From Roseateles aquatilis (GTDB lineage Bacteria > Pseudomonadota > Gammaproteobacteria > Burkholderiales > Burkholderiaceae_C): a stretch of 64,000 nucleotides of DNA. Location: positions 62,001 through 126,000 of the forward strand of contig NZ_NIOF01000014.1 of assembly GCF_002205645.1 (NCBI RefSeq), given 5' to 3'. A program made the translations under genes and the position numbers. Positions 1-64,000 of the stretch are shown piece after piece. The notes below the pieces were generated by a model that was given only the letters and a program-made list of their open reading frames with translations, was not told where the DNA came from and ran no database searches. The stretch's first letter is position 1; the number at the start of each line of letters is the position of its first letter.

Positions 1-15
1 AGCGATTTCTTTGGA

Positions 16-885
16 GTGCCCCTTCCAGCCCTGCTGGGCCAGCTGCTGCTGGGCCTGGTGAACGGCTCGTTCTACGCGATGCTGTCGCTGGGGCTGGCCG
101 TCATCTTCGGCATGCTCAACATCATCAACTTCGCGCACGGCGCGCTGTACATGATGGGCGCGTTCCTGGCGTGGATGGGGCTGGAGTACCTGGGCATCAA
201 CTACTGGGCGATGCTGCTGCTGGCGCCGCTGATCGTGGGCGCCTTCGGCCTGCTGATCGAGCGGCTGCTGCTGCAGTGGCTCTACAAGCTGGACCACCTC
301 TACGGGCTGCTGCTGACCTTCGGCATCACGCTGGTGATCGAGGGCGTGTTCCGCTCCTTCTACGGCGTCGGCGGCCAGCCCTACCAGGTGCCGGACGCGC
401 TGTCGGGCGCGACGAACCTGGGCTTCATGATCCTGCCCAACTACCGCGCGTGGGTGGTGGTGGCGTCGCTGGTGGTGTGCCTGGGCGTGTGGGTGGTGAT
501 CGAGAAAACCTCGCTGGGCGCGACGCTGCGCGCCGGCACCGAGAACCCGCGGCTGGTGCAGGCCTTCGGCGTGAACGTGCCACGGCTGGTGTCGCTGACC
601 TACGCCGGCGGCGTGGCGCTGGCGGCCTTCGCAGGCGTGCTGGCGGCGCCGATCCTTCAGGTGAATTCGCTGATGGGCTCCAACCTGATCATCACCGTCT
701 TCGCGGTGGTGGTGATCGGCGGCATGGGCTCCATCCTGGGCTCGATCCTGACCGGCCTGGGGCTGGGTCTGGTGGAGGGCCTGACCAAGGTCTTCTATCC
801 CGAGGCCTCCAACACCGTGGTGTTCGTCATCATGGCCCTGGTGCTGCTGGTGCGTCCCGCCGGCCTGTTCGGCAAAGAGAAATGA
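16..885 (+). CDS. livH: Branched-chain amino-acid ABC transporter permease LivH
   Basis: Inner-membrane permease of a high-affinity leucine/isoleucine/valine (or related amide/urea) ABC importer; it pairs with LivM to form the channel. The protein is about 289 aa and almost wholly hydrophobic, and the N-terminal stretch with NIINFAHG is the family hallmark. The GTG used here is only 16 bases from the window edge, so the true start and ribosome site may lie upstream. The stop overlaps the livM ATG (ATGA), which implies translational coupling. The binding protein and ATPases are not visible downstream and would have to lie upstream of the window. The family call is secure; the exact substrate is not. 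Confidence 0.93.
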   Translation: MPLPALLGQLLLGLVNGSFYAMLSLGLAVIFGMLNIINFAHGALYMMGAFLAWMGLEYLGINYWAMLLLAPLIVGAFGLLIERLLLQWLYKLDHLYGLLLTFGITLVIEGVFRSFYGVGGQPYQVPDALSGATNLGFMILPNYRAWVVVASLVVCLGVWVVIEKTSLGATLRAGTENPRLVQAFGVNVPRLVSLTYAGGVALAAFAGVLAAPILQVNSLMGSNLIITVFAVVVIGGMGSILGSILTGLGLGLVEGLTKVFYPEASNTVVFVIMALVLLVRPAGLFGKEK

Positions 886-1868
886 ACAAGAAACCGCTGG
901 GCTACGCCGCCCTGTTCGTCGCCGTCGCGCTGCTGCCGCTGCTGGGCGTGTATCCGATCTTCGTGATGAAGGTGATGTGCTACGCGCTGTTCGCGTGCGC
1001 GTTCAACCTGCTGATCGGCTTCACCGGGCTGCTGAGCTTCGGCCATGCCGCCTTCCTCGGCGCGGCCGCCTACGGCGCGGGGCATGCGCTGAAGGTGTGG
1101 GGGTTCCCGCCGTTGCTGGGCATCGCCTTCGGCACGCTGATGGCGGCATTGGCGGGGTTGGCGTTCGGGCTGCTGGCGATCCGGCGCTCGGGCATCTACT
1201 TCGCGATGATCACGCTGGCGCTGGCGCAGATGCTGTTCTTCTACTTCCTGCAGGCGCCGTTCACCGGTGGCGAGGACGGCCTGCAGTCGGTGCCGCGCGG
1301 CTCGCTGCTGGGCATCGACCTGGAGAACGACACGGCGCTGTACTACCTGGTGCTGGCGATCTTCGTCTTCGGCTTCTGGCTGATCTACCGGACGGTGCAT
1401 TCGCCGTTCGGCCAGGTGCTGACGTCGATCCGCGAGAACGAGGCGCGCGCCACCTCGCTGGGGTACGACGCCGCGCGCTTCAAGCTGCTGGCCTTCGTGC
1501 TGTCGGCGGCGCTGGCCGGCCTGGCGGGCGCGACCAAGACGCTGGTGCTGGGCTTCGCGACGCTGACCGACGCGATCTGGACCACGTCCGGCCTGGTGAT
1601 CCTGATGACGCTGGTGGGCGGCATGGGCACGATGGTCGGCCCGATCGTCGGCGCGCTGGTCATCATCGCCCTGGAGAACAAGATCGGCGACCTCGGCCAG
1701 TGGCTGGCGGGCGTGACCGGCATCCAGTGGTTCACCGGCCTGGGCGAATCGGTCAGCCTGGTCACCGGCCTGATCTTCATCGTCTGCGTGCTGGCGTTCC
1801 GGCGTGGGCTGGTCGGCGAGGCGGGGGCGTTGTGGGAGCGGTTGAGGAAGCCGGCGAATGCTCGTTGA
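882..1868 (+). CDS. livM: Branched-chain amino-acid ABC transporter permease LivM
   Basis: Second membrane subunit of the LivHMGF-type importer, 328 aa. The start is the ATG at 882 that overlaps the livH stop by 4 bases. The N-terminal half has the FNLLIGFTGLLSFGHAAF block typical of LivM, followed by hydrophobic segments and the conserved SIRENEARATSLGYD loop that contacts the ATPase. Downstream lies an unrelated gene (ubiA) after about 50 bases, so the liv operon probably ends here. Substrate specificity cannot be read from the permease alone. Confidence 0.93.
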   Translation: MNKKPLGYAALFVAVALLPLLGVYPIFVMKVMCYALFACAFNLLIGFTGLLSFGHAAFLGAAAYGAGHALKVWGFPPLLGIAFGTLMAALAGLAFGLLAIRRSGIYFAMITLALAQMLFFYFLQAPFTGGEDGLQSVPRGSLLGIDLENDTALYYLVLAIFVFGFWLIYRTVHSPFGQVLTSIRENEARATSLGYDAARFKLLAFVLSAALAGLAGATKTLVLGFATLTDAIWTTSGLVILMTLVGGMGTMVGPIVGALVIIALENKIGDLGQWLAGVTGIQWFTGLGESVSLVTGLIFIVCVLAFRRGLVGEAGALWERLRKPANAR

Positions 1869-1920
1869 ATCGAGTCTGAGCTTCTGACCGGCGCGAGCCG
1901 GCGGCGCGACAATCCCCGCC

Positions 1921-2838
1921 ATGACCCCCGCCGCTCCCTCCCCCGCCGCGCCGTCCCGCCTGTCGCTGTACCTGAACCTGATCCGCTGGGACCGGCCGGC
2001 CGGCACCTACCTGTTGCTGTGGCCGACGCTGGCCGCGTTGTGGATGGCCGCCGACGGCTGGCCCGGATGGCATCTGGTGGTGGTCTTCACGCTCGGCACC
2101 TTCCTCATGCGCAGCGCCGGCTGCGCCGTCAACGACGTCGCCGACCGCGACTTCGACAAACACGTCAAGCGCACCGCCCAGCGCCCGGTCACCGCCGGCC
2201 TGGTCTCGGTCAAGGAGGCGCTCGTGCTCGGCGCCGCGCTGACCCTGGTCGCGTTCGCGCTGGTGCTCACCACCAACCCGCCGACCATCCTGCTGTCCTT
2301 CGCCGCGCTGGCCGTCACCATCCTCTATCCGTTCACCAAGCGCTGGATCTCGATGCCGCAGGCCGTGCTGGGTGTGGCGTTCTCCTTCGGCATCCCGATG
2401 GCGTTCGCCGCCGCGCTGGGCGGACGCGAATGGAGCCTGCAGGCCATCGCCGCCGCCGTGCCGATGGCCGCGTGGGGATTGCTGGTGGCCAACCTGTTCT
2501 GGGTGCTGGCCTACGACACCGAATACGCGATGGTCGACCGCGACGACGACATCCGCATCGGCATCAAGACCTCGGCGCTCACGCTCGGCCGCTTCGACGT
2601 CATCGGCGTGATGGCCTTCTACGTGATCTTCCTGGCGCTGTGGGCCGCGCTGGGGCTGCGGCTGGGCATGGGGCACTGGTTCCTGGCCGGCCTCGCGGTC
2701 GCCGCGGCGCAGGTCGTCTGGCACTACGCGCTGATCAAGGACCGCGGCCGCGACGGCTGCTTCAAGGCGTTCCGCGAGAACCACTGGGTGGGCTTCGCAG
2801 TGTTCATCGGCACCGTGGCCGACCTCGCGCTGCGCTGA
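1921..2838 (+). CDS. ubiA: 4-hydroxybenzoate polyprenyltransferase UbiA
   Basis: Integral-membrane prenyltransferase that joins a polyprenyl diphosphate tail to 4-hydroxybenzoate, the first membrane step of ubiquinone synthesis. The protein is 305 aa, close to the family norm. The first Asp-rich motif [15 protein letters not shown] binds Mg-diphosphate, and the second reads [13 protein letters not shown]; both are intact. Between them are the expected transmembrane helices. The enzyme that makes its substrate, chorismate lyase, is about 5 kb away on the other strand (7726-8286), so the two are not co-transcribed. A GC-rich hairpin follows the stop. Confidence 0.95.
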
Positions 2839-2846
2839 GCGGCGCC

Positions 2847-2867
2847 GCGTGGCGCGCGCCGCCACGC
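2847..2867. terminator. Hairpin between convergent ubiA and AAA ATPase gene
   Basis: Perfect 8-bp stem (GCGTGGCG / CGCCACGC) with a 5-base loop, lying between two converging genes. There is no T-tract on either side, so it would be a weak intrinsic terminator or a 3-prime end stabiliser. The structure is seen; the role is inferred. Confidence 0.4.
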
Positions 2868-2881
2868 ACGGCCGCGCGGGC

Positions 2882-4198
2882 TCAGAGCATGCGGTGCTGC
2901 TTGAGGTAGGTCCCGACCTCACGATAGGTCGCGTCCTCGCCGGCGTACTTGACGACGTTGCGCACCGTGCGCAGCCACTCCAGCGTCGACGGCGTCTGAG
3001 ACCCCAGCGCCGCCTCGAAGTCGGCCATGCGCAGGCCGCGCTCGTCGCCGTCCAGGCTGTCCAGCAGCGCCGATTCCTTGGCCAGCTCGATCAGCCCGTC
3101 GATGTCCGCGCCCGAGCAATGCGGCGTGCGCTCCGCCAGCCGGCGCAGGTCCAGCGCCTCGGTCGGCACGCCGGTGAGCTTGATGCGCAGCATCTCCTCG
3201 CGTGCCGGCGCGTCCGGCGGCGACACGAAGATCTGCCGCGCGAAACGCCCCGGCCGCTTCATCGCGTCGTCCACGTCCCACGGCATGTTGGTCGCCGCCA
3301 GCACCAGCACGCCCTGGTTGTCCTTGCCCAACCCGTCGAGCTGGGTCAGGAACTCGTTCACCACGGTGCGGGTGCTGGCGCTCGACGCCTTGGAGCGCGC
3401 GTAGGCCAGCGCGTCCAGCTCATCGAAGAACAGCACGCAGGGCGTCTGGCTGCGCGCCCGCTCGAACATGGCGGCGAGGTTGCGTTCGCTCTCCCCCTGC
3501 CACATGGTGAGGATGTCCGAGACGCCGACCGAGATGAACTCGGCGTCGCACTCGTTGGCGACCGCGCGGGCCAGCATCGTCTTGCCGCAGCCGGGCGGGC
3601 CGTACAGCAGGATGCCGCCGCCGCTGTTCATCCGGAAGCGCTGGAACAGCCCGGGCTTCAGGAAGGGCTCGATGATCTTGAGCCGGATCGTCTTCTTCAG
3701 CGCTTCCATGCCGACGATGCTGGAGAAGCGGACCTTCTCCTGCGCCACCTGCTGGATCGCGGCGACCCGCGCCGTGGTGCCGGCGCCGACCAGTTGCAGG
3801 CGCGGCGCGTCCACGGGCGCGGGCGGCCGGGGCTCACCCTGCGCCACGGGATCGGCCGGGTCCGCCGCCAGATCGGACGGGATCGATGCGACCGGCGCGA
3901 GGTGGCCGCGCGCCGGATTCGCGTGCGCCGCGAGGTCTTCCAGCGTCGCCTCGGGCTCGAAGGCCGGTGCCCGGCGCGCACGCATGTAGAGGTCCAGCGC
4001 GGCGGCCGGATCGGCGGCCAACCGGCACAGCGCCTGGATCACCAGCGTCGTGGCGTCGTCGGGCCGCTGCTGCGCCAGCAGCCCGGCCTGCACGTCCGCC
4101 TCCTCCTGCCGCGACGAGGCCAGCAGCGCCCGCGCGTAGCGGGCCCGCAGCCCGTGGTCGAAAGGCGCCTTCAACAGCGCCTGCTCAAGTTCCTGCAT
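2882..4198 (-). CDS. AAA+ ATPase with N-terminal helical region
   Basis: Classic AAA ATPase of about 438 aa, function unknown. Residues 1-95 look like helical repeats, about 96-150 is a Pro/Ala-rich linker, and the AAA module follows: Walker A GPPGCGKT near 200-207, Walker B FFDE near 257-260, sensor-1 Asn in AATN, and arginine-finger region KRPGRF. All catalytic residues are present. The start chosen is the ATG at 4198, preceded by AGGA at a sensible distance; a longer in-frame extension runs into the upstream gene and is rejected. It is the last gene of a minus-strand run with a TPR-membrane protein and a small membrane protein, so it probably works with them. The AAA core resembles FtsH/katanin-type modules, but no protease domain is present. 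Confidence 0.85.
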   Translation of the reverse strand: MQELEQALLKAPFDHGLRARYARALLASSRQEEADVQAGLLAQQRPDDATTLVIQALCRLAADPAAALDLYMRARRAPAFEPEATLEDLAAHANPARGHLAPVASIPSDLAADPADPVAQGEPRPPAPVDAPRLQLVGAGTTARVAAIQQVAQEKVRFSSIVGMEALKKTIRLKIIEPFLKPGLFQRFRMNSGGGILLYGPPGCGKTMLARAVANECDAEFISVGVSDILTMWQGESERNLAAMFERARSQTPCVLFFDELDALAYARSKASSASTRTVVNEFLTQLDGLGKDNQGVLVLAATNMPWDVDDAMKRPGRFARQIFVSPPDAPAREEMLRIKLTGVPTEALDLRRLAERTPHCSGADIDGLIELAKESALLDSLDGDERGLRMADFEAALGSQTPSTLEWLRTVRNVVKYAGEDATYREVGTYLKQHRML

Positions 4199-4223
4199 CG
4201 CGAGATTCCTGTCCGACGGCCGC

Positions 4224-5180
4224 TCAACGCGCGGCCCAACGCCGCACCAGCGGCGGCACGACCCAGCTGTAGACCACGTAGCCCAGCCAGACCGCCAAGA
4301 AAAGGCCGGTCCAGTCCGGCGCCCATTTCTCCAGCCCGCGACTGATCGCGATCCCGCTGATCCACAACGCCACCGCGGCATGCCAGCCCCAACGCTGCAA
4401 CGGCCACAGCGGACGCATCGCCCAATGGACTTCACCGGCCAGCGCCCGCACGCGGCCGAGCGCGAACGGGTCGTCGGGCTGCGAGCGCAGCAGGTCCTTG
4501 GACAGGCGGTAGGCCTCGCGCAGCCGGCCTTGCTCGATCAACGCGTTGATGACCAGATGCAGCGTGGCGCGGCTGTCCGGTGCGTCGATCAGTAAGCGCC
4601 GCAAGGCGTTCGCGTCGCCGGCGGTCCCACCCGATCGGCCGGATCGGCCCACCACCAGGTCGCACAGCGCCGCGACCTGCAGCACGTCGCGACTGTCCGG
4701 CGCCAGACGCAGCGCCTCGGCGATCAATCCGCGGGCCTTGTCGAAATTCAAGGTGCGCAGCATCAGGCGCGCATAACTGGCGTAGAAGCCCGGCGCGCCG
4801 GGGCACTCGCGGATCAGCTCGATGATCACGGCCTCCGCCTCGGCCAGCTCGCCCACGCTGGTCAGCACGTGGAACAGCAGGTAGCGGCCCTCGAAGTGCG
4901 ACGGCTGCTTCGCCATCACGTCGCGCAGCAACTGCAGCGCGGCCAGCTCGTCGTCCTGCGCATACCGCGTGCGGGCGAGCTCGGTGAGCAGGTCCAGGTT
5001 GTCCGGCTCCAGCTTCAGGCCCTCGCGCAGCACCTCCTCGGCCGATTTCCAGCGGCGGCGCTCGATCAGCTCCTCGGCACGGGCCAGCAGTTGCCGCGCA
5101 TCCGGCGGCGCCGCGGGCCTGCCGGCCAGGTCAACGGCGCCAGCGGCATCGAGGGCGCCGGGATCGATGGGATCGCTCAC
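4224..5180 (-). CDS. Tetratricopeptide-repeat protein with C-terminal membrane anchor
   Basis: About 318 aa. After a short acidic start, residues 28-235 are TPR-like helical pairs (for example the AEELIERRRWKSAEEVLREG block, followed by LEPDN). The C-terminus has two hydrophobic segments (around WGWHAAVALWISGIAI and WTGLFLAVWLGYVVYSWVV), so the repeats are anchored to the inner membrane. The GTG start overlaps the stop of the upstream membrane-protein gene (GTGA), and the AAA ATPase gene follows after 25 bases, so the three genes look like one operon. TPR domains bind proteins; the partner is unknown, but the ATPase is the obvious candidate. Confidence 0.8.
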   Translation of the reverse strand: MSDPIDPGALDAAGAVDLAGRPAAPPDARQLLARAEELIERRRWKSAEEVLREGLKLEPDNLDLLTELARTRYAQDDELAALQLLRDVMAKQPSHFEGRYLLFHVLTSVGELAEAEAVIIELIRECPGAPGFYASYARLMLRTLNFDKARGLIAEALRLAPDSRDVLQVAALCDLVVGRSGRSGGTAGDANALRRLLIDAPDSRATLHLVINALIEQGRLREAYRLSKDLLRSQPDDPFALGRVRALAGEVHWAMRPLWPLQRWGWHAAVALWISGIAISRGLEKWAPDWTGLFLAVWLGYVVYSWVVPPLVRRWAAR

Positions 5181-5656
5181 GGGCGGCCTCCGAATCTGGA
5201 CAACATGTAGCTCACGAAGCCGGCCACGATCACCATGGCCAGGCAGGACAGGAAGGCGTTCTCGGACTTGAGGCCCATCATCTCGGCCGCGCGCCGCTCG
5301 CGGCGATGGCGATGGATGGAGGCCAGCGCGCCCAGCAGCGCGATCAGCGTGACCCAGGTCGACGGGCCCGACTTGCCCAGCAACGCCATGCAGGCGTCGC
5401 GCAGCGGCGCGCCCACGGACAACCACGGCAGCACCGCCAGGCCCAGCGAGGCGACGGCCAGCAGCGCGAAGAAGACGCCGTCCTGGCGCCAGCGCCGCAT
5501 GCGATGGATGCTGCCGGTCAGGCAGAACAGCATGGCCAGCGGGCCGCCGAAGAAGGCGGTGAGGAACTGCGCCTGCGAGGAAAACGGCGCCTGCGCGGGC
5601 GCCTCCTGGACGGACAGGCTGGGACGGAGCAGGTGCTCGATCGAGGGTTCGGACAT
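5177..5656 (-). CDS. Small inner-membrane protein of the AAA/TPR operon
   Basis: 159 aa with four likely membrane segments (near LTAFFGGPLAMLFCLTG, GVFFALLAVASLGLAVLPW, TWVTLIALLGALAS and FLSCLAMVIVAGFVSYML) and a basic loop HRHRRERRAAE between the third and fourth. I do not recognise the family. It is coupled by a 4-base overlap to the TPR protein downstream, so it may help position that protein or the ATPase at the membrane. Confidence 0.7.
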   Translation of the reverse strand: MSEPSIEHLLRPSLSVQEAPAQAPFSSQAQFLTAFFGGPLAMLFCLTGSIHRMRRWRQDGVFFALLAVASLGLAVLPWLSVGAPLRDACMALLGKSGPSTWVTLIALLGALASIHRHRRERRAAEMMGLKSENAFLSCLAMVIVAGFVSYMLSRFGGRP

Positions 5657-5785
5657 CGGGACGGATCTCGTTCTTGTCTGCGCCGGCGTCCTCCCCAGGC
5701 CGCCATGAAGAAGCGCGGGCGGATTGTGCCCTCGGGTCGCGACGTCCGGCCACCCGCGCGGACCCTCGCCCGCGCGCCGCGCACG

Positions 5786-6403
5786 TCAGGACAGCAGTTT
5801 CACCACCATGTCCGGATGCAGCGGCCAGCCGCCCAGCCCGGCCAGGCCCATCACCACGCCGAGGACCGTCGGCACCATCGCCGCCGCGTACAGCCACCAC
5901 ATCTGCGTCAGCGCGGTGACCGCCAGCATCGCGATCGCGATGGCCAGCAGCGCGTCGGAGAGGTCGAACTGGTCGTCGCGGTAGTTGAGCGCGTCGTAGC
6001 GCCGCTGGTCCTCTTCGGCCGCGCGGCGCAGCTCGTCCTTCTTCCTGCCCTGCTCCTCGGCCAGCGCCTTGTAGCGGGCGATCGCCTGCTGGTAGCCCTC
6101 GGCCGCCGACGCGGGCGCGCCGAGGGCCTGCAGCTCCAGCTGCGTCAGCGTGGCCCTGGCGACTTCCTCGCGCGCGTTGCGCGCCTGGTAGAAGGACCAG
6201 TGATCGAGCTTGTCCGCCTGCGCCTGCTGCATCGCCTGGCCGATGTTGTCGTCCTTGATCTTGCAGATGCCCATGAAGGTCGCCAGCAGCGCCACCGTCA
6301 GCGCGACCGCGACGTTCAGCCGCGTCTGCGACGGCGGCGCCGACTCGGGCAGGTCGTGGACCTGACGGGCGCTCTCGATGAGTTCTTCGGGGTCGATGTC
6401 CAT
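5786..6403 (-). CDS. DUF4337 membrane protein
   Basis: About 205 aa, matching the DUF4337 pattern: an N-terminal membrane helix (VAVALTVALLATFMGI) followed by the family-typical DHWSFYQARNAREE region, a charged coiled-coil middle (EEQGRKKDELRRAAEEDQRR) and two C-terminal membrane helices. Function is unknown. The start chosen is MDIDPEEL; the longer reading frame upstream runs through a short degenerate repeat and is unlikely to be translated. It lies 129 bases upstream of the small-membrane/TPR/AAA run and on the same strand, so it may or may not share their promoter. Confidence 0.8.
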   Translation of the reverse strand: MDIDPEELIESARQVHDLPESAPPSQTRLNVAVALTVALLATFMGICKIKDDNIGQAMQQAQADKLDHWSFYQARNAREEVARATLTQLELQALGAPASAAEGYQQAIARYKALAEEQGRKKDELRRAAEEDQRRYDALNYRDDQFDLSDALLAIAIAMLAVTALTQMWWLYAAAMVPTVLGVVMGLAGLGGWPLHPDMVVKLLS

Positions 6404-6409
6404 CGGTAT

Positions 6410-6457
6410 GAAGGCGCGAAGCCGTGAAGGCGTAGAGCCAAGAAGGCGTGAAGGCGC
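6410..6457. repeat. Degenerate 8-bp tandem repeat
   Basis: About six units of an 8-base repeat based on GAAGGCGT/GAAGCCGT, just upstream of the DUF4337 gene. Copies of GAAGGCG start at 6410, 6426, 6442 and 6450, so the register is 8 bases. A cleaner 8-base array is present at 17021-17100, which suggests both arose by slippage. Confidence 0.55.
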
Positions 6458-6538
6458 GGATCGTGAAGCGGACACGCGCGCGATCGGGAACGAGGCCCGA
6501 AGGCCGAGGCAGTCTAGCGCCCCCGGCCGCGCGCCGAC

Positions 6539-7729
6539 TCAGAGCCCATCCACCCGCGCCAGCGCCGCCACCAGGTCCGACTGCGTCAGGATGCCCACCA
6601 GCCGAGCCTCGTCGCCGACGATGGGGATGTGGTGGTGGCCAGTGGCCGCGAACATCGGCACCAGGTCCGCCAACGGCCGATCGGCGCTGGCCACGCGCAC
6701 CTGCCGGCTCATGATCTGGCCCACCACCTCCGCCTTGTCGCTGCGCGTCGACGGCGTCGGCTGCAGCAGGCGGCGCAGCCGGGCGGGCCACTCGGCATGC
6801 ACGTCCAGCGCGGCGCCGCGCATGAAGTCCGCCAGCGTCACGATGCCGACCACCCGCCGCGCGCGATCGACCACCGGCAGCGCCTTGACGTGGTGCTCGC
6901 GCAGCAGCATCCAGGCCTCCTGCAGCGGCGTGCCCCACTCGACGACCTTCACGTCGCGGGACATCACGTCCGCGCAGCGCAGCGTCGTCAGGCGACGGCG
7001 CGCGGCCAGCAGGCCGGCCTGGTCGACGATGGCGCGCAGGTCGTCCTCGGGCACGTCGATGACCTGGTTGTAATGCGCCAGCACGGTCTCGAGGTCCGCG
7101 CCGCTGAAGGCCGGCGCCGCGCCCGGTCCGGGCCTGGCGGTCGCGGCCGGCGTCGGCGGCGCGGCCACCTGGGGATGCGGGTACCTGCGCCCCGTCATGC
7201 TGTTGTAGACCATGCCCGCCGCCACCATGAGCAGCGAGTTCAACAGCACCGGGTCCAGCGCGAATTCCCAGTCCCGCACGCCCGCCAGCACCATCAGCAA
7301 TGCCGCCGCGCCGCCCGGCGGATGCAGGCAGCGCAGCAGGAACATCACGCCGATCGACGTGCCGACGGCGACGGCCGCCGCCAGCTCCGGCACGCCGCCG
7401 AAGAGGTGCACGCAAGCGACGCCGACCAGCGCCGACGCCGTGTTGCCCATCACCACCGCCCACGGCTGCGCCAACGGACTGGCCGGCACGCCGAACACCA
7501 GCACCGCGCTCGCGCCCAGCGGCGCCACCAGCCAGGGCACGCCCGGCGCGTGGCGCGACAGCAGCTCGGTCAGCAGCGCCGTCAACAGCAGGCCCGCCGT
7601 CGCGCCGGCCACGACCCGCAGGCGCTCGCGCGCGTCGATGCGCATCGGCGCCGGACGCAGCGCCTGCAGCCAACGCCGGAACGCGGCCGTCACGGTCGAG
7701 ACCAACGCCGCGATCGCTTGCGAGATCAC
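6539..7729 (-). CDS. HPP-family membrane protein fused to CBS domain pair
   Basis: About 396 aa. The N-terminal half is an HPP domain, named for the conserved His-Pro-Pro seen here as LHPPGGAAAL, with four to five membrane helices; HPP proteins have been linked to nitrite transport in plastids and cyanobacteria. The C-terminal half holds two CBS motifs (CADVMSRDVKVVEWGTPLQEAW and GQIMSRQVRVASADRPLADL regions), which usually bind adenine nucleotides and gate the attached domain. The GTG start overlaps the ubiC stop (GTGA). An internal ATG (MRIDARERL) is possible. The HPP-CBS layout is clear; the transported substrate is not. Confidence 0.85.
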   Translation of the reverse strand: MISQAIAALVSTVTAAFRRWLQALRPAPMRIDARERLRVVAGATAGLLLTALLTELLSRHAPGVPWLVAPLGASAVLVFGVPASPLAQPWAVVMGNTASALVGVACVHLFGGVPELAAAVAVGTSIGVMFLLRCLHPPGGAAALLMVLAGVRDWEFALDPVLLNSLLMVAAGMVYNSMTGRRYPHPQVAAPPTPAATARPGPGAAPAFSGADLETVLAHYNQVIDVPEDDLRAIVDQAGLLAARRRLTTLRCADVMSRDVKVVEWGTPLQEAWMLLREHHVKALPVVDRARRVVGIVTLADFMRGAALDVHAEWPARLRRLLQPTPSTRSDKAEVVGQIMSRQVRVASADRPLADLVPMFAATGHHHIPIVGDEARLVGILTQSDLVAALARVDGL

Positions 7730-8286
7730 TTGCGCTGCCTGGCCTTGCGGCGCAACGGCCCGGGATCGCGCAGCGCGACGTCGGGCACGAACATCTCCAT
7801 CACCCGCAGCTGCTTGCCATGCCGGGTGAAGACCGAGTTGCGCGACCACTGCATCAGCGCCGGCGCCTCGGTGCCGGTGGCCTCCAGCCATTGCTGCCGC
7901 ATCTGGCGGTGGGTGGCGCCGTGGCGCGTGACGCGGCGCGGCTGAAGCTCGCTGCGATGGATGCGGGGATCGTCGTAGAGCAGATGGCCCAGCGGCCGGC
8001 TGCCCAGTCCCTTCACCGCCTTCCACGGACCGGTCAGCGCATGGCCGTGCACGGCGGAGCGCGCCCACACCAGCGGGACGCCGTCGACACGCAGCAGCAC
8101 CTCGCGCACCACCGTCAATCCTCGCGCCGGCAGGCCCAGCGCCGCGCGCTCCTGCGGACGCAGCGGCGCGACGGTCTGGCGCAGCACCTGCACCTCGTAG
8201 CGCACGCCGGTCGAGGCCAGGCGCTTGCTCAGCGAGCCCGGCGCGCGCAACCACGCGCGCAAGCCCCAGCGGTCGACGATGCCCAT
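7726..8286 (-). CDS. ubiC: Chorismate lyase UbiC
   Basis: Converts chorismate to 4-hydroxybenzoate and pyruvate, the committed step of ubiquinone synthesis; soluble cytosolic enzyme. The protein is about 186 aa, slightly longer than the E. coli enzyme. Conserved features are the TVVREVLLRVDGVPLVWARS strand pair, and RNSVFTRHG...VMEMFVPD, where the Glu in MEMF corresponds to the active-site glutamate. Start is the ATG at 8286, 56 bases beyond the proC stop. It is translationally coupled to the HPP-CBS gene downstream. UbiA, which uses its product, is at 1921-2838. Confidence 0.9.
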   Translation of the reverse strand: MGIVDRWGLRAWLRAPGSLSKRLASTGVRYEVQVLRQTVAPLRPQERAALGLPARGLTVVREVLLRVDGVPLVWARSAVHGHALTGPWKAVKGLGSRPLGHLLYDDPRIHRSELQPRRVTRHGATHRQMRQQWLEATGTEAPALMQWSRNSVFTRHGKQLRVMEMFVPDVALRDPGPLRRKARQRK

Positions 8287-8342
8287 CGGTGGAAGTGGTC
8301 GGAAGTCGTGAGAAGTCGCGAAGAGCGCTCGGAACGCGCCGC

Positions 8343-9158
8343 TCAGGCGCGGCCGAACTCGTCGCCCAGCTCGCGGGCGCGGCGATGCGCGGCCTGCACC
8401 GCGCGCTCGACCGCGGCGCCGACGCCGTCGGCCTGCAGGCTGGTGATCGCGGCGTGCGTGGTGCCGCCCTTGGAGGTGACCTTCTCGCGCAGCGCCGTCG
8501 GCGACTCGCCGGACTGCAGCGCCAGCGCCGCGGCGCCGCCGCAGGTGGCCAGCGCCAGTTCGCGCGCCTGCGGTTCGCTCAGGCCCAGTGACCGCGCGGC
8601 GGCGACCATGTGCTCGACCAGGTAGAAGAAGTAGGCCGGGCCGGAGCCGGACAGGGCCGTGACCGTGTCCAGGTCGCCCTCGGCGTCGACCCACACCGTG
8701 CGGCCGGTCGGCGCGAGCAGTTGCTCGACCAGCGCGCGGTCATCCGCCGTGGCGGCGTCGCGCGCGAAGAGTCCGGTGATGCCCTGCCCGATCAGCGCCG
8801 GCGTGTTGGGCATGCCGCGCACGACGCGCGCCGTGCCTGTCGCCGCGCTGATCGCGTCGCTGCGCAGGCCGGCCATCACTGACAACTGCAACGCGCCGCC
8901 GACATGCGGCGCCGCCGGCGCGGCGGCCTCGTGGAAGAGCTGCGGCTTGACCGCCCACACCACCGCCCTGGCGCGCGCGAGCGAGGCATCGGCCGCGGCG
9001 AGCGGACGCACGCCGTGCTCGGCGGCGAGGCGCTCGCGCTGCGCCTCGAAGGGTTCGACCACCAGCAGGTCCTCGGCCGGATGACCCGCGCGGCGCAGGC
9101 CGCCCACGATGGCGCTGGCCATGTTGCCGCCGCCGATGAATGCGATGCAGGAACTCAT
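8343..9158 (-). CDS. proC: Pyrroline-5-carboxylate reductase ProC
   Basis: NADPH-dependent last step of proline synthesis, reducing pyrroline-5-carboxylate to proline in the cytosol. The protein is 271 aa, normal for the family. The N-terminal FIGGGNMASAIVGGL is the Rossmann dinucleotide motif, VVRGMPNTPALIGQG is the central signature, and the C-terminal ALSGSGPAYFFYLVE plus REKVTSKGGTT blocks form the substrate pocket. The ATG overlaps the stop of the upstream MocR-like gene (ATGA), so the two are coupled. putA, the proline-degrading enzyme, lies about 2 kb upstream. Confidence 0.96.
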   Translation of the reverse strand: MSSCIAFIGGGNMASAIVGGLRRAGHPAEDLLVVEPFEAQRERLAAEHGVRPLAAADASLARARAVVWAVKPQLFHEAAAPAAPHVGGALQLSVMAGLRSDAISAATGTARVVRGMPNTPALIGQGITGLFARDAATADDRALVEQLLAPTGRTVWVDAEGDLDTVTALSGSGPAYFFYLVEHMVAAARSLGLSEPQARELALATCGGAAALALQSGESPTALREKVTSKGGTTHAAITSLQADGVGAAVERAVQAAHRRARELGDEFGRA

Positions 9159-10699
9159 GGGCCGGCAGTGTAGCCCTGGGCCCGTCGCATCGAGGCGCAC
9201 AGCGCGCCCAGCATGGCGATGGCCGCGCGCTGCCGCTCGTCCATCGGAATGCCGGCGTTGATGCGCAGGAAACCGTCGAAGCGGTCCGAGTTGGAATACA
9301 TCCATCCCGGCGACAGCCGCAGGCCCTTGTCCAGCGCCGCGTCGAACAGCGCCATCGACGACAGGCCCTCGGGCAGCTCGACCCACAGGTTCATGCCGCC
9401 CGCGGGGACGCTCAGGCGCGTGCCCGCGGGCAGGTGGTCGGACAGCGCCTGCGCCATCAGCTCGCGCTGCGTCGCCAGCCGGGCACGCAGCGCGCGCAGG
9501 TGGCGGTCCATCTGCCCGGCGCCCAGGAACTCGGCGACGACGGCCTGCCCGAGCATCTCGTTGGGTCGGCTCTGCGCGTACTTGAGGATCTCGACGCGCG
9601 CGTGCCAGCGGCCCGCCGACATCCAGCCGATCCGCATCCCCGGCGCCAGCGTCTTGTGCAGCGACGAGCAGAAGATCACCCGCCCCGTCGTGTCCCAGGA
9701 CTTGATCGCGCGCTGCGGCGTGTCGCACAGCAGCGCGTAGGTGTCGTCCTCGATCAGCGCCAGGTCGCGCGCCTCGCAGCACGCCAGCAGCGCCTGCTTG
9801 GCCGCGTCCGGCATCACCGCGCCGAGCGGGTTCTGCAGGTTGGGCACGACGACGACCGCCTTCAGCCGCGGCTCGCGCGCCGCGGCGGCTTCCAGTGCCT
9901 CGACGGACAGGCCGGTGTGCGGGCTGGTGGGGATCTCCAACGCGCGCAGCCCCAGGCTTTCCAGGATCTGCAGCAGGCCGTAATACGTCGGCGACTCGAC
10001 CGCCACCGCGTCGCCCGGCTGGGTCACGGCGCGCAGCGAGATGCCGAGCGCCTCGGTGCAGCCGTGGGTGATGAGGATCTGGTCCGGCCCCAGCTGGATC
10101 CGCGCATCCAGGGCCAGCCGCGCCAGCGCGACGCGCAAGGCCACGAGCCCGCGCGGGTCCGGCGGCGTGCCGAGGATCTCCGGCCGGCGACGCAGCAGCC
10201 GCTGTGCCTGCAGCGACAGCGCGCGGATCGGATACATGGTCGGATGCGCGCAGGCGCCCGACAGGTTGACCGGCACGTCGGTGGCGAGCCCGCGGGTGAG
10301 GATGTCCGAGATCCGCTCGTGGACGCCGACGAACCGCGCCGGATCGGCCTCGGTCTGGCGCGGCTCGGCGGCGCGCGCCAGTCGCGTGGCCCGCGGCGGC
10401 CGCACGAAATAGCCGGCGCGCTGCCGCGCCTGCAGCAGGCCCTGGCTCTCCAGCAGCCGGCAGGCCTGCAGCGCGGTGCTCAGGCTGACGCGGTGCAGGC
10501 CCATCAACGCGCGCACCGACGGCATGCGGCTGCCCGGCGGCATGGTGCCCGCGGCAATCGCCTGCCGGTAATGCGAGGCGACCTGCGCGTAGAGCGGATC
10601 GGCGGAGACGGCCCCGCGCGCGGCCGTGGGCGCGGCATCGGAAGCGGTCTTGGCGGTGGCCCGCGCATCGAGCCCGGGCGCGGGGGAGGTCATGTCCAT
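9155..10699 (-). CDS. MocR-family regulator (GntR DNA-binding plus aminotransferase-like domain)
   Basis: About 514 aa. Residues around 30-105 form a winged helix of the GntR type (DPLYAQVASHYRQAIAAG then SRMPSVRALMGLHRVSLSTA). The remainder is a fold-type I aminotransferase domain with the PLP-lysine region SSLHKTLAPGMRIGWM, which in MocR proteins senses PLP or an amino-acid adduct. The target is unknown; translational coupling to proC suggests an amino-acid or PLP link. The start is uncertain: ATGs at 10720, 10699 and 10693 are in frame and none has a strong ribosome site; 10699 is used here. Confidence 0.85.
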   Translation of the reverse strand: MDMTSPAPGLDARATAKTASDAAPTAARGAVSADPLYAQVASHYRQAIAAGTMPPGSRMPSVRALMGLHRVSLSTALQACRLLESQGLLQARQRAGYFVRPPRATRLARAAEPRQTEADPARFVGVHERISDILTRGLATDVPVNLSGACAHPTMYPIRALSLQAQRLLRRRPEILGTPPDPRGLVALRVALARLALDARIQLGPDQILITHGCTEALGISLRAVTQPGDAVAVESPTYYGLLQILESLGLRALEIPTSPHTGLSVEALEAAAAREPRLKAVVVVPNLQNPLGAVMPDAAKQALLACCEARDLALIEDDTYALLCDTPQRAIKSWDTTGRVIFCSSLHKTLAPGMRIGWMSAGRWHARVEILKYAQSRPNEMLGQAVVAEFLGAGQMDRHLRALRARLATQRELMAQALSDHLPAGTRLSVPAGGMNLWVELPEGLSSMALFDAALDKGLRLSPGWMYSNSDRFDGFLRINAGIPMDERQRAAIAMLGALCASMRRAQGYTAGP

Positions 10700-11015
10700 G
10701 GCGGCGATTCTGCGCCGCATCACCACGCCGGCACCGCAACAGCGGACCGTCCGTCGATACGGAACAGCGCGGGTCGCACGCCTGTTATGGGGAACAAAAC
10801 GGCCCGCTGTGCCTGTTCGCGCCGGCGGTGGATCGGAACACTGGTCGACATCGACATCACGTCTCCTCCCGTCCCGGCAACGGCAACGGCGATGGCAGTC
10901 CATGTCCAAGCCGAAGCCGAAACCCAGACCGGTGCCAGTGCCGGTGCCGCGATTGATTCCGACGGTCCGCGAGGACCGCCCGCCACACAGAGGCGCCCTC
11001 CCGGGCGAAGCCCCC
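10700..11015. promoter_or_regulatory. Divergent intergenic region between MocR-like and DUF2917 genes
   Basis: 316 bases without a gene. GGAACA occurs three times (10761, 10791, 10835), and TGTT-N6-AACA forms a small dyad at 10783-10796. MocR regulators usually bind repeated sites in such divergent regions, so these are candidates. Further right the DNA becomes a run of simple GGCAAC/GCCGAA/GGTGCC repeats with no coding signal. Confidence 0.35.
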
Positions 11016-11378
11016 ATGCTCCTCGAAGCCGTCCTGCGTTTTCTTCCGTCCGTGCTGCTCCCCACGCGGAGCCGCGTCCTGAGGCCGCCGCCGGACCTGG
11101 CCGATCTGGCGCTGGCGCCGGGACAGTCCACGCTGCTGCGCCTGGTGCGCGGCACCGTCGTGCACGTCCACGCCGGCGAAGCGTTCGTCGAGGACGCCCC
11201 GCGCCTGTGGGCCGATCACGCCTGGCCACAAGCGCGGCGGCTGCGTGCCGGCGAGGCGTGGGTCGTGCCGCGCACCGGCTGGTGGCGGCTCGACGGCCTG
11301 GCCGCGCGCGGCGGCCCGTGCCAGATCAGTGCACGCCCGCCAGCAGCGCCGCGTTCCCGCCCGCGGCGGCCGTGTTGA
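11016..11378 (+). CDS. DUF2917 family protein
   Basis: About 120 aa, with the DUF2917 layout: LALAPGQSTLLRLVRGTVVHVHAGE, then a beta-rich middle, then the LRAGEAWVVPRTGWWRLDGL block. The fold is probably a small cupin-like beta barrel; function is unknown. It is common in Burkholderiales. The last 53 bases overlap the 3-prime end of the convergent putA gene, so the C-terminal Pro/Arg tail is encoded opposite the putA C-terminus. No recognisable partner lies next to it on the same strand. Confidence 0.7.
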   Translation: MLLEAVLRFLPSVLLPTRSRVLRPPPDLADLALAPGQSTLLRLVRGTVVHVHAGEAFVEDAPRLWADHAWPQARRLRAGEAWVVPRTGWWRLDGLAARGGPCQISARPPAAPRSRPRRPC

Positions 11379-14300
11379 TGGTGAGCGTCTGCTCGGCCAC
11401 GAAGCGGTAGAGCTGGCGCGGGTCGGCGATCTCGGCCGCCGAGATGACCGGCAGGATCGCGCCGTCGCGGGCGGCCAGCTCGCGCTGCGCCGCGCGCTGC
11501 AGCGAGGCCGGTGCCACGACGCCGGCCAGTTGACCGGCGCGCAGCACCGCGCCGATCCGGTCCGCTGGCAGCAGGCCGATCGCCGCCGCCGCCACGCCGC
11601 CGCGCATCAGCGCGTTGCGCAGTTCCTGCGCCGTGTCGCCGCCGCCGACCACCACCGCCGCGTTGCCCGCCACCAGCGCCGCGCCCAGCGCCCGCGCCAG
11701 GTCTTCCGGCGCCGCCCCCTGCGCCAGCACCGCGATCACGCCGCGGCCATGCAGGCGCAGCTCGTTGCTCTCACCGGTCGGGCCGGGCAGCGACAGGTCG
11801 ACGAGCGCGCGTCGCGCGGCGCCGGCCAGCGTGCGCCAGGCACCGGCCACCGTCGGCGATTGCCCGGCCGCCGAGCGCTCCAGCGCCGCGGCGCGGTCCT
11901 CGACCGGACGCGCGGCCCACGCCTCATGGGCAGCGAACAGCGCCGACAGATCGGCCCCCGCGTCGGTCGTCGCCAGCGAGGGCGCCTCGGCGGGCGCCTC
12001 CACCACCGGCTGCGCGACGAAGCGAAGCAGGTAGTGCGGACCGCCCGCCTTGGGGCCCGTGCCGGACATGCCTTCGCCGCCGAACGGCTGCACGCCCACC
12101 ACCGCGCCGATGATGTTGCGGTTCACGTAGACGTTGCCGATGCGGGCCTCGGACGCGAGACGCAGCGCGCGGCTGTCGATGCGCGTCTGGATGCCCAGCG
12201 TCAGGCCGTAGCCCAGCGCGTTGATCTGGCGGACCACGCCGTCCACGTCGCCGTTCCAGCGCACCACGTGCAGCACCGGACCGAAGGTCTCCTTCTTCAG
12301 CGCCGCGATGGCCGGCAGCTCGACCGCCACCGGCGCCAGCAGGCGCGGGCAGGCGTCGGCGGGCGTGGCCTCGGCGATCAGCGCGGCCTCGCGCTTCAGC
12401 CGCGCGACCTCGGCGGAGACGGCCTGGAAGGCCTCGTCGTCGATCAGCGGACCGACGTCGGTGGCCAGGTCGGCCGAGTCCCCGACGCGCAGCTCCTTGA
12501 CCGCGCCGCGCAGCATCTCGACGACGCCGTCGGCCACCGCCTCGTGCACCGCCAGCAGCCGCAGCGCCGAGCAGCGCTGGCCGGCGCTGCGGAAAGCCGA
12601 CTGCACGACCGCGTCGATGACCTGCTCCGGCAGCGCCGTCGAGTCCACGATCATCGCGTTCAGCCCGCCCGTCTCCGCGATCAGCGGCAGCGCGGCGGCG
12701 CCGGGCTTGCCCGCCAGCTGGCGATTGATGATCTGCGCCACCTGCGTCGAGCCGGTGAAGCACACGCCCGCCGTCGCCGGCGACGCGACCAGGCGCGCGC
12801 CGACCGTCTCGCCCCGGCCGTGCAGCAGTTGCAGCGCCTCGGCCGGCACGCCGGCGGCATGCAGCAGCGCGACGCACTCGCGCGCCACGACCGGCGTCTG
12901 CTCGGCCGGCTTGGCCGCGACCGCGTTGCCCGCGGCCAGCGCCGCCACCACCTGGCCGGCGAAGATCGCCAGCGGGAAGTTCCACGGCGAGATGCAGACG
13001 AAGACGCCGCGCCCGTCCAGCGCCACGCCGTCGGCCGCCAGACGCTCGGCCTCGTCGGCGTAGTACCGCATGAAGTCGATGGCCTCGCGCACCTCGGAGA
13101 TCGCGTCGCCGAAGCTCTTGAAGGCCTCCTTCACCAGCAGCGCGCAGTACTGCGGCAGCTGCGCCTGCAGCGCGTCGGCGGCGCGGCGCAGCACGGCGGC
13201 GCGTTCGGCCACCGGGGTCGCGTTCCAGACCGCGAAGCCGCCCTGCAGGCGCGCCATCGCGGCGTCGACCGCCTCGGACGACGCCTCGACCATCGCCGGC
13301 ACCTCGCAGGTGGACAGCGCGTCCAGCAAGGGCCGGCGCTGCTCGGGCACCGCCAGGTCCAGGCCCGACGAGTTGTCGCGGCCACGGCCGGCGGCGTCGC
13401 GGTACAGATCCACCGGCAACGGCAGGCTGGACACGTCCTGGATCAGCGTCAGCGGCGAGGCCAGCAGCTCCTCCGGAGCGACCGTCGGGTCGGCCAGTTG
13501 ATGGACGAAGGACGAGTTGGCGCCGTTCTCCAGCAGGCGGCGGACCAGGTAGGCCAGCAGGTCGCGGTGCTCGCCGACCGGTGCGTAGACGCGGCACAGG
13601 ATGCTGCCGTCCTTGAGCACCTCGCGGTAGACGCCCTCGCCCATGCCGTGCAGGCGCTGCATCTCGAATTTCGCGCCGAGCGCGCGCGCCATCTGCAGGA
13701 TCGCGGCGATCGTGCCGGCGTTGTGGGTGGCGAACTGCGGATAGATGACGTCGTGGTGCTGCAGCAGCGCCCGCGCGCAGGCCAGGTAGGAGACGTCGGT
13801 GTGCGGCTTGTGCGTGTAGACCGGATAGCGGGACAGGCCCTGCTCCTGGGCGCGCTTGATCTCGCCGTCCCAGTACGCGCCCTTGACCAGGCGCACCATG
13901 AAGCGCAGCCCGTGCTTGCGCGCGATGTCGGCGACCGCCTCCACCACGTCGCGGGCCCGCGTCTGGTACGCCTGCACCGCCAGGCCGAAGCCGCGCCATT
14001 GCGGGAAGTGCGTCGCGATGCGCGCCGCCAGCGTGTCCAGCAGCGCCAGCGACAGCTCCAGGCGGTCGACCTCCTCGGCGTCGATGGTCAGGTTGATGTT
14101 GGCCTGCGCCGCCTTCTCGATCAACTGCCACACGCGCGGCAGCAGCTCGGCGTAGACGCGGTCGCGCTGCAGCACTTCATAGCGCGAGAACAGCGCCGAC
14201 AGCTTGATCGAGATGCCGTCGCTGCCTTCCGGCGACTCGGCCTTGCGGCCGGCCGCGATGGCGGCGATCGCGTTCAGGTAGGAGGCCTGGTAGCGCTCGG

Positions 14301-14913
14301 CGTCGCGCTCGGTGCGGGCGCCCTCGCCCAGCATGTCGTAGGAGAAGCGCAGCTGGGCCTGCGCCTTGCGCGCGGCGTCGGCCTCCTTCATCGCCTCCTG
14401 GATGTTGCGGCCGAGCACGAACTGGCGACCCAGCAACTGGATCGCGCGCACCGTCGCGGCCACCACCGTCTGCGCGCCCAGGCGCTTCATCAGGCCGGAG
14501 TCCGCCTCGGCGTCCGGCAGGAATTTCTTGGACAGCGAGATCGCGCTCGCCGCCAGCCCGGCCAGCATCTTGTGCGGACCGTCGGAGCCGCCGTCGAAGT
14601 CGGCGCGGCCGAGCTGGTCGGCCGTCAGCGCGATCGCGGTCTCGGCGTCGGGCACGCGCAGCAGGGCTTCGGCCAGGCGCATCAGGGCCAGGCCCTCGGC
14701 GCTGGTGATCGGGTACTCCCGCAGCAGCGATTCCATCGCCCAGAACGGCGCCGGATTGGCCCGCACCTGCCGCACCCACGGCCGCGCCTGATCGATCGCG
14801 GCGGACCAGTTCAGCGACTGCAGTTGCGCGGCCAGGGTCCGCACCAGCGGGAGTTCCTCGCGATACGGGTCCGGCAGGCGAGACGTTTCCGGCGGCAGGG
14901 GGAAGGCGGTCAT
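11326..14913 (-). CDS. putA: Bifunctional proline dehydrogenase / P5C dehydrogenase PutA
   Basis: Oxidises proline to glutamate in two steps: an FAD proline dehydrogenase (roughly residues 150-470, with the MVRLVKGAYWDGEIKRAQ and GANSSFVHQ blocks) and an NAD P5C dehydrogenase (roughly 530-985, with FTGSTQVAQ, ETGGLNAMIVD and catalytic Cys in SAGQRCSALRLL). A further ALDH-like tail follows to residue 1195. There is no N-terminal ribbon-helix-helix DNA-binding domain, so this PutA cannot repress itself; control presumably falls to the divergent Lrp/AsnC regulator, which shares an inverted repeat with it. The 3-prime end overlaps DUF2917. The enzyme is peripheral to the inner membrane. Confidence 0.96.
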   Translation of the reverse strand: MTAFPLPPETSRLPDPYREELPLVRTLAAQLQSLNWSAAIDQARPWVRQVRANPAPFWAMESLLREYPITSAEGLALMRLAEALLRVPDAETAIALTADQLGRADFDGGSDGPHKMLAGLAASAISLSKKFLPDAEADSGLMKRLGAQTVVAATVRAIQLLGRQFVLGRNIQEAMKEADAARKAQAQLRFSYDMLGEGARTERDAERYQASYLNAIAAIAAGRKAESPEGSDGISIKLSALFSRYEVLQRDRVYAELLPRVWQLIEKAAQANINLTIDAEEVDRLELSLALLDTLAARIATHFPQWRGFGLAVQAYQTRARDVVEAVADIARKHGLRFMVRLVKGAYWDGEIKRAQEQGLSRYPVYTHKPHTDVSYLACARALLQHHDVIYPQFATHNAGTIAAILQMARALGAKFEMQRLHGMGEGVYREVLKDGSILCRVYAPVGEHRDLLAYLVRRLLENGANSSFVHQLADPTVAPEELLASPLTLIQDVSSLPLPVDLYRDAAGRGRDNSSGLDLAVPEQRRPLLDALSTCEVPAMVEASSEAVDAAMARLQGGFAVWNATPVAERAAVLRRAADALQAQLPQYCALLVKEAFKSFGDAISEVREAIDFMRYYADEAERLAADGVALDGRGVFVCISPWNFPLAIFAGQVVAALAAGNAVAAKPAEQTPVVARECVALLHAAGVPAEALQLLHGRGETVGARLVASPATAGVCFTGSTQVAQIINRQLAGKPGAAALPLIAETGGLNAMIVDSTALPEQVIDAVVQSAFRSAGQRCSALRLLAVHEAVADGVVEMLRGAVKELRVGDSADLATDVGPLIDDEAFQAVSAEVARLKREAALIAEATPADACPRLLAPVAVELPAIAALKKETFGPVLHVVRWNGDVDGVVRQINALGYGLTLGIQTRIDSRALRLASEARIGNVYVNRNIIGAVVGVQPFGGEGMSGTGPKAGGPHYLLRFVAQPVVEAPAEAPSLATTDAGADLSALFAAHEAWAARPVEDRAAALERSAAGQSPTVAGAWRTLAGAARRALVDLSLPGPTGESNELRLHGRGVIAVLAQGAAPEDLARALGAALVAGNAAVVVGGGDTAQELRNALMRGGVAAAAIGLLPADRIGAVLRAGQLAGVVAPASLQRAAQRELAARDGAILPVISAAEIADPRQLYRFVAEQTLTINTAAAGGNAALLAGVH

Positions 14914-14961
14914 GGAGATCCTCGGATGTTCGAGCCAGAGGCGCCCCCCTAGCGAGTGGCG

Positions 14962-14995
14962 GGAGTTTAGAAACTATGCGACCAAATTAAACTCC
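14962..14995. promoter_or_regulatory. Inverted repeat in putA / Lrp divergent promoter
   Basis: GGAGTTTA (14962-14969) and its exact reverse complement TAAACTCC (14988-14995) flank an 18-base AT-rich spacer. It is the only AT-rich stretch between putA and the Lrp-type gene. Lrp/AsnC proteins bind such spaced dyads, so this is a candidate operator for control of putA and for autoregulation. The dyad is seen; binding is inferred. Confidence 0.55.
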
Positions 14996-15028
14996 AATCT
15001 TTCGAGCATCTCCCGAATGGAATCCAGC

Positions 15029-15499
15029 ATGAGCAGCCTCGAGGACCTGGACAAGATCGATCGGCGCATCCTGGGCCTGTTGCAGCAGGACGGGCGCATC
15101 AGCAACCTCAAGCTGGCCGAGGAGGTGCAGATGTCCGCCACCGCGGTGCTGGAGCGCGTGCGGCGCCTGACGCGGGACGGCTTCATCCTGGGCTACGAGG
15201 CGCGGCTGAACCCGGCCAAGCTGGGCGCGCAGATGCTGGTGTTCATCGAGATCCTGCTGGACCGCACGGTGCACGACGTCATGGACAACTTCCGCGCCGC
15301 GGTCCAGGCCCGGCCGGAGATCCTGGAATGCCACCTGGTGGCCGGCGGCTTCGACTACCTGCTCAAGACGCGGGTCTCGGACATGGCGGCCTACCGCGAG
15401 TTCATCGGCGCCGTGATCTGGACCCTGCCCGGCGTGCGCGAGACGCGGACCTACGCGGTGATGGAGGAAGTCAAGAACACCACCGCGTTGCCGCTCTGA
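15029..15499 (+). CDS. Lrp/AsnC-family regulator, probable proline-responsive activator of putA
   Basis: 156 aa, the normal Lrp length. N-terminal helix-turn-helix LDKIDRRILGLLQQDGRISN...LAEEVQMSATAVLERVRRL; C-terminal RAM ligand domain with HLVAGGFDYLLKTRVSDMAAY and PGVRETRTYAVMEEVK. Its position divergent from an RHH-less putA matches PutR/BkdR-type proline-responsive regulators of other Proteobacteria. Two in-frame ATGs (15017, 15029) are possible; the second gives the standard N-terminus. The putA link is by context only. Confidence 0.88.
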   Translation: MSSLEDLDKIDRRILGLLQQDGRISNLKLAEEVQMSATAVLERVRRLTRDGFILGYEARLNPAKLGAQMLVFIEILLDRTVHDVMDNFRAAVQARPEILECHLVAGGFDYLLKTRVSDMAAYREFIGAVIWTLPGVRETRTYAVMEEVKNTTALPL

Positions 15500-15718
15500 G
15501 CGCGACGCGGCCGGACGCCGCGGGCGGCGAGCAAGCGGCGCCGGGTCGACGGCGGCCGGTGGGCCGCGCGACCGTGCGATGCACACACCGCCGGCCCGGA
15601 CAAGGGATTTCAAGGGGGACATGTCCTCCCCCGTCGGCCCCTCCATCTGCGGGCTGCCGGACGGCGCGCGACAGGATCACAGTGGAGCGCCCTCCCCGCA
15701 GTTCCCGGAGCCCCCGAG

Positions 15719-16102
15719 ATGAAGTACCGGTCTCAGTCCATCCAGCAGCCACCGCGCGCCCAGTCCAGGCGGCAGGCGGGCGGCGACGGCCCGTTGGGCG
15801 AGGGCGGCGCGGGCCGCTCCGCCCACAGCGGTTACGGCAACTTCGGTGGCGGCTACGACAGCGTGCTGCCCACCGGCTTCGCCGATTCGGGCAGCAGCTT
15901 CGGCGACAGCGGCTTCGGCGCCGAGCCGCGCCCCCGCCGCACCGCGACCGGCCCGGTGGAGAGCTGGCACGACTCCAGCTACATCCTGCGTCGCGGCCTG
16001 GAAGTGCGCGAGCTCAGCGCCCGCGAATGGCGGCTGTGGGTCAGCGAGCCTGCGCCAACGCCAGCGCCTCGGCGGCGCGTCGATGGAGCTGATGACGTGT
16101 GA
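15719..16102 (+). CDS. Hypothetical Gly/Ser-rich small protein
   Basis: 127 aa. Residues 1-75 are low-complexity and probably disordered (Gly, Ser, Arg, Pro). Residues 78-108 look folded (WHDSSYILRRGLEVRELSAREW). I do not recognise it. Its last 62 bases overlap the 3-prime end of the convergent PAP2 gene. The 219 bases before it hold no other gene; they include a small dyad (15614-15632) around GGACATGTCC. Confidence 0.5.
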   Translation: MKYRSQSIQQPPRAQSRRQAGGDGPLGEGGAGRSAHSGYGNFGGGYDSVLPTGFADSGSSFGDSGFGAEPRPRRTATGPVESWHDSSYILRRGLEVRELSAREWRLWVSEPAPTPAPRRRVDGADDV

Positions 16103-16826
16103 ACGGCGCCGGGCGACCCGAGAGCTTCAGGCTGAGCGCCGTCACCCACTGGTGACTGCGCGTCGGCGGGCTGATCCACGGCGCGGCGCTCAGCACGCCG
16201 GCCATCAGGATCGCCAGCATCGCGCCGCGGCGCAGCGCGCGGGCCGGCGCGGCATCGGCGCCCTCCCCGAGCCGGGCCGCACCGGCCGAACCGGCAGAGC
16301 CGGCCGGCAGCAACGACCGCAGCGATGCCGAGAGCGCCTCGCCGAACGGCGCGGCGAGCGCGAACAGGCTGGCGCCCGCGCCGAGCAGGAAACCCAGCAG
16401 GGCCTCCGAGGGCGAGTGCGCTCCCACCGGCAGGCGCGAGTAGGCGATGCCTGCCGCCAGCCCGTAGGCGAGCAACAGCCCGGCCGCGCGCCAGCGCGCC
16501 GAGGCGCAGGCCTGCAGGCCCAGCCAGGCCAGCAGCGGCAGCACCGAGGCGGCGCTCATCGCGTGGCCGGAGAAGCCGGTGAAGTCCCAGTCCGCGCTGC
16601 CGATGCCCCAGCCCATGAAGGCGACCTTGGACGCCAGCGTGAGGCTGACCGCGGCGACGAAACCCAGCAGCCAGCGGCGCGCGACGCCGCGCTGCGCCGG
16701 GCAGGCCCACAGGCCCATCAACGCGACGGCGGCCAGCGGCGCGAGCAATTGCACCTCGCCCAGGCGGGTGAAGAGGAACCAGAACTGCGGAATCGCCGAG
16801 AGGGTGGAATCGGAGTGAACAACCAT
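16041..16826 (-). CDS. PAP2-family phosphatase
   Basis: 261-aa membrane protein with about six hydrophobic segments. The phosphatase motifs are partly present: FSGHAMSAASVLP carries the SGH motif, and SRLPVGAHSPSEALLG is the SR-x(5)-H-x(3)-E/D motif with Glu in place of the usual Asp. The first KxxxxxxRP motif is not obvious. Members dephosphorylate lipid phosphates such as undecaprenyl diphosphate or phosphatidate in the membrane. Downstream of the diguanylate/EAL gene on the same strand, but separated by nearly 390 bases of repeats, so probably a separate unit. Confidence 0.75.
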   Translation of the reverse strand: MVVHSDSTLSAIPQFWFLFTRLGEVQLLAPLAAVALMGLWACPAQRGVARRWLLGFVAAVSLTLASKVAFMGWGIGSADWDFTGFSGHAMSAASVLPLLAWLGLQACASARWRAAGLLLAYGLAAGIAYSRLPVGAHSPSEALLGFLLGAGASLFALAAPFGEALSASLRSLLPAGSAGSAGAARLGEGADAAPARALRRGAMLAILMAGVLSAAPWISPPTRSHQWVTALSLKLSGRPAPFTRHQLHRRAAEALALAQAR

Positions 16827-17020
16827 GCGGACAGCTTAAAGGCGCGCCCGCCGCGCCGCGGCAAGGACGGCGCGGCCGGAAGGCCGGGAAGTGCAACGAA
16901 TGCCGCAGTCTTCCACCGTCGTGTGAGCCGAGGATGAGCGTGGCGTGAGGCGTACGCCAAGGCCGCGTGAAGCCGAGCGGAGCCGGTCGCGTGGGTCGCG
17001 TGGTCGCGTGGTCGCCCAGG

Positions 17021-17100
17021 TCCGCCGGTCCGCCGGTCCGCCGGTCCACGGGTCCACGGGTCCATGGGTCCATGGGTCCACGGGTCCACGGGTCCATGGG
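17021..17100. repeat. 8-bp tandem repeat array (ten units)
   Basis: Ten consecutive 8-base units: three TCCGCCGG, then a mosaic of TCCACGGG (four) and TCCATGGG (three). Unit variants are grouped in pairs, which suggests duplication of 16-base or longer blocks. No spacers are present, so it is not CRISPR. It lies downstream of the GGDEF/EAL gene. Confidence 0.9.
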
Positions 17101-17108
17101 TCGCATGA

Positions 17109-17143
17109 GCCGTGAGCCGTGAGCCGTGAGCCGTGAGCCGTGA
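17109..17143. repeat. 7-bp tandem repeat (GCCGTGA, five exact copies)
   Basis: Five perfect copies of GCCGTGA followed by a degenerate sixth, only 9 bases after the 8-base array. A likely site of length variation between strains. Confidence 0.9.
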
Positions 17144-17215
17144 GCCGAGGGTCGCGTAAACCGCTCCAGGCAACGCGAGGCGCACCCGGTTGACCGGTGC
17201 GCGGCGGCGGGGACG

Positions 17216-19540
17216 TCAGGCCAGTTGCAGCCGCTTGGCGGGCGCGCGGCGCAGCGGCTCCGGCGGCGGGATGACGACGAAGTCCTCGGCCGGCATCGGG
17301 CGGCCGTAGTACCAGCCCTGCGCCCAGTCGCAGCCCTCGCGGCGCAGCCACTCGGCCTGCTCGATCGTCTCGACGCCCTCGGCCAGCACGTCCAGGCCCA
17401 GGCTGCGCGCCAGCACGATGACGGTGCGCGCGATGGCGGCGACGTTGGCGTCGCTGCCGAGCTCGCTGACAAAGCTGCGGTCGATCTTGAGCGTGTTGAC
17501 CGGCATGCGCTTCAGGTAGGCCAGCGACGAGTAGCCGGTGCCGAAGTCGTCGATGGCGATGCGCACGCCGCGCTTGGCCAGGCGGGTCATGAGGCTGATG
17601 GCCTGCTCGGCGTCCTCCAGCAACAGGCTCTCCGTCACCTCCAGCTCCAGCGCGCTGGGCGGGCAGCCGGTCTCGGCCAGGATGTAGTCCAGCGTCTCGA
17701 TGAAATCGGGCTGGCGCAGCTGCCGGGCGGAGACGTTGACGGCCACCTGCTGCGGCTTGCCCTCCTGCCCCTGCCAGCGCGCCACTTGCGCGCAGGCCTG
17801 CTCCAGCACCCAGCGGCCGATCGGGATGATCAGGCCGGTCTCTTCCGCCAGCGGGATGAAGTCGGCCGGGGAAATGGGCCCGCGCGTCGGATGGCGCCAG
17901 CGCAGCAGCGCCTCGGCGCCGATCAGCGCGCTGTCGCTCAGGCGCACCTGCGGTTGGTACTCGATGCGGAACTGCGCCGCCTCGTTGGCCAGGCGCAGCG
18001 CGTGCGTCAGCTCGAAGCGTTGCTGCACCGCCTGCGTCAGCTCCGGCCGGTAGGCCTGCACCGAGCCGCGCGCCTGCAGCTTGGCGCGGCACATGGCGAC
18101 CTCGGCGTTGCGCAGCAGCTCGTCGACCTGCATGCCGTCGGCCGGGAACAGCGCCAACCCGACGCTGGCGCCGACGTTGAAACGGTGGTTGTCGATCACG
18201 ATCGGCTCGTCCATCGCCTGGATCAGGCGATCGCCGAGCCGCATCGCGGTTTCCTCGTCGACCAGGCCGGACAGCACGACGACGAACTCGTCCGCGCCCA
18301 CGCGCGCCACCGAGTCGCTCAACCGCGTCACGTTGGCGAAACGCGCCGCCGCGGTCAGCAGCACCTGGTTGCCGGCGGCGTGGCCGGCGATGTCGTTGAC
18401 GTCGCGGAAGCCGTCCAGGTCGATGTAGAGCACCGCGACGCAGGTGTGCTCGCGCTGCGCCACGCCGATCTGGCGCGAGATGCGGTCGCGCAGCAGCGCC
18501 GCGTTGGGCAGGCCGGTCAGGCCGTCGTGCAGCGACTGGTGCAGCAGCTCGGCCTCGGTCTGCTTAATGCGGGAGATGTCCGTCAGCACGCTGAGGTACT
18601 GGACCTGCTCCGGGTCGCCAGACGGCGACGGCACCTTCACGAAGGTGGCCCACATCGGGATCGAGTCGCCGCTCTTGTGGCGCTCGGTGACCTCGCCGCT
18701 CCACTTGCCGGTGGCCTCGACCTGCGCCCAGAGTCCGCGCAGCTTCTCGGGGTCCTGCTCGCCCTCGCGCAGCAGCAGCGGGCGCTTGCCCAGCAGCGTC
18801 TGCCGGTCGTGGCCGACCATCGCGGTCAGGGCCGGATTCACGTCGCAGATGCGCAGCTGGTGGTCGATGACCATGATGCCCTCGCCGCAGTGCTCGTACA
18901 CCGTCGCGGCGCGGCGGGCGGCCTCGGTGGCGTGCTGCAGCTGCGTCACGTCGCGGGCGATGGCCACCTGGCCCAGGTACTGGTCGTCGTCGTAGACGCG
19001 AGCGCTCAGCACGTCCAGGCAGCGGCCGCCGTCGGGCGCGTCGGCGCCGGCGCCGTCCTGCCAGGTCAGGGTGCGGCCGTCGGATTCGGTGTCGACCCAG
19101 CCCGGCGGATTCGGCAGGTCGGCGTCGCGGCGGCCGATGAGTTCTTCCTCGGTCAGGCCGATGGCGCGCTCGAATGCCGGGTTGCAGCCCTCATAGGCGC
19201 CAGTGGCGTCCTTGAAATACATCGGATCGGGGATCGCGTTCAGCAACGCGCTGAGGCGGGCGCGCTCGCGGCGTTCGCGCTTGAGCTCCTCGCGGCGGCG
19301 CTTCAGGCGGCCGCGCTGCTGGACGAACAGGCTGACCATCACCCCCAGCGTCACGCCGCCGATCACGCAGCCGGCGCCCAGCCAGAACACCGTGCTGCCC
19401 TTGGCGAAACCCTCCGTCACCGCCGCGGCGGCGGACGCGGTGGACGCGGACAGGCCCGCCCATGCCGGGGTGCTCAGGCACGCAGGCAACAGCGCGGACG
19501 CGGTCAGGTATCCCCAACGACGGTTCATGCGACGACGCAT
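17216..19540 (-). CDS. Membrane-anchored PAS-PAS-GGDEF-EAL cyclic-di-GMP protein
   Basis: 774 aa. A signal-like N-terminus and one membrane helix (near [21 protein letters not shown]) are followed by a coiled coil, two PAS domains (about 100-215 and 220-340), GGDEF (about 345-505) and EAL (about 520-760). The GGDEF motif is degenerate (RVGADEF instead of GGDEF), so cyclase activity is doubtful. The EAL domain keeps EALLRW, the [10 protein letters not shown] loop and EGVET, so it is probably a phosphodiesterase that breaks down cyclic-di-GMP. Two close ATGs exist; the first (19540) has GGGTG upstream. Confidence 0.93.
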
Positions 19541-19670
19541 GGCTCACCCATGGTTTTTTTGGATGTGGGGGGGCAACAGCTGGCCCCTGGTCGGCAGTCC
19601 GCGGGTGGCGGACGGTCCCTCTCGCTCGACCTTCGGAGTATCGAGGCCGGGCTTGAGCCCTGACCAGGGT

Positions 19671-21899
<2,229 letters not shown>

Positions 21900-21977
21900 T
21901 CACAAACCTGGCATGCCGCCACAAGCTGCGGCAACACGCACCCCGTTCAATCCACCCACAATTTTCGGAGTTGGACG

Positions 21978-23255
21978 ATGCGATTCAAGACATGGGCCTG
22001 GGGCCTGAGCCTGGCCACCGTGGCCCTGCTGACCGCTTGCGGCGGCGGGAGCAGCAGCAAGACGGCGCAGATGCGCCTGGTCAACGCGAGCATCGGCTAT
22101 TCGTCGCTGGACATGGCCGTGAACAGCGCGACCGTGACCACCGGCGTGGCCTATGCGAAAGCCGGTGCCTACGCCAGCGTGGACACCAGCGCCACAGGCA
22201 CCGAGGTGCAGAACAGCACCATCGGCAGCACGCTCGCCTCGACCACGCCGACGCTGGCCCAAGGCAGCCATTACGCGCTGATCGCCTACGGCGCGGCCGG
22301 CTCGGTGCGCACCACGTTGCTGCAGGAAGACCAGGACGCGCCGGCCACCGGCAAGTCCAAGCTGCTGGTGCTGAACCTGGCGCCCGACGCCGGCGCGCTG
22401 GACGTCTACATCACCGCCGCCACCGACCCGCTGGATACCGCCACCGCCGTGGCCAGCGGCATCGCCACCGCCTCGGGCAGCGGCTACGTGACGCTGAACA
22501 GCGGCTCCTTCCGCGTGCGCCTGACCGCCGCCGGCAGCAAGACCGACATCCGCCTGGACATCCCCGCGGTGTCGCTGCCGTCGGCCGGCACCTCGACGCT
22601 GGTGCTGACCGGCAGCACCGGCGGCGTGCTGGTGAACGGCATGCAGATGATCCAGCAGGGCGACGTCACCAACTTCCCCAACAGCACCGCCCGCGCCCGC
22701 CTGGTCGCCGCGGTGGGCAGCAACGCGCTGGTGTCGGGCTCGATCGGCCAGACGCAGCTGATGCCCACGTCCAACGCCCCGACCATCGGCGACTACCAGA
22801 CCGTCGCGGCCGGCGCCGCCGGCCTGGCCGTCACCGTCAACGGCACCGCGATGTCGCTGAGCGCCCCGACGCTGGCCGCCGGCGGCGACTACACGCTCAT
22901 GGTGTGGGGCCCGGCGAACGCGCCGCAGCTGACGGTGCTGACCGATGACAACCGCCTGCCGACGACCTCGACCACCGCCAAGATCCGCCTGATCAACGGC
23001 GTGGCGAGCGCCTCGACCGGCCTGACGCTGAACGTGGACTACAGCGCGCTGGCGTCCAACGTGGTGGCCGGGACCTCGTCGGCGCCGGTGACGACGCCGG
23101 CCACCACCTCGTCGCTGCTGACGGTCACTTCGCCCGCGTCGACCACGCCGATCTACAGCCTGAGCGCGCTGGCGATCCAGGGCAACGGCGTCTACACCGT
23201 CTTCGCGATGGGCGACAGCAACGGGCTGGTGGGTTCGCTGCGCAAGGAGCGCTGA
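21978..23255 (+). CDS. DUF4397 lipoprotein
   Basis: 425 aa. A signal peptide ends in the lipobox LLTAC with Cys21 as the lipidation site, followed by GGGSSS, so the protein is probably anchored in the outer membrane facing the periplasm. The rest is Thr/Ser/Ala-rich beta structure; the pattern AQMRLVNASIGYSSLDMAVN...YA...Y is typical of DUF4397, and a second related block starts near AKIRLINGVASASTGLTLNVD. The start has GGAG at good spacing. A clear intrinsic terminator follows, so the gene is monocistronic. Function is unknown. Confidence 0.87.
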   Translation: MRFKTWAWGLSLATVALLTACGGGSSSKTAQMRLVNASIGYSSLDMAVNSATVTTGVAYAKAGAYASVDTSATGTEVQNSTIGSTLASTTPTLAQGSHYALIAYGAAGSVRTTLLQEDQDAPATGKSKLLVLNLAPDAGALDVYITAATDPLDTATAVASGIATASGSGYVTLNSGSFRVRLTAAGSKTDIRLDIPAVSLPSAGTSTLVLTGSTGGVLVNGMQMIQQGDVTNFPNSTARARLVAAVGSNALVSGSIGQTQLMPTSNAPTIGDYQTVAAGAAGLAVTVNGTAMSLSAPTLAAGGDYTLMVWGPANAPQLTVLTDDNRLPTTSTTAKIRLINGVASASTGLTLNVDYSALASNVVAGTSSAPVTTPATTSSLLTVTSPASTTPIYSLSALAIQGNGVYTVFAMGDSNGLVGSLRKER

Positions 23256-23338
23256 GCCCCCGCCCCGCCTCATCGACCGGGAACACCACCCGGTCCCGGA
23301 CCACTGACCGGCGGTCCGACGACAAATCCTCCCTGTTG

Positions 23339-23370
23339 GCCACGTCCTCTCCAGAGGCGTGGCTTTTTTT
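23339..23370 (+). terminator. Rho-independent terminator after DUF4397 gene
   Basis: GCCACG pairs with CGTGGC, an inner CCTCT pairs with AGAGG across a 2-base loop, and seven Ts follow (23364-23370). A textbook intrinsic terminator. Confidence 0.92.
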
Positions 23371-23475
23371 CGGGCGCACGTTGGGGGATGGGCCGGCATC
23401 CGGGAGGGCCGGGTCGAGACCCCACCGGCATCGCTGCTGACCGGTTCCGGCAGCGACCTGCGGCAACATCGCCGC

Positions 23476-24213
23476 ATGAACATCCCCGCCGCGCCGCGGC
23501 CCTCCACGCTGCAGATCCGCCGCCTGCGCCAGCTCTGGCGCTCGGCCGGCTGGCCGTGCCAGGACATGCTGGAGGTGGAGCTGCTGGCGCTGGGATGGCT
23601 GGAGCGGCAGCGCGATCCGCAAGGCCGGGAAACGCTGCGGCTGAGCGATCGCGGCATCGAGGCGCTGCACATCGGGCTGCAGAAGAACCGCGCGGCGCGG
23701 CACCGCCATGAGGACCTGGTCGCCCGCATGGCGACGGAATTGCAGCGCGCCGGCCGGGTCGTGTGGCGCGGGCTGGCGCTGCGCGCCGGCCTGCCGCGCG
23801 AGGACGATCCGGCGCGGATGCGCTGGGTCCATGCGATGCCGGATGTCTATTCGGTGCGCAACACGACGGTCGAGGATTACCTCGAACCAGCGGTGCACGA
23901 GATCAAGGTCAGCCGCGCCGACCTGCTGTCGGAGCTGCGGCGGCCGGCCAAGGCCCAGGCCTACCTGGCGCTGAGCGGCCAGTGCTGGTACGTGCTGCGC
24001 GCCGGCATCGCCACGGTGGAAGAGATCCCGCCGGCGTTCGGCGTGCTGTTCGCGCATGAACTGGCGGGCGGCGTCGGCTTCCGTTTCGAGCTGGGCCGTC
24101 CGGCGCCGCGCCGGGCGATGCGCCCGGACTTCGGCACCTGGATGACGCTGGCCAAGGCGACGCCGGAGCCGGCGCCGCTGGACGAGGGTCAGGACTCGCT
24201 GGGCGAGGCCTGA
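23476..24213 (+). CDS. Winged-helix plus MmcB-like / PD-(D/E)XK-fold protein
   Basis: About 245 aa, not annotated with certainty. Residues 10-75 look like a small winged helix (LRQLWRSAGWP, LLALGWLERQRD, LRLSDRGIEAL). Residues 76-225 carry D123 in MPDVYSV, then E142-I-K144 in HEIKVSRADLLSEL and Q161 in QAYLALSGQCWYVL. The D...ExK...Q order is that of restriction-endonuclease-like folds, and the EIK-S-ADL pattern resembles the MmcB DNA-repair family. The start is the ATG at 23476; upstream in-frame sequence runs into the terminator. The 3-prime end overlaps the convergent gene by 25 bases. Confidence 0.65.
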   Translation: MNIPAAPRPSTLQIRRLRQLWRSAGWPCQDMLEVELLALGWLERQRDPQGRETLRLSDRGIEALHIGLQKNRAARHRHEDLVARMATELQRAGRVVWRGLALRAGLPREDDPARMRWVHAMPDVYSVRNTTVEDYLEPAVHEIKVSRADLLSELRRPAKAQAYLALSGQCWYVLRAGIATVEEIPPAFGVLFAHELAGGVGFRFELGRPAPRRAMRPDFGTWMTLAKATPEPAPLDEGQDSLGEA

Positions 24214-24530
24214 TACCCGGTCGCCGCCGACGCGGGACGGGAGGCCGTGGCGGCGCGCGGCGCCAGCAGCAGGTACAGCAGCGGGCCGAACGAGCCCGCC
24301 GCGAGCGTCAGCACCGCGTAGGGCCAGAAGCGCCGCCCGTGCTGCCGCGCATCGCGCCACAGGAAGCCCAGCAGCAGCACGCAGGCGATCATGAGGTCGG
24401 CCACCGCCTGACGGCCGCCGAGGGACTCGAACAACGACATCCAGAGGCCGACGTAGCCCAGCTCCAGGATCACGTACATCGAATACGCGCCGAACACGGC
24501 CAGCACCAGGGACAGGAAGATCTTCAGCAT
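24189..24530 (-). CDS. Small membrane protein, DUF2834-like
   Basis: 113 aa with three membrane helices (MLKIFLSLVLAVFGAYSMYV, AVADLMIACVLLLGFLW, FWPYAVLTLAAGSFGPLLYLL) and a basic DARQHGRR loop, which is the general plan of DUF2834. It is divergent from an XRE regulator with a perfect palindrome between the two, so it is the likely regulated target. Function unknown. Confidence 0.75.
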   Translation of the reverse strand: MLKIFLSLVLAVFGAYSMYVILELGYVGLWMSLFESLGGRQAVADLMIACVLLLGFLWRDARQHGRRFWPYAVLTLAAGSFGPLLYLLLAPRAATASRPASAATGYQASPSES

Positions 24531-24599
24531 GACGGGCTCCTTCGCTCATCGGGTTGGGGGTGGGACTGAACGCAGTCTCGGCGGCCAGGCGCCGCGGCT

Positions 24600-24620
24600 C
24601 AATGACCTGCGAGGTCATTG
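24600..24620. promoter_or_regulatory. Perfect palindromic operator for the XRE regulator
   Basis: CAATGACCT (24600-24608), a 3-base spacer GCG, then AGGTCATTG (24612-24620): nine-base arms with no mismatch. It lies 33 bases before the XRE start and 70 bases before the divergent membrane-protein start, the right place for autorepression plus control of the neighbour. Confidence 0.8.
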
Positions 24621-24652
24621 CCGCCAGCGGTCCCGCCGCTAGCATCCGCCGC

Positions 24653-25414
24653 ATGAGCCAAGCCTTCGCCCTCCTCCCCGAGCTGCGCCGCGAGCGGCGC
24701 CTGAGCCAGCTGGAACTGTCGATGCGCGTCGGCGTGTCGCAGCGCCACCTCAGCTGCATCGAGACCGGCCGCGCCCGGCCCAGCCGCGAGATGCTGATCG
24801 CGCTGCTCGACGCGCTGGAGGCGCCGCTGCCGCGTCGCAACGAGGCGTTGCTGTCCGCCGGTTATGCGCCCCACTACCCGCGCCGCTCGCTCGACGACCC
24901 CGACATGGCCGAGGTACGGCAGGCGCTGCGGCACCTGCTCGACGCCCACGACCCCGCGCCGGCGCTGGTGCTGGACGGCGGCTGGAACCTCGTGATGGCC
25001 AACCGCGGCGCGCACCGGCTGATGACGCTGCTGGGCGCGGACGCCGACGCGATGCTGCGACCGGGCTTCAACCTGCTGCGCGCCTGCCTGGAGCCCGGCG
25101 GACTGCGCACGTTGTGCGAGAACGAGGACGAGGTCTGCGCCGCGCTCTGGAGCCGCGCCCAACACGAGGCGGCCCACTTCCCGGAGCTCAAGCCGCTGCT
25201 CGAGGACCTGCGCCCGCATGTGCCGACGCGCGTCCCGCAACATGCCCACACGCCGCTGCTGCACACGCGGCTGCGCTCGTCGGCGGGGCTGCTGAGCCTG
25301 TTCTCGGCGTTCACCAGTTTCGGCTCGCCACTGGACGTGACGCTGGCCTCGCTCAGGGTCGAGCACTTCTTCCCGGCGGACGCCGCCACGCGCCGCGCGC
25401 TGGCCGACGCTTGA
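24653..25414 (+). CDS. XRE-family regulator with MmyB-like ligand domain
   Basis: 253 aa. N-terminal helix-turn-helix (LPELRRERRLSQLELSMRVGVSQRHLSCIETGRARPS), then the MmyB-like region (DPAPALVLDGGWNLVMANRGAHRLM, FNLLRACLEPGGLR and FGSPLDVTLASLRVEHFFPAD), which forms a PAS-like pocket for a hydrophobic ligand in related proteins. The ATG at 24653 is used; an upstream in-frame ATG lies on or before the operator. It is divergent from a small membrane protein. Confidence 0.88.
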   Translation: MSQAFALLPELRRERRLSQLELSMRVGVSQRHLSCIETGRARPSREMLIALLDALEAPLPRRNEALLSAGYAPHYPRRSLDDPDMAEVRQALRHLLDAHDPAPALVLDGGWNLVMANRGAHRLMTLLGADADAMLRPGFNLLRACLEPGGLRTLCENEDEVCAALWSRAQHEAAHFPELKPLLEDLRPHVPTRVPQHAHTPLLHTRLRSSAGLLSLFSAFTSFGSPLDVTLASLRVEHFFPADAATRRALADA

Positions 25415-25681
25415 TCGCTGGATCGGCCGATCACCGGGCACGTCGCGGCGCGGGAGCCGCGGTGGAGCGCACGACGCGCAAAGCCGGGAACCGCCATCCG
25501 TGCGAGGACCGCCGACCCCGTGCGAAAACGCGCCATTCGGGGCGCCGACGCTGTCTATCGTTAGAACCCACCCGCATATCGCCGGATCTTTTCCAGCGCC
25601 ACAATGCCGGTTCGCCATCCAGCCGCGGGGCAGGAGGCGCCCTCATCCGCTCACGACCGGCTCACGAGGCCGGCAACGACC

Positions 25682-27268
25682 ATGACCATGACCCTGACCC
25701 TCTCGATGCAACGTGGCCTGCGCCTGACCGTGCTGGCGGCCGCCCTGTCCACCCTGGGCGCCGTGCCGGCGCTGATGCCCGCCGCGACGGCCGCGAGCGC
25801 CGCCACCGCGGTGTCCTGGCAGGAAGCCTCCGGCGACAGCGACATCGAGCGCGCCTTCACCCAGGCCCGCGGCGAGAAGAAGCCGGTCCTGCTGTACTGG
25901 GGCGCGAAGTGGTGCCCGCCGTGCAACCAGCTGAAGGCGACGCTGTTCAACCGCGCCGACTTCATCGAGCAGTCGCGCGCCTTCGTCGCCGTCCACATCG
26001 ACGGGGACAACCCCGGCGCGCAGCGCCTGGGCGCGCGCTTCAAGGTGCGCGGCTACCCGACCATGATCCTGTTCAGCAACGACGGCCAGGAGCTGACGCG
26101 CCTGCCGGGCGAGGTGGACGCGCCGCAGGTGCTGCGCGTGCTGCAGCTGGGCCTGGCCGGTGGCCGCCCGGTCAAGACGGTGCTGGCCGACGCGCAGGCC
26201 GGCAAGAAGCTGAGCGCCAACGAGTGGAAGCTGCTCGGCTTCTATTCCTGGGAAACCGATGAGCAGCAACTGGTGCCTGCCGCGCAGCGTCCCGCGCTGC
26301 TGGCCAAGCTGGCCGCGGCCAGCCAGGGCGTCGACGACGAGACCACCACGCGACTGTGGCTGAAGGCGCTGGCCGCGACCGAGGGCGGTGGCGCGCTGAA
26401 GGCCGACGCCGCGCTGCGCGCCCGCGTCGAGCAGGTGCTGGCCGATCCGGCCGCGTCGCGCGCGCAGATGGACGTGCTGAGCAACAGCGGCGACGACATC
26501 GTCCGCGCGCTGACGCCGGCCGCCGGCGCGGACCGCCAGGCGCTGATCGGCAAGTTCGACGCGGCGCTGAAGCGCTTCGAGGCGGACGCGTCGCTGTCGC
26601 GCGCCGATCGCCTGCAGTCGCTGCTGGCGCGTGTCGAGCTGGCCCGCCTGGACCAGAAGAAGGACGAGCTCAATCCCAAGCTGCCCGCCGCGCTGCTGGC
26701 CGAGGTCAAGGCGCACACGGCCAAGGCCGACAAGGAAATCACCGACGGCTACGAGCGCCAGGCCGTGATCACCTCGGCCGCCTTCCTGCTGGGCCGCGCC
26801 GGCCTGTGGAGCGACAGCGACGCGCTGCTGAAGTCGAGCGTCGCCAAGAGCCACTCGCCGTATTACCTGATGAGCCAGCTCGGCGGCAACGCCCGCAAGC
26901 AGGGCCGCAAGGAAGAAGCGCTGCGCTGGTACGAGGAGGCCTTCAACAAGAGCGAAGGCCCGGCCACGCGCCTGCAGTGGGGCTCCAACTACCTGAGCGC
27001 GCTGGTGGAGCTGGCGCCGCAGGATTCGGCGCGCATCGAGAAGGCGGCGTCGCAGCTGCTGGCCGAGGCCGGCAAGGACAAGGGCGCCTTCTATGAGCGC
27101 AGCGCGCGCTCGCTGCAGAAGGTCGGCAGCCAGTTGGTCGCGTGGAACGCCAACGGCCAGAACGACGCCGCGCTGGGCCGCCTGCGCACGCAACTGGACG
27201 GCGTCTGCGCCAAGCAGGAAGCGGCCGACAAGGGCGCCTGCGAGACGCTGCTGAAGAAGAAGGGCTGA
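25682..27268 (+). CDS. Secreted thioredoxin-fold protein with long helical tail
   Basis: About 528 aa. An N-terminal signal peptide (hydrophobic LTVLAAALSTLGAVPALM, cleavage near residue 40) precedes a thioredoxin domain (about 45-165) with the redox motif WCPPC (C78, C81) and the cis-Pro strand VRGYPTMILF. Residues 170-528 are helical and Ala/Lys-rich, with a TPR-like pair near QGRKEEALRWYEEAFNKSEG, and may bind a client protein. It is probably a periplasmic disulfide reductase or isomerase. The 267 bases before it hold no other gene. Confidence 0.83.
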   Translation: MTMTLTLSMQRGLRLTVLAAALSTLGAVPALMPAATAASAATAVSWQEASGDSDIERAFTQARGEKKPVLLYWGAKWCPPCNQLKATLFNRADFIEQSRAFVAVHIDGDNPGAQRLGARFKVRGYPTMILFSNDGQELTRLPGEVDAPQVLRVLQLGLAGGRPVKTVLADAQAGKKLSANEWKLLGFYSWETDEQQLVPAAQRPALLAKLAAASQGVDDETTTRLWLKALAATEGGGALKADAALRARVEQVLADPAASRAQMDVLSNSGDDIVRALTPAAGADRQALIGKFDAALKRFEADASLSRADRLQSLLARVELARLDQKKDELNPKLPAALLAEVKAHTAKADKEITDGYERQAVITSAAFLLGRAGLWSDSDALLKSSVAKSHSPYYLMSQLGGNARKQGRKEEALRWYEEAFNKSEGPATRLQWGSNYLSALVELAPQDSARIEKAASQLLAEAGKDKGAFYERSARSLQKVGSQLVAWNANGQNDAALGRLRTQLDGVCAKQEAADKGACETLLKKKG

Positions 27269-27394
27269 ACGCCCGGAGGCGGGCGCCGACGGGCCGCCGG
27301 GATGGCGGCCCGGTCCGCGGGCCGAGGCGGCCCGTGCCAGGCGCCCGGCCCCGCGAGGTTCTGGGCCCCGCCGCGGGCCCTGAGCCGACAGGCC

Positions 27395-28003
27395 TTACTT
27401 CAACAGGCCTTCCGCCTTCATCGCCTCCTGCACCGCGGGACGCGCGGCGACGCGGCCGCGATAGGCCACCAGGTTCGGATAACCCGACACGTCGACGCCC
27501 ACGTGGGCACCCCAGTTCGTGACGGTGAACAGGTAGGCGTCCGGCACCGTGAACTGATCGCCCATCAGGTACTGCTTGCCGTCGAGCTGGCCGTCGAGCC
27601 ACTTGAAACGCTCGTGCAGCTTGTTGCGCGCCAGGGTCTTGGCGTCCTCCGGCATGGCCGGATTGAACAGCGGGGTGAAGCCCTTGTGCAGCTCGCTGGT
27701 GATGAAGTTGAGCCACTCCTGCAGGCGGTAGCGCTCCATCGTGCCGTTGGCGGGGGCGAGCTTCTTTTCCGGCGCCTTGTCGGCGATGAACTGGACGATC
27801 GCCGGGCCTTCGCTCAGGCGCTGGCCGTCGTCCAGCTCCAGCAGCGGCACATAGCCCTTGGGGTTGATGCCGTAGTAGTCGGTGCCGTCCTGCAGCTTGT
27901 GGGTCTTGGTGCTGGCAAGCACCGGCTCGAAGGCCAGGCCGGCCTCGCGCAGCACGATGTGCGGGGACAGCGAGCAGGCGCCAGGGCTGTAATAGAGCTT
28001 CAT
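27395..28003 (-). CDS. Glutathione S-transferase, beta class
   Basis: 202 aa. The N-terminal thioredoxin-like domain begins MKLYYSPGACSLSPHIVLRE, where Cys10 is the catalytic cysteine of bacterial beta-class GSTs. The LLELDDGQRLSEGPAIVQFIAD block binds glutathione, and the C-terminal domain contains the N-capping box region DQFTVPDAYLF. AGGAGA lies five bases before the ATG. Detoxifies electrophiles with glutathione in the cytosol; the precise substrate is unknown. Confidence 0.93.
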   Translation of the reverse strand: MKLYYSPGACSLSPHIVLREAGLAFEPVLASTKTHKLQDGTDYYGINPKGYVPLLELDDGQRLSEGPAIVQFIADKAPEKKLAPANGTMERYRLQEWLNFITSELHKGFTPLFNPAMPEDAKTLARNKLHERFKWLDGQLDGKQYLMGDQFTVPDAYLFTVTNWGAHVGVDVSGYPNLVAYRGRVAARPAVQEAMKAEGLLK

Positions 28004-28171
28004 GGGGTCTCCTGAGGAAGTCTCGGATTGGGGGAGAAACGCGGAGCACCATACGCGTCCGCCGCGGCCCGCGCAACGACGGGGGCTTCCCGCGCGCTGT
28101 CGCCGGCGCGCCAACGGCGGCTGCGGCGCGGGCCTACAGTCGGTGCCGTTGTCGCCTCTGGGGATACGTCG

Positions 28172-28633
28172 ATGAAAACCTACGCCTTCGAAGACTTCGC
28201 CGTCGACCAGGTGCGCGAGTTCGGCTCGCGCCTGGTGGACCGGGCGGAGGGCCTCGCCTTCGCCGCCGCCTACGACCCGCAGCCCCTGCACCTGGACGAG
28301 GAGGCGGCGAACGCGTCGGTCCTCGGCGGCCTGTCCATCAGCGGCTGGCAGACCTGCGCGCTGGTGATGCGCATGATGTGCGACGCCTACCTGCTCGATT
28401 CGACCAGCCAGGGCTCGCCCGGCATCGACAACCTGCGCTGGCTCAAGCCGGTGCGCCCGGGCGACACGCTGCGGGTGCGGATGACGGTGCTGGAGACCAA
28501 GGCCAGCCGCAGCCGGCCGACGATCGGGCTGGTGCGCTCCGCCTGGGCCGTCTTCAACCAGCATGACGAGCAGGTCATGAGCATGGAGGGCTGGGGCATG
28601 TTCGGCCGCCGCGAGGCGCCTCCCGCCGACTAG
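28172..28633 (+). CDS. MaoC-like (hot-dog fold) dehydratase
   Basis: 153 aa. The hydratase-2 signature AAAYDPQPLHLDEEAA carries D35 and H40, the catalytic pair of (R)-specific enoyl-CoA hydratases; the rest (LVMRMMCDAYL, WLKPVRPGDTLRVRMTVLETKASRSRP) fits the single hot-dog domain. It probably acts on acyl-CoA substrates. It is divergent from the GST gene, and the next gene starts about 140 bases later, so it seems to stand alone. Confidence 0.88.
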   Translation: MKTYAFEDFAVDQVREFGSRLVDRAEGLAFAAAYDPQPLHLDEEAANASVLGGLSISGWQTCALVMRMMCDAYLLDSTSQGSPGIDNLRWLKPVRPGDTLRVRMTVLETKASRSRPTIGLVRSAWAVFNQHDEQVMSMEGWGMFGRREAPPAD

Positions 28634-28772
28634 TCCGCCAGGCGGGCGCCCAGCGCCCGTTCATCCCACGCCGCGTCGATTCGCCCCCCCGGTCCGGCAG
28701 TCCGCCCCGGACGCCGCCGTTGCTCCCCGATCCGCTCGCCATAATCGCCGGGCACTTTTGGAGGAGTGAACG

Positions 28773-30386
28773 ATGACGACACCGCGAGGGGCAAGACCTG
28801 GCCCCGTGACCCACCGATCGCGCCGAATGCTGGCGCCGACCCTGGCGCTGATGCTCGCGACGACCGCCCTGTGCGCGAGCGCCGCTTCGGCGGCCGATGG
28901 CGGCGCCGCGAGCGCCACCGGCGCCACCAGCGCCGCAAGTACGGCCAGCGCCGACGGCCTGGCCTCGCTGACCGCCTGCCGCGTCGACGGCGTGCCCACC
29001 GAAGTCCAGTGCGGCAGCATCCGCCGCCCGCTCGACCCCGCCCGACCGACCGGCACGCAGATCGACATCCACTTCGTCGTCGTCCGCGCGCTGGCACGCA
29101 ACAAGTTCCCCGATCCCGTGCTGCTGCTGGCCGGCGGCCCCGGCCAGAGCGCGGTCGCGCTGACGGGCATGGTGCTGCCGCGGCTCTCGCGCCTGAACTA
29201 CCGCCGCGACCTGGTCTTCGTCGACCAGCGCGGCACCGGCCGGTCCGCCCCGCTGGTGTGCCCGGACAACAGCGACAAGCCGCTGGAGGAGCTGGTCCAA
29301 CCGGGCGCCAGGCTGCGCCTGCTCGACCAATGCCGCACGCAGCTGGAGCGGCTGCCCCACGGCGACCTGCGCTTCTACACCACCACCATCGCGATGCAGG
29401 ACATGGACGCGGTGCGCGCGGCGCTCGGCGTCGAGCAGTGGAACCTGGTCGGCGCGTCCTACGGCACGCGGGCCGGGCTGGAGTACCAGCGCCAGTTCCC
29501 GCAGCGCGTGCGACGCGCGGTGATCGACGGCGTCGCGCCGCCCGACATGGTGCTGCCGGTGTCCTTCTCCCGCGACGTGCAGGCCGCGCTGGACGGCGTG
29601 ATCGACGCCTGCGCGAAGGAGACCGCCTGCAACGCGCGCTTCCCCGCGCTGCGGACCGAATGGCAGGGGCTGCTCAAGAGCCTGCCGCGCAAGGTCACCT
29701 TCACCCATCCGGTCACCGGCCGGAGCGAGGACGTGACGCTGACCCGCGAGGCGCTGCTCGGCATGGTGCGGCCGCCGCTGTACGCGCCGGCCACCGCCGC
29801 CGCCCTGCCCGCCGCGTTGCATGAGGCCGCGCAAGGCCGCTTCGACGCGGTCGCCGGCCTGGCCGGCCAGCTCGGCGGCGGATCGCGCGCGACGCGCATC
29901 GCCGAGGGCATGCACTTCTCCGTCATCTGCGCCGAGGACGCGCCGCGCATCACGCAGTCGACCGAGGCGCCCGCCGCCGACTTCGGCACGCTGGACAGCG
30001 ACCTTTACAGCAGCGTCTGCCGCCAGTGGCCGCGTGGCGAGGTGCCCGCGGCGTTCTACACCCTTCCGGTGTCGAAGACGCCGGTGCTGCTGGTCAGCGG
30101 CGGCGCCGATCCGGCCACGCCGCCGCGCCACGCCACCCGTGTCGCCCAGGCGCTCGGCGCGCAGGCCGTGCATGTGGTCGTGCCGCAGGCGGGCCATGGC
30201 GTCGCGCTGACGCTGGCCTGCATGCGCGATGTGGTCTACCGCTTCATCGACGCACCCAAGGACGCCGACGCGCTGCGCGTCGACACCGCCTGCGCGACGC
30301 GCATCCCGCGTCCGCCCGCCTTCCTGCCCCCCACTCCGGCGACCGTCTCGGCCGCCGCCTCCGCCGCCCGGGAGTCCAACCGATGA
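28773..30386 (+). CDS. Secreted alpha/beta hydrolase with TAP-like C-terminus
   Basis: 537 aa. N-terminal signal peptide (APTLALMLATTALCASAASA), then an alpha/beta hydrolase core: oxyanion region LLLAGGPGQSAVAL, nucleophile S229 in GASYGTRAG, D446 in GGADPATPP and H475 in QAGHGVAL. The C-terminal part matches the TAP-like domain of tripeptidyl or proline-type peptidases (family S33). Three pairs of cysteines suggest an oxidising compartment. Its stop overlaps the ATG of an ABC ATPase gene (ATGA), so it belongs to a three-gene operon with a NatAB-type transporter. Confidence 0.85.
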   Translation: MTTPRGARPGPVTHRSRRMLAPTLALMLATTALCASAASAADGGAASATGATSAASTASADGLASLTACRVDGVPTEVQCGSIRRPLDPARPTGTQIDIHFVVVRALARNKFPDPVLLLAGGPGQSAVALTGMVLPRLSRLNYRRDLVFVDQRGTGRSAPLVCPDNSDKPLEELVQPGARLRLLDQCRTQLERLPHGDLRFYTTTIAMQDMDAVRAALGVEQWNLVGASYGTRAGLEYQRQFPQRVRRAVIDGVAPPDMVLPVSFSRDVQAALDGVIDACAKETACNARFPALRTEWQGLLKSLPRKVTFTHPVTGRSEDVTLTREALLGMVRPPLYAPATAAALPAALHEAAQGRFDAVAGLAGQLGGGSRATRIAEGMHFSVICAEDAPRITQSTEAPAADFGTLDSDLYSSVCRQWPRGEVPAAFYTLPVSKTPVLLVSGGADPATPPRHATRVAQALGAQAVHVVVPQAGHGVALTLACMRDVVYRFIDAPKDADALRVDTACATRIPRPPAFLPPTPATVSAAASAARESNR

Positions 30387-31231
30387 TCCGCCTGCAAGCG
30401 CTCCACAAGACCTTCGAGACGCGCGGCGCCAGCGGCTTGTCGCTCGCGTCCCTGCTCGGCAAGGGCAAGGGAAAGGCCAAGACGGTCGTCGCCGTCGAGC
30501 ACCTGGACCTCGACGCGCCCGACGGCCGCATCACCGGCCTGCTGGGCCCCAACGGCGCCGGCAAGACAACGTCGCTGCGGATGCTGGCGGGGCTGTTCGC
30601 GCCCGACGCCGGCAAGATCGCCGTCGACGGCATCGACGTGCTGACGCGGCCGCGCGAGGCCCTCGGCCGCATGGGCATCCTGGGTGACGCGCACGGGCTC
30701 TACCCGCGGCTCACCGCGCGCGAGAACGTCGTCTACTTCGCCCGCCTGCAGGACATGCCGATGGAGCAGGCGCAGGCCCGCGCCGAGGCGCTGGCGGAAC
30801 TGCTGGACATGCGCGCCATCCTCGACCGCCGCGCCGAGGGCTTCAGCCAGGGCGAGCGCATGAAGACCGCGCTGGCCCGCGCGCTGGTGCACGACCCGGC
30901 CAACATCGTGCTCGACGAGCCGACCAACGGCCTGGACGTCGTCGCCACCCGCGCGCTGCGCGAGGTGCTGCGCCACCTGCGCTCGCCGGCCGGTGGCAAC
31001 AAGTGCATCGTGTTTTCGAGCCACATCATGCAAGAGGTCGAGCAGCTCTGCGATCAGGTCGTGGTGATGTCCCACGGCCGCTCGGTCGCGACCGGCACGG
31101 TGGACGGGCTGCTCGCGCAGACCGGCCGCGACCGCTTCGAGGATGCCTTCGTCGACCTGGCCTTCCCCGAGGCCGCCCGGTCCCCATCGCCCCTGTCCGC
31201 GACCATCCGCCGCGAGGAGCCCGCCGCATGA
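30383..31231 (+). CDS. ABC transporter ATPase, NatA-like
   Basis: 282 aa. Walker A LGPNGAGKTTSLRML, signature FSQGERMKTALARAL (a relaxed LSGGQ), Walker B NIVLDEPTNGLD and switch His in FSSHIMQEVEQL. A basic GKGKGKAK insertion follows the first 30 residues. The coupling sequence and size match NatA-type ATPases that pair with DUF3526/ABC-2 permeases. Both ends overlap neighbours by 4 bases. Role: powers export of sodium, a drug or a lipid; the substrate cannot be told. Confidence 0.9.
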   Translation: MIRLQALHKTFETRGASGLSLASLLGKGKGKAKTVVAVEHLDLDAPDGRITGLLGPNGAGKTTSLRMLAGLFAPDAGKIAVDGIDVLTRPREALGRMGILGDAHGLYPRLTARENVVYFARLQDMPMEQAQARAEALAELLDMRAILDRRAEGFSQGERMKTALARALVHDPANIVLDEPTNGLDVVATRALREVLRHLRSPAGGNKCIVFSSHIMQEVEQLCDQVVVMSHGRSVATGTVDGLLAQTGRDRFEDAFVDLAFPEAARSPSPLSATIRREEPAA

Positions 31232-32406
31232 ACATCGCCTTCTTCAAAGCCTTCCGGACCGTCTTCGCCAAGGAGATCGTCGACGCGCTGCGGGACCGCC
31301 GCACGCTGCTGCGCCTGCTGATCCCATCGATGCTGATGGGCCCGCTGATGCTGATGCTGATGTCGGGGCTCGCCGCCTCCTTGCAGGAGCGCGCGGAGCA
31401 GCGCGAGATCCTGGTCGTGGGCATCGCCAACGCGCCGACGCTGCGCAACTTCATCGAGCGCCAGACCTTCACCATCAAGGAGGCCCCCGCCGACTACGAG
31501 ACGGCGCTGCGCAGCGCCAGGCTGACCGATCCGGTGCTGGTCGTGCCGGACAACTTCGAGACGCTGCTCGCCGGCGGCGAGCAGGCCACGGTGCGGATCG
31601 TCAGCGACAGCGCCAACCAGCGCGCGGAGGCCGGTGTCGGGGCGATCAGCCGACTGATGCAGTCCTTCAGCACGGAACGCGCCACGCTGACCCTGGCGAT
31701 GCGCGGCATCGGCGCGCAGCAGCTGCGGCCGCTCGACGTCCAGGAGCGCGATCTGGCCAGCGTCCAGGCGCGCGCCACGCGGCTGACGCAGATGCTGCCG
31801 ATGTTCATCATGATGGCGGTGCTCTACGGCGCGCTGACCGCGGCGCTGGACAGCACCGCCGGCGAGCGCGAGCGCGGCTCGCTCGAGCCGCTGCTGGTGA
31901 ACCCCGCGCCCCATGCCGCCATCGTGGCCGGCAAGTGGGCCGCGGTGCTGATGGCCGGCATGCTGGTGGCGGTGCTGTCCAACCTCAGCTTCCTGCCCGG
32001 CCAGTGGCTGATGCGCAGCGACGCGCTGGCGGCGATGTTCCAGTTCGGCTGGGGCGAGGCGCTGCGCTTCCTGCTGCTGCAGATCCCGCTGGGCGCCGGC
32101 CTGGCCGCGATCCTGATGGCGCTGGCGATCCGCACCAAGACCTTCAAGGAAGCGCAGGCCAGCACGACGCTGGTGATCACCGCCGTGGCGCTGACGCCGA
32201 TGGTGGCGATCGTCAATCCGGGCGGGGAGGCGTCCTGGCATCTGTGGGTGCCGGGCCTGGGTCAGAACCAGCTCATGATGCAGGTGCTCAAGGGCGAGGC
32301 GTTGACCTTCGCGAAGGTGATGCCGACGGTGATCGTCGGCGCCGCGTTGACGATCGCCGGCCTGGCGTTCGTCGCGCGCTCGATGCGCGCCGCGGTCGCG
32401 CGCTGA
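31228..32406 (+). CDS. ABC-2 type permease, NatB-like
   Basis: 392 aa. One N-terminal membrane helix (LLRLLIPSMLMGPLMLMLMSGLAA), a large extracytoplasmic domain (about 55-195), then five C-terminal helices beginning MLPMFIMMAVLYGAL; the GERERGSLEPLLVNPA loop is the ABC-2/NatB signature that docks the ATPase. ATGA overlap with the ATPase gene. A strong hairpin follows the stop, so the operon of hydrolase, ATPase and permease ends here. Confidence 0.9.
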   Translation: MNIAFFKAFRTVFAKEIVDALRDRRTLLRLLIPSMLMGPLMLMLMSGLAASLQERAEQREILVVGIANAPTLRNFIERQTFTIKEAPADYETALRSARLTDPVLVVPDNFETLLAGGEQATVRIVSDSANQRAEAGVGAISRLMQSFSTERATLTLAMRGIGAQQLRPLDVQERDLASVQARATRLTQMLPMFIMMAVLYGALTAALDSTAGERERGSLEPLLVNPAPHAAIVAGKWAAVLMAGMLVAVLSNLSFLPGQWLMRSDALAAMFQFGWGEALRFLLLQIPLGAGLAAILMALAIRTKTFKEAQASTTLVITAVALTPMVAIVNPGGEASWHLWVPGLGQNQLMMQVLKGEALTFAKVMPTVIVGAALTIAGLAFVARSMRAAVAR

Positions 32407-32414
32407 GCGTGCGT

Positions 32415-32452
32415 GTCGCCTTGATCCGGCGCATGACGCCGATCAAGGCGAC
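32415..32452. terminator. Long hairpin between convergent permease and 81-aa gene
   Basis: A 17-base arm (32415-32431) pairs with a 16-base arm (32437-32452) with a single bulged base and a 5-base loop. GTCGCCTTGAT pairs with ATCAAGGCGAC, and CGGCG with CGCCG. No T-tract; probably a bidirectional transcript end. Confidence 0.6.
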
Positions 32453-32461
32453 GCCGCGCCG

Positions 32462-32707
32462 TCAGTGGCGCGTCAACAGGGCGCGCTGGACCTGCTCCTG
32501 CCAGGGCAGCGCGTGCACGATGCCGTTGAGCTGGATCGCCGATTCCATCGGCGCCAGCACCTCGCCCTCGCGGTTGAGGAACTGCATGTTGGTGACGAGC
32601 GCCATCGGATCGACCATCGAGACGATGCCGTAGGGCATGCGCACCCAGTCCCAGGCCACGCCGGCGGCGCCGAACTCGGATTCCCCGCTCCACAGGGTTT
32701 GCCCCAT
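32462..32707 (-). CDS. Conserved small hypothetical protein (81 aa)
   Basis: 81 aa starting MGQTLWSGESEFGAAGVAWD and ending WQEQVQRALLTRH. It is compact, with several Trp and Met residues, no signal peptide and no membrane segment. I do not know its function; the regular composition and codon use suggest a real gene. A longer in-frame start exists at 32833, but that extension crosses the AT-rich regulatory region. One copy of the GTAAACNCTGT motif lies 66 bases before its start, so it could share regulation with the LuxR cluster. Confidence 0.65.
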   Translation of the reverse strand: MGQTLWSGESEFGAAGVAWDWVRMPYGIVSMVDPMALVTNMQFLNREGEVLAPMESAIQLNGIVHALPWQEQVQRALLTRH

Positions 32708-32772
32708 GGCCGGCCGATCGTCGTCTCCCGCCACCAACACGCGCGTGCTCAAATGCGCGAACTGCAAGCGAG

Positions 32773-32783
32773 GTAAACGCTGT
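32773..32783. promoter_or_regulatory. GTAAACNCTGT motif, copy 1
   Basis: GTAAACGCTGT, between the 81-aa gene and luxR. One of three non-coding copies within about 1 kb (others at 32925 and 33772). Candidate binding site of the LuxR-type protein. Confidence 0.5.
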
Positions 32784-32832
32784 ACATCACACAATATTCG
32801 TGGCCACGCGTACACAATCCAAGCTGGTGTCA

Positions 32833-32861
32833 TTGTCAGAATTGTTTAGTTTGGGTACTAC
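32833..32861 (+). promoter_or_regulatory. Sigma-70-like promoter upstream of luxR gene
   Basis: TTGTCA (32833-32838) and TACTAC (32856-32861) are 17 bases apart inside the most AT-rich part of the 329-base gap 32708-33036. It would give a leader of about 170 bases. A dyad TGACCA-N6-TGGTCA (32885-32902) lies just downstream. Confidence 0.4.
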
Positions 32862-32924
32862 GGATCGGCGGATGCTTCTCCCCATGACCAGCAGTGTGGT
32901 CACGATGAGGGGGCATCGCCAGCT

Positions 32925-32935
32925 GTAAACCCTGT
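32925..32935. promoter_or_regulatory. GTAAACNCTGT motif, copy 2
   Basis: GTAAACCCTGT, about 100 bases before the luxR start. It lies within AGCTGTAAACCCTGTCAGGG, a half-matching lux-box layout (CTGT-N8-TCAG), which suggests autoregulation. Confidence 0.5.
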
Positions 32936-33036
32936 CAGGGGCGTGAATGCGTCACGGGACCTATGCAGGCCCCGCCCGGCGCATGACAGGCACGCCGTCG
33001 GGACACAACAGGCCGGTCGACGGACCGGAGCGATCG

Positions 33037-33750
33037 ATGCTGCAAGGCGGTTATCAGTCAGTTCTAGAAGCACGCTCACGGGACGAGTTCCGCAGTGAGG
33101 TGATCCGCTTCGCGCAAAGCCTGGAGTTCCAGACGGTCTCCGCCATCACCGTGGTGGACCACACGCTCGCGCAGTCCGAGTTCATCACCATCGACAACTG
33201 CCCCGTGGGCTACAGCGACGTGATGCACGCGCCCGAGTTCGGCCGCCGCGATCCCGTCATGCAGCACTGCAAGCGCAACAGCATGCCGATCGTGTGGGAC
33301 CGCCAGACCTACGCTCAGCACGGCGCCAGCGACATCTGGGAATCGCAAGCCCAATTCGGCTACAGCACCGGCATCTGCCTGGCGCTGCACCTGCCCGAGG
33401 GCCGCCACTTCGTGCTGGGCGTCGATCGCGATCGCCCATTGCCAAGCGACAAAGTCGAACTGACGCGCATGGTCGCCGACCTGCAGCTGTTCGCCGTGCA
33501 TGCGGTGGACACGGCCTTGCGTGTGCTGCTGCCGGAACAGAAAAGCGCCGACTCGCCGCGCCTCACGCCGCGCGAGCTCGAGTGCCTGAACTGGACGATG
33601 GAAGGCAAGACCGCCTGGGAAGTCGGCGCCATCCTGAGCATCACGGAACGGACCGCCGTGCTGCACATCAACAACGCGATGCACAAGCTGGGCTGCACCA
33701 ACAAGCATCAGGCCGTTCTGAAGGCGCTGAGACTGGGCCTCATCCGCTGA
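33037..33750 (+). CDS. LuxR-type regulator with altered autoinducer pocket
   Basis: 237 aa. N-terminal autoinducer-binding domain (about 10-150) and C-terminal LuxR helix-turn-helix (LTPRELECLNWTMEGKTAWEVGAILSITERTAVLHINNA in two parts). Against TraR numbering, D70, P71 and W85 align at the expected spacings (D72, P73, W87), but W57 and Y61 are replaced by Y59 and M63. It may therefore bind something other than a standard acyl-homoserine lactone. GGAG lies seven bases before the ATG. No luxI gene is in the window. It is followed by a lux-box-like site and a peptide export cluster, the likely regulon. Confidence 0.88.
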   Translation: MLQGGYQSVLEARSRDEFRSEVIRFAQSLEFQTVSAITVVDHTLAQSEFITIDNCPVGYSDVMHAPEFGRRDPVMQHCKRNSMPIVWDRQTYAQHGASDIWESQAQFGYSTGICLALHLPEGRHFVLGVDRDRPLPSDKVELTRMVADLQLFAVHAVDTALRVLLPEQKSADSPRLTPRELECLNWTMEGKTAWEVGAILSITERTAVLHINNAMHKLGCTNKHQAVLKALRLGLIR

Positions 33751-33771
33751 TCCTGCCGTCCTGGGCAGGAT

Positions 33772-33782
33772 GTAAACACTGT
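33772..33782. promoter_or_regulatory. GTAAACNCTGT motif, copy 3
   Basis: GTAAACACTGT, overlapping the left arm of the lux-box-like dyad upstream of the peptide gene. A small hairpin (CCTGCC / GGCAGG, 33753-33770) just before it may end luxR transcription. Confidence 0.55.
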
Positions 33783-33796
33783 AAGAGCTGACAGTT
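33777..33796 (+). promoter_or_regulatory. lux-box-like dyad driving the peptide operon
   Basis: CACTGTAAGAGCTGACAGTT has the CTGT-N8-ACAG core of a 20-base lux box. A -10-like TTCAAT lies at 33818-33823, which would place the start of transcription near 33830 and the box centre about 43 bases upstream, the position used by LuxR-type activators that replace the -35 contact. Confidence 0.6.
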
Positions 33797-33875
33797 ATCG
33801 AGGCGCGCGCTCGCTGCTTCAATTCGTTCCGTGCTCAAACACATCGAGAGCACGTCACCGAATCTGGAGCCTTTT

Positions 33876-34073
33876 ATGCAAGCCCAACCCAACACCGTCA
33901 TCGTCAACGCCCAGACCGAAGAAGGCCTGATCGAACTCGATCTGCAAAGCCTGGTCCACGTCGGCGGCGGTGCACCCAAGGGCACCTGGCTGGTGGGCGC
34001 CGATGCCACGGCGACCGTGGCGCTGGCCTCGCTCGACGCGGGCATGGAACCGGCCCCCAAGGGCACCTGGTAA
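33876..34073 (+). CDS. Double-glycine leader peptide precursor with repeated APKGTW
   Basis: 65 aa. TGGAG lies just upstream of the ATG, which decides this start over a GTG at 33831. The leader (1-32) ends in the pattern L-x4-L-x2-V-x-GG (L21, L26, V29, G31, G32), the cleavage signal of C39-peptidase exporters. Cleavage after G32 gives a 33-residue product that begins and ends with APKGTW and has an Ala/Thr/Val-rich acidic middle; it has no cysteine. The two hexapeptide codon runs differ at one base, so they look like a duplication. HlyD and C39-ABC genes follow directly. It could be a microcin-like toxin or a secreted signal; I know no named family. Confidence 0.75.
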   Translation: MQAQPNTVIVNAQTEEGLIELDLQSLVHVGGGAPKGTWLVGADATATVALASLDAGMEPAPKGTW

Positions 34074-34127
34074 GCCCCCGAGGCTGATTCGCGACCGTCA
34101 GGTTCGCAACAAGGCGTAGCAGTTGTG

Positions 34128-35372
34128 ATGGCGCTCTTCCGCGCCGAAGCGCAGGCCTCGCAACAGCAGGCCTGGCTGGGATCGGTGCAACTGCATCGCC
34201 CCGCGACACTGCGATGGCTGAGCATCCTTGCACTGGGTGGCGTGATCGCCGTCGGCGCATTCCTGTTCAGCAGCGAATACACCCGCAAGGCCCGCGTCAA
34301 CGGCCTGCTGGTGCCCGAGCGCGGCGTGATGCGGCTGAGCGTGCCGCAAAGCGCCACCGTCGTGGCACGACCTGTCCAGGACGGGCAGCAGGTGCATGAA
34401 GGCGACGTGTTGTTCGTGCTCTCGCTCGACAGCACGAACCCCAACGGCGACGGCCTGTCCCGGACCCTGCGCGAGCGCGAACGCTCGCTGGGCGCGGCAC
34501 AGGCGCAGCAGCGCGAACTGGCGCAGAGCCAGGCGACGTCGCTGAAGGCACGCATCGGGACGCTGGATGCCACGCTGCGGCAGGCCGATGCCGAGCTGCG
34601 GCTGCATGCGGAGCGCGAGGCGCTCGCGCAGCAGAGCCTGGGCCGGCTCGAGTCACTGGCGAAAGACCAGTTCGTCTCGAGCGCCCAGGTCCAGACCAAG
34701 CGGGAGGAGTTGCTTGGCTTGCAGGCCCAACGGCAGGCGCTGGCGCGCGAGCGCGAGAACCTGCAGCGGGAGGCGTTGGGCCTGCAAGCTGAGCTCCAGG
34801 CATTGCCCTTGAAGGCCGAGGTGCAGCAGGGCGAGCTCTCTCGCGACATCGCCGCCTTGCAGGCGCAGGGCGTCGAGAACGAAGCGCGTCGCCGCCTGGT
34901 GCTGCGCGCGCCCAGCGACGGCCAGATGAGCACCGTGCTGGCCGATCCCGGCCAGGTCGTGCAGGCCGGCACCCAGCTCGCCGCGCTGCTGCCGGCGCAC
35001 ACGCCGTTGCAGGCGCACCTCTACGCCCCGTCCAGCGCCGTCGGCTTCCTGCGCCCGCACCAGACGGTGCTGCTGCGCTATCAGGCCTTCCCGTACCAGA
35101 AATTCGGCCAGCAGGAAGGCGAGGTCCTGCAGGTCTCCCGCACGCCATTGCAGGCCGCGGAGCTGGCCCAGCTCGGGCTGCCCGCCGCGATGACGCAAGG
35201 CGAGCCGATGTACCGCATCACCGTGCAGTTGCAGCGCCAGTCGGTGCAGGCCTATGGGCAGGATCAATCGCTGAGCCCGGGTATGCTGCTCGAGGCCGAC
35301 GTGCTGCTCGAGCGCCGCCGTCTCATCGAATGGATCTTCGAACCGCTGCTGAGCCTCGCCCGTCGTGTCTGA
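34128..35372 (+). CDS. HlyD-family membrane fusion protein for peptide export
   Basis: About 414 aa. Short cytoplasmic N-terminus, one membrane helix (LRWLSILALGGVIAVGAFLF), then a lipoyl-type barrel (GVMRLSVPQSATVVARPVQDGQ), a long Gln/Arg/Leu coiled coil (about 110-255, for example RERERSLGAAQAQQRELAQ), and a closing barrel. It links the inner-membrane exporter to an outer-membrane channel such as TolC, which is not encoded here. A GTG three bases upstream is an alternative start. The stop overlaps the ABC gene by 8 bases, so the two are coupled. Confidence 0.88.
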   Translation: MALFRAEAQASQQQAWLGSVQLHRPATLRWLSILALGGVIAVGAFLFSSEYTRKARVNGLLVPERGVMRLSVPQSATVVARPVQDGQQVHEGDVLFVLSLDSTNPNGDGLSRTLRERERSLGAAQAQQRELAQSQATSLKARIGTLDATLRQADAELRLHAEREALAQQSLGRLESLAKDQFVSSAQVQTKREELLGLQAQRQALARERENLQREALGLQAELQALPLKAEVQQGELSRDIAALQAQGVENEARRRLVLRAPSDGQMSTVLADPGQVVQAGTQLAALLPAHTPLQAHLYAPSSAVGFLRPHQTVLLRYQAFPYQKFGQQEGEVLQVSRTPLQAAELAQLGLPAAMTQGEPMYRITVQLQRQSVQAYGQDQSLSPGMLLEADVLLERRRLIEWIFEPLLSLARRV

Positions 35373-37527
35373 TGCCGCCCCTTCCGCCGCCTCTTCTCCT
35401 GCCCGACCCCGGTTGCTTGATCGCCTGAACCTGGGCTGGCGACGACGTCGCCCCGTCATCCTCCAGACCGAGGCCGCCGAGTGCGGCCTCGCCTGCCTCG
35501 CGATGGTCGCGGCGACGCACGGCCAGCGCTGGACGCTCGCGGAATTGCGCGACCGTTTCGCCGTCTCGCTCAAGGGCATGACGATGGCGGACATGGTCCG
35601 CATGGGCGCGCAACTGGGCCTCACGGCGCGCGCGCTGCGCGCCGAACCGGCCACGCTGCACAAGCTGCAGACGCCCTGCGTGCTGCATTGGGACTTCAAT
35701 CATTTCGTCGTGCTGGACCGCGTGCAGGGCGACCAGGCGGTGATCCTCGACCCCGCGCTGGGCGAGCGCCGCCTGTCGCTGACCGAGGTCTCCAAGCACT
35801 TCACCGGCGTCGCGCTCGAACTGCGGCCCGGCATGGACTTCGCCCGCAAGGCCCCTGCCCCGGCGCCGCGCTGGCGGCAGTTGCTCGGGCACGTGACGGG
35901 CTTGAAGCGCTCGGTCGCGCAGGTGCTGGGCCTGGCGCTCGGGCTGGAGTTGCTGGGGCTGCTGTCGCCGTTCCTGCTGCAATGGACCGTCGACGGCGTC
36001 ATCGTCAGCGCCGACCGCGATCTGCTGGTGACGCTCGTGATCGGCTTCGCGCTGCTGGTGGTGCTGCAGGTGGGCGTGGGTCTGCTGCGCTCGTGGGCGG
36101 TGATGATCCTGTCGGCGTCACTGAACCTGCAGTGGCTGTCCAACGTGTTCGCGCACCTGCTGCGCTTGCCGTTGGCCTGGTTCGAGAAGCGCCATCTCGG
36201 CGACATCTGGTCGCGCTTCTCCAGCGTGCAGGAGATCCAGAAGACGCTCACCGGCAGCTTCATCGAGGCGATGCTCGACGGCCTGATGGTGCTGCTGACG
36301 CTGGCGATGATGTCGCTGTACAGCCTGCGCCTGACGGCGATCGCGCTGCTCGCGGTGGTCGGCTACGCGGCCCTGCGCTGGGCATTCTTCAAGCCGCTGC
36401 GCGTCGCGCAGGAAGAGGCGTTGACGCATGAGGCGCGCCAGAACAGCCACTTCCTCGAATCGCTGCGCGGCGCGCAGGCGATCAAGCTGTTCAACGCGCA
36501 GGCGGACCGCAGCGCGCGTTTCTCCAACCTCGTCGTCGAGCAGATGAACGCGTCGCTGACCGGCCGCAAGCTGGAGCTCGGCATGGGTCAGGGCAACAAG
36601 CTGCTGTTCGGGCTGGAGCGCGTGGCCATCGTCGGGCTCGGCGCGATGCTGGTGCTGGACAAGGAACTGTCGGTCGGCATGCTGTTCGCGTTCCTCGCCT
36701 ACAAGGACCAGTTCAGCCAGCGCGTCGGTGGGCTGATCGACAAGGTCGTGGCGCTGAAGATGCTGCGCCTGCAGGGCGAGCGCCTGGCCGACATCGTGCT
36801 GACCGCGCCCGAGGCCGAGCTCGACGCGCCCGGCCGCACGGTGCCCCGCGATGCGGTGCTCGAGCTGGACAACCTGCGGTTCCGCTACGCCGACGGCGAG
36901 CCGGAGGTGATCGCTGGCTGCTCGCTGCGCATCGAGCCGGGCGAGTCGGTCGCCATCGTTGGCCCGTCGGGCTGCGGCAAGACGACGCTCATGAAGCTGA
37001 TGCTGGGCATCCACGCGCCGCAGCAGGGCGAGATCCGCGTCGGCGGCGTGGCGCTGGCGCAGCTCGGCGCGAATGCCTGGCGCGAACGCATCGGCACGGT
37101 GATGCAGGACGATCAGCTCTTCGCCGGCAGCATCGCGGACAACATCAGCTTCTTCGACCTGAACGTCGATCCGGAGTGGGTCCGTGAATGCGCCCGACTG
37201 GCCTGCGTGCTGGACGACATCGAGGCGATGCCGATGCGCTTCCAGACGCTGATCGGCGACATGGGCTCCAGCCTGTCAGGCGGTCAGCGCCAGCGCGTGC
37301 TGCTGGCCCGCGCGCTGTACAAGCGGCCGCAGTTCCTCTTCCTGGACGAGGCGACCAGCGCGCTCGACGTCGACCGCGAACGGCAGGTCAATGCGAGCCT
37401 GCGGCAGTTGCCGCTGACGCGCATCGTCATCGCGCATCGGCCCGAAACGATCGCGGCCGCGCAGCGCGTGGTCAGCTTGCAGGGCGGGCGGGTGACGCAG
37501 GATTTGCGCAGCGTTTATCAGGCTTGA
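35365..37527 (+). CDS. C39-peptidase ABC exporter (bacteriocin-processing type)
   Basis: 720 aa, GTG start. N-terminal C39 peptidase: oxyanion Q34, nucleophile C40 in TEAAECGLACLAM, H113 in DFNHFVVLDRV and D129 in VILDPALG, so the protease is intact. Membrane domain about 165-460. ABC domain about 485-720 with Walker A GPSGCGKTT (from 533), signature LSGGQ (637-641) and Walker B FLFLDEATS. Such exporters cut the leader after Gly-Gly while pumping out the mature peptide, matching the precursor at 33876. It is related to CvaB (colicin V) and to RaxB-type exporters. Confidence 0.93.
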   Translation: MSDAAPSAASSPARPRLLDRLNLGWRRRRPVILQTEAAECGLACLAMVAATHGQRWTLAELRDRFAVSLKGMTMADMVRMGAQLGLTARALRAEPATLHKLQTPCVLHWDFNHFVVLDRVQGDQAVILDPALGERRLSLTEVSKHFTGVALELRPGMDFARKAPAPAPRWRQLLGHVTGLKRSVAQVLGLALGLELLGLLSPFLLQWTVDGVIVSADRDLLVTLVIGFALLVVLQVGVGLLRSWAVMILSASLNLQWLSNVFAHLLRLPLAWFEKRHLGDIWSRFSSVQEIQKTLTGSFIEAMLDGLMVLLTLAMMSLYSLRLTAIALLAVVGYAALRWAFFKPLRVAQEEALTHEARQNSHFLESLRGAQAIKLFNAQADRSARFSNLVVEQMNASLTGRKLELGMGQGNKLLFGLERVAIVGLGAMLVLDKELSVGMLFAFLAYKDQFSQRVGGLIDKVVALKMLRLQGERLADIVLTAPEAELDAPGRTVPRDAVLELDNLRFRYADGEPEVIAGCSLRIEPGESVAIVGPSGCGKTTLMKLMLGIHAPQQGEIRVGGVALAQLGANAWRERIGTVMQDDQLFAGSIADNISFFDLNVDPEWVRECARLACVLDDIEAMPMRFQTLIGDMGSSLSGGQRQRVLLARALYKRPQFLFLDEATSALDVDRERQVNASLRQLPLTRIVIAHRPETIAAAQRVVSLQGGRVTQDLRSVYQA

Positions 37528-37617
37528 TGGGGCGGTGGTAGCCCCGGTAGCCCCGGCTGCCGGAAGGCTGGCGCGTTGGCTGGTCCTGCGCAACACGGCT
37601 TGCCACCACCGAGCCCA

Positions 37618-37690
37618 GCGGAGGAAGCCGGCAGGCCGGCCTCTTCATACGCTGACGCCAATCATCGGCCGGCCTGCCGTCTCCCTCCGC
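37618..37690. repeat. Long inverted repeat between convergent genes
   Basis: Two 24-base arms (37618-37641 and 37667-37690), 22 of 24 positions complementary, with a 25-base loop. It sits between the C39-ABC exporter (+) and a Bug protein (-), so a bidirectional terminator is likely. A GGCGAC microsatellite lies near 37755-37780. Confidence 0.6.
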
Positions 37691-37781
37691 TCGATTCAAA
37701 TCCGCGTGCGGGCCTTGGCCTTTGTCGCTGCATCGGCTCCAGTACTGGTGTCGGCGGCGACGGCGACGGCGACGGCGGCGA

Positions 37782-38780
37782 TCAGTCCGGCTTGATCTTG
37801 GCGCGGGCGACCACGGCCTTCCATCGCTGCTGCTCCTGCGCGATGAAGGCCGCGAACTGCGCAGGCGTATTGCCGACGGGCTCGGCGGCGTCGTGGCTCA
37901 AGCGCTCACGCGCGCTCACCGAACGGATCGCCTTGGCCGATTCGATCGCCAGCTTGTCCGCCGCCGAGGGCGCCAGGTTGGCCGGGGCGCACAGGCCGTA
38001 CCACTGCGTCATCTCGAATCCCGGATAGCCCTGCTCGGCGACCGTCGGGACGTCCGGGAGTTGCGGCAGGCGGTCCTTGGAGCCGGTCGCGATGCAACGC
38101 AGCTTGCCGGCCTTGATGAACTGCAGGATCGCCGGGGCGCCGACCGAGGCAGCCTCCAGCCGGCCCGACAGCAGGTCCGTCAGTTGCGGACCGGTGCCGC
38201 GGTACGGCACGTGCAGGATGAAGAGGTCGGCGACCATCTTGAGATATTCCATCGCCAGATGGCCCGCGCTGCCATTGCCCGCCGATCCATAGTTGAGGCG
38301 GCCCGGCTTGGACTTCACCAGCGCGACGAACTCCTTCAGGTTGCGCGCCGGCACGTCCGGATGCACGACGTAGAGGCTGGGCACCTTGGCCAGCAAGGTG
38401 ATCGGCTTGAAGTCGCGGACGGGGTCGTAGGGCAGCTTGTCGTAGATGTACGGGTTCACCGCCAGCGTGCCAATGTGGCCGAGCACCAGCGTGTGCTGGT
38501 CCTCCGCGCGCGCGACCTCGACCATCGCGATGTTGCCGCCGCCGCCCGGCTTGTTGTCGACGTAGACCGACTGGCCCAGCGTCTTGGACAGCTCCGCCGC
38601 CGTGGCGCGGGCGACGATCTCGCTGCTGCCGCCGGGCGCGAAGGGCACCACCAGACGCACGTTGCGCGACGGCCAGGTCGCCTGCGCCCACGCCGGCATC
38701 GCGGCGCCAAGGGCGCCCGCGGCGGCCACGCTCGCGCTGGTTTGAAGGAAGCGACGGCGGTCCTCGTCGGTCGGGGTCAT
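37782..38780 (-). CDS. Bug-family tripartite tricarboxylate transporter binding protein
   Basis: 332 aa. A Tat signal (RRRFLQ followed by a hydrophobic stretch ending near AWA) sends the protein to the periplasm. The body has the Bug signatures [32 protein letters not shown] and [19 protein letters not shown]. Binds a small carboxylate or similar solute; the membrane partners TctA/TctB are absent, as is common for Bug proteins in Burkholderiales. Start is [11 protein letters not shown]. Confidence 0.92.
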
Positions 38781-38898
38781 GCGGTGTCTCCGGTGTTGTG
38801 TTCTGACGGCGTCGACTCTACGCAGACGCGCTTTCAAGGTGCTGTCGATACCGTGAAGCAGGCGGCACGGCCGCGTTCAGGACACGTTCAGCCGACGT

Positions 38899-39153
38899 TC
38901 AGGGAGCGGTCTGCTCTTCCATCCATCCGAGCCAGCGCATCGCCTGCTCGCGGCTGTCGCCGCACATGTCCTCGGACGGCGATAGCGAGCCGCAGACCTC
39001 CGGCCGTTCCGGGTGTCCGAAGATCCGGCACCGCAGGTCGTCGTCAAGTTGCACGCACCGCACGCCGGCCGGCTTGCCGCCAGGCATGCCAGGAATGGGA
39101 CTGGAGATCGACGGCGCGATGCAGCAGGCGGCGCAGGAGGGACGGCAGTTCAT
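38899..39153 (-). CDS. YkgJ-family cysteine-cluster protein
   Basis: 84 aa. Cysteines in [14 protein letters not shown], then [25 protein letters not shown] and DMCGDS give the zinc- or iron-binding cluster of the YkgJ (UPF0153) family. Function unknown. Soluble. The ATG at 39153 gives the standard N-terminus. Confidence 0.88.
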
Positions 39154-39227
39154 GGCCGGGGCATTGTCGCCTCGCGCCAGCGAGGAGCGCCAACAAGGCC
39201 CGGCCCGCATGCCCCTGGGGCTGTGAC

Positions 39228-39236
39228 TTATCCACA
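39228..39236. promoter_or_regulatory. DnaA-box 9-mer upstream of mnmG
   Basis: TTATCCACA, an exact high-affinity DnaA box, in the gap between ykgJ and mnmG. A single copy, so by itself weak evidence of an origin. Confidence 0.4.
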
Positions 39237-39359
39237 GCCCCGCGTAAAATCACGCCCTTCCCTCATCTGAACTCCAGCCGGCCGGCAATCGTCTGTTTGT
39301 GCGTGCGCTCCATGCGCCGTGGCGATTGCGACTTCCGCCGTGTGCGCTGGATCCTCGCC

Positions 39360-41339
39360 ATGCTTTATCCGAAAGAGTTCGACGTGATCGTGGTCGGTGG
39401 CGGCCATGCCGGCACCGAGGCCGCGCTGGCCGCCGCCCGCATGGGCGTCAGCACGCTGCTGCTGACCCACAACATCGAGACGCTCGGCCAGATGAGCTGC
39501 AACCCGTCGATCGGCGGCATCGGCAAGGGCCACCTGGTCAAGGAAGTGGACGCGCTCGGCGGCGCGATGGCCGCCGCCACCGACGAGGCCGGCATCCAGT
39601 TCCGCATCCTCAACGGCTCCAAGGGCCCCGCCGTGCGCGCCACCCGCGCCCAGGCCGATCGCGTGCTCTACAAGGCCGCCATCCGCCATCGTCTGGAGAA
39701 CCAGCCTCATCTGATGCTGTTCCAGCAGGCCGTCGACGACCTGATGGTCGAGGGCGACCGCGTCGTGGGCGCCGTCACCCAGTCGGGTCTGCAGTTCCGC
39801 GCGCGCACCGTCGTGTTGACCGCCGGCACCTTCCTGGACGGCCGCATCCATATCGGCCTGCAGAACTACGCCGCCGGCCGGGCCGGCGATCCGCCGGCGG
39901 TTTCGCTGTCGGGCCGGCTCAAGGAATTGAAGCTGCCGCAAGGCCGGCTCAAGACCGGCACGCCGCCGCGCCTGGACGGCCGCACGATCGACTTCTCGAA
40001 ATGCGCCGAGCAACCCGGCGACCTGGACCCGGTGCCTGTGTTCAGCTTCATGGGGAACGCCGCCCAGCATCCGACCCAGTTGCCCTGCTGGATCACGCAC
40101 ACCAACGACCGCACCCACGAGATCATCCGCTCCGGCTTCGACCGCAGCCCGATGTTCACCGGCGTGATCGAGGGCGTGGGCCCGCGCTACTGCCCGTCCA
40201 TCGAGGACAAGATCAATCGTTTCGCCGACAAGGACTCCCACCAGATCTTCCTGGAGCCCGAAGGCCTGACGACGCACGAGTTCTATCCCAACGGGATCTC
40301 GACCTCCCTGCCCTTCGACATCCAGCTCGCCGCGGTCCAGTCGATCCCGGGCCTGGAGAACGCCCACATCCTTCGCCCCGGGTATGCGATCGAGTACGAC
40401 TACTTCGATCCGCGCGCGCTGAAGTCCAGCTTCGAGACCCGCGCCATTCGCGGCCTGTTCTTCGCCGGCCAGATCAACGGCACGACCGGTTATGAGGAGG
40501 CGGCGGCCCAAGGGCTGTTCGCCGGATTGAACGCCGCGCTGCAGGTCCAGGGCAAGGACGCCTGGCTGCCGAGTCGCGACCAGGCCTATCTGGGCGTGCT
40601 GGTGGACGACCTCATCACGAAGGGCGTCACCGAGCCGTATCGCATGTTCACGAGCCGGGCCGAGTTCCGGCTGCAACTCCGCGAGGACAACGCCGACATG
40701 CGCCTCACCGAAGCCGGTCGCCTCCTGGGCCTGGTGGACGACGCACGGTGGGACGCCTTCAACCGCAAGCGCGACGCTGTTTCACGTGAAACAGAGAAGC
40801 TCAAGGCCACCTGGGTGCACCCGAACATCCTTCCGGCCGCCGATGCCGAGCGGCTGGTCGGCAAGGCGTTGGAGCGGGAGTACAACCTCATCGACCTGCT
40901 CCGTCGGCCGGGCGTCACCTTCGACACGATCGAGGAGGTGGCGACCATCGCTCGACCCGAGGTGGGCGTGTCCCGCGCCGCGTTGTCCGAGACACTGGGC
41001 CAGGACATGGCCGGCGCCGTCGTCGAGCAGATCGAAATCAGCGTCAAGTACGCCGGCTACATCAGCAAGCAGCAGGACGACGTCGCCCGGGCGTCCAACT
41101 ACGAGCACCTGCGCCTGCCCGAGGACCTGGACTACCACCTCGTGACCGCCCTCTCCTTCGAAGCCCGCCAGAAGCTGAGCAAGCATCGGCCCGAGACGCT
41201 GGGGCAGGCATCGCGGATCTCCGGCATCACCCCCGCGGCGATCTCGCTGTTGTTGATTCACCTGCGCAAGGGCCGGTTCAAGGGCTTCACCGATCAGGAC
41301 GTCACGGCCGCAACGCAGGACACCCCCGCCGCCGCCTGA
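39360..41339 (+). CDS. mnmG: tRNA uridine 5-carboxymethylaminomethyl modification enzyme MnmG (GidA)
   Basis: 659 aa. With MnmE and folate it adds carboxymethylaminomethyl to the wobble uridine of several tRNAs. FAD-binding [21 protein letters not shown] at the N-terminus, the [18 protein letters not shown] block, and the GidA signature [11 protein letters not shown]; the C-terminal MnmE-binding helices follow. The ATG at 39360 gives the standard start; the long upstream in-frame extension is not coding. Next to rsmG and parA, the classic origin-proximal order. A parS site is embedded in the gene. Confidence 0.97.
40778..40793. promoter_or_regulatory. parS centromere site (perfect) inside mnmG
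   Basis: TGTTTCACGTGAAACA, an exact 16-base match to the universal chromosomal parS, bound by ParB. It lies in the mnmG coding frame where it encodes AVSRETE, so the gene tolerates it. parA and parB are 1.5 and 5.3 kb downstream. Confidence 0.95.
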
Positions 41340-41427
41340 TTGGCATCCGCCGACCGCTCGGCCCCGCGCCGCCCGCCTTCATGGCCTTCGCCGATTGCCT
41401 TTGTCGTTCCCCAGCCCTCTTTCACCG

Positions 41428-42108
41428 ATGACCGACCTCGACCTGCGAACCCGCCTTGCCGCCGCCGCCCAAACGCTGGGCCTTGGCCTGAACGACCAGC
41501 AAATCGACCAGCTCATCGCCTACCTCGGGTTGCTCTCCAAATGGAACAAGGTCTATAACCTGACCGCCGTCCGGGACCCCGAGGCGATGCTGACGCAGCA
41601 CCTGGTGGACAGCCTCAGCCTGATCCCGCCGCTGCGTCGGCATGCCGACGGGCAAGCGCTACGGTTGATGGACGTGGGCAGCGGCGGCGGGTTGCCCGGC
41701 GTCGTGATCGCCATCTGCGATCCGGCGTTCGACGTCACCTGCGTCGACACGGTGGGAAAAAAGGCGTTCTTCATCGCCCAGGTCGCGGCCGAGATCGGAC
41801 TGCGGAACCTGCATGCGGAGCACTCGCGTGTCGAGCAACTCAAGACGGCGCCCTTCGATGTGGTGACCTCGCGCGCCTTCGCGTCGCTGGCGGACTTCAC
41901 CGAATGGACGCGCATGCACCTGAAGGCTGGTGCGGTGTGGGCCGCCATGAAGGGTCAACACCCCGAGGATGAGCTGGCGGAGCTGGCCCAACGCGCGCCC
42001 GATCTGTCCGTGTTTCACGTGGAACAGCTTCAAGTCCCGGGGCTGGACGCCCAGCGATGCCTGCTGTGGATCCGTCCTGTCGGCTCGGACGCCACACCTT
42101 CCGCCTGA
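41428..42108 (+). CDS. rsmG: 16S rRNA G527 N7-methyltransferase RsmG (GidB)
   Basis: 226 aa. Methylates G527 of 16S rRNA using S-adenosylmethionine. The SAM motif reads LMDVGSGGGLPGVVIAI, preceded by the WNKVYNLTAVRDPEAMLTQH region and followed by VTSRAFASLADF. Start MTDLDLRT; an upstream ATG is in frame but gives a non-homologous extension. Located between mnmG and parA as in many bacteria. A near-perfect parS is in its 3-prime part. Confidence 0.95.
   Translation: MTDLDLRTRLAAAAQTLGLGLNDQQIDQLIAYLGLLSKWNKVYNLTAVRDPEAMLTQHLVDSLSLIPPLRRHADGQALRLMDVGSGGGLPGVVIAICDPAFDVTCVDTVGKKAFFIAQVAAEIGLRNLHAEHSRVEQLKTAPFDVVTSRAFASLADFTEWTRMHLKAGAVWAAMKGQHPEDELAELAQRAPDLSVFHVEQLQVPGLDAQRCLLWIRPVGSDATPSA
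42011..42026. promoter_or_regulatory. parS-like site (one mismatch) inside rsmG
   Basis: TGTTTCACGTGGAACA: 15 of 16 bases match parS, and the right arm matches the TGTTCCACGTGGAACA variant. It lies 1.2 kb from the perfect site and 240 bases before parA. Confidence 0.8.
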
Positions 42109-42249
42109 GGTCGCCCGCCAGGCGCCACGCCGGATCGCCGTCCGGCGGTTGAGCGGTTAAGCTCCGCCCCTCTCCCCGCTTCTCGCGAACCCTATCCGGA
42201 CCCATGCTCGACCTTCGAGATCGGATCCGGACCCAGTTCCCCTGCATTC

Positions 42250-43023
42250 ATGGCCAAGATCTTTTGCGTTGCAAACCAAAAAGGCGGCGTCGGCAAGACG
42301 ACCACCACCGTGAATCTGGCTGCCGGTCTGGCGAAGGTCGGGCAGCGTGTGCTCGTGGTGGACCTGGATCCGCAGGGCAACGCGACGATGGGATCGGGGA
42401 TCGACAAGCGCGCGTTGACGCTCACCGTCTATGACGTGCTGCTGGAAGCCGCCTCCATCCCAGAGGCCCGCCAGCGCAGCGAGAAGGCTGGCTACGACGT
42501 GCTGGGCGCCAACCGAGAGTTGGCCGGCGCCGAGGTCGAGCTGGTCGAGTTGGAGCGCCGCGAGCAGCGCTTGAAGACCGCCTTGGCCGCCGTCGCGCAG
42601 GAGTACGACTTCGTCCTGATCGACTGCCCGCCGTCGCTGTCGATGCTGACCTTGAACGGGCTGTGCTCGGCACATGGCGTCGTGGTGCCGATGCAGTGCG
42701 AGTACTTCGCGCTGGAGGGCCTGACCGACCTGGTCAACACCATCAAGCAGATCCACGCCAACCTCAACCCGGACCTGCAGATCATCGGCCTGCTGCGCGT
42801 CATGTTTGACCCACGCATCACGCTGCAGCAGCAGGTGAGCGAGCAGCTGAAGGCGCACTTCGGCGACAAGGTCTTCGATACCGTCATCCCGCGCAACGTC
42901 CGCCTGGCCGAGGCGCCCAGCTATGGGCTGCCGGGCGTCGTCTTCGATGGCAGCTCCAAGGGCGCGCAGGCGTTCGTGGATTTCGCGCGGGAGATGGTCC
43001 AGCGCGTTGGCGCGATGCGCTGA
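42250..43023 (+). CDS. parA: Chromosome-partitioning ATPase ParA (Soj)
   Basis: 257 aa. Deviant Walker A KGGVGKTT (K11-T18) at the N-terminus, DLDPQGNATMG, and Walker B FVLIDCPPSLSML. Binds nucleoid DNA as an ATP dimer and moves ParB-parS complexes, segregating the origin. Short N-terminus without a DNA-binding domain identifies the chromosomal type. Unlike the usual parAB operon, parB is 3 kb further on, after four unrelated genes. Confidence 0.96.
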   Translation: MAKIFCVANQKGGVGKTTTTVNLAAGLAKVGQRVLVVDLDPQGNATMGSGIDKRALTLTVYDVLLEAASIPEARQRSEKAGYDVLGANRELAGAEVELVELERREQRLKTALAAVAQEYDFVLIDCPPSLSMLTLNGLCSAHGVVVPMQCEYFALEGLTDLVNTIKQIHANLNPDLQIIGLLRVMFDPRITLQQQVSEQLKAHFGDKVFDTVIPRNVRLAEAPSYGLPGVVFDGSSKGAQAFVDFAREMVQRVGAMR

Positions 43024-43064
43024 GCGGCACGGCCCGCCCGCGCCCTGTGTCCTCCCGACCACCG

Positions 43065-43862
43065 ATGTCGTCCATGACGCCCGCCGCGCTGGACGCCCTC
43101 GCCCGCCGCGCCGAACAGGCCGGGCTGAACGCCGCCTCGGCGCCACGTGAAGCGCAGGTCGACGGCTGGCTGCTGCGGCTGTCTCCCGGCAAGGCCAAGC
43201 GCTCCCGCTGCGTCAACGCGCTGGCGGCCGGGTCGCTGCCGCTGGACGAAGTCCTGCGCCGCTGCCGCGCGGCCTTCGACCGCGCCGGTCTCCCGCTGAT
43301 GTTGCGCCTGACGCCGTTCAGCCAGCCCGTCGATCTCGATGGACAGCTGGCCGCGATGGGCTGGCGCGACTTCGATCCGGCTGACGTGATGGTGCTGCCG
43401 TCACTCGACGCCTTCGGCGACGCCGGTGGCCTCACGCCGCTGGCGCCCGCCGCGTACGCGGACCTGATCGGCACCCTGCGGGGCTCCAGCGCCACCGAGA
43501 TCGACGGCCATGCCCGCCGGCTGGAACAGGCCACCGTGCGCCATCAGGCCTTCAAGATGACACGGGACGGCGAGCTGCTGGCCTGCGGCCAGGTCGCGAT
43601 CGACACGGCAGGCGACCTCGCGTCGGAAGGCGGTATCGCCGGGCTCTTCGACATCTTCACGCCCGAGGACCAGCGCGGCCGGGGTCATGGCTGGCGCCTG
43701 TGCGCGGCGCTGTTGGCCGAGGCGCGGCGCCAGGGCGCTTCCAGCGCCTATCTGCAGGTCGGGGCAGCCAACGACGTCGCGCGGCGCCTGTACGGCCGTC
43801 TGGGCTTCTTACAGGCCTATCGGTATCACTTCCGGAGCGACGACCCACGGGCCTGGGCCTGA
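43065..43862 (+). CDS. GNAT-family N-acetyltransferase
   Basis: About 265 aa, longer than a single GNAT domain. The C-terminal half has the acetyl-CoA motif FDIFTPEDQRGRGHGWRLCAALL and the GAANDVARRLYGRLGF tail; the N-terminal half (WLLRLSPGKAKRSRCVNALA) is a degenerate GNAT-like part seen in larger GNATs. The start could be the GTG at 43047, or an ATG at 43065 or 43074. Lies between parA and parB but has no obvious link to them. Substrate unknown. Confidence 0.83.
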   Translation: MSSMTPAALDALARRAEQAGLNAASAPREAQVDGWLLRLSPGKAKRSRCVNALAAGSLPLDEVLRRCRAAFDRAGLPLMLRLTPFSQPVDLDGQLAAMGWRDFDPADVMVLPSLDAFGDAGGLTPLAPAAYADLIGTLRGSSATEIDGHARRLEQATVRHQAFKMTRDGELLACGQVAIDTAGDLASEGGIAGLFDIFTPEDQRGRGHGWRLCAALLAEARRQGASSAYLQVGAANDVARRLYGRLGFLQAYRYHFRSDDPRAWA

Positions 43863-43881
43863 CGCCGGCCCGCGCGGGCGC

Positions 43882-44319
43882 TCAGTCCCGGGGCTGCCAG
43901 ACCTTCAGCAGCGTGTGCCGGGTGAAGCCCGGCACGAAGTCGTGCACGTGGCTGATGCAGGCGTAGCCGAGGTGCTCGTAGATTTCGGCGGCGTCGTCGA
44001 GCAGGGTCTCGATCAGCGCGTCCACGCAACCACGACGCAGTGCCTGCGCCTCCAGCTGGCGCAGGCAGTCGCCGCCGACGCCCTGCCCGCGATGCTCGTC
44101 CTTGACCCACAGGTAGCTGACGTAGAGCCGCTGGAACTCGGTGCGGCCGAAGCCGCCCGCGATCAGCTCATCCCCGTCATAGAGCGCGATCGCGATGTCG
44201 GCCGCGTCGCTGCCCTGGGTCTGCTGGCGGCCGAAGGTGACGACGCCCGCGCGGATCGTCTCCAGGTCGGCGGTCGGAACGGCGCCATCCCGGCGCCATG
44301 CGCGTGTCGACGAGGTCAT
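43882..44319 (-). CDS. GNAT-family N-acetyltransferase
   Basis: 145 aa. The acetyl-CoA loop reads LWVKDEHRGQGVGGDCLRQLE, preceded by beta strands and followed by ALIETLLDDAAEIYEHLGYACI. A single compact GNAT domain; substrate unknown. It lies downstream of argC on the same strand with a 29-base gap, so it is probably co-transcribed with argC. Confidence 0.85.
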   Translation of the reverse strand: MTSSTRAWRRDGAVPTADLETIRAGVVTFGRQQTQGSDAADIAIALYDGDELIAGGFGRTEFQRLYVSYLWVKDEHRGQGVGGDCLRQLEAQALRRGCVDALIETLLDDAAEIYEHLGYACISHVHDFVPGFTRHTLLKVWQPRD

Positions 44320-44348
44320 CTGCCGCGCAACGTCGAGGTCGGGCGCGC

Positions 44349-45314
44349 TCAGATGTCGTTGACGTCGGGGCCGGTCAGGCCCAGCGACTCGTCGACACCC
44401 AGGTGCACGTTCATGCTCTGCACCGCGGCGCCGCTGGCGCCCTTGCCCAGGTTGTCCAGTCGCGCGATGACGAGGATCTGCTGGTCGTTGCCGAACACGA
44501 ACAGATCGACGTTGTTGGTGTCGTTGCAGGCCTGCACGTCGAAGAAGCCGTGGGCCAGCGTGTCCGGGTCGCGCAGCGGCAGCACGCGGATGAAGCGCTC
44601 GCCGTCGTAATGCGCGGCCAGCGCGTCGCGGACCTGCTGCGGCGTGGTGCCGGCGCGCAACTGGCTCAGGTGCAGCGGCACGGTGACGGCCAGGCCCTTG
44701 TAGAAGTCGGCCACGATCGGCATGAACACCGGCGCGGACGTCAGGCCGGTGTGGGCCATCATCTCCGGCAGATGCTTGTGGGCCAGGCCCAGCGCGTAGG
44801 GGCGCGGCGACTTCAGCTGCTGGTTCCCGCCGGCCTCGTACTCCGCGATCATCGACTTGCCGCCGCCGGAATAGCCGGTGATCGACGTCGCCGTGACCGC
44901 CGCGTCGGCCGGCAGCAGGCCGGCATCGACCAGCGGACGCACCGCCAGGATGAAGGCGCTGGCATGGCAACCGGGGTTGGCGATGCGCTTGGAGGCGCGG
45001 ATCGCGTCGCGCTGACCGCGGGCCAGCTCCGGCAGGCCGAAGGCCCAACCCGGTGCCGTGCGGTGCGCGGTGGACGCATCGATCAGGCAGGTCTTCGGGT
45101 TCGTGATCATCGCGGCCGCCTCGCGCGACGCGGCGTCCGGCAGGCACAGGAACGCGACGTCGGCCGCGTTCAGCAACCGCGCCCGTTCGGCCGCGTCCTT
45201 GCGCTTGTCCGCGTCGATGCGCAGCACCTCGATGTCGGCGCGCTGCGCCAGATATTCATTGATGCGCAGTCCGGTCGTGCCTTCCTGCCCGTCCACATAC
45301 ACCGCGTACTTCAT
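44349..45314 (-). CDS. argC: N-acetyl-gamma-glutamyl-phosphate reductase ArgC (type 2)
   Basis: 321 aa. NADPH reduction of N-acetylglutamyl phosphate in arginine synthesis. N-terminal [18 protein letters not shown] dinucleotide region, catalytic Cys in [11 protein letters not shown] and the [13 protein letters not shown] block; the length matches the short type-2 ArgC. AGGAG lies seven bases before the ATG. Housekeeping gene inserted between parA and parB. Confidence 0.95.
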
Positions 45315-45371
45315 CGCCGCTCCTGCAAAATCCGCTGCCTTCAAAAGAAGCGCGCAGCATAAGGCCAATCG

Positions 45372-45965
45372 ATGTCAACGCACCCCGCCTCTCCCAATGA
45401 CCTCGACCCCTCGACCGCCATGGACCGGCCGGTCTACCTGCTGCCGGGCTGGCTGAACTCCGACCCGGCCCACTGGCAAAGCGAATGGGAACGCCGCCAC
45501 GGCGATCACCGCGTCGAGCAGAACGACTGGGAATGGCCGCGGCGCGGCGACTGGATGGCACGCCTGGACGACGTGCTGCAGCAGGACACGCGCCTGGCGC
45601 GCCAGCCAGCGCTGCTGGTCGCGCACAGCCTGGGCTGCCAGCTGGTGGCCGCCTGGGCCGACCACTCGGCGCACACGCGGCGCGTCGCCGGCGCGCTGCT
45701 GGTGGCACCGCCGGACACGGAGCGGGACGACACCCCGCCCCAGCTCCACAACTGGCGCCCGATCCGCCGTCCGCGCCTGCCCTTCCCCGCCATCGTGGTG
45801 GCCTCGAGCGACGACCCCTTCTGCCGCGCCGAACGTGCCGCCGGCATGGCCGCGGACTGGGGCGCGGAGTTCGTGCTCGCCGGTCCGCTCGGCCACCTGA
45901 ACACGGCGTCAGGCCTCGGGGCCTGGCCGGAGGGCCGCGCGATGCTGCGGCGTCTGGTCGATTGA
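45372..45965 (+). CDS. RBBP9/YdeN-family alpha/beta hydrolase
   Basis: 197 aa. Small serine hydrolase: [20 protein letters not shown] start, nucleophile Ser in [13 protein letters not shown], Asp in ASSDDPFC and His in GPLGHLN. Activity is probably esterase. A second ATG (MDRPVYLL, 45420) could be the start. Upstream of parB on the same strand with a 102-base gap. Confidence 0.88.
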
Positions 45966-46067
45966 AAGCCGCCGGCCGCTGACGACACCGACGGCCATCG
46001 CCCGACATCGGACTGATGTCGCCGGCCGGCCGCATCCCCGCCACCGAATCGCAGACAATCCCGCCCC

Positions 46068-46976
46068 ATGGTGACAAAGAAACCCAAGGGCCTGGGCATG
46101 GGCCTGGAGGCCCTGCTGGGGCCCAAAGTGAGCGACGCCCCCGCCGTGCGCGAAGGCGAACCCGGCATTCTGCCGCTGGCGCAGATGCAGGCCGGCAAGT
46201 ACCAGCCTCGCACCCGCATGGACGAGGGCTCGTTGTACGAGCTGGCCGAGAGCATCAAGGCGCAGGGCATCATGCAACCGATCCTGGTGCGCCCGATCGC
46301 GCCCAACGGTGCCGTCCGCTACGAGATCATCGCCGGCGAGCGCCGCTTCCGCGCCGCCAGGCTGGCCGGTCTGGCGGAGGTGCCGGTGCTGGTCAAGCCG
46401 GTGCCGGACGAGTCCGCCGCCGCGATGGCGCTGATCGAGAACATCCAGCGCGAAGACCTCAACGCCCTGGAAGAAGCGCAAGGCCTGAAGCGGCTGGTCG
46501 ACGAGTTCGGCCTGACCCACGACCAGGCCGCGCAGGCGGTCGGCCGTTCGCGCAGCGCGGCGTCCAACCTGCTGCGCCTGCTCAATCTGGCCGAGCCGGT
46601 CCAGAACATGCTGATGGCCGGCGACATCGACATGGGCCATGCGCGCGCGCTGCTGTCGCTGGACGGCGCGCACCAGATCACCAGCGCCACCGAGATCGCG
46701 GCCAAGAAGCTCAGCGTCCGCGAGGCCGAGAAGCTGGTGCAGCGCCAGCAGGGCGCGGGCCGCCAGGCACCGCTGCTGCGCGTGAAATCCGCCAAGAGCC
46801 GCGACGTGCTGCGGCTGGAGGAAGAGCTGTCGGACCTGCTGACCGCGCAGGTCGAGATCCGCGTCAAGAAGAAGACCAAACGCGGCGAGCAGGGCGAGGT
46901 CGCGATCAATTTCAGCTCGCTCGACGAGCTGAACGGCTTGCTGCAAAAGCTGCGCCGGGACGACGCCGACACCTGA
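46068..46976 (+). CDS. parB: Chromosome-partitioning protein ParB (Spo0J)
   Basis: 302 aa. N-terminal GLGMGLEALLG, the CTP-binding box GERRFRAARLAG, ALIENIQREDLNALEEAQG, a helix-turn-helix (LTHDQAAQAVGRSRSAASNLLRLL) for parS, and a C-terminal dimer domain. Loads and slides at parS as a CTP clamp and recruits ParA and SMC. Two parS sites are within 6 kb. A hairpin (TGACCGT / ACGGTCA) overlaps its stop. Confidence 0.96.
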   Translation: MVTKKPKGLGMGLEALLGPKVSDAPAVREGEPGILPLAQMQAGKYQPRTRMDEGSLYELAESIKAQGIMQPILVRPIAPNGAVRYEIIAGERRFRAARLAGLAEVPVLVKPVPDESAAAMALIENIQREDLNALEEAQGLKRLVDEFGLTHDQAAQAVGRSRSAASNLLRLLNLAEPVQNMLMAGDIDMGHARALLSLDGAHQITSATEIAAKKLSVREAEKLVQRQQGAGRQAPLLRVKSAKSRDVLRLEEELSDLLTAQVEIRVKKKTKRGEQGEVAINFSSLDELNGLLQKLRRDDADT

Positions 46977-47396
46977 CCGTCCCTTGACGGTCAACGTTGA
47001 TCCACCGCCGCCGAACCGACGTACAACGAGTCATCTTGCACGCCGATGTCGGGGTCGTCTCGTGCGTATTTCCCACAGGTGGGGGACCGTCAACTCGGGC
47101 GCTTCACAGACGTTGAACAAGGGAGTACAAGGGTCATGTCTTGCTACCTCGCCCGGTCGATGGGCGTAGCATGACCGACCAAATCCGCACCGGCATCGCG
47201 GTTGTCCAAAAAGACATTTCACACCGGTCGGAACTTGGACCAGCATAGGCTGGCCGTTTGCTGAGATCACGCTGAGCTCGGAAAGCTCTGATGACGCCTT
47301 GAGTCATGGACGTCGCCAGAACTTCCTGGACGAAGCGGTGCCCGTCGTCGCACGGACGCACGCTTCGCCTCCCCACGAACTACTCTGGAGGTCAGC
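46977..47396. promoter_or_regulatory. Long gene-free leader region upstream of prkA
   Basis: 420 bases without a convincing gene; a 79-aa minus-strand frame here lacks a ribosome site and is rejected. At 47132-47176 the sequence can fold: GGTCAT pairs with ATGACC, and inside it GCTA with TAGC and CGCCC with GGGCG, with small bulges. It may be a structured leader or an operator. No consensus sigma-54 site was found. The prkA start has CTGGAGG just upstream. Confidence 0.45.
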
Positions 47397-49319
47397 ATGG
47401 ATGTGATCAGCCATTTCGCGGCACGCTACGAACGCGGCAAGGTCGAGGAACTCACGTTGGAGGAGTACCTCGACGAGTGCAAGCGCAACCCTCTCGCTTA
47501 CGCCACCGCCCCCGAGCGCATGCTCAAGGCGATCGGCGAGCCGCAGATGCTGGACACGCGCAACGACTCGCGGCTCTCGCGCATCTTCCAGAACAAGGTC
47601 ATCAAGATCTATCCGGCCTTCGCCGAGTTCTACGGCATGGAGGACGCGATCGAGCAGGTCGTCAGCTACTTCCGCCACGCGGCGCAGGGGCTGGAGGAAA
47701 AGAAGCAGATCCTCTATCTGCTGGGCCCCGTGGGCGGTGGCAAGAGCTCCATCGCGGAGCGGCTCAAGCAGCTGATGGAGCAGGTGCCGTTCTACGCGCT
47801 GAAGGACAGCCCGGTGAACGAGAGCCCGCTCGGCCTTTTCGACGTGGTCGAGGACGGCCCGCTGCTGGAGCGCGAGTACGGCATCCCGCGCCGCTACCTG
47901 AACCGCATCCTCAGCCCGTGGGCGGTCAAGCGGCTCGATGAATTCGGCGGCGACATCCGCAAGTTCAAGGTCGTCAAGCGGCTGCCCAGCGTGCTCAAGC
48001 AGATCGGCGTCGCGAAGACCGAACCCGGCGACGAGAACAACCAGGACATCAGCTCGCTGGTCGGCAAGGTCGACATCCGCAAGCTCGAGACCTATGCGCA
48101 GGACGATCCCGACGCCTACAGCTATTCCGGCGGCCTGTGCCTGGCCAACCAGGGCCTGCTGGAATTCGTCGAGATGTTCAAGGCGCCGATCAAGGTCCTG
48201 CATCCGCTGCTGACCGCGACGCAGGAAGGCAACTTCAAGGGCACCGAAGGTTTCGGCGCGATTCCGTTCGACGGCATCGTGCTGGCGCACAGCAACGAGA
48301 GCGAGTGGAAGACCTTCCGCAACAACAAGAACAACGAGGCCTTCCTCGACCGCATCTACATCGTCAAGGTGCCCTACTGCCTGCGCGTCAGCGAGGAAGT
48401 GAAGATCTACGAGAAGCTGATCCGCGGGTCCTCGCTCGCCGAGGCCAAGTGCGCCCCCGGCACGCTGAAGATGATGGCCCAGTTCGCCGTGCTGACGCGG
48501 CTGAAGGATCCGGAGAACTCCAGCGCCTTCAGCAAGATGCAGATCTATGACGGCGACAACCTGAAGGACACCGATCCCAAGGCCAAGTCGATCCAGGAGT
48601 ACCGCGACTACGCCGGCGTCGACGAGGGCATGGCCGGCATCTCGACGCGCTTCGCGTACAAGATCCTGTCCAAGGTCTTCAACTTCGATTCGACCGAGGT
48701 CGCGGCCAATCCGGTCCACCTGATGTACGTGCTCGAACAGCAGATCGAGCGCGAGCAGTTCCAGCAGGAGGCCGAGCAGAAGTACGTCGGCTTCATCAAG
48801 GAGACGCTGGCGCCGCGCTATGCCGAGTTCATCGGCAAGGAGATCCAGACCGCCTACCTGGAAAGCTACAGCGAGTACGGCCAGAACATCTTCGACCGCT
48901 ACGTGACCTACGCCGATTACTGGATCCAGGACCAGGAGTACCGGGACACCGACACCGGCGAGGTGTTCGACCGCTCGGCGCTGAACGCGGAGCTGGAGAA
49001 GATCGAGAAGCCGGCCGGCATCAGCAACCCCAAGGACTTCCGCAACGAGATCGTCAACTTCGTGCTGCGCGCGCGGGCCAACAACGCCGGCAAGAACCCG
49101 GCATGGACCAGCTACGAGAAGCTGCGCACGGTGATCGAGAAGAAGATGTTCTCCAACACCGAGGAGCTGCTGCCGGTCATCAGCTTCAACGCCAAGGCCA
49201 GCGCGGACGAGGCGAAGAAGCACGAGAACTTCGTCCAGCGCATGGTCGACAAGGGCTACACGCCCAAGCAGGTGCGGCTGCTGTGCGAGTGGTACCTGCG
49301 CGTGAGGAAGTCGAGCTGA
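47397..49319 (+). CDS. prkA: PrkA/YeaG serine protein kinase (AAA+)
   Basis: 640 aa, standard length. AAA+ module with Walker A LLGPVGGGKSS, and C-terminal PrkA kinase-like domain. In enterobacteria YeaG acts in nitrogen-starvation and stress survival; related proteins also show proteolytic activity. First gene of the conserved trio prkA-yeaH-spoVR, which is complete here. It is preceded by a long leader. Confidence 0.95.
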   Translation: MDVISHFAARYERGKVEELTLEEYLDECKRNPLAYATAPERMLKAIGEPQMLDTRNDSRLSRIFQNKVIKIYPAFAEFYGMEDAIEQVVSYFRHAAQGLEEKKQILYLLGPVGGGKSSIAERLKQLMEQVPFYALKDSPVNESPLGLFDVVEDGPLLEREYGIPRRYLNRILSPWAVKRLDEFGGDIRKFKVVKRLPSVLKQIGVAKTEPGDENNQDISSLVGKVDIRKLETYAQDDPDAYSYSGGLCLANQGLLEFVEMFKAPIKVLHPLLTATQEGNFKGTEGFGAIPFDGIVLAHSNESEWKTFRNNKNNEAFLDRIYIVKVPYCLRVSEEVKIYEKLIRGSSLAEAKCAPGTLKMMAQFAVLTRLKDPENSSAFSKMQIYDGDNLKDTDPKAKSIQEYRDYAGVDEGMAGISTRFAYKILSKVFNFDSTEVAANPVHLMYVLEQQIEREQFQQEAEQKYVGFIKETLAPRYAEFIGKEIQTAYLESYSEYGQNIFDRYVTYADYWIQDQEYRDTDTGEVFDRSALNAELEKIEKPAGISNPKDFRNEIVNFVLRARANNAGKNPAWTSYEKLRTVIEKKMFSNTEELLPVISFNAKASADEAKKHENFVQRMVDKGYTPKQVRLLCEWYLRVRKSS

Positions 49320-49428
49320 CAGCCCGCCCGCCCCGCGGTCCCGCTCCGGCAACGGCGGTGACCGCGGCAAGGGCGGCGGGGGCCTTCCGGCCCTTTGCGG
49401 CAAGGACGACAACCACCGAGGTCCCAGC

Positions 49429-50718
49429 ATGACCAGCCTCCAACAAATCATCGATAGACGGCTGTCGGGCAAGAACAAATCGATCGGCAACCGCGAGCGT
49501 TTCCTGCGCCGGCACCGCGACCAGATCCGCGACGCCGTGCGCCGGGCCGTCGACAAGCGCGGCATCCGGGACATGGAGCGCGGCGAGGACGTGCACATCC
49601 CCAAGCGCGACCTGAGCGAGCCCGTGTTCAGCCATGGCGAAGGCGGCACGCGCGAGATCGTGCGGCCCGGCAACACCGAGCACATCAAGGGCGACCGCTT
49701 CGCCAAGCCGCAGGGCGGCGGCCAGGGCGGTGGCGGATCGCAGGCGAGCGACTCCGGCGAGGGCGAGGACGATTTCGTCTTCCACCTCAGCAAGGAGGAG
49801 TTCATGCAGATCTTCTTCGAGGACTTGGCGCTGCCCAACCTGGCCCGCACCACGCTGGCCGAGACGCCGGAGTACAAGACCGTGCGCGCCGGCTACGTCA
49901 CCGACGGCACGCCGACCAACCTGCATGTCGTGCGCTCGATGCGCGGCGCGCTCGGCCGTCGCATCGCGCTGGGCATGGACAAGCGGCGCGAGCTGCATGA
50001 GCTGGAGACGCGGCTGCAGACGCTGCAACAGGAAGAGGACGCCCGACGGCCCGAGATCCAGGCGCTGCTGGCCGAGACCGAGGCGCGCATCGTGCTGCTG
50101 AAGCAGCGCCTGTCCAACATCCCCTTCCTCGATCCGATCGACCTGCGCTTCCGCAACCGCGTCAAGGTGCCTCAACCGACGACGCGGGCGGTGATGTTCT
50201 GCCTGATGGACGTGTCCGGCTCGATGGACGAGAGCCGCAAGGACCTGGCCAAGCGCTTCTTCATCCTGCTCTACCTGTTCCTGACGCGGCACTACGAGAA
50301 GATCGACGTGGTCTTCATCCGCCACCACACGCAGGCGCAGGAAGTCGACGAGCAGAACTTCTTCCACGCCACCGAGACGGGGGGCACCGTCGTCTCCTCG
50401 GCGCTGGTCATGATGGAAGAGATCATCCGCGCGCGCTACCCAGCGAGTGACTGGAACATCTACGGCGCCCAGGCCAGCGACGGCGACAACTGGCATCACG
50501 ACAGCGGGCGCTGCCGCGAGCTGCTGGCCGACAAGATCCTGCCGCTGTGCCGCTACTACGCCTACGTGCAGGTGGCCGAGGCCGAGCAGAACCTCTGGGA
50601 GGAATACGCCAAGCTGGCGGACGAGACACCGCGCTTCGCGATGCGCAAGGCGGTGGACGTGGCCCAGATCTATCCGGTCTTCCGCGACCTGTTCAAGAAG
50701 GAAGGGGTGAGCGCGTGA
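49429..50718 (+). CDS. yeaH: YeaH/YhbH family protein (DUF444)
   Basis: 429 aa. N-terminal QQIIDRRLSGKNKSIGNRERF is the family opening; a Gly/Gln-rich linker lies near 100-115; a von Willebrand A-like domain carries the MIDAS pattern MDVSGSMDESRKD. Partner of PrkA in stress survival; biochemical role unclear. The stop overlaps a possible GTG start of spoVR. Confidence 0.95.
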   Translation: MTSLQQIIDRRLSGKNKSIGNRERFLRRHRDQIRDAVRRAVDKRGIRDMERGEDVHIPKRDLSEPVFSHGEGGTREIVRPGNTEHIKGDRFAKPQGGGQGGGGSQASDSGEGEDDFVFHLSKEEFMQIFFEDLALPNLARTTLAETPEYKTVRAGYVTDGTPTNLHVVRSMRGALGRRIALGMDKRRELHELETRLQTLQQEEDARRPEIQALLAETEARIVLLKQRLSNIPFLDPIDLRFRNRVKVPQPTTRAVMFCLMDVSGSMDESRKDLAKRFFILLYLFLTRHYEKIDVVFIRHHTQAQEVDEQNFFHATETGGTVVSSALVMMEEIIRARYPASDWNIYGAQASDGDNWHHDSGRCRELLADKILPLCRYYAYVQVAEAEQNLWEEYAKLADETPRFAMRKAVDVAQIYPVFRDLFKKEGVSA

Positions 50719-50744
50719 CGGCGCCGCTCCCGGAGGGTATCGAC

Positions 50745-52343
50745 ATGAGCAGCCTGGAGAATCGCCGCAACGTCGGCATCGGCGTCGGCCAGAACGAATA
50801 CGGCGGCCGCCGCGTGCGCCCGCCGCTGACCCGGATGCGGCCGCTGGAGCGCCGTCCCGACCAGCCGCTCCCCTCGCCCAGCGACTGGACCTTCGAGCTG
50901 ATCGAGCAGTACCACGAGGTCATCCGTCAGACCGCCGAGCGCTACGGCCTGGACACTTATCCGAATCAGCTGGAGGTCATCACCGCCGAGCAGATGATGG
51001 ATGCCTACGCCTCGGTCGGCATGCCGGTGAACTACCGGCACTGGAGCTACGGCAAGGAGTTCATCGCCACCGAGCGCAACTACAAGCGCGGCCAGATGGG
51101 CCTGGCCTACGAGATCGTCATCAACTCCGATCCGTGCATCGCCTACCTGATGGAGGAGAACACGATGGCGATGCAGGCGCTGGTGATCGCGCATGCCTGC
51201 TACGGCCACAACAGCTTCTTCAAGAACAACTACCTGTTCCGGATGTGGACCGACGCGTCGTCGATCATCGACTACCTGGTCTACGCGAAGAACTACGTCC
51301 ACGAATGCGAGCAGCGTTTCGGCCTGGACGCGGTGGAGTCGACGCTGGACTCCTGCCACGCGCTGATGAACCACGGCGTCGACCGCTACCGCCGGCCGGC
51401 CAAGCTCTCGCTGGCGCAAGAGCAGGCGATGCACAAGGACCGCGAGGCCTATGCACAGCGCCAGGTCAACGACATGTGGCGCACCCTGCCCCGCCGGCCC
51501 GAGGACGAGGCCAAGGCCGAGGAGAAGCGGCGTTTCCCCGACGAGCCGCAGGAGAACCTGCTGTACTTCATCGAGAAGAACGCGCCCTTGCTGGAGCCGT
51601 GGCAACGGGAGATCGTGCGCATCGTCCGCAAGATCGCGCAGTACTTCTATCCGCAGCGGCAGACGCAGGTCATGAACGAAGGCTGGGCCACGTTCTGGCA
51701 TCACAAGCTGCTCAACACCATGTACGACGACGGCTACCTGTCGGACGGCATGATGATCGAGTGGTTGAAGTCGCACACCAACGTCGTCGCGCAGCCGCCG
51801 ATGGCGCAGATCAACCCGTATGCGCTGGGCTTCGCGATGTACACCGACCTCAAGCGCATCTGCGAGCAGCCGACCACCGAGGACCGCGAATGGTTCCCCG
51901 CCATCGCCGGCACCGACTGGCTGCCGACGCTGGATCACGCGATGCGCAACTTCAAGGACGAGAGCTTCGTCGCCCAGTACCTGAGCCCGAAGCTGATGCG
52001 CGACTTCCGGCTGTTCTCCATCCTCGACGAGGAACACCAGTCGGAGTACGAGATCTCCGCCATCCACGACGAGCAGGGCTACCAGCACGTGCGGCAGGCG
52101 CTGTCGCGGCAGTACGACCTGTCCACGCGCGAGCCCAACATCCAGGTCTGGAACGTCAATCTGCGCGGCGACCGCTCATTGACGCTGCGCCACACGCAGC
52201 ATCAGGACCGGCCGCTGCACGACGCGGCGCAGGAGGTGCTGAAGCACGTGGCGCGGTTGTGGGGGTTCGGTGTGCAGCTCGAAAGCGTCAACGCCCGCGG
52301 CGACGTCACGCGGCGCTGGAGCGTGCCCGCGCCACAGCATTGA
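50745..52343 (+). CDS. spoVR: SpoVR family protein (YcgB)
   Basis: About 532 aa. Contains the SpoVR hallmarks HACYGHNSFFKNNYLF, ALMNHGVDRYRRP and NEGWATFWHHKLLN, with conserved His/Glu that could bind metal. Third member of the prkA-yeaH-spoVR trio. Start is the ATG with GGAGG eight bases upstream; a GTG at 50715 overlapping the yeaH stop is an alternative. Role in Gram-negatives unknown beyond stress association. Confidence 0.94.
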   Translation: MSSLENRRNVGIGVGQNEYGGRRVRPPLTRMRPLERRPDQPLPSPSDWTFELIEQYHEVIRQTAERYGLDTYPNQLEVITAEQMMDAYASVGMPVNYRHWSYGKEFIATERNYKRGQMGLAYEIVINSDPCIAYLMEENTMAMQALVIAHACYGHNSFFKNNYLFRMWTDASSIIDYLVYAKNYVHECEQRFGLDAVESTLDSCHALMNHGVDRYRRPAKLSLAQEQAMHKDREAYAQRQVNDMWRTLPRRPEDEAKAEEKRRFPDEPQENLLYFIEKNAPLLEPWQREIVRIVRKIAQYFYPQRQTQVMNEGWATFWHHKLLNTMYDDGYLSDGMMIEWLKSHTNVVAQPPMAQINPYALGFAMYTDLKRICEQPTTEDREWFPAIAGTDWLPTLDHAMRNFKDESFVAQYLSPKLMRDFRLFSILDEEHQSEYEISAIHDEQGYQHVRQALSRQYDLSTREPNIQVWNVNLRGDRSLTLRHTQHQDRPLHDAAQEVLKHVARLWGFGVQLESVNARGDVTRRWSVPAPQH

Positions 52344-52362
52344 TCGACTGGGTCCATCGAAC

Positions 52363-53799
52363 TCAGCCGAAGATCTTCCCCGGATTCATGATGTTGCGCG
52401 GATCCAGCGCTGCCTTCAGCGCACGCATCTGATCGACGGCGCCCTCGCCTGCTTCCTGGAGCAGGAAGCGCTGCTTGTGCAGCCCGATCCCATGCTCCCC
52501 GGTGCAGGTACCTTCCAGCGCGATCGCCCGCGCGACCATCCGCGCGCTGAGTTGCTCCGCGGTTGATCGCTCGTCCGGGACGGCCGGATCGATCAGATAT
52601 CCCATGTGGAAGTTGCCGTCGCCGACGTGGCCGACGATGAAGTACGGCAACCCGCTCGCCTCCACCTCCTCCACCGACGCGTTGATCGATTCCGCCAACC
52701 GCGAGATCGGCACGCAGGTGTCCGTCGTCACCGCGCGGCATCCGGGCTTCATCTGCAGCGCGGACAGGTAGGCGTGATGGCGCGCCGTCCACAGCCGGGT
52801 GCGGTCCTCGGGCGTGGTCGCCCATTCGAAGCCGGTGCCGCCATGGTCGGCGGCGATTTCCTGCACCACCGCAGCCTGCTCGGCGACGCCGGCATCGGAG
52901 CCGTGGAACTCCATCAGCAGCATCGGCGCCTCGCGCAGCGTCAGCTTGTCGTGCCGGTTGACCGCGCGCACCGCGTGCGCGTCGAGCAACTCGCAGCGCG
53001 CGATCGGCACGCCCATCTGGATGATGGCGATCGTCGTCCGCACGGCCGCGTCGATCGTCTCGAAGGAACAGATCGCGGCCGACACCGCCTCCGGCAACGG
53101 ATAGAGCCGCAGCGTCACCTCGCAGATCACGCCCAGCGTGCCCTCGCTGCCGACATACAGCCGCGTCAGGTCATACCCGGCGCTGCTCTTGCGCGCCCGC
53201 GAGCCGGTCCGGATCAACCGGCCGTCCGGCGTGGCCACCGTCAGCCCCAGCACGTTTTCCTTCATCGTCCCGTAGCGGACCGCGTTCGTGCCGCTGGCAC
53301 GCGTCGCGGACATCCCGCCGATCGACGCATCCGCGCCGGGATCGATCGGAAAAAACAGGCCTTGATGGCGAACCTCGGCATTGAGCTGATTCCGCGTCAC
53401 GCCGGCCTGCACCGTCACGGTCAGGTCCTCCGCATTGACGCGAAGGATCCTGTTCATCCGCGACACGTCCAGGCTGACGCCGCCCTGCACCGCCAGCAGA
53501 TGGCCTTCCAGCGAGGTCCCCGCGCCGTAGGGAATCACCGGCACGCGATGTTCGTTCGCCAGCGTCAGCACCGCGGCCACCTCTTCGTTGTTCTCCGCGA
53601 ACACAACCGCCTCGGGCGGCGGCACGTCGAACGGCGATTCGTCGCGGCCATGTTGTTCGCGCAAGGCCAGGGCCGTGCTGCAGCGGTTGCCCAAGCGCGC
53701 CTGCAGGGCCTCCAGCATCGCCACGGGCATCGGCCGCGGCGCGTAGTCGGGCAAGCCGTGGCCGAGTGGATCGGCGCTGAAATCTCGAGGCGCGTTCAT
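52363..53799 (-). CDS. FAD-linked oxidase, GlcD/D-lactate dehydrogenase type
   Basis: 478 aa. FAD-binding domain (about 50-230) with VPVIPYGAGTSLEGHLLAV and GADASIGGMSATRASG; C-terminal oxidase domain with CTGEHGIGLHKQRFLLQEAG and NIMNPGKIF. Oxidises a 2-hydroxyacid (glycolate, D-lactate or similar), feeding electrons to the chain. No glcE/glcF beside it, so it may act alone like D-lactate dehydrogenase. AGGAG lies seven bases before the ATG. Convergent with spoVR. Confidence 0.92.
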   Translation of the reverse strand: MNAPRDFSADPLGHGLPDYAPRPMPVAMLEALQARLGNRCSTALALREQHGRDESPFDVPPPEAVVFAENNEEVAAVLTLANEHRVPVIPYGAGTSLEGHLLAVQGGVSLDVSRMNRILRVNAEDLTVTVQAGVTRNQLNAEVRHQGLFFPIDPGADASIGGMSATRASGTNAVRYGTMKENVLGLTVATPDGRLIRTGSRARKSSAGYDLTRLYVGSEGTLGVICEVTLRLYPLPEAVSAAICSFETIDAAVRTTIAIIQMGVPIARCELLDAHAVRAVNRHDKLTLREAPMLLMEFHGSDAGVAEQAAVVQEIAADHGGTGFEWATTPEDRTRLWTARHHAYLSALQMKPGCRAVTTDTCVPISRLAESINASVEEVEASGLPYFIVGHVGDGNFHMGYLIDPAVPDERSTAEQLSARMVARAIALEGTCTGEHGIGLHKQRFLLQEAGEGAVDQMRALKAALDPRNIMNPGKIFG

Positions 53800-53989
53800 C
53801 GGTGTCTCCTGATGGCTGGCCACGGCCGGCGCGGCGCGGGCGGCGGGTCCGTTGGGTGGCCGTGCTTGTCGATCGATTCTAGGAAGCACCGTCGCAGCTT
53901 TCGCTTTCATCCTCGCGCTTGCGCCGCGACCCGCACAGTGACAGCATGGATCCATTGCGCGCATCGCCGCGCGAACAGAGGAGACCGCC

Positions 53990-54310
53990 ATGTCCCATCT
54001 GTGGTTATGGACCGTCTGGGCCGCGCTGCTCGCGATGCTGGTCGTCGCCAGCCTGCGCATGGATTGGTTGAAGGTCTGGTGGATGGACCAACTCCGCCAC
54101 CTGCCCGGAAGCCCCGATCCGGTCGACATCGATCCCGGCATGCCCGCGGGATCCGCCGCCCGAACCGCCGATGGCGGATCGCGGCCACCCCCTCGTCATC
54201 CGCCGCGGCCGGTGGGCATCCCACGCCCGGCGTTGCACGAGGCGCACGGCCACGCCGCCGTGCTGACGCATCACCGGCCGGCCTTCCATCGCAGCGGCCG
54301 CCGTCATTGA
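53990..54310 (+). CDS. Small hypothetical protein with N-terminal membrane helix
   Basis: 106 aa. One helix (LWLWTVWAALLAMLVVASL) then a Pro/His/Arg-rich, probably disordered tail. GAGGAG lies six bases before the ATG, which supports translation. Family not recognised. Confidence 0.5.
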   Translation: MSHLWLWTVWAALLAMLVVASLRMDWLKVWWMDQLRHLPGSPDPVDIDPGMPAGSAARTADGGSRPPPRHPPRPVGIPRPALHEAHGHAAVLTHHRPAFHRSGRRH

Positions 54311-54412
54311 GGCGAGAGGAAACGTCACGGCGTTTCCCTGACCGCGGGTTATCGCGTCGAGTTGCGGCAAGATGCCAGGTTTGCACTTCCAGCAGCCCGC
54401 GCGGCATCCGTC

Positions 54413-55021
54413 ATGGCCAATCGACTTTCCCAGATCGCGACCCGCACCGGCGACGACGGCACCACCGGCCTCGGCGACGGTACCCGCGTGCCCAAGGACC
54501 ATTTGCGCGTCCAGGCGATGGGCGACGTGGACGAACTCAATTCGCAGCTCGGCGTGTTGCTCGCCGAACCGCTGCCCGACAACGTCCGCGACCTGCTGAT
54601 CACGATCCAGCACGAGCTGTTCAACCTCGGCGGCGAACTCTGCATGCCCGGCTACAGCCTGCTGAAGGAGGCGGCCGTGCTGCACCTCGACCAGGCGCTG
54701 GCCGACCACAACGCCGCCTTGCCCCGTCTGGCTGAGTTCATCCTGCCCGCGGGCACCCGCAGCGCCGCGATCGCGCATGTGTGCCGCACCATCGCCCGCC
54801 GCGCCGAACGCGCCGTGGTCACCCTGGCCGCGCACGAGACGATCAACGTGGCGCCGCGTCATTACCTGAACCGCTTGTCCGACCTTCTGTTCGTGCTGGC
54901 GCGCGTGCTCAACCGCGCCAATCTGGATGGCAAGGGGGGCGACGACGTCTACTGGAAAAGCGAACGGCTGGCGCGCTACGAGGCGGCGGAGGCCTCCCAA
55001 GGGCCGGAAGACACGCCCTGA
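54413..55021 (+). CDS. Cob(I)alamin adenosyltransferase, PduO/CobO-2 type
   Basis: 202 aa. Transfers adenosyl from ATP to cob(I)alamin to make coenzyme B12. N-terminal ATP loop RTGDDGTTGLGDGTRVPKD, helical RTIARRAERAVVTL and LNRLSDLLFVLARVLNR are signatures. Stands alone; no cobalamin riboswitch seen upstream. Confidence 0.94.
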   Translation: MANRLSQIATRTGDDGTTGLGDGTRVPKDHLRVQAMGDVDELNSQLGVLLAEPLPDNVRDLLITIQHELFNLGGELCMPGYSLLKEAAVLHLDQALADHNAALPRLAEFILPAGTRSAAIAHVCRTIARRAERAVVTLAAHETINVAPRHYLNRLSDLLFVLARVLNRANLDGKGGDDVYWKSERLARYEAAEASQGPEDTP

Positions 55022-55037
55022 GCCCCGATCGCGTCGG

Positions 55038-56021
55038 TCAGGCGGGTAGCCCCGCCGCCGCGCTCGTCAATCGCCTGGCGTAGGCCTCCCGCAACCACGG
55101 CGGCGACTGCACCTCGACCTGCCCGGCGTGCCGCAGCAGGTCCATCAGCAGCTCGGTCGCGTCGACGAACGGCAGCTCCAGCCGCCAGCGGCCATCGGGC
55201 AGCCACTCGCTGCGCTGCGCGGGATGCCATTCCTCGCTGGATACCCAGGCGGCGGTCTGCTCGCTGAAGATCAGCGTCGCCCATTGCGGATCGCCCCCGG
55301 CGAAGATGCCGTAGCCCTGATCGAGCTCGTCCTCCAGCTCCTTCAGCGGCAGGCTGCGGGCCGCCTGGCCGTCGAGGACTTCCGCCGTCTCCATCGCATC
55401 GAGCGCGAACCGCCTCAGCCCATCGCTGCCATGGCACCACGCGTCCAGGTACCAGGTGTTGCGGTAATGCACGAGGCGCTGCGGCGACACCTCGCGCTCG
55501 CTGACCGATCCGCCGCCCGGTCCCCGCTTGCGATAGCGCAGCCGCAAGCGGGCTCGTTTCACGACGGCGCTGCCCACGGTCTCGAAGTGCTCCGACGGCA
55601 CCCGGCGCCGCGCGGTCGAGATCAGCTTGATGCGCCGCGTCATTTCCTGTGCCTCGGCCGCGTCGCCGCCCAGCATGCCGGTCAGCTTGTCCAGCATCGG
55701 TTGCAGGTGGCGGCTGAGCAGGCCGTTCTCGTCGAGCCCGGCCATCATCTGATGCATCGTCAGCAGCGCGTGCAACTCCTTCTCGCTGAACCAAACACCC
55801 GGCAACTCGTGCCGCTGCCCGCGCCATTGCTGGCCGAATCGGTAGCCGTTCTCGGCGGCGTCGTACTCGATGGGCGCATCCATCCGCTCACGCAGGTATT
55901 GCAGGTCGCGCTTGAGCGTGGCCGGAGACACCTCCAGCAACTCCCGCATTTCCGCGAAGCTCACGCAGCCGCGGCTGCGAATCAGCATTTCGATCTTGTA
56001 GAAGCGCTCGGTACGGTCCAC
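55038..56021 (-). CDS. HTH-WYL transcriptional regulator
   Basis: 327 aa. N-terminal winged helix of the DeoR type (FAEMRELLEVSPATLKRDLQYL) and a WYL domain with HYRNTWYLDAWCHGSDGLR, which senses nucleic-acid-like ligands in studied members. It is divergent from an HNH-like gene across a region with a perfect 11-base inverted repeat. WYL regulators often control phage-defence genes, which makes the neighbour interesting. Confidence 0.92.
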   Translation of the reverse strand: MDRTERFYKIEMLIRSRGCVSFAEMRELLEVSPATLKRDLQYLRERMDAPIEYDAAENGYRFGQQWRGQRHELPGVWFSEKELHALLTMHQMMAGLDENGLLSRHLQPMLDKLTGMLGGDAAEAQEMTRRIKLISTARRRVPSEHFETVGSAVVKRARLRLRYRKRGPGGGSVSEREVSPQRLVHYRNTWYLDAWCHGSDGLRRFALDAMETAEVLDGQAARSLPLKELEDELDQGYGIFAGGDPQWATLIFSEQTAAWVSSEEWHPAQRSEWLPDGRWRLELPFVDATELLMDLLRHAGQVEVQSPPWLREAYARRLTSAAAGLPA

Positions 56022-56038
56022 GGCGACCCTCCTGACAG

Positions 56039-56076
56039 ATTTGGGTCAGTCACGGCCACTTTCCGCTGACCCAAAT
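56039..56076. promoter_or_regulatory. Inverted repeat operator candidate for the WYL regulator
   Basis: ATTTGGGTCAG (56039-56049) and CTGACCCAAAT (56066-56076), exact reverse complements, 16 bases apart, in the divergent promoter region. Confidence 0.7.
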
Positions 56077-56084
56077 TGGTGGTG

Positions 56085-56099
56085 GCTCATTCTATGAGC
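56085..56099. promoter_or_regulatory. Second small palindrome in the WYL / HNH-like divergent region
   Basis: GCTCAT-TCT-ATGAGC, perfect 6-base arms, about 70 bases before the HNH-like start. Could be a second operator half or overlap a promoter. Confidence 0.4.
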
Positions 56100-56170
56100 T
56101 ACTTGGATCGAATACTTGATCCCAAGCCTGAATCACCAGCCGCCATCCCGGCGTCTTCAAGGAGAGTCCC

Positions 56171-57274
56171 ATGGTCGCCACGATCCACCGCACCGCCGCC
56201 GACATCCACGTTCAGCAACTGGCCCTGCCCATGGTTGCCCTGGCCGAGGACGGACGGGCGCTCAGGGACAAGGTCGAGGACATCGCCCTGTCGAGCCACG
56301 AGCGTGTCGGCTTCGAGCTGGGCTGGGATTACGCGCACCATGGCCTGACGCCTCCCGTCGAGCAATTGTTCCGCCAGTCGCCGCTGCAACAAGGCTGGCA
56401 ACTGGGGCGTTCGACCTTTGGCGCGCGCACCCTGAAATCGCATCGGCACACACAGCTGTGGCTGTCGCTGCGACTGCACGCCTGGCAGCGGGGTCGCAAC
56501 TTCGAGACGCTGCTGGTCACGCCCAACTACCTGCAGCAGTTGGACACGAGCCACTGCCCGATCAGCCGCCTGCCTCTGAACGACGAGGCGGCTCATCCAC
56601 AACTGCGCTCCATCGACCGTGTCCGCGACGACGCGGGATATGCCGCTGGCAATCTGGCGCTGATCAGCCATGCGGCCAACACCGCGAAGGCCGATCGCAG
56701 CTGGCAGCAAGCCTGGGCGATGGCGCAAAGCCTGCGGCAGGGGCCGATGACGATGGCCGGCGGCCTGAATGCCGAGGCCTGGGAGCGCATGGCGATCCTG
56801 GCGAGCTTCGTGACGCCGATGTCGCATGAGCTCGCGGCTCAGTTGCCGATGCTGGTCCTGCCGCCGAACCGCTTGCGCCTGTTCAACCCGGTTCAAGCCT
56901 TGCAGGCACTCGTCACGCGTCAACTCGCGACGCCGGGTTGGAGCCAGCGCCTGACGCGTCTGGAAGCGCTGATGGCGCCTCAACAACGCGCCGACTTCTC
57001 GCGTTTCCTGCTGGCGCTGGTGCCGCGCGTGCTGCGCAGCCAGTCGCTCACCGATCCGGTGGAGATCCGTTGGGCGCTCGAAGATGCCTGGCGCGATGCG
57101 CTGCTGCAAAAACGCTGGACGCGCTTCGCGCAACAACTGACCCCGGCGCAGGCCGAGACGCTGGTGCAGCGCGCCGCCAACAAGCGCCTGAGCAATGTCC
57201 GGGTGCAAAACCACGGCCCGGCCGCGACCGATGGGTGGGCGTTGGAGCGTCAGGGATTTCGCGCCGCCGCCTGA
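56171..57274 (+). CDS. Uncharacterised protein with HNH-like motif
   Basis: 367 aa. Middle region (129-175) reads CPISRLPL, then SIDRVRDDAGYAAGNLALIS and HAANTAKADRSW. The order CPxSR...S-x-DR...D-x2-GY-x3-GN...IS-x2-AN-x2-K is that of small HNH/treble-clef nucleases, although the usual second Cys pair is missing. N- and C-terminal parts are helical and unassigned. Divergently controlled with a WYL regulator. Possibly DNA-targeting; function unproven. Confidence 0.6.
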   Translation: MVATIHRTAADIHVQQLALPMVALAEDGRALRDKVEDIALSSHERVGFELGWDYAHHGLTPPVEQLFRQSPLQQGWQLGRSTFGARTLKSHRHTQLWLSLRLHAWQRGRNFETLLVTPNYLQQLDTSHCPISRLPLNDEAAHPQLRSIDRVRDDAGYAAGNLALISHAANTAKADRSWQQAWAMAQSLRQGPMTMAGGLNAEAWERMAILASFVTPMSHELAAQLPMLVLPPNRLRLFNPVQALQALVTRQLATPGWSQRLTRLEALMAPQQRADFSRFLLALVPRVLRSQSLTDPVEIRWALEDAWRDALLQKRWTRFAQQLTPAQAETLVQRAANKRLSNVRVQNHGPAATDGWALERQGFRAAA

Positions 57275-57297
57275 TTCGAGGCGGCGATCGCGGGAAG

Positions 57298-57516
57298 TCA
57301 GCCAGGTATGCCCACGTGCAGCTTCTCCAGGCCGCCGTTCTGGTCCTGCAGCGCGACGTGATAACCCTGTTCCACGAACCAGTTGGCCCAGTTCCTGGCG
57401 AGGGTCTTCTCCGGCAACCAGGGGCCCGTCTTGTCCATGTGGACGCGATTGCCTCGGCGTTCGTAGAACACCACGCGCCACATGTTGGTGGGGATGCGAT
57501 CGTGAAAACTACCCAT
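57298..57516 (-). CDS. Small conserved-looking hypothetical protein (72 aa)
   Basis: 72 aa, beginning MGSFHDRIPTNMWRVVFYER. The middle (TGPWLPEKTLARNWANWFVE) and YHVALQDQNGGLEKL look like a small alpha-beta domain. No strong ribosome site; an internal ATG (MWRVV) is possible. Function unknown. Confidence 0.5.
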   Translation of the reverse strand: MGSFHDRIPTNMWRVVFYERRGNRVHMDKTGPWLPEKTLARNWANWFVEQGYHVALQDQNGGLEKLHVGIPG

Positions 57517-57534
57517 AAGCGATCGCGGAATCTA

Positions 57535-58014
57535 TCAAAGCAACATGTCGCGACGGGAGGGGGGCAACACCTGGAACCATGACGAAATCGCCTGGACCGT
57601 GCAGAGTTCCCGCGCCGCCTTGCTGCGACTGTTCGCAGACCATTCCAACAGCACCATGTCGTCGCACAAGAGCGTCTTCGCACCGCCTTGCAGCGCAAGC
57701 TCGATCAACGGCCGATGGTGCTCGGCCACCTTGGCGATGCGTGCGCCTCGGAGGGGTTTCACGACCTCCGCATAGGGCAGGAAATCGGCCAGCAACTCCT
57801 GCTGCTGATCAGCCGGCAGCGCCAGACGCGGATAGGCCAATGCGCACATCAGCGTCGATGCCAGATCGGGACTCACCAGCGGCCGAATGACCCCCTGCTG
57901 CCAGGCTCGACGCAGACCCAGGGCCTCGCCGCCGGAACGCAGCAACGCGCGCAGGATCAGCGCCGGATCGATCACGACACGCTCGGGCGCGCCGGAGGTC
58001 GAACGACGGCTCAT
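57535..58014 (-). CDS. PIN-domain toxin (COG1569-like)
   Basis: 159 aa. PIN ribonuclease fold: D16 in RVVIDPALILRALL, acidic residues in the middle, and LLCDDMVLL (D118, D119). Probably cleaves RNA when released from its antitoxin. The ATG overlaps the antitoxin stop (ATGA), the standard order of antitoxin first. Confidence 0.8.
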   Translation of the reverse strand: MSRRSTSGAPERVVIDPALILRALLRSGGEALGLRRAWQQGVIRPLVSPDLASTLMCALAYPRLALPADQQQELLADFLPYAEVVKPLRGARIAKVAEHHRPLIELALQGGAKTLLCDDMVLLEWSANSRSKAARELCTVQAISSWFQVLPPSRRDMLL

Positions 58015-58355
58015 GCGGAGGTCTTGGCCGCGGGTTTCGTCCTGACCTTGGCAGCCTTCGACGGCGCCTTGCGCGCCGGCTTCAGCGGCTTCGCCTTCGC
58101 CGCCACCCTGGCCTTGTTGCCGGCCTTGGCCTCGACAGGCTGGCGAGCCCACGCCAGCGCCCGATCGGCCAGGTCGTCACCGAGGTCCAGCTCCGCCAGC
58201 TTGGCCCGCACCGCGTCGCCGCGCTGGATGCGTACCGGCGTCAGCAACACCTGACCCGCCTGCAACTGGACCTCGAAGTACTGCACGGGGCCGAGGCGAT
58301 CGGTGACGCTCTTGGGCAGCGTCAATTGATTCTTGGAAGTGAGCTTGGCCAGCAC
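58011..58355 (-). CDS. AbrB/MazE-type antitoxin with Lys/Ala-rich tail
   Basis: 114 aa, GTG start. Residues 1-48 form the SpoVT-AbrB swapped-hairpin domain (KLTSKNQLTLPKSVTDRLG). From about residue 75 the protein is a Lys/Ala/Pro-rich tail (VAAKAKPLKPARKAPSK) like histone H1, which could bind DNA or the toxin. Coupled to the PIN gene downstream. Confidence 0.8.
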   Translation of the reverse strand: MLAKLTSKNQLTLPKSVTDRLGPVQYFEVQLQAGQVLLTPVRIQRGDAVRAKLAELDLGDDLADRALAWARQPVEAKAGNKARVAAKAKPLKPARKAPSKAAKVRTKPAAKTSA

Positions 58356-58467
58356 GGAAAAAGGGACCTGCGTGAACGAAAGGACAGTCGTCGAAAGGAC
58401 GGACTTGGCCGACGCCGAAAAGCACGAAAGGCCGCCTCACGGCAGCCTCTCGTTCCGTCGCGAGGAC

Positions 58468-58986
58468 TCAGACCAGCGAGCGCTGCAGGCGCAACTGCTC
58501 GAGCGGCTTGCCTTCGACGTCGACGGCCTTGACGCTGTCGGACTCGGCCAGGAAACCGGCCAGCTCGAAGAAGCGCATCGCTCGCGCATTGTTCTTGTAG
58601 GTCCACAGCGTGACGCGGGTGCAGCCTTCTTCGTGAAGACCTTCCTGCGCGGCCTCGACCAAGGCCTGGCCGACACCCTTGTCCCAATGGGACGGCGATG
58701 CGTACATGGCCCAGATCTCGCCGGTCGTGGACGGCGTGCCCTTGTCGCGGGAACGATCGAAACCGACGAAGCCCATGACTTCGTTGTCGAGATGCGCGAC
58801 CAGCACTTGCGGCTCGCACATGTTGATGGCTTCTCGCCAGTACGCCTGGCGTTGCGTGACCGACAGCCCGTTGAGGGCGGCGTCAGGCCAGAACTCCTTG
58901 TACGCATCCTGCGCGGAAGTCACCTGGATCTGGGCGATGGCCTTTGCATCACGCAGAGTGGCCGGGCGAACCTGAATACTGGACAT
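58468..58986 (-). CDS. GNAT-family N-acetyltransferase
   Basis: 172 aa. GNAT domain: IQVRPATLRDAKAIAQIQV, acetyl-CoA region MYASPSHWDKGVGQALVEAA and TYKNNARAMRFFELAGF. Typical single-domain enzyme; substrate unknown. Start MSSIQVRP; the longer frame upstream is unlikely. Confidence 0.88.
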   Translation of the reverse strand: MSSIQVRPATLRDAKAIAQIQVTSAQDAYKEFWPDAALNGLSVTQRQAYWREAINMCEPQVLVAHLDNEVMGFVGFDRSRDKGTPSTTGEIWAMYASPSHWDKGVGQALVEAAQEGLHEEGCTRVTLWTYKNNARAMRFFELAGFLAESDSVKAVDVEGKPLEQLRLQRSLV

Positions 58987-59130
58987 ACCTAAGAGCAAAT
59001 ACGAAACAGGAAAGCGCGAGATTGTCCCAGCCAAAGCGGCCAAACGGGCATCTTGACAGTAATTGATTTGCTGATCCGGTTTTGATGCGCCGCCGCGATC
59101 GACCACACGTGCCGTTCGCGATGAGGACTA

Positions 59131-59793
59131 TCAGACCAGGGACTCCTGCAAATGACGGCGCACATCCCGCGCATAGCCGGTCGCCGCCTTGTGCCACATG
59201 GGCCTTGCCACGGCCTGCAATCGCAGCAGCAACTCATGTTCGATGCTCAGTTCACCGAGAAATTCGGCGAGTTCAACACCAATGTCGCGCTGCATCCGCT
59301 GCACCAATTGCGCCGTCGTCAACGCATCGGCCAGTGCCCGGTGCGCGCGGCCGTTGTCCGGCAAGGCGTGATATCGCGCCAAGGTGCCGAGCTTGCAGTT
59401 GGGCGATTCGGGATAGAGCCGGCGAGCCAGCTTCACGGTACATGCGAACTCGGGCGCGACCCGCGGCGCCACTTCCGCGCGCTCCAGCTCATGCAACAGG
59501 AAACCGCGATCGAACGCCGCGTTGTGCGCGACGAAACCGCAGCCGGCCGTGAACTCAGCCACCTCCCGCATGACCCGCGCCGCATCCGGCGCGTCTTCCA
59601 GCATCTCATTGCTGATGCCCGTCAGGCGTTCGATCATCGGCGGGATCCAGGCACCCGTGTTCATCAGGCTCTGGTACTGGCCGGCGATCGCGCCATCTCG
59701 CAGCAGGACGATGCCGATCTCGGTGGCCCGGCCGCCGCCTTGGGGCGAGTGGCCCGTGGTTTCGAAGTCGATGACGGCGATGGTGCGCTTCAT
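59131..59793 (-). CDS. DnaQ-like 3-prime exonuclease (DEDDh)
   Basis: 220 aa. Catalytic set D9 and E11 in VIDFETTG, D95 in HNAAFDRGFL, and H151/D156 in NGRAHRALADAL, so the nuclease is intact. Related to the epsilon subunit of DNA polymerase III; probably an accessory proofreading or repair exonuclease. The minus-strand MazG-like gene lies 55 bases upstream, so they may be co-transcribed. Confidence 0.9.
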   Translation of the reverse strand: MKRTIAVIDFETTGHSPQGGGRATEIGIVLLRDGAIAGQYQSLMNTGAWIPPMIERLTGISNEMLEDAPDAARVMREVAEFTAGCGFVAHNAAFDRGFLLHELERAEVAPRVAPEFACTVKLARRLYPESPNCKLGTLARYHALPDNGRAHRALADALTTAQLVQRMQRDIGVELAEFLGELSIEHELLLRLQAVARPMWHKAATGYARDVRRHLQESLV

Positions 59794-59848
59794 GCGGAAC
59801 GGCGGGCTGAGGACAGTGTTCGAGAAAGAAATCGGATAACGCCGGACG

Positions 59849-60169
59849 TCAGGCCGGCGCGTCAGGCTCGGGGTACTTCTTCGCGTTGAGGACCAGCTTG
59901 CGTTCGACCGCGTTGGGCACATCGACACCCGCTCGGTCCGCGATCTGCAGCAGGTACATCAACACATCGGCGATCTCTTCGCCAAGGTGCTCGCGGGTCG
60001 CGCCGTCGAGCTGCTGAGATTCTTCGGCGGTCATCCACTGGAAGATTTCCACCAACTCCGCGGCCTCGACGACCAGGGCCATCGCCAGGTTCTTCGGCGT
60101 CAGGTACGGGTCCCACTGGCGGGTCGCGGCGAAGCCGCGCAGTCGATGTTGAAGGTCGGCGATGTCCAT
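59849..60169 (-). CDS. MazG-like nucleotide pyrophosphohydrolase
   Basis: 106 aa. The EAAEL...EEIADV pattern (E35, E38, E64, D68) is the Mg-binding set of the all-alpha NTP-PPase superfamily. Hydrolyses NTPs, possibly damaged ones, to NMP; soluble. Upstream of the exonuclease, both in nucleotide hygiene. Confidence 0.9.
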   Translation of the reverse strand: MDIADLQHRLRGFAATRQWDPYLTPKNLAMALVVEAAELVEIFQWMTAEESQQLDGATREHLGEEIADVLMYLLQIADRAGVDVPNAVERKLVLNAKKYPEPDAPA

Positions 60170-60559
60170 GGGTCCGCAGTGTGCAAGTCCGTCGCATCCG
60201 GCTCAAGGTCCGTGTGCAAGGGTCGGGTGTTGCTGCAACGCGGCCGGGAATTTTCTCGCCTCTCTTTTCAACATCAGGGTTTTATATATCTCCTTAGTTG
60301 TCTTAGTAGAGGGGCCCCTTCGCTGTGGACAAGCCAAAATTCTTCAACTCTGACAATGACTTGTCGCGATCACAACGCTGTGTGCCGAGGGCTCGGAAGC
60401 GCATGCATGACATGACAACAAGCTTGGAAAATTCAAGCGCCCTGTGGACAAGCATGGAGTTGCCAGAAAGTTTTCCACAGCGTTGTTGGCTTTACAGCGC
60501 GACCGCTTTGCGAGTAGCGACCTGCCCATGTGAACAAGTCGCTCCCGGTGACCCGCGTT
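60170..60559. other. AT-richer gene-free region with DnaA-box-like 9-mers
   Basis: 390 bases without a gene between the MazG-like gene and queE. AT-rich block at about 60250-60310 (TTTTATATATCT within it). TGTGGACAA occurs at 60324-60332 and 60443-60451, and TTTTCCACA at 60471-60479; each is one base from a DnaA box. It may hold the MazG-like promoter. Whether DnaA acts here is unknown. Confidence 0.45.
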
Positions 60560-61195
60560 TCAGTCGATGCCGACGACCTTGTGCATCTGGATCGACAGAC
60601 GCCACCGTGGATGGGCCATGCAGTAGGCGACAGCGGCCTTGGTGTTCTGCTTCTGCAGTACAGAGTCCATCGGCTGGAGAAAGAAGTAATCGAAGTCCAG
60701 GGCAGCGAACCGCTCCGGCATCGCCAGCGGCTGTGGATAAACCAGCTTCAGCTCGTTGCCCTTCGTCAGTACCAGCTCGGCATCGGCCTTGGGGCTGACG
60801 CAGATCCAGTCCAGTCCTTCGGGAGCGGGCTGGGTGCCGTTGGTTTCGACGGCGATCTCGAAGCCCAGCGCCTTCAACGCGGTGATCAACGGGCCGTCGA
60901 GTTGCAACAGCGGCTCGCCGCCGGTGCAGACGACATAGGGCTTGCCCGGCTGGTCCATCGGCCATTTCGCGGCGATGGCCTCGGCCAGCGCATCGGCCGA
61001 CGCGAACTTGCCTCCGCCCTGCCCGTCGGTGCCGACGAACTCGGTATCGCAGAAGGTGCAGACGGCCGCGGCACGATCCTGCTCGCGGCCTGTCCACAGG
61101 TTGCAGCCGGCAAACCGGCAGAACACGGCCGCCCGGCCTGCCTGGGCGCCCTCACCCTGCAACGTGTAGAACATTTCCTTGACGGCGTAGGTCAT
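60560..61195 (-). CDS. queE: 7-carboxy-7-deazaguanine synthase QueE
   Basis: 211 aa. Radical-SAM enzyme of queuosine synthesis: converts 6-carboxytetrahydropterin to 7-carboxy-7-deazaguanine. Cluster cysteines C31, C46, C49 (C-x14-C-x2-C, the QueE variant), YTLQGEG start and VCTGGEPLLQ. The ATG overlaps the queD stop (ATGA), so both are one operon with queD first. Substrate is the queD product. Confidence 0.96.
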   Translation of the reverse strand: MTYAVKEMFYTLQGEGAQAGRAAVFCRFAGCNLWTGREQDRAAAVCTFCDTEFVGTDGQGGGKFASADALAEAIAAKWPMDQPGKPYVVCTGGEPLLQLDGPLITALKALGFEIAVETNGTQPAPEGLDWICVSPKADAELVLTKGNELKLVYPQPLAMPERFAALDFDYFFLQPMDSVLQKQNTKAAVAYCMAHPRWRLSIQMHKVVGID

Positions 61196-62304
61196 ACGGG
61201 GATCAGCTCCTCGACCGGGCCGTGGCTGACGATCGCCCCGCTGCCGCGGGTTTCGTAGAGGTCGACGCGCTCCAGCGGCGGCAACTGGGCCTTCGCGTGT
61301 TGCAGCACCCAGGCCGCGAGGCTCGCGGTGTCCGCGTCCGGCAGGCCGGCGAGCTCATGCAGCGGATGGTGGTCCATGGCCTTGTAGATCGGATCGAACA
61401 ACTGCTTCACGTCGCTGAAGTCCATCGCCCAGCCGTGGACCTCGTCCAGCGGCGCGTTCAGGTGCAAGCGCAGCGTGAAGGTGTGGCCGTGGATGCCAGC
61501 CAGTGGATGACCATCGGGCGCGCGCGTCAGCTTGACCGCGCTGTCAAGGGTGAACTCCTTCCAGATCCGGTAGCGCTCGCCGTCGAAGTTGGCGCCGCTG
61601 GACCCGGTCTCGTAGACGGTGACCCAGCTCAGCTCCGGCAACTTCGGTTTCAGCCGCTCCCACAGCCAGGAAGAGATGAGCTCGCTGGTCGGATTGGACA
61701 GGCCCTCGATCTCGTTCAGGCACTGGTAGTTCAGCTGCGCATGGAACGGGGCCCAGAGGTCGTCGAGATGGTCGTAGTCGATGCTCAGGTCGCGTCCGCC
61801 GAGGTCCTGGTTGGCATGCAGGATCAGTTCGAAGCCATGACCGTGCATGCGGCCGCACTTGTGGCCCATCGGCACGTTGGGCAGCTGATGCGCGGCCTGG
61901 AAGCGATATCGGCGCCAGACATGGGCATGGCCGTTGGCGTCCAGGTCGACGCCGGAGTGCGCGGTGCTCTGGATGCCGACTTGCGTGATGCCGGGGACCT
62001 TGAACTCGGTCTCGAGGCGATGGCGGATCCAGCGGGCGACGTTTTCGTCGGTCGGCTGGGTGATGTGCTGGTTCAGCAGCGCGTGATCCAGCGGGGCGAT
62101 GCAACGTTCCAGGCAATCACGCAGCGCATGCACTTCGGAGCCAGGGAACGGTGCCCAACCGTTGGGCAATTCGGCCCGCACCGTGGCCAGGTAGCTGTGG
62201 CCATGCAAGCCGCGGCTGCGATGTCCGGGCGGCAGCGCATCGATCTGGCAGGCCGACTCGAACCCCGCCGAAGCGGTGAACAGAGGAGAGGGAAAAGAAG
62301 ACAT
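61192..62304 (-). CDS. queD: 6-carboxytetrahydropterin synthase QueD, three tandem domains
   Basis: 370 aa, about three times the usual 120. Domains: 1 (about 1-125), 2 (130-245), 3 (246-365), each with an HGH zinc pair (H34/H36, H154/H156, H272/H274). Domain 2 keeps zinc H139 and catalytic C150 but has NYQ (192-194) in place of DHH. Domain 3 keeps D311-H312-H313 and E351 but has lost the Cys (L268) and first zinc His (V257). Domain 1 keeps D73-H74 but lacks the Cys (S30) and the usual Glu. So the active-site parts are split between domains. Makes the QueE substrate in queuosine synthesis. Confidence 0.9.
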   Translation of the reverse strand: MSSFPSPLFTASAGFESACQIDALPPGHRSRGLHGHSYLATVRAELPNGWAPFPGSEVHALRDCLERCIAPLDHALLNQHITQPTDENVARWIRHRLETEFKVPGITQVGIQSTAHSGVDLDANGHAHVWRRYRFQAAHQLPNVPMGHKCGRMHGHGFELILHANQDLGGRDLSIDYDHLDDLWAPFHAQLNYQCLNEIEGLSNPTSELISSWLWERLKPKLPELSWVTVYETGSSGANFDGERYRIWKEFTLDSAVKLTRAPDGHPLAGIHGHTFTLRLHLNAPLDEVHGWAMDFSDVKQLFDPIYKAMDHHPLHELAGLPDADTASLAAWVLQHAKAQLPPLERVDLYETRGSGAIVSHGPVEELIPV

Positions 62305-62588
62305 CCCGAGAGTGTGACACGCTCGGTTTTCTTATTCCTTTGTATTGAATATCTCTCTGGTCGTAATGGTAGGTGTTGGCCACTTTCTGTGGATAACCGC
62401 TGTTTGATGTTTGGCATCAACGACTTGCGAACGGTTCAACCCTGTGTGGCGAACCCATGGGAACGCGGGAGCGTTCGATAACAACTTCGCCGGACGCGAT
62501 TCCGATGTGGACAACCTGCCTGTTGTTCCGCGAGCGTCCCCAGGTCTGTGCACAGGGCCCGCAGCGGCCTTTCCGAGCGGTCGAGGCG
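62305..62588. promoter_or_regulatory. Region upstream of queD with DnaA-box 9-mers
   Basis: 284 bases without a gene. Exact DnaA box TGTGGATAA at 62388-62396 and near-box TGTGGACAA at 62506-62514. AT-rich around 62320-62380, which probably holds the queD promoter. I saw no preQ1 riboswitch fold. Confidence 0.4.
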
Positions 62589-62613
62589 AAAAAAAGCCCC
62601 GCGTCGGCGGGGC
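62589..62613 (-). terminator. Rho-independent terminator of S1/P1 nuclease gene
   Basis: On the minus strand GCCCCGC-CGAC-GCGGGGC followed by seven Us (A-run 62589-62595 on the plus strand). It sits about 40 bases after the stop. Confidence 0.92.
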
Positions 62614-62651
62614 TCTCCACAGGGCTGATGGGCGCTTTCGGCGCCTATCGT

Positions 62652-63692
62652 TCAGCGCTTGTCCGGCCAGATGGTTTCCAGCAACTGCGCCAGGCGCGCA
62701 CCGCCCTTGATGACGTTCTGGCGGGTCTGTTCCAGGCTGCGCGCGTCGTAGTTGGACGGCGGCGTCGCCATCCAGCGCGGGCCGCGCAGGCTCTGCTGAC
62801 GCGCGCCGAAGGTCATGCCGTCGAACGCGTCGCGCGCGCCCAGCAGCGATTCGCTGGCCCACTGGATCGGCCAGTCATCCGGGTTGCCGGTGGCCGGCGG
62901 CACGTCCTTGGCCTGAGCCGGCATCGCGGCGAGCTGCTCCGCGCTCAGCTTGCCGGGCAGACCGTCCCAGTACGCGTGCAGGTTGCCGCCGGGCGTGCCG
63001 TCCGGACGCGGCAGCGTGATCGCGTTGCCGCCGACGGTGTGCGTCAGCGCATCGGCGCCTTGCGTGTCCGGGTCGTAGGACTTGCCGTCCGCGTCCAGGT
63101 ACAGCGACCCCATGTGCAGCGGCTGATGCATGTCGCCCAGCGAATGCACGACCAGCGCCAGCGCGTCGCGCTCGGTGAAATCCATCGGCGGGGTCTGCTT
63201 GCCGGTGCGCAGCACCAGGATCGCGGCGCGCAGCGCGGGCACGATGTCGTGATCGCTGGTGCCGATGGCGCCCGGCACGTACTTGCCGCGCTGGATCGCG
63301 ACATTGGCGTAGTGGTACTGCTTGTTGCAGGACTCCTCGCCCGGCTTCGGCTTGCATTGCTCGAAGTTGCGCTGCACGTAGTCGCGCATGCGGGCTTCCT
63401 CCTCGGCGTTGTTCTCGAAGACGGCGCACTCGGCGAAGCGGCCCGTCACCGCGTACTTGAAGCCATTGCCGGTATCGATGCCCTTGACGCAGTCATCCCA
63501 CACGGCGATGTCGCGCAACGAGACGTTGCTGAGGATGCGCTTGACCTCGACCTCGGCGCGATGGCCCTTGATCAACTGGGCGGCGATCTCGCCGACGGTG
63601 TTGTGGCCGACGGCGCCGAAGCCGAAGGCCTGACCGCAGCAAGCGGCCAGCAGCGACAACGCGGCGACGCCGCGCGCAAACGATTTGGTCAT
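62652..63692 (-). CDS. Secreted S1/P1-type nuclease
   Basis: 346 aa. Zinc-dependent single-strand nuclease or phosphatase exported to the periplasm or medium. Zinc ligands appear in GAVGHNTVGEIA, VWDDCVKG, HYANV and VHSLGDMHQPLH. Signal peptide with a possible lipobox LLAAC (C18). The usual N-terminal Trp whose amine binds zinc is replaced by Phe (F25), so the metal site could differ if processing is after residue 24. Own terminator. Confidence 0.9.
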   Translation of the reverse strand: MTKSFARGVAALSLLAACCGQAFGFGAVGHNTVGEIAAQLIKGHRAEVEVKRILSNVSLRDIAVWDDCVKGIDTGNGFKYAVTGRFAECAVFENNAEEEARMRDYVQRNFEQCKPKPGEESCNKQYHYANVAIQRGKYVPGAIGTSDHDIVPALRAAILVLRTGKQTPPMDFTERDALALVVHSLGDMHQPLHMGSLYLDADGKSYDPDTQGADALTHTVGGNAITLPRPDGTPGGNLHAYWDGLPGKLSAEQLAAMPAQAKDVPPATGNPDDWPIQWASESLLGARDAFDGMTFGARQQSLRGPRWMATPPSNYDARSLEQTRQNVIKGGARLAQLLETIWPDKR

Positions 63693-63879
63693 GACAGGTA
63701 ACCTGGTCTGGGACGATGCGCCGGCGGCTCCGCCGGCAGGGGATGCCGGATTGTGCATGGCGCTTCATGACAGTCAGCGGGGGCTTATGCGGAGGCCGCA
63801 TGTCCATTCATGCAGCCCTTCGTTCGGCAAATGAGCGCCCTTCCCTAAGCTGATCAACATCTTTCAGGGAGCGATCCAC

Positions 63880-64000
63880 ATGAGCATCACCGCGATCAAC
63901 GTCCGCAACCAATTCCGCGGCACCATCAAGGAAATCATCGAGGGCCCGGTCGTGTCCGAGGTCGACGTGCAGACCGCCGCCGGACTGGTGGTCACGTCGG
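63880..64000 (+). CDS. Molybdopterin-binding (Mop/TOBE) protein, truncated by window end
   Basis: First 40 residues: MSITAINVRNQFRGTIKEII and a following EGPVVSEVDVQTAAG typical of Mop/TOBE domains, which bind molybdate. AGGGAG is eight bases before the ATG. The rest lies outside. Mop proteins of about 70 aa store molybdate; could also be the start of a longer protein. Confidence 0.85.
   Translation, partial: MSITAINVRNQFRGTIKEIIEGPVVSEVDVQTAAGLVVTS

Follow-up and report, generated by a model that had tools for sequence, protein, structure and literature searches.

A gene-encoded C-terminal hexapeptide as the likely ligand of an adjacent LuxR solo

Analysis of a 64,000-nucleotide stretch of Roseateles aquatilis DNA (the window) led us to propose that a small precursor gene encodes the ligand of the LuxR solo beside it, a peptide in place of an acyl-homoserine lactone (AHL). 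We consider this likely in the absence of binding, expression or mass-spectrometric data. Comparison of related loci shows that the active unit is one or more copies of a C-terminal [small or Leu]-P-x-x-x-W peptide. Residues of this unit covary with residues of the LuxR ligand pocket, and a contact between the two is the best explanation of the results, an inference from comparative sequence without binding data. In the textbook view, LuxR receptors sense diffusible small molecules that enzymes produce, and the Gram-positive alternative is signalling by gene-encoded peptides. Our searches of the open-access literature (subscription journals and preprints were outside their scope) turned up neither a LuxR with an encoded peptide ligand nor the sequence PKGTW.

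The precursor gene (33876..34073, + strand) encodes 65 residues, translated as MQAQPNTVIVNAQTEEGLIELDLQSLVHVGGG-APKGTW-LVGADATATVALASLDAGMEP-APKGTW*, and TGGAG is found a few bases 5' of its ATG. Residues 1-32 (33876..33971, +) form a conserved double-glycine leader in the L-x4-L-x2-V-x-GG register, the kind of leader expected of C39-exported double-glycine peptides. C39 cleavage is predicted after Gly32 and would leave a 33-mer with APKGTW at both termini. The first hexapeptide copy (33972..33989, +) is followed by a 21-residue spacer (33990..34052, +) and the second copy (34053..34070, +), and the protein ends with the Trp of the latter. The two 18-base coding segments are identical except at the third position of codon 1 (GCA/GCC). 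Both cleavage after Gly-Gly and secretion are inferred from the leader motif and the domains of the neighbouring genes, with no mass-spectrometric data. Pfam and NCBIfam scans of 21 peptides of this kind returned no convincing family, the best match being that of a single member to the CCRG-2 RiPP family (0.0024). Streptide-like Lys-Trp crosslinking is a known modification and was considered for the hexapeptide because of its K-G-x-W; a RiPP was rejected, no modification enzyme being present among the scanned neighbours in the window (other loci were not covered).

Homologues of the precursor are present in all 16 genomes of the genus set, which includes the window's genome. Fifteen were clear in a protein search, and in all 15 [A/T]PKGTW directly follows the GG and is repeated at the C-terminus, the copies of one precursor always agreeing in A or T as the first letter. 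The sixteenth genome (G008, locus L125) carries APTKGW twice. Two identical hexapeptides per precursor are conserved in 16/16 genomes, which excludes a chance origin of the pairing. Averaged over all pairs of the 15 genes, each copy shows 91% amino-acid identity and the leader 64%, against 31% for the spacer, which is conserved neither in sequence nor in length (14-21 residues). The original prediction, made from the sequence alone, had described a 33-mer with APKGTW at both ends and coding segments differing at a single third position. Both claims held on translation and leader motif, the cleavage itself being predicted. It had further suggested that the hexapeptide is the functional unit, and this is supported by the collected homologues: the terminal hexapeptide is the conserved part, the opposite of the refuting pattern of a conserved middle without conserved ends. 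Recent DNA-level duplication was rejected as the sole cause of the identical ends. At codons 2-6 of the 15 [A/T]PKGTW genes, where only synonymous differences occur, the two copies did not resemble each other more than shuffled pairs do (permutation P 0.34), and therefore it is mainly the protein sequence that is kept equal, not the DNA; with the first codon, the site of the A/T change, added, the permutation P was 0.009. The copies thus probably stay equal through selection on the peptide and not through recent duplication of the DNA.

The gene upstream of the precursor (33037..33750, +) encodes a LuxR-type regulator with an autoinducer-binding domain (PF03472, 2.8e-22) and a GerE helix-turn-helix (PF00196, 1.4e-15). 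Its reading frame opens at 32947, and Met31 (33037), which does not vary among 24 aligned sequences including that of the window, is the conserved start. LuxI (PF00765) is absent from 12/16 genus genomes, the window's among them, and present in the other four; in 11/16, again including the window's, the LuxR beside the peptide is the only PF03472 protein. With both domains present and no LuxI in the genome, the criteria of a LuxR solo are met. The criterion of an AHL-responsive LuxR, conserved W57 and Y61 (TraR numbering), is not. Among 98 aligned orthologues the W57 equivalent is Tyr or Phe in 89 and Trp in six (Tyr in the window), and the Y61 equivalent is kept in only 13, being mostly Phe or Met (Met in the window). 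Other AHL-site equivalents are retained, namely D70 in 94, P71 in 97, W85 in 97 and G113 in 98 of the 98, and AHL binding is not excluded because D70, W85 and G113 are kept in the pocket. Single-sequence structure prediction of LuxR was unusable (mean pLDDT 36.5). An alignment-based model of moderate quality (pLDDT 79.7, pTM 0.60) resembles QscR, SdiA and RhlR over its full length and CepR2 and LasR in the ligand domain.

A lux-box-like palindrome, CACTGTAAGAGCTGACAGTT (33777..33796, +), with the CT-N12-AG geometry lies between LuxR and the peptide gene and is supported by its conservation and uniqueness. The perfect sequence CTGTNAGANNTGACAG occurs once in the 6.4 Mb genome, at the peptide promoter; this genome has four one-mismatch sites, and the reversed control pattern gave none. 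The perfect box lies at the peptide in every one of the 16 genus genomes, with a second perfect copy in G008 and G012 alone. Additional one-mismatch sites number 0-5 per genus genome versus 0-2 for the reversed control. Over the wider family described below, the pattern CTGTNA[AG]NNNTNNCAG was found between LuxR and peptide in 85/97 evaluable loci, and inspection by eye showed near forms in several of the remainder (L097, L100, L101, L104, L111 and L162). Because the box is essentially confined to one promoter, it does not reveal the output regulon. In six genus genomes a one-mismatch box-like site is located upstream of an S8 (subtilase, PF00082) protease gene (L239 about 1522, in the window's genome, and L232-L236). 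A co-regulated S8 protease could process multi-copy precursors; the site sits in a conserved block wider than the box, so it is a lead only. Another one-mismatch site recurs in six genomes; by eye, genes close to it resemble those of a biotin ligase and a SET-domain protein.

Downstream of the peptide are genes for an HlyD-type periplasmic adaptor (34125..35372, +; TIGR01843 at 1.1e-35, below the curated cut-off; PF13437 at 3.8e-15) and a peptidase-containing ABC exporter (35365..37527, +) composed of a C39 peptidase, an ABC membrane domain and an ATPase (PF03412 at 7.8e-35, PF00664 and PF00005; TIGR03796 at 1.2e-148, also below its curated cut-off). The criterion of an adjacent C39 ABC exporter and HlyD, which applies to C39-exported double-glycine peptides, is thereby met in the window. 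Beyond the exporter lie two short ORFs that overlap each other and match no Pfam family, and a TctC gene on the opposite strand, with mnmG and rsmG further downstream; ABC-2 transporter genes lie upstream of LuxR. Three genes upstream of LuxR, at 28773-30386, the window also encodes an alpha/beta hydrolase with a TAP-like C-terminus (PF00561, PF08386), a peptidase-type neighbour that recalls the pip genes near OryR-type LuxR proteins.

We extended the comparison to 399 genomes of the GTDB family. A peptide profile search listed 76 genomes at E<=0.05, many of them weak, and loci were retrieved for the stronger or more plausible rows alone; a LuxR search listed 94 at E<=1e-60. In total 105 loci were read, the window's included, and 97 were evaluable; those left out ended at a contig edge (L154, L174, L177, L181 and L185) or were LuxR paralogues of less than 50% identity (L186-L188). 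The peptides of L123, L164, L134 (GTG start) and L179 had been missed or misread by the script and were assigned by hand. An ORF ending in P-x(2-4)-W, with no more than three residues after the Trp, is present in 91/97 evaluable loci, and 85 have the exact terminal P-x-x-x-W. The motif was found in 37 of the 42 evaluable loci fetched via the LuxR search (some also had weak peptide matches), and an orthologous LuxR is directly upstream of the peptide in 54/54 loci fetched via the peptide search. In L101 and L162 only a PRGGW unit at the N-terminus is left, in L143 and L151 an intact LuxR is accompanied by a degenerate tail, LPRVGGL, without Trp, and neither peptide nor box could be detected beside LuxR in L149 and L180. 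Genus g95 (L143, L151 and L149) is apparently losing the system, with Trp-less tails in the first two and no peptide or box in the third.

An order-wide peptide profile search of 399 genomes found nothing convincing outside the GTDB family, and a search for LuxR across 320 genomes of the order (E<=1e-50) recovered two family members and one 39% relative. A genome from another family of the order (G785) has near-identical tandem GG peptides ending in VGGGSGIFVLA (L095 and L096) and, on another contig, a GG peptide ending in VGGGSLAVVEM (L085), a set apparently unrelated to the hexapeptide precursors. L168 has a second GG-type small ORF (MRELKSEEIAVIGGAG...) about 3.7 kb after LuxR (oriented), unrelated in sequence to PxxxW. 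Clusters of three to five related LuxR paralogues were seen near the peptide gene in L160, L161, L168, L169 and L117 and in the LuxR-search rows of G226, G356, G111, G211 and G081; it is possible that these are receptors of other specificities that hear foreign peptides.

More than one hexapeptide copy occurs in 37/91 peptide-bearing loci, with an overall range of one to five. L136 has five copies of GPNGGW, L146, L147 and L150 have four of SPKGTW, L183 has three units, and the other multi-copy loci have two. The first and last copies are the same in 15/19 distinct pairs versus 0.84 expected by shuffling (P about 1e-5), a calculation that still included a wrong ORF for L179, later corrected. 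The same analysis counted 53 distinct last hexamers, whose Pro and Trp were imposed by the search pattern. Single-copy precursors go down to GG-LPKATW (L111), in which nothing but the hexapeptide follows the GG.

HlyD and exporter homologues are found downstream in 74/97 loci, and in 72 of these 74 the LuxR-HlyD gap of 253-511 nt is filled by the peptide gene, which out-of-frame ORFs overlap. The other 23/97 have no exporter within the fetched DNA, as judged on 4.2-7.0 kb after LuxR; the whole genome was searched only for six genus genomes (L037 and L041-L045). These six lack a cognate exporter genome-wide, their best paralogues being 45-54% identical versus 79-100% in the ten others, and they have also lost the adjacent HlyD while keeping intact two-copy TPKGTW precursors with a leader. 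Five of the 23 exporter-less loci contain leaderless mini-genes behind the box, encoding MQVLLPRNAW (L163), MQAVKTVSTRPVQLPRAGW (L148), MIATTTRQANTTTELPRAGW (L152), MQASRHATATIRRNPKGGW (L179) and MKPSHALDASSLSPKGGWSPKGGWWAPKGGW (L183). They span 10-31 codons, MQVLLPRNAW being the smallest. Each such ORF arises by chance in 0.05-0.3% of trials (0.0005-0.003; dinucleotide shuffles of the same 280 nt), and terminator-like hairpins follow soon after in L148, L152 and L163 (by eye). We conclude that the exporter is in all likelihood dispensable, bearing in mind that the 23 loci were judged on fetched DNA. Since the LuxR-peptide pair persists without an exporter, in five cases as a leaderless gene, the minimal unit is LuxR, box and peptide, and LuxR contact, not export, appears to be the conserved core.

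These loci bear on two alternative identities of the small gene. One is a small bacteriocin of the class II microcin type, in which a GG leader, HlyD and a C39 ABC exporter are common features. Against this, the window's cassette has no recognisable immunity gene (though two short unassigned ORFs follow the exporter), predicted mature parts go down to six residues (LPKATW in L111), and in several loci the gene persists with neither leader nor exporter; a microcin is all but excluded. The other is a role in controlling the exporter genes, either as a regulatory upstream ORF or as a translation-arrest peptide, as might be suggested by a short ORF with a fixed C-terminal motif beside the stop codon and ahead of a transport operon. 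Such a role too can be virtually ruled out, given the internal repeated copies, the GG leader and the leaderless versions that have no exporter gene downstream and, in L148, L152 and L163, terminator-like hairpins by eye.

Covariation between LuxR and the peptide was analysed in 87 loci with a complete LuxR and an xPxxxW peptide (69 after dereplication); L102 and L184 (truncated LuxR) and L123 and L164 (PRVGGW, one extra residue) were not included. Residue equivalences to LasR were assigned by alignment: LuxR-99 is Ala70, 130 is Phe101, 94 is Asp65 and 93 is Tyr64. Tyr64, Ala70 and Phe101 are listed as ligand-site residues of LasR, and Asp65 is absent from that list (PMC9654057). The strongest pairing links LuxR-99 to the residue before the final Trp of the peptide. 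In the 40 loci with Gly99 this residue is Thr (35), Val (2), Tyr (2) or Ser (1) and never Gly, and in loci with Trp, Met, Gln, His, Phe or Arg at position 99 it is Gly without exception (25/25). The remaining 22/87 loci, with Ala, Ser, Cys, Asn or a gap, are mixed and follow no clear rule. The pairing, as inferred from covariation, matches the expectation from steric complementarity. L101 and L162, which have only the N-terminal PRGGW and were outside the scan, both have Trp99 as the rule predicts.

The pairing was followed on a tree of HlyD and exporter sequences (65 loci), which shares sites with neither LuxR nor the peptide. On this tree LuxR-99 changed at least 14 times and the penultimate peptide residue at least 16 times, and 11 supported independent pairs went the same way in 10.5 cases on average and the opposite way in none (median sign-test p 0.00098). 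That p value alone is optimistic because site 99 was picked by an earlier mutual-information scan, and the subsequent tests are partly post hoc. LuxR-99 was the best of 123 LuxR columns on the exporter tree (10.5 versus 4.9 for the next), and its pairing with the penultimate residue was the best of 2286 tests. As a family-wise control, none of 108 neutrally simulated traits reached 10.5 as the maximum over columns, the highest being 6.9. The less resolved tree of LuxR itself gave six supported pairs, 4.6 to 0 (p 0.06). Exchange of LuxR and peptide as one block was rejected as the cause of the covariation, as other LuxR columns do not co-change.

Weaker pairs in the 2286-test scan were LuxR-130 with peptide position 3, acidic LuxR-94 with Lys/Arg at position 4, and LuxR-93 with position 3; their scores of 5.8-6.4 are inside the range of simulated maxima. 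Lys or Arg is at position 3 in 0/16 loci with a polar or charged LuxR-130 and in 61/71 with a hydrophobic one, and at position 4 in 15/24 loci with Glu94 versus 6/63 otherwise. Over the 69 loci, peptide distance correlated with the LuxR ligand domain (partial Mantel 0.16, P 0.0008), significantly if weakly, and not with the DNA-binding domain (0.03, P 0.28). The original prediction had also raised recognition by a receptor and further release of the free hexapeptide. The neighbouring LuxR, in which residues of the ligand pocket vary in step with the hexapeptide, is now a candidate for the former; the latter remains a mere possibility, with neither evidence of release nor mass-spectrometric data.

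Two rival readings leave the peptide as a signal or effector. The hexapeptide could be secreted and read by an unlinked receptor, LuxR regulating the operon in response to AHLs, a plant compound or an environmental compound. The GG leader and C39 exporter speak for this, as do the retained Asp70, Trp85 and Gly113 equivalents of the AHL site. It predicts neither the covariation of the LuxR pocket with the peptide nor the leaderless peptide genes beside LuxR in exporter-less loci, and we regard it as very unlikely. Alternatively, the peptide could be a LuxR inhibitor, either an anti-activator or a self-limiting antagonist, that occupies the same pocket and keeps the regulator silent. Covariation reveals contact and not its sign, and leaderless forms would act at once inside the producing cell. 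An inhibitor under lux-box control that has its own exporter would be an odd design, and the luxR-box-luxI layout points to autoinduction; neither argument settles the matter, and inhibition appears unlikely rather than excluded. By analogy we favour activation of LuxR by the peptide, the sign being unknown.

In the preferred model of a peptide ligand, LuxR would bind the lux-box-like palindrome and control the peptide-exporter operon, as inferred from the position, conservation and uniqueness of the box without binding data. As the domains and leader motif suggest, the C39 ABC/HlyD pump would cleave the precursor behind Gly-Gly and export it. The peptide, re-imported or retained, would then occupy the pocket where other LuxR proteins hold an AHL; covariation suggests that its penultimate residue may pack against LuxR-99 (LasR Ala70) and that its third and fourth residues may lie near LuxR 130/93 and 94, respectively. 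The locus would amount to a luxR-box-luxI arrangement in which the signal's own gene stands in place of the synthase gene, and since the luxR-box-peptide layout copies that arrangement, autoinduction by a gene-encoded peptide is proposed. The exporter implies an extracellular peptide, whose re-import the model does not explain, and no protease that would free copy 1 has been identified.

A bolder formulation, which we also think probable, is that a LuxR-family quorum-sensing receptor has changed its ligand class, its pocket now reading a ribosomal P-x-x-x-W peptide encoded at the place of luxI, with receptor and peptide evolving in step by a residue code (LuxR 99, 94, 130 and 93 versus peptide positions 5, 4 and 3) that specifies dozens of potentially private dialects. 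If this is true, some bacteria have swapped the classic small-molecule quorum-sensing signal for a DNA-encoded peptide, with dialects within one bacterial family and signal genes down to ten codons. A LuxR with its own encoded peptide would unite both types of signalling and may explain a set of orphan LuxR solos. The data also suggest a route by which a signalling system can lose exporter and leader and in the end keep only ten codons of its signal gene. With two genetically encoded partners and a large supply of natural pairs, the specificity code is directly testable, and the pairs are potential orthogonal, encodable signalling parts.

Several known systems share parts of this arrangement. 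The C39-exported double-glycine peptides, class II microcins included, have the same leader motif, C39 ABC exporter and HlyD, and differ from the present family in its repeated terminal hexapeptide, the absence of a recognisable immunity gene from the window's cassette and the leaderless members. The yeast alpha-factor is a multi-copy pheromone precursor with identical short units and variable spacers; several identical units with variable spacers in one precursor are also found here, with a LuxR pocket proposed instead of a GPCR and no processing protease identified. RRNPP systems (PlcR-PapR, NprR-NprX and Rgg-SHP) are Gram-positive and have intracellular transcription factors as receptors. 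They likewise use a short linear gene-encoded peptide with an adjacent gene for an intracellular transcription-factor receptor (PMC13220807). Their receptors are TPR proteins, a criterion not met by the LuxR candidate, and export here would be via a C39 ABC/HlyD pump or absent. PipR is, like the present regulator, a LuxR solo with an altered W57/Y61 pocket. It responds to an outside tripeptide at high concentration and needs an ABC peptide transporter (PMC4981722); an ethanolamine derivative was reported for PipR in later work (PMC10134790), a LuxR-solo survey that mentions neither HlyD nor the window's genus. PipR differs in that its inducer comes from outside, no peptide gene is paired with the receptor and the W57/Y61 substitutions are others. 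The OryR/PipR subfamily criterion (W57 to Met, Y61 to Trp and a flanking proline iminopeptidase gene) is not met here: no such gene was found directly beside the window's LuxR, whose neighbours are the ABC-2 transporter genes and the peptide, HlyD and exporter genes. AHL quorum sensing by LuxI/LuxR (LasR, QscR, SdiA and TraR) has the same receptor fold, helix-turn-helix and autoinduction layout, with a CT-N12-AG box directly upstream of the signal-making gene; the present system differs in that W57 is replaced in 89/98 orthologues and that, in place of a synthase, the signal itself is proposed to be a gene-encoded peptide.
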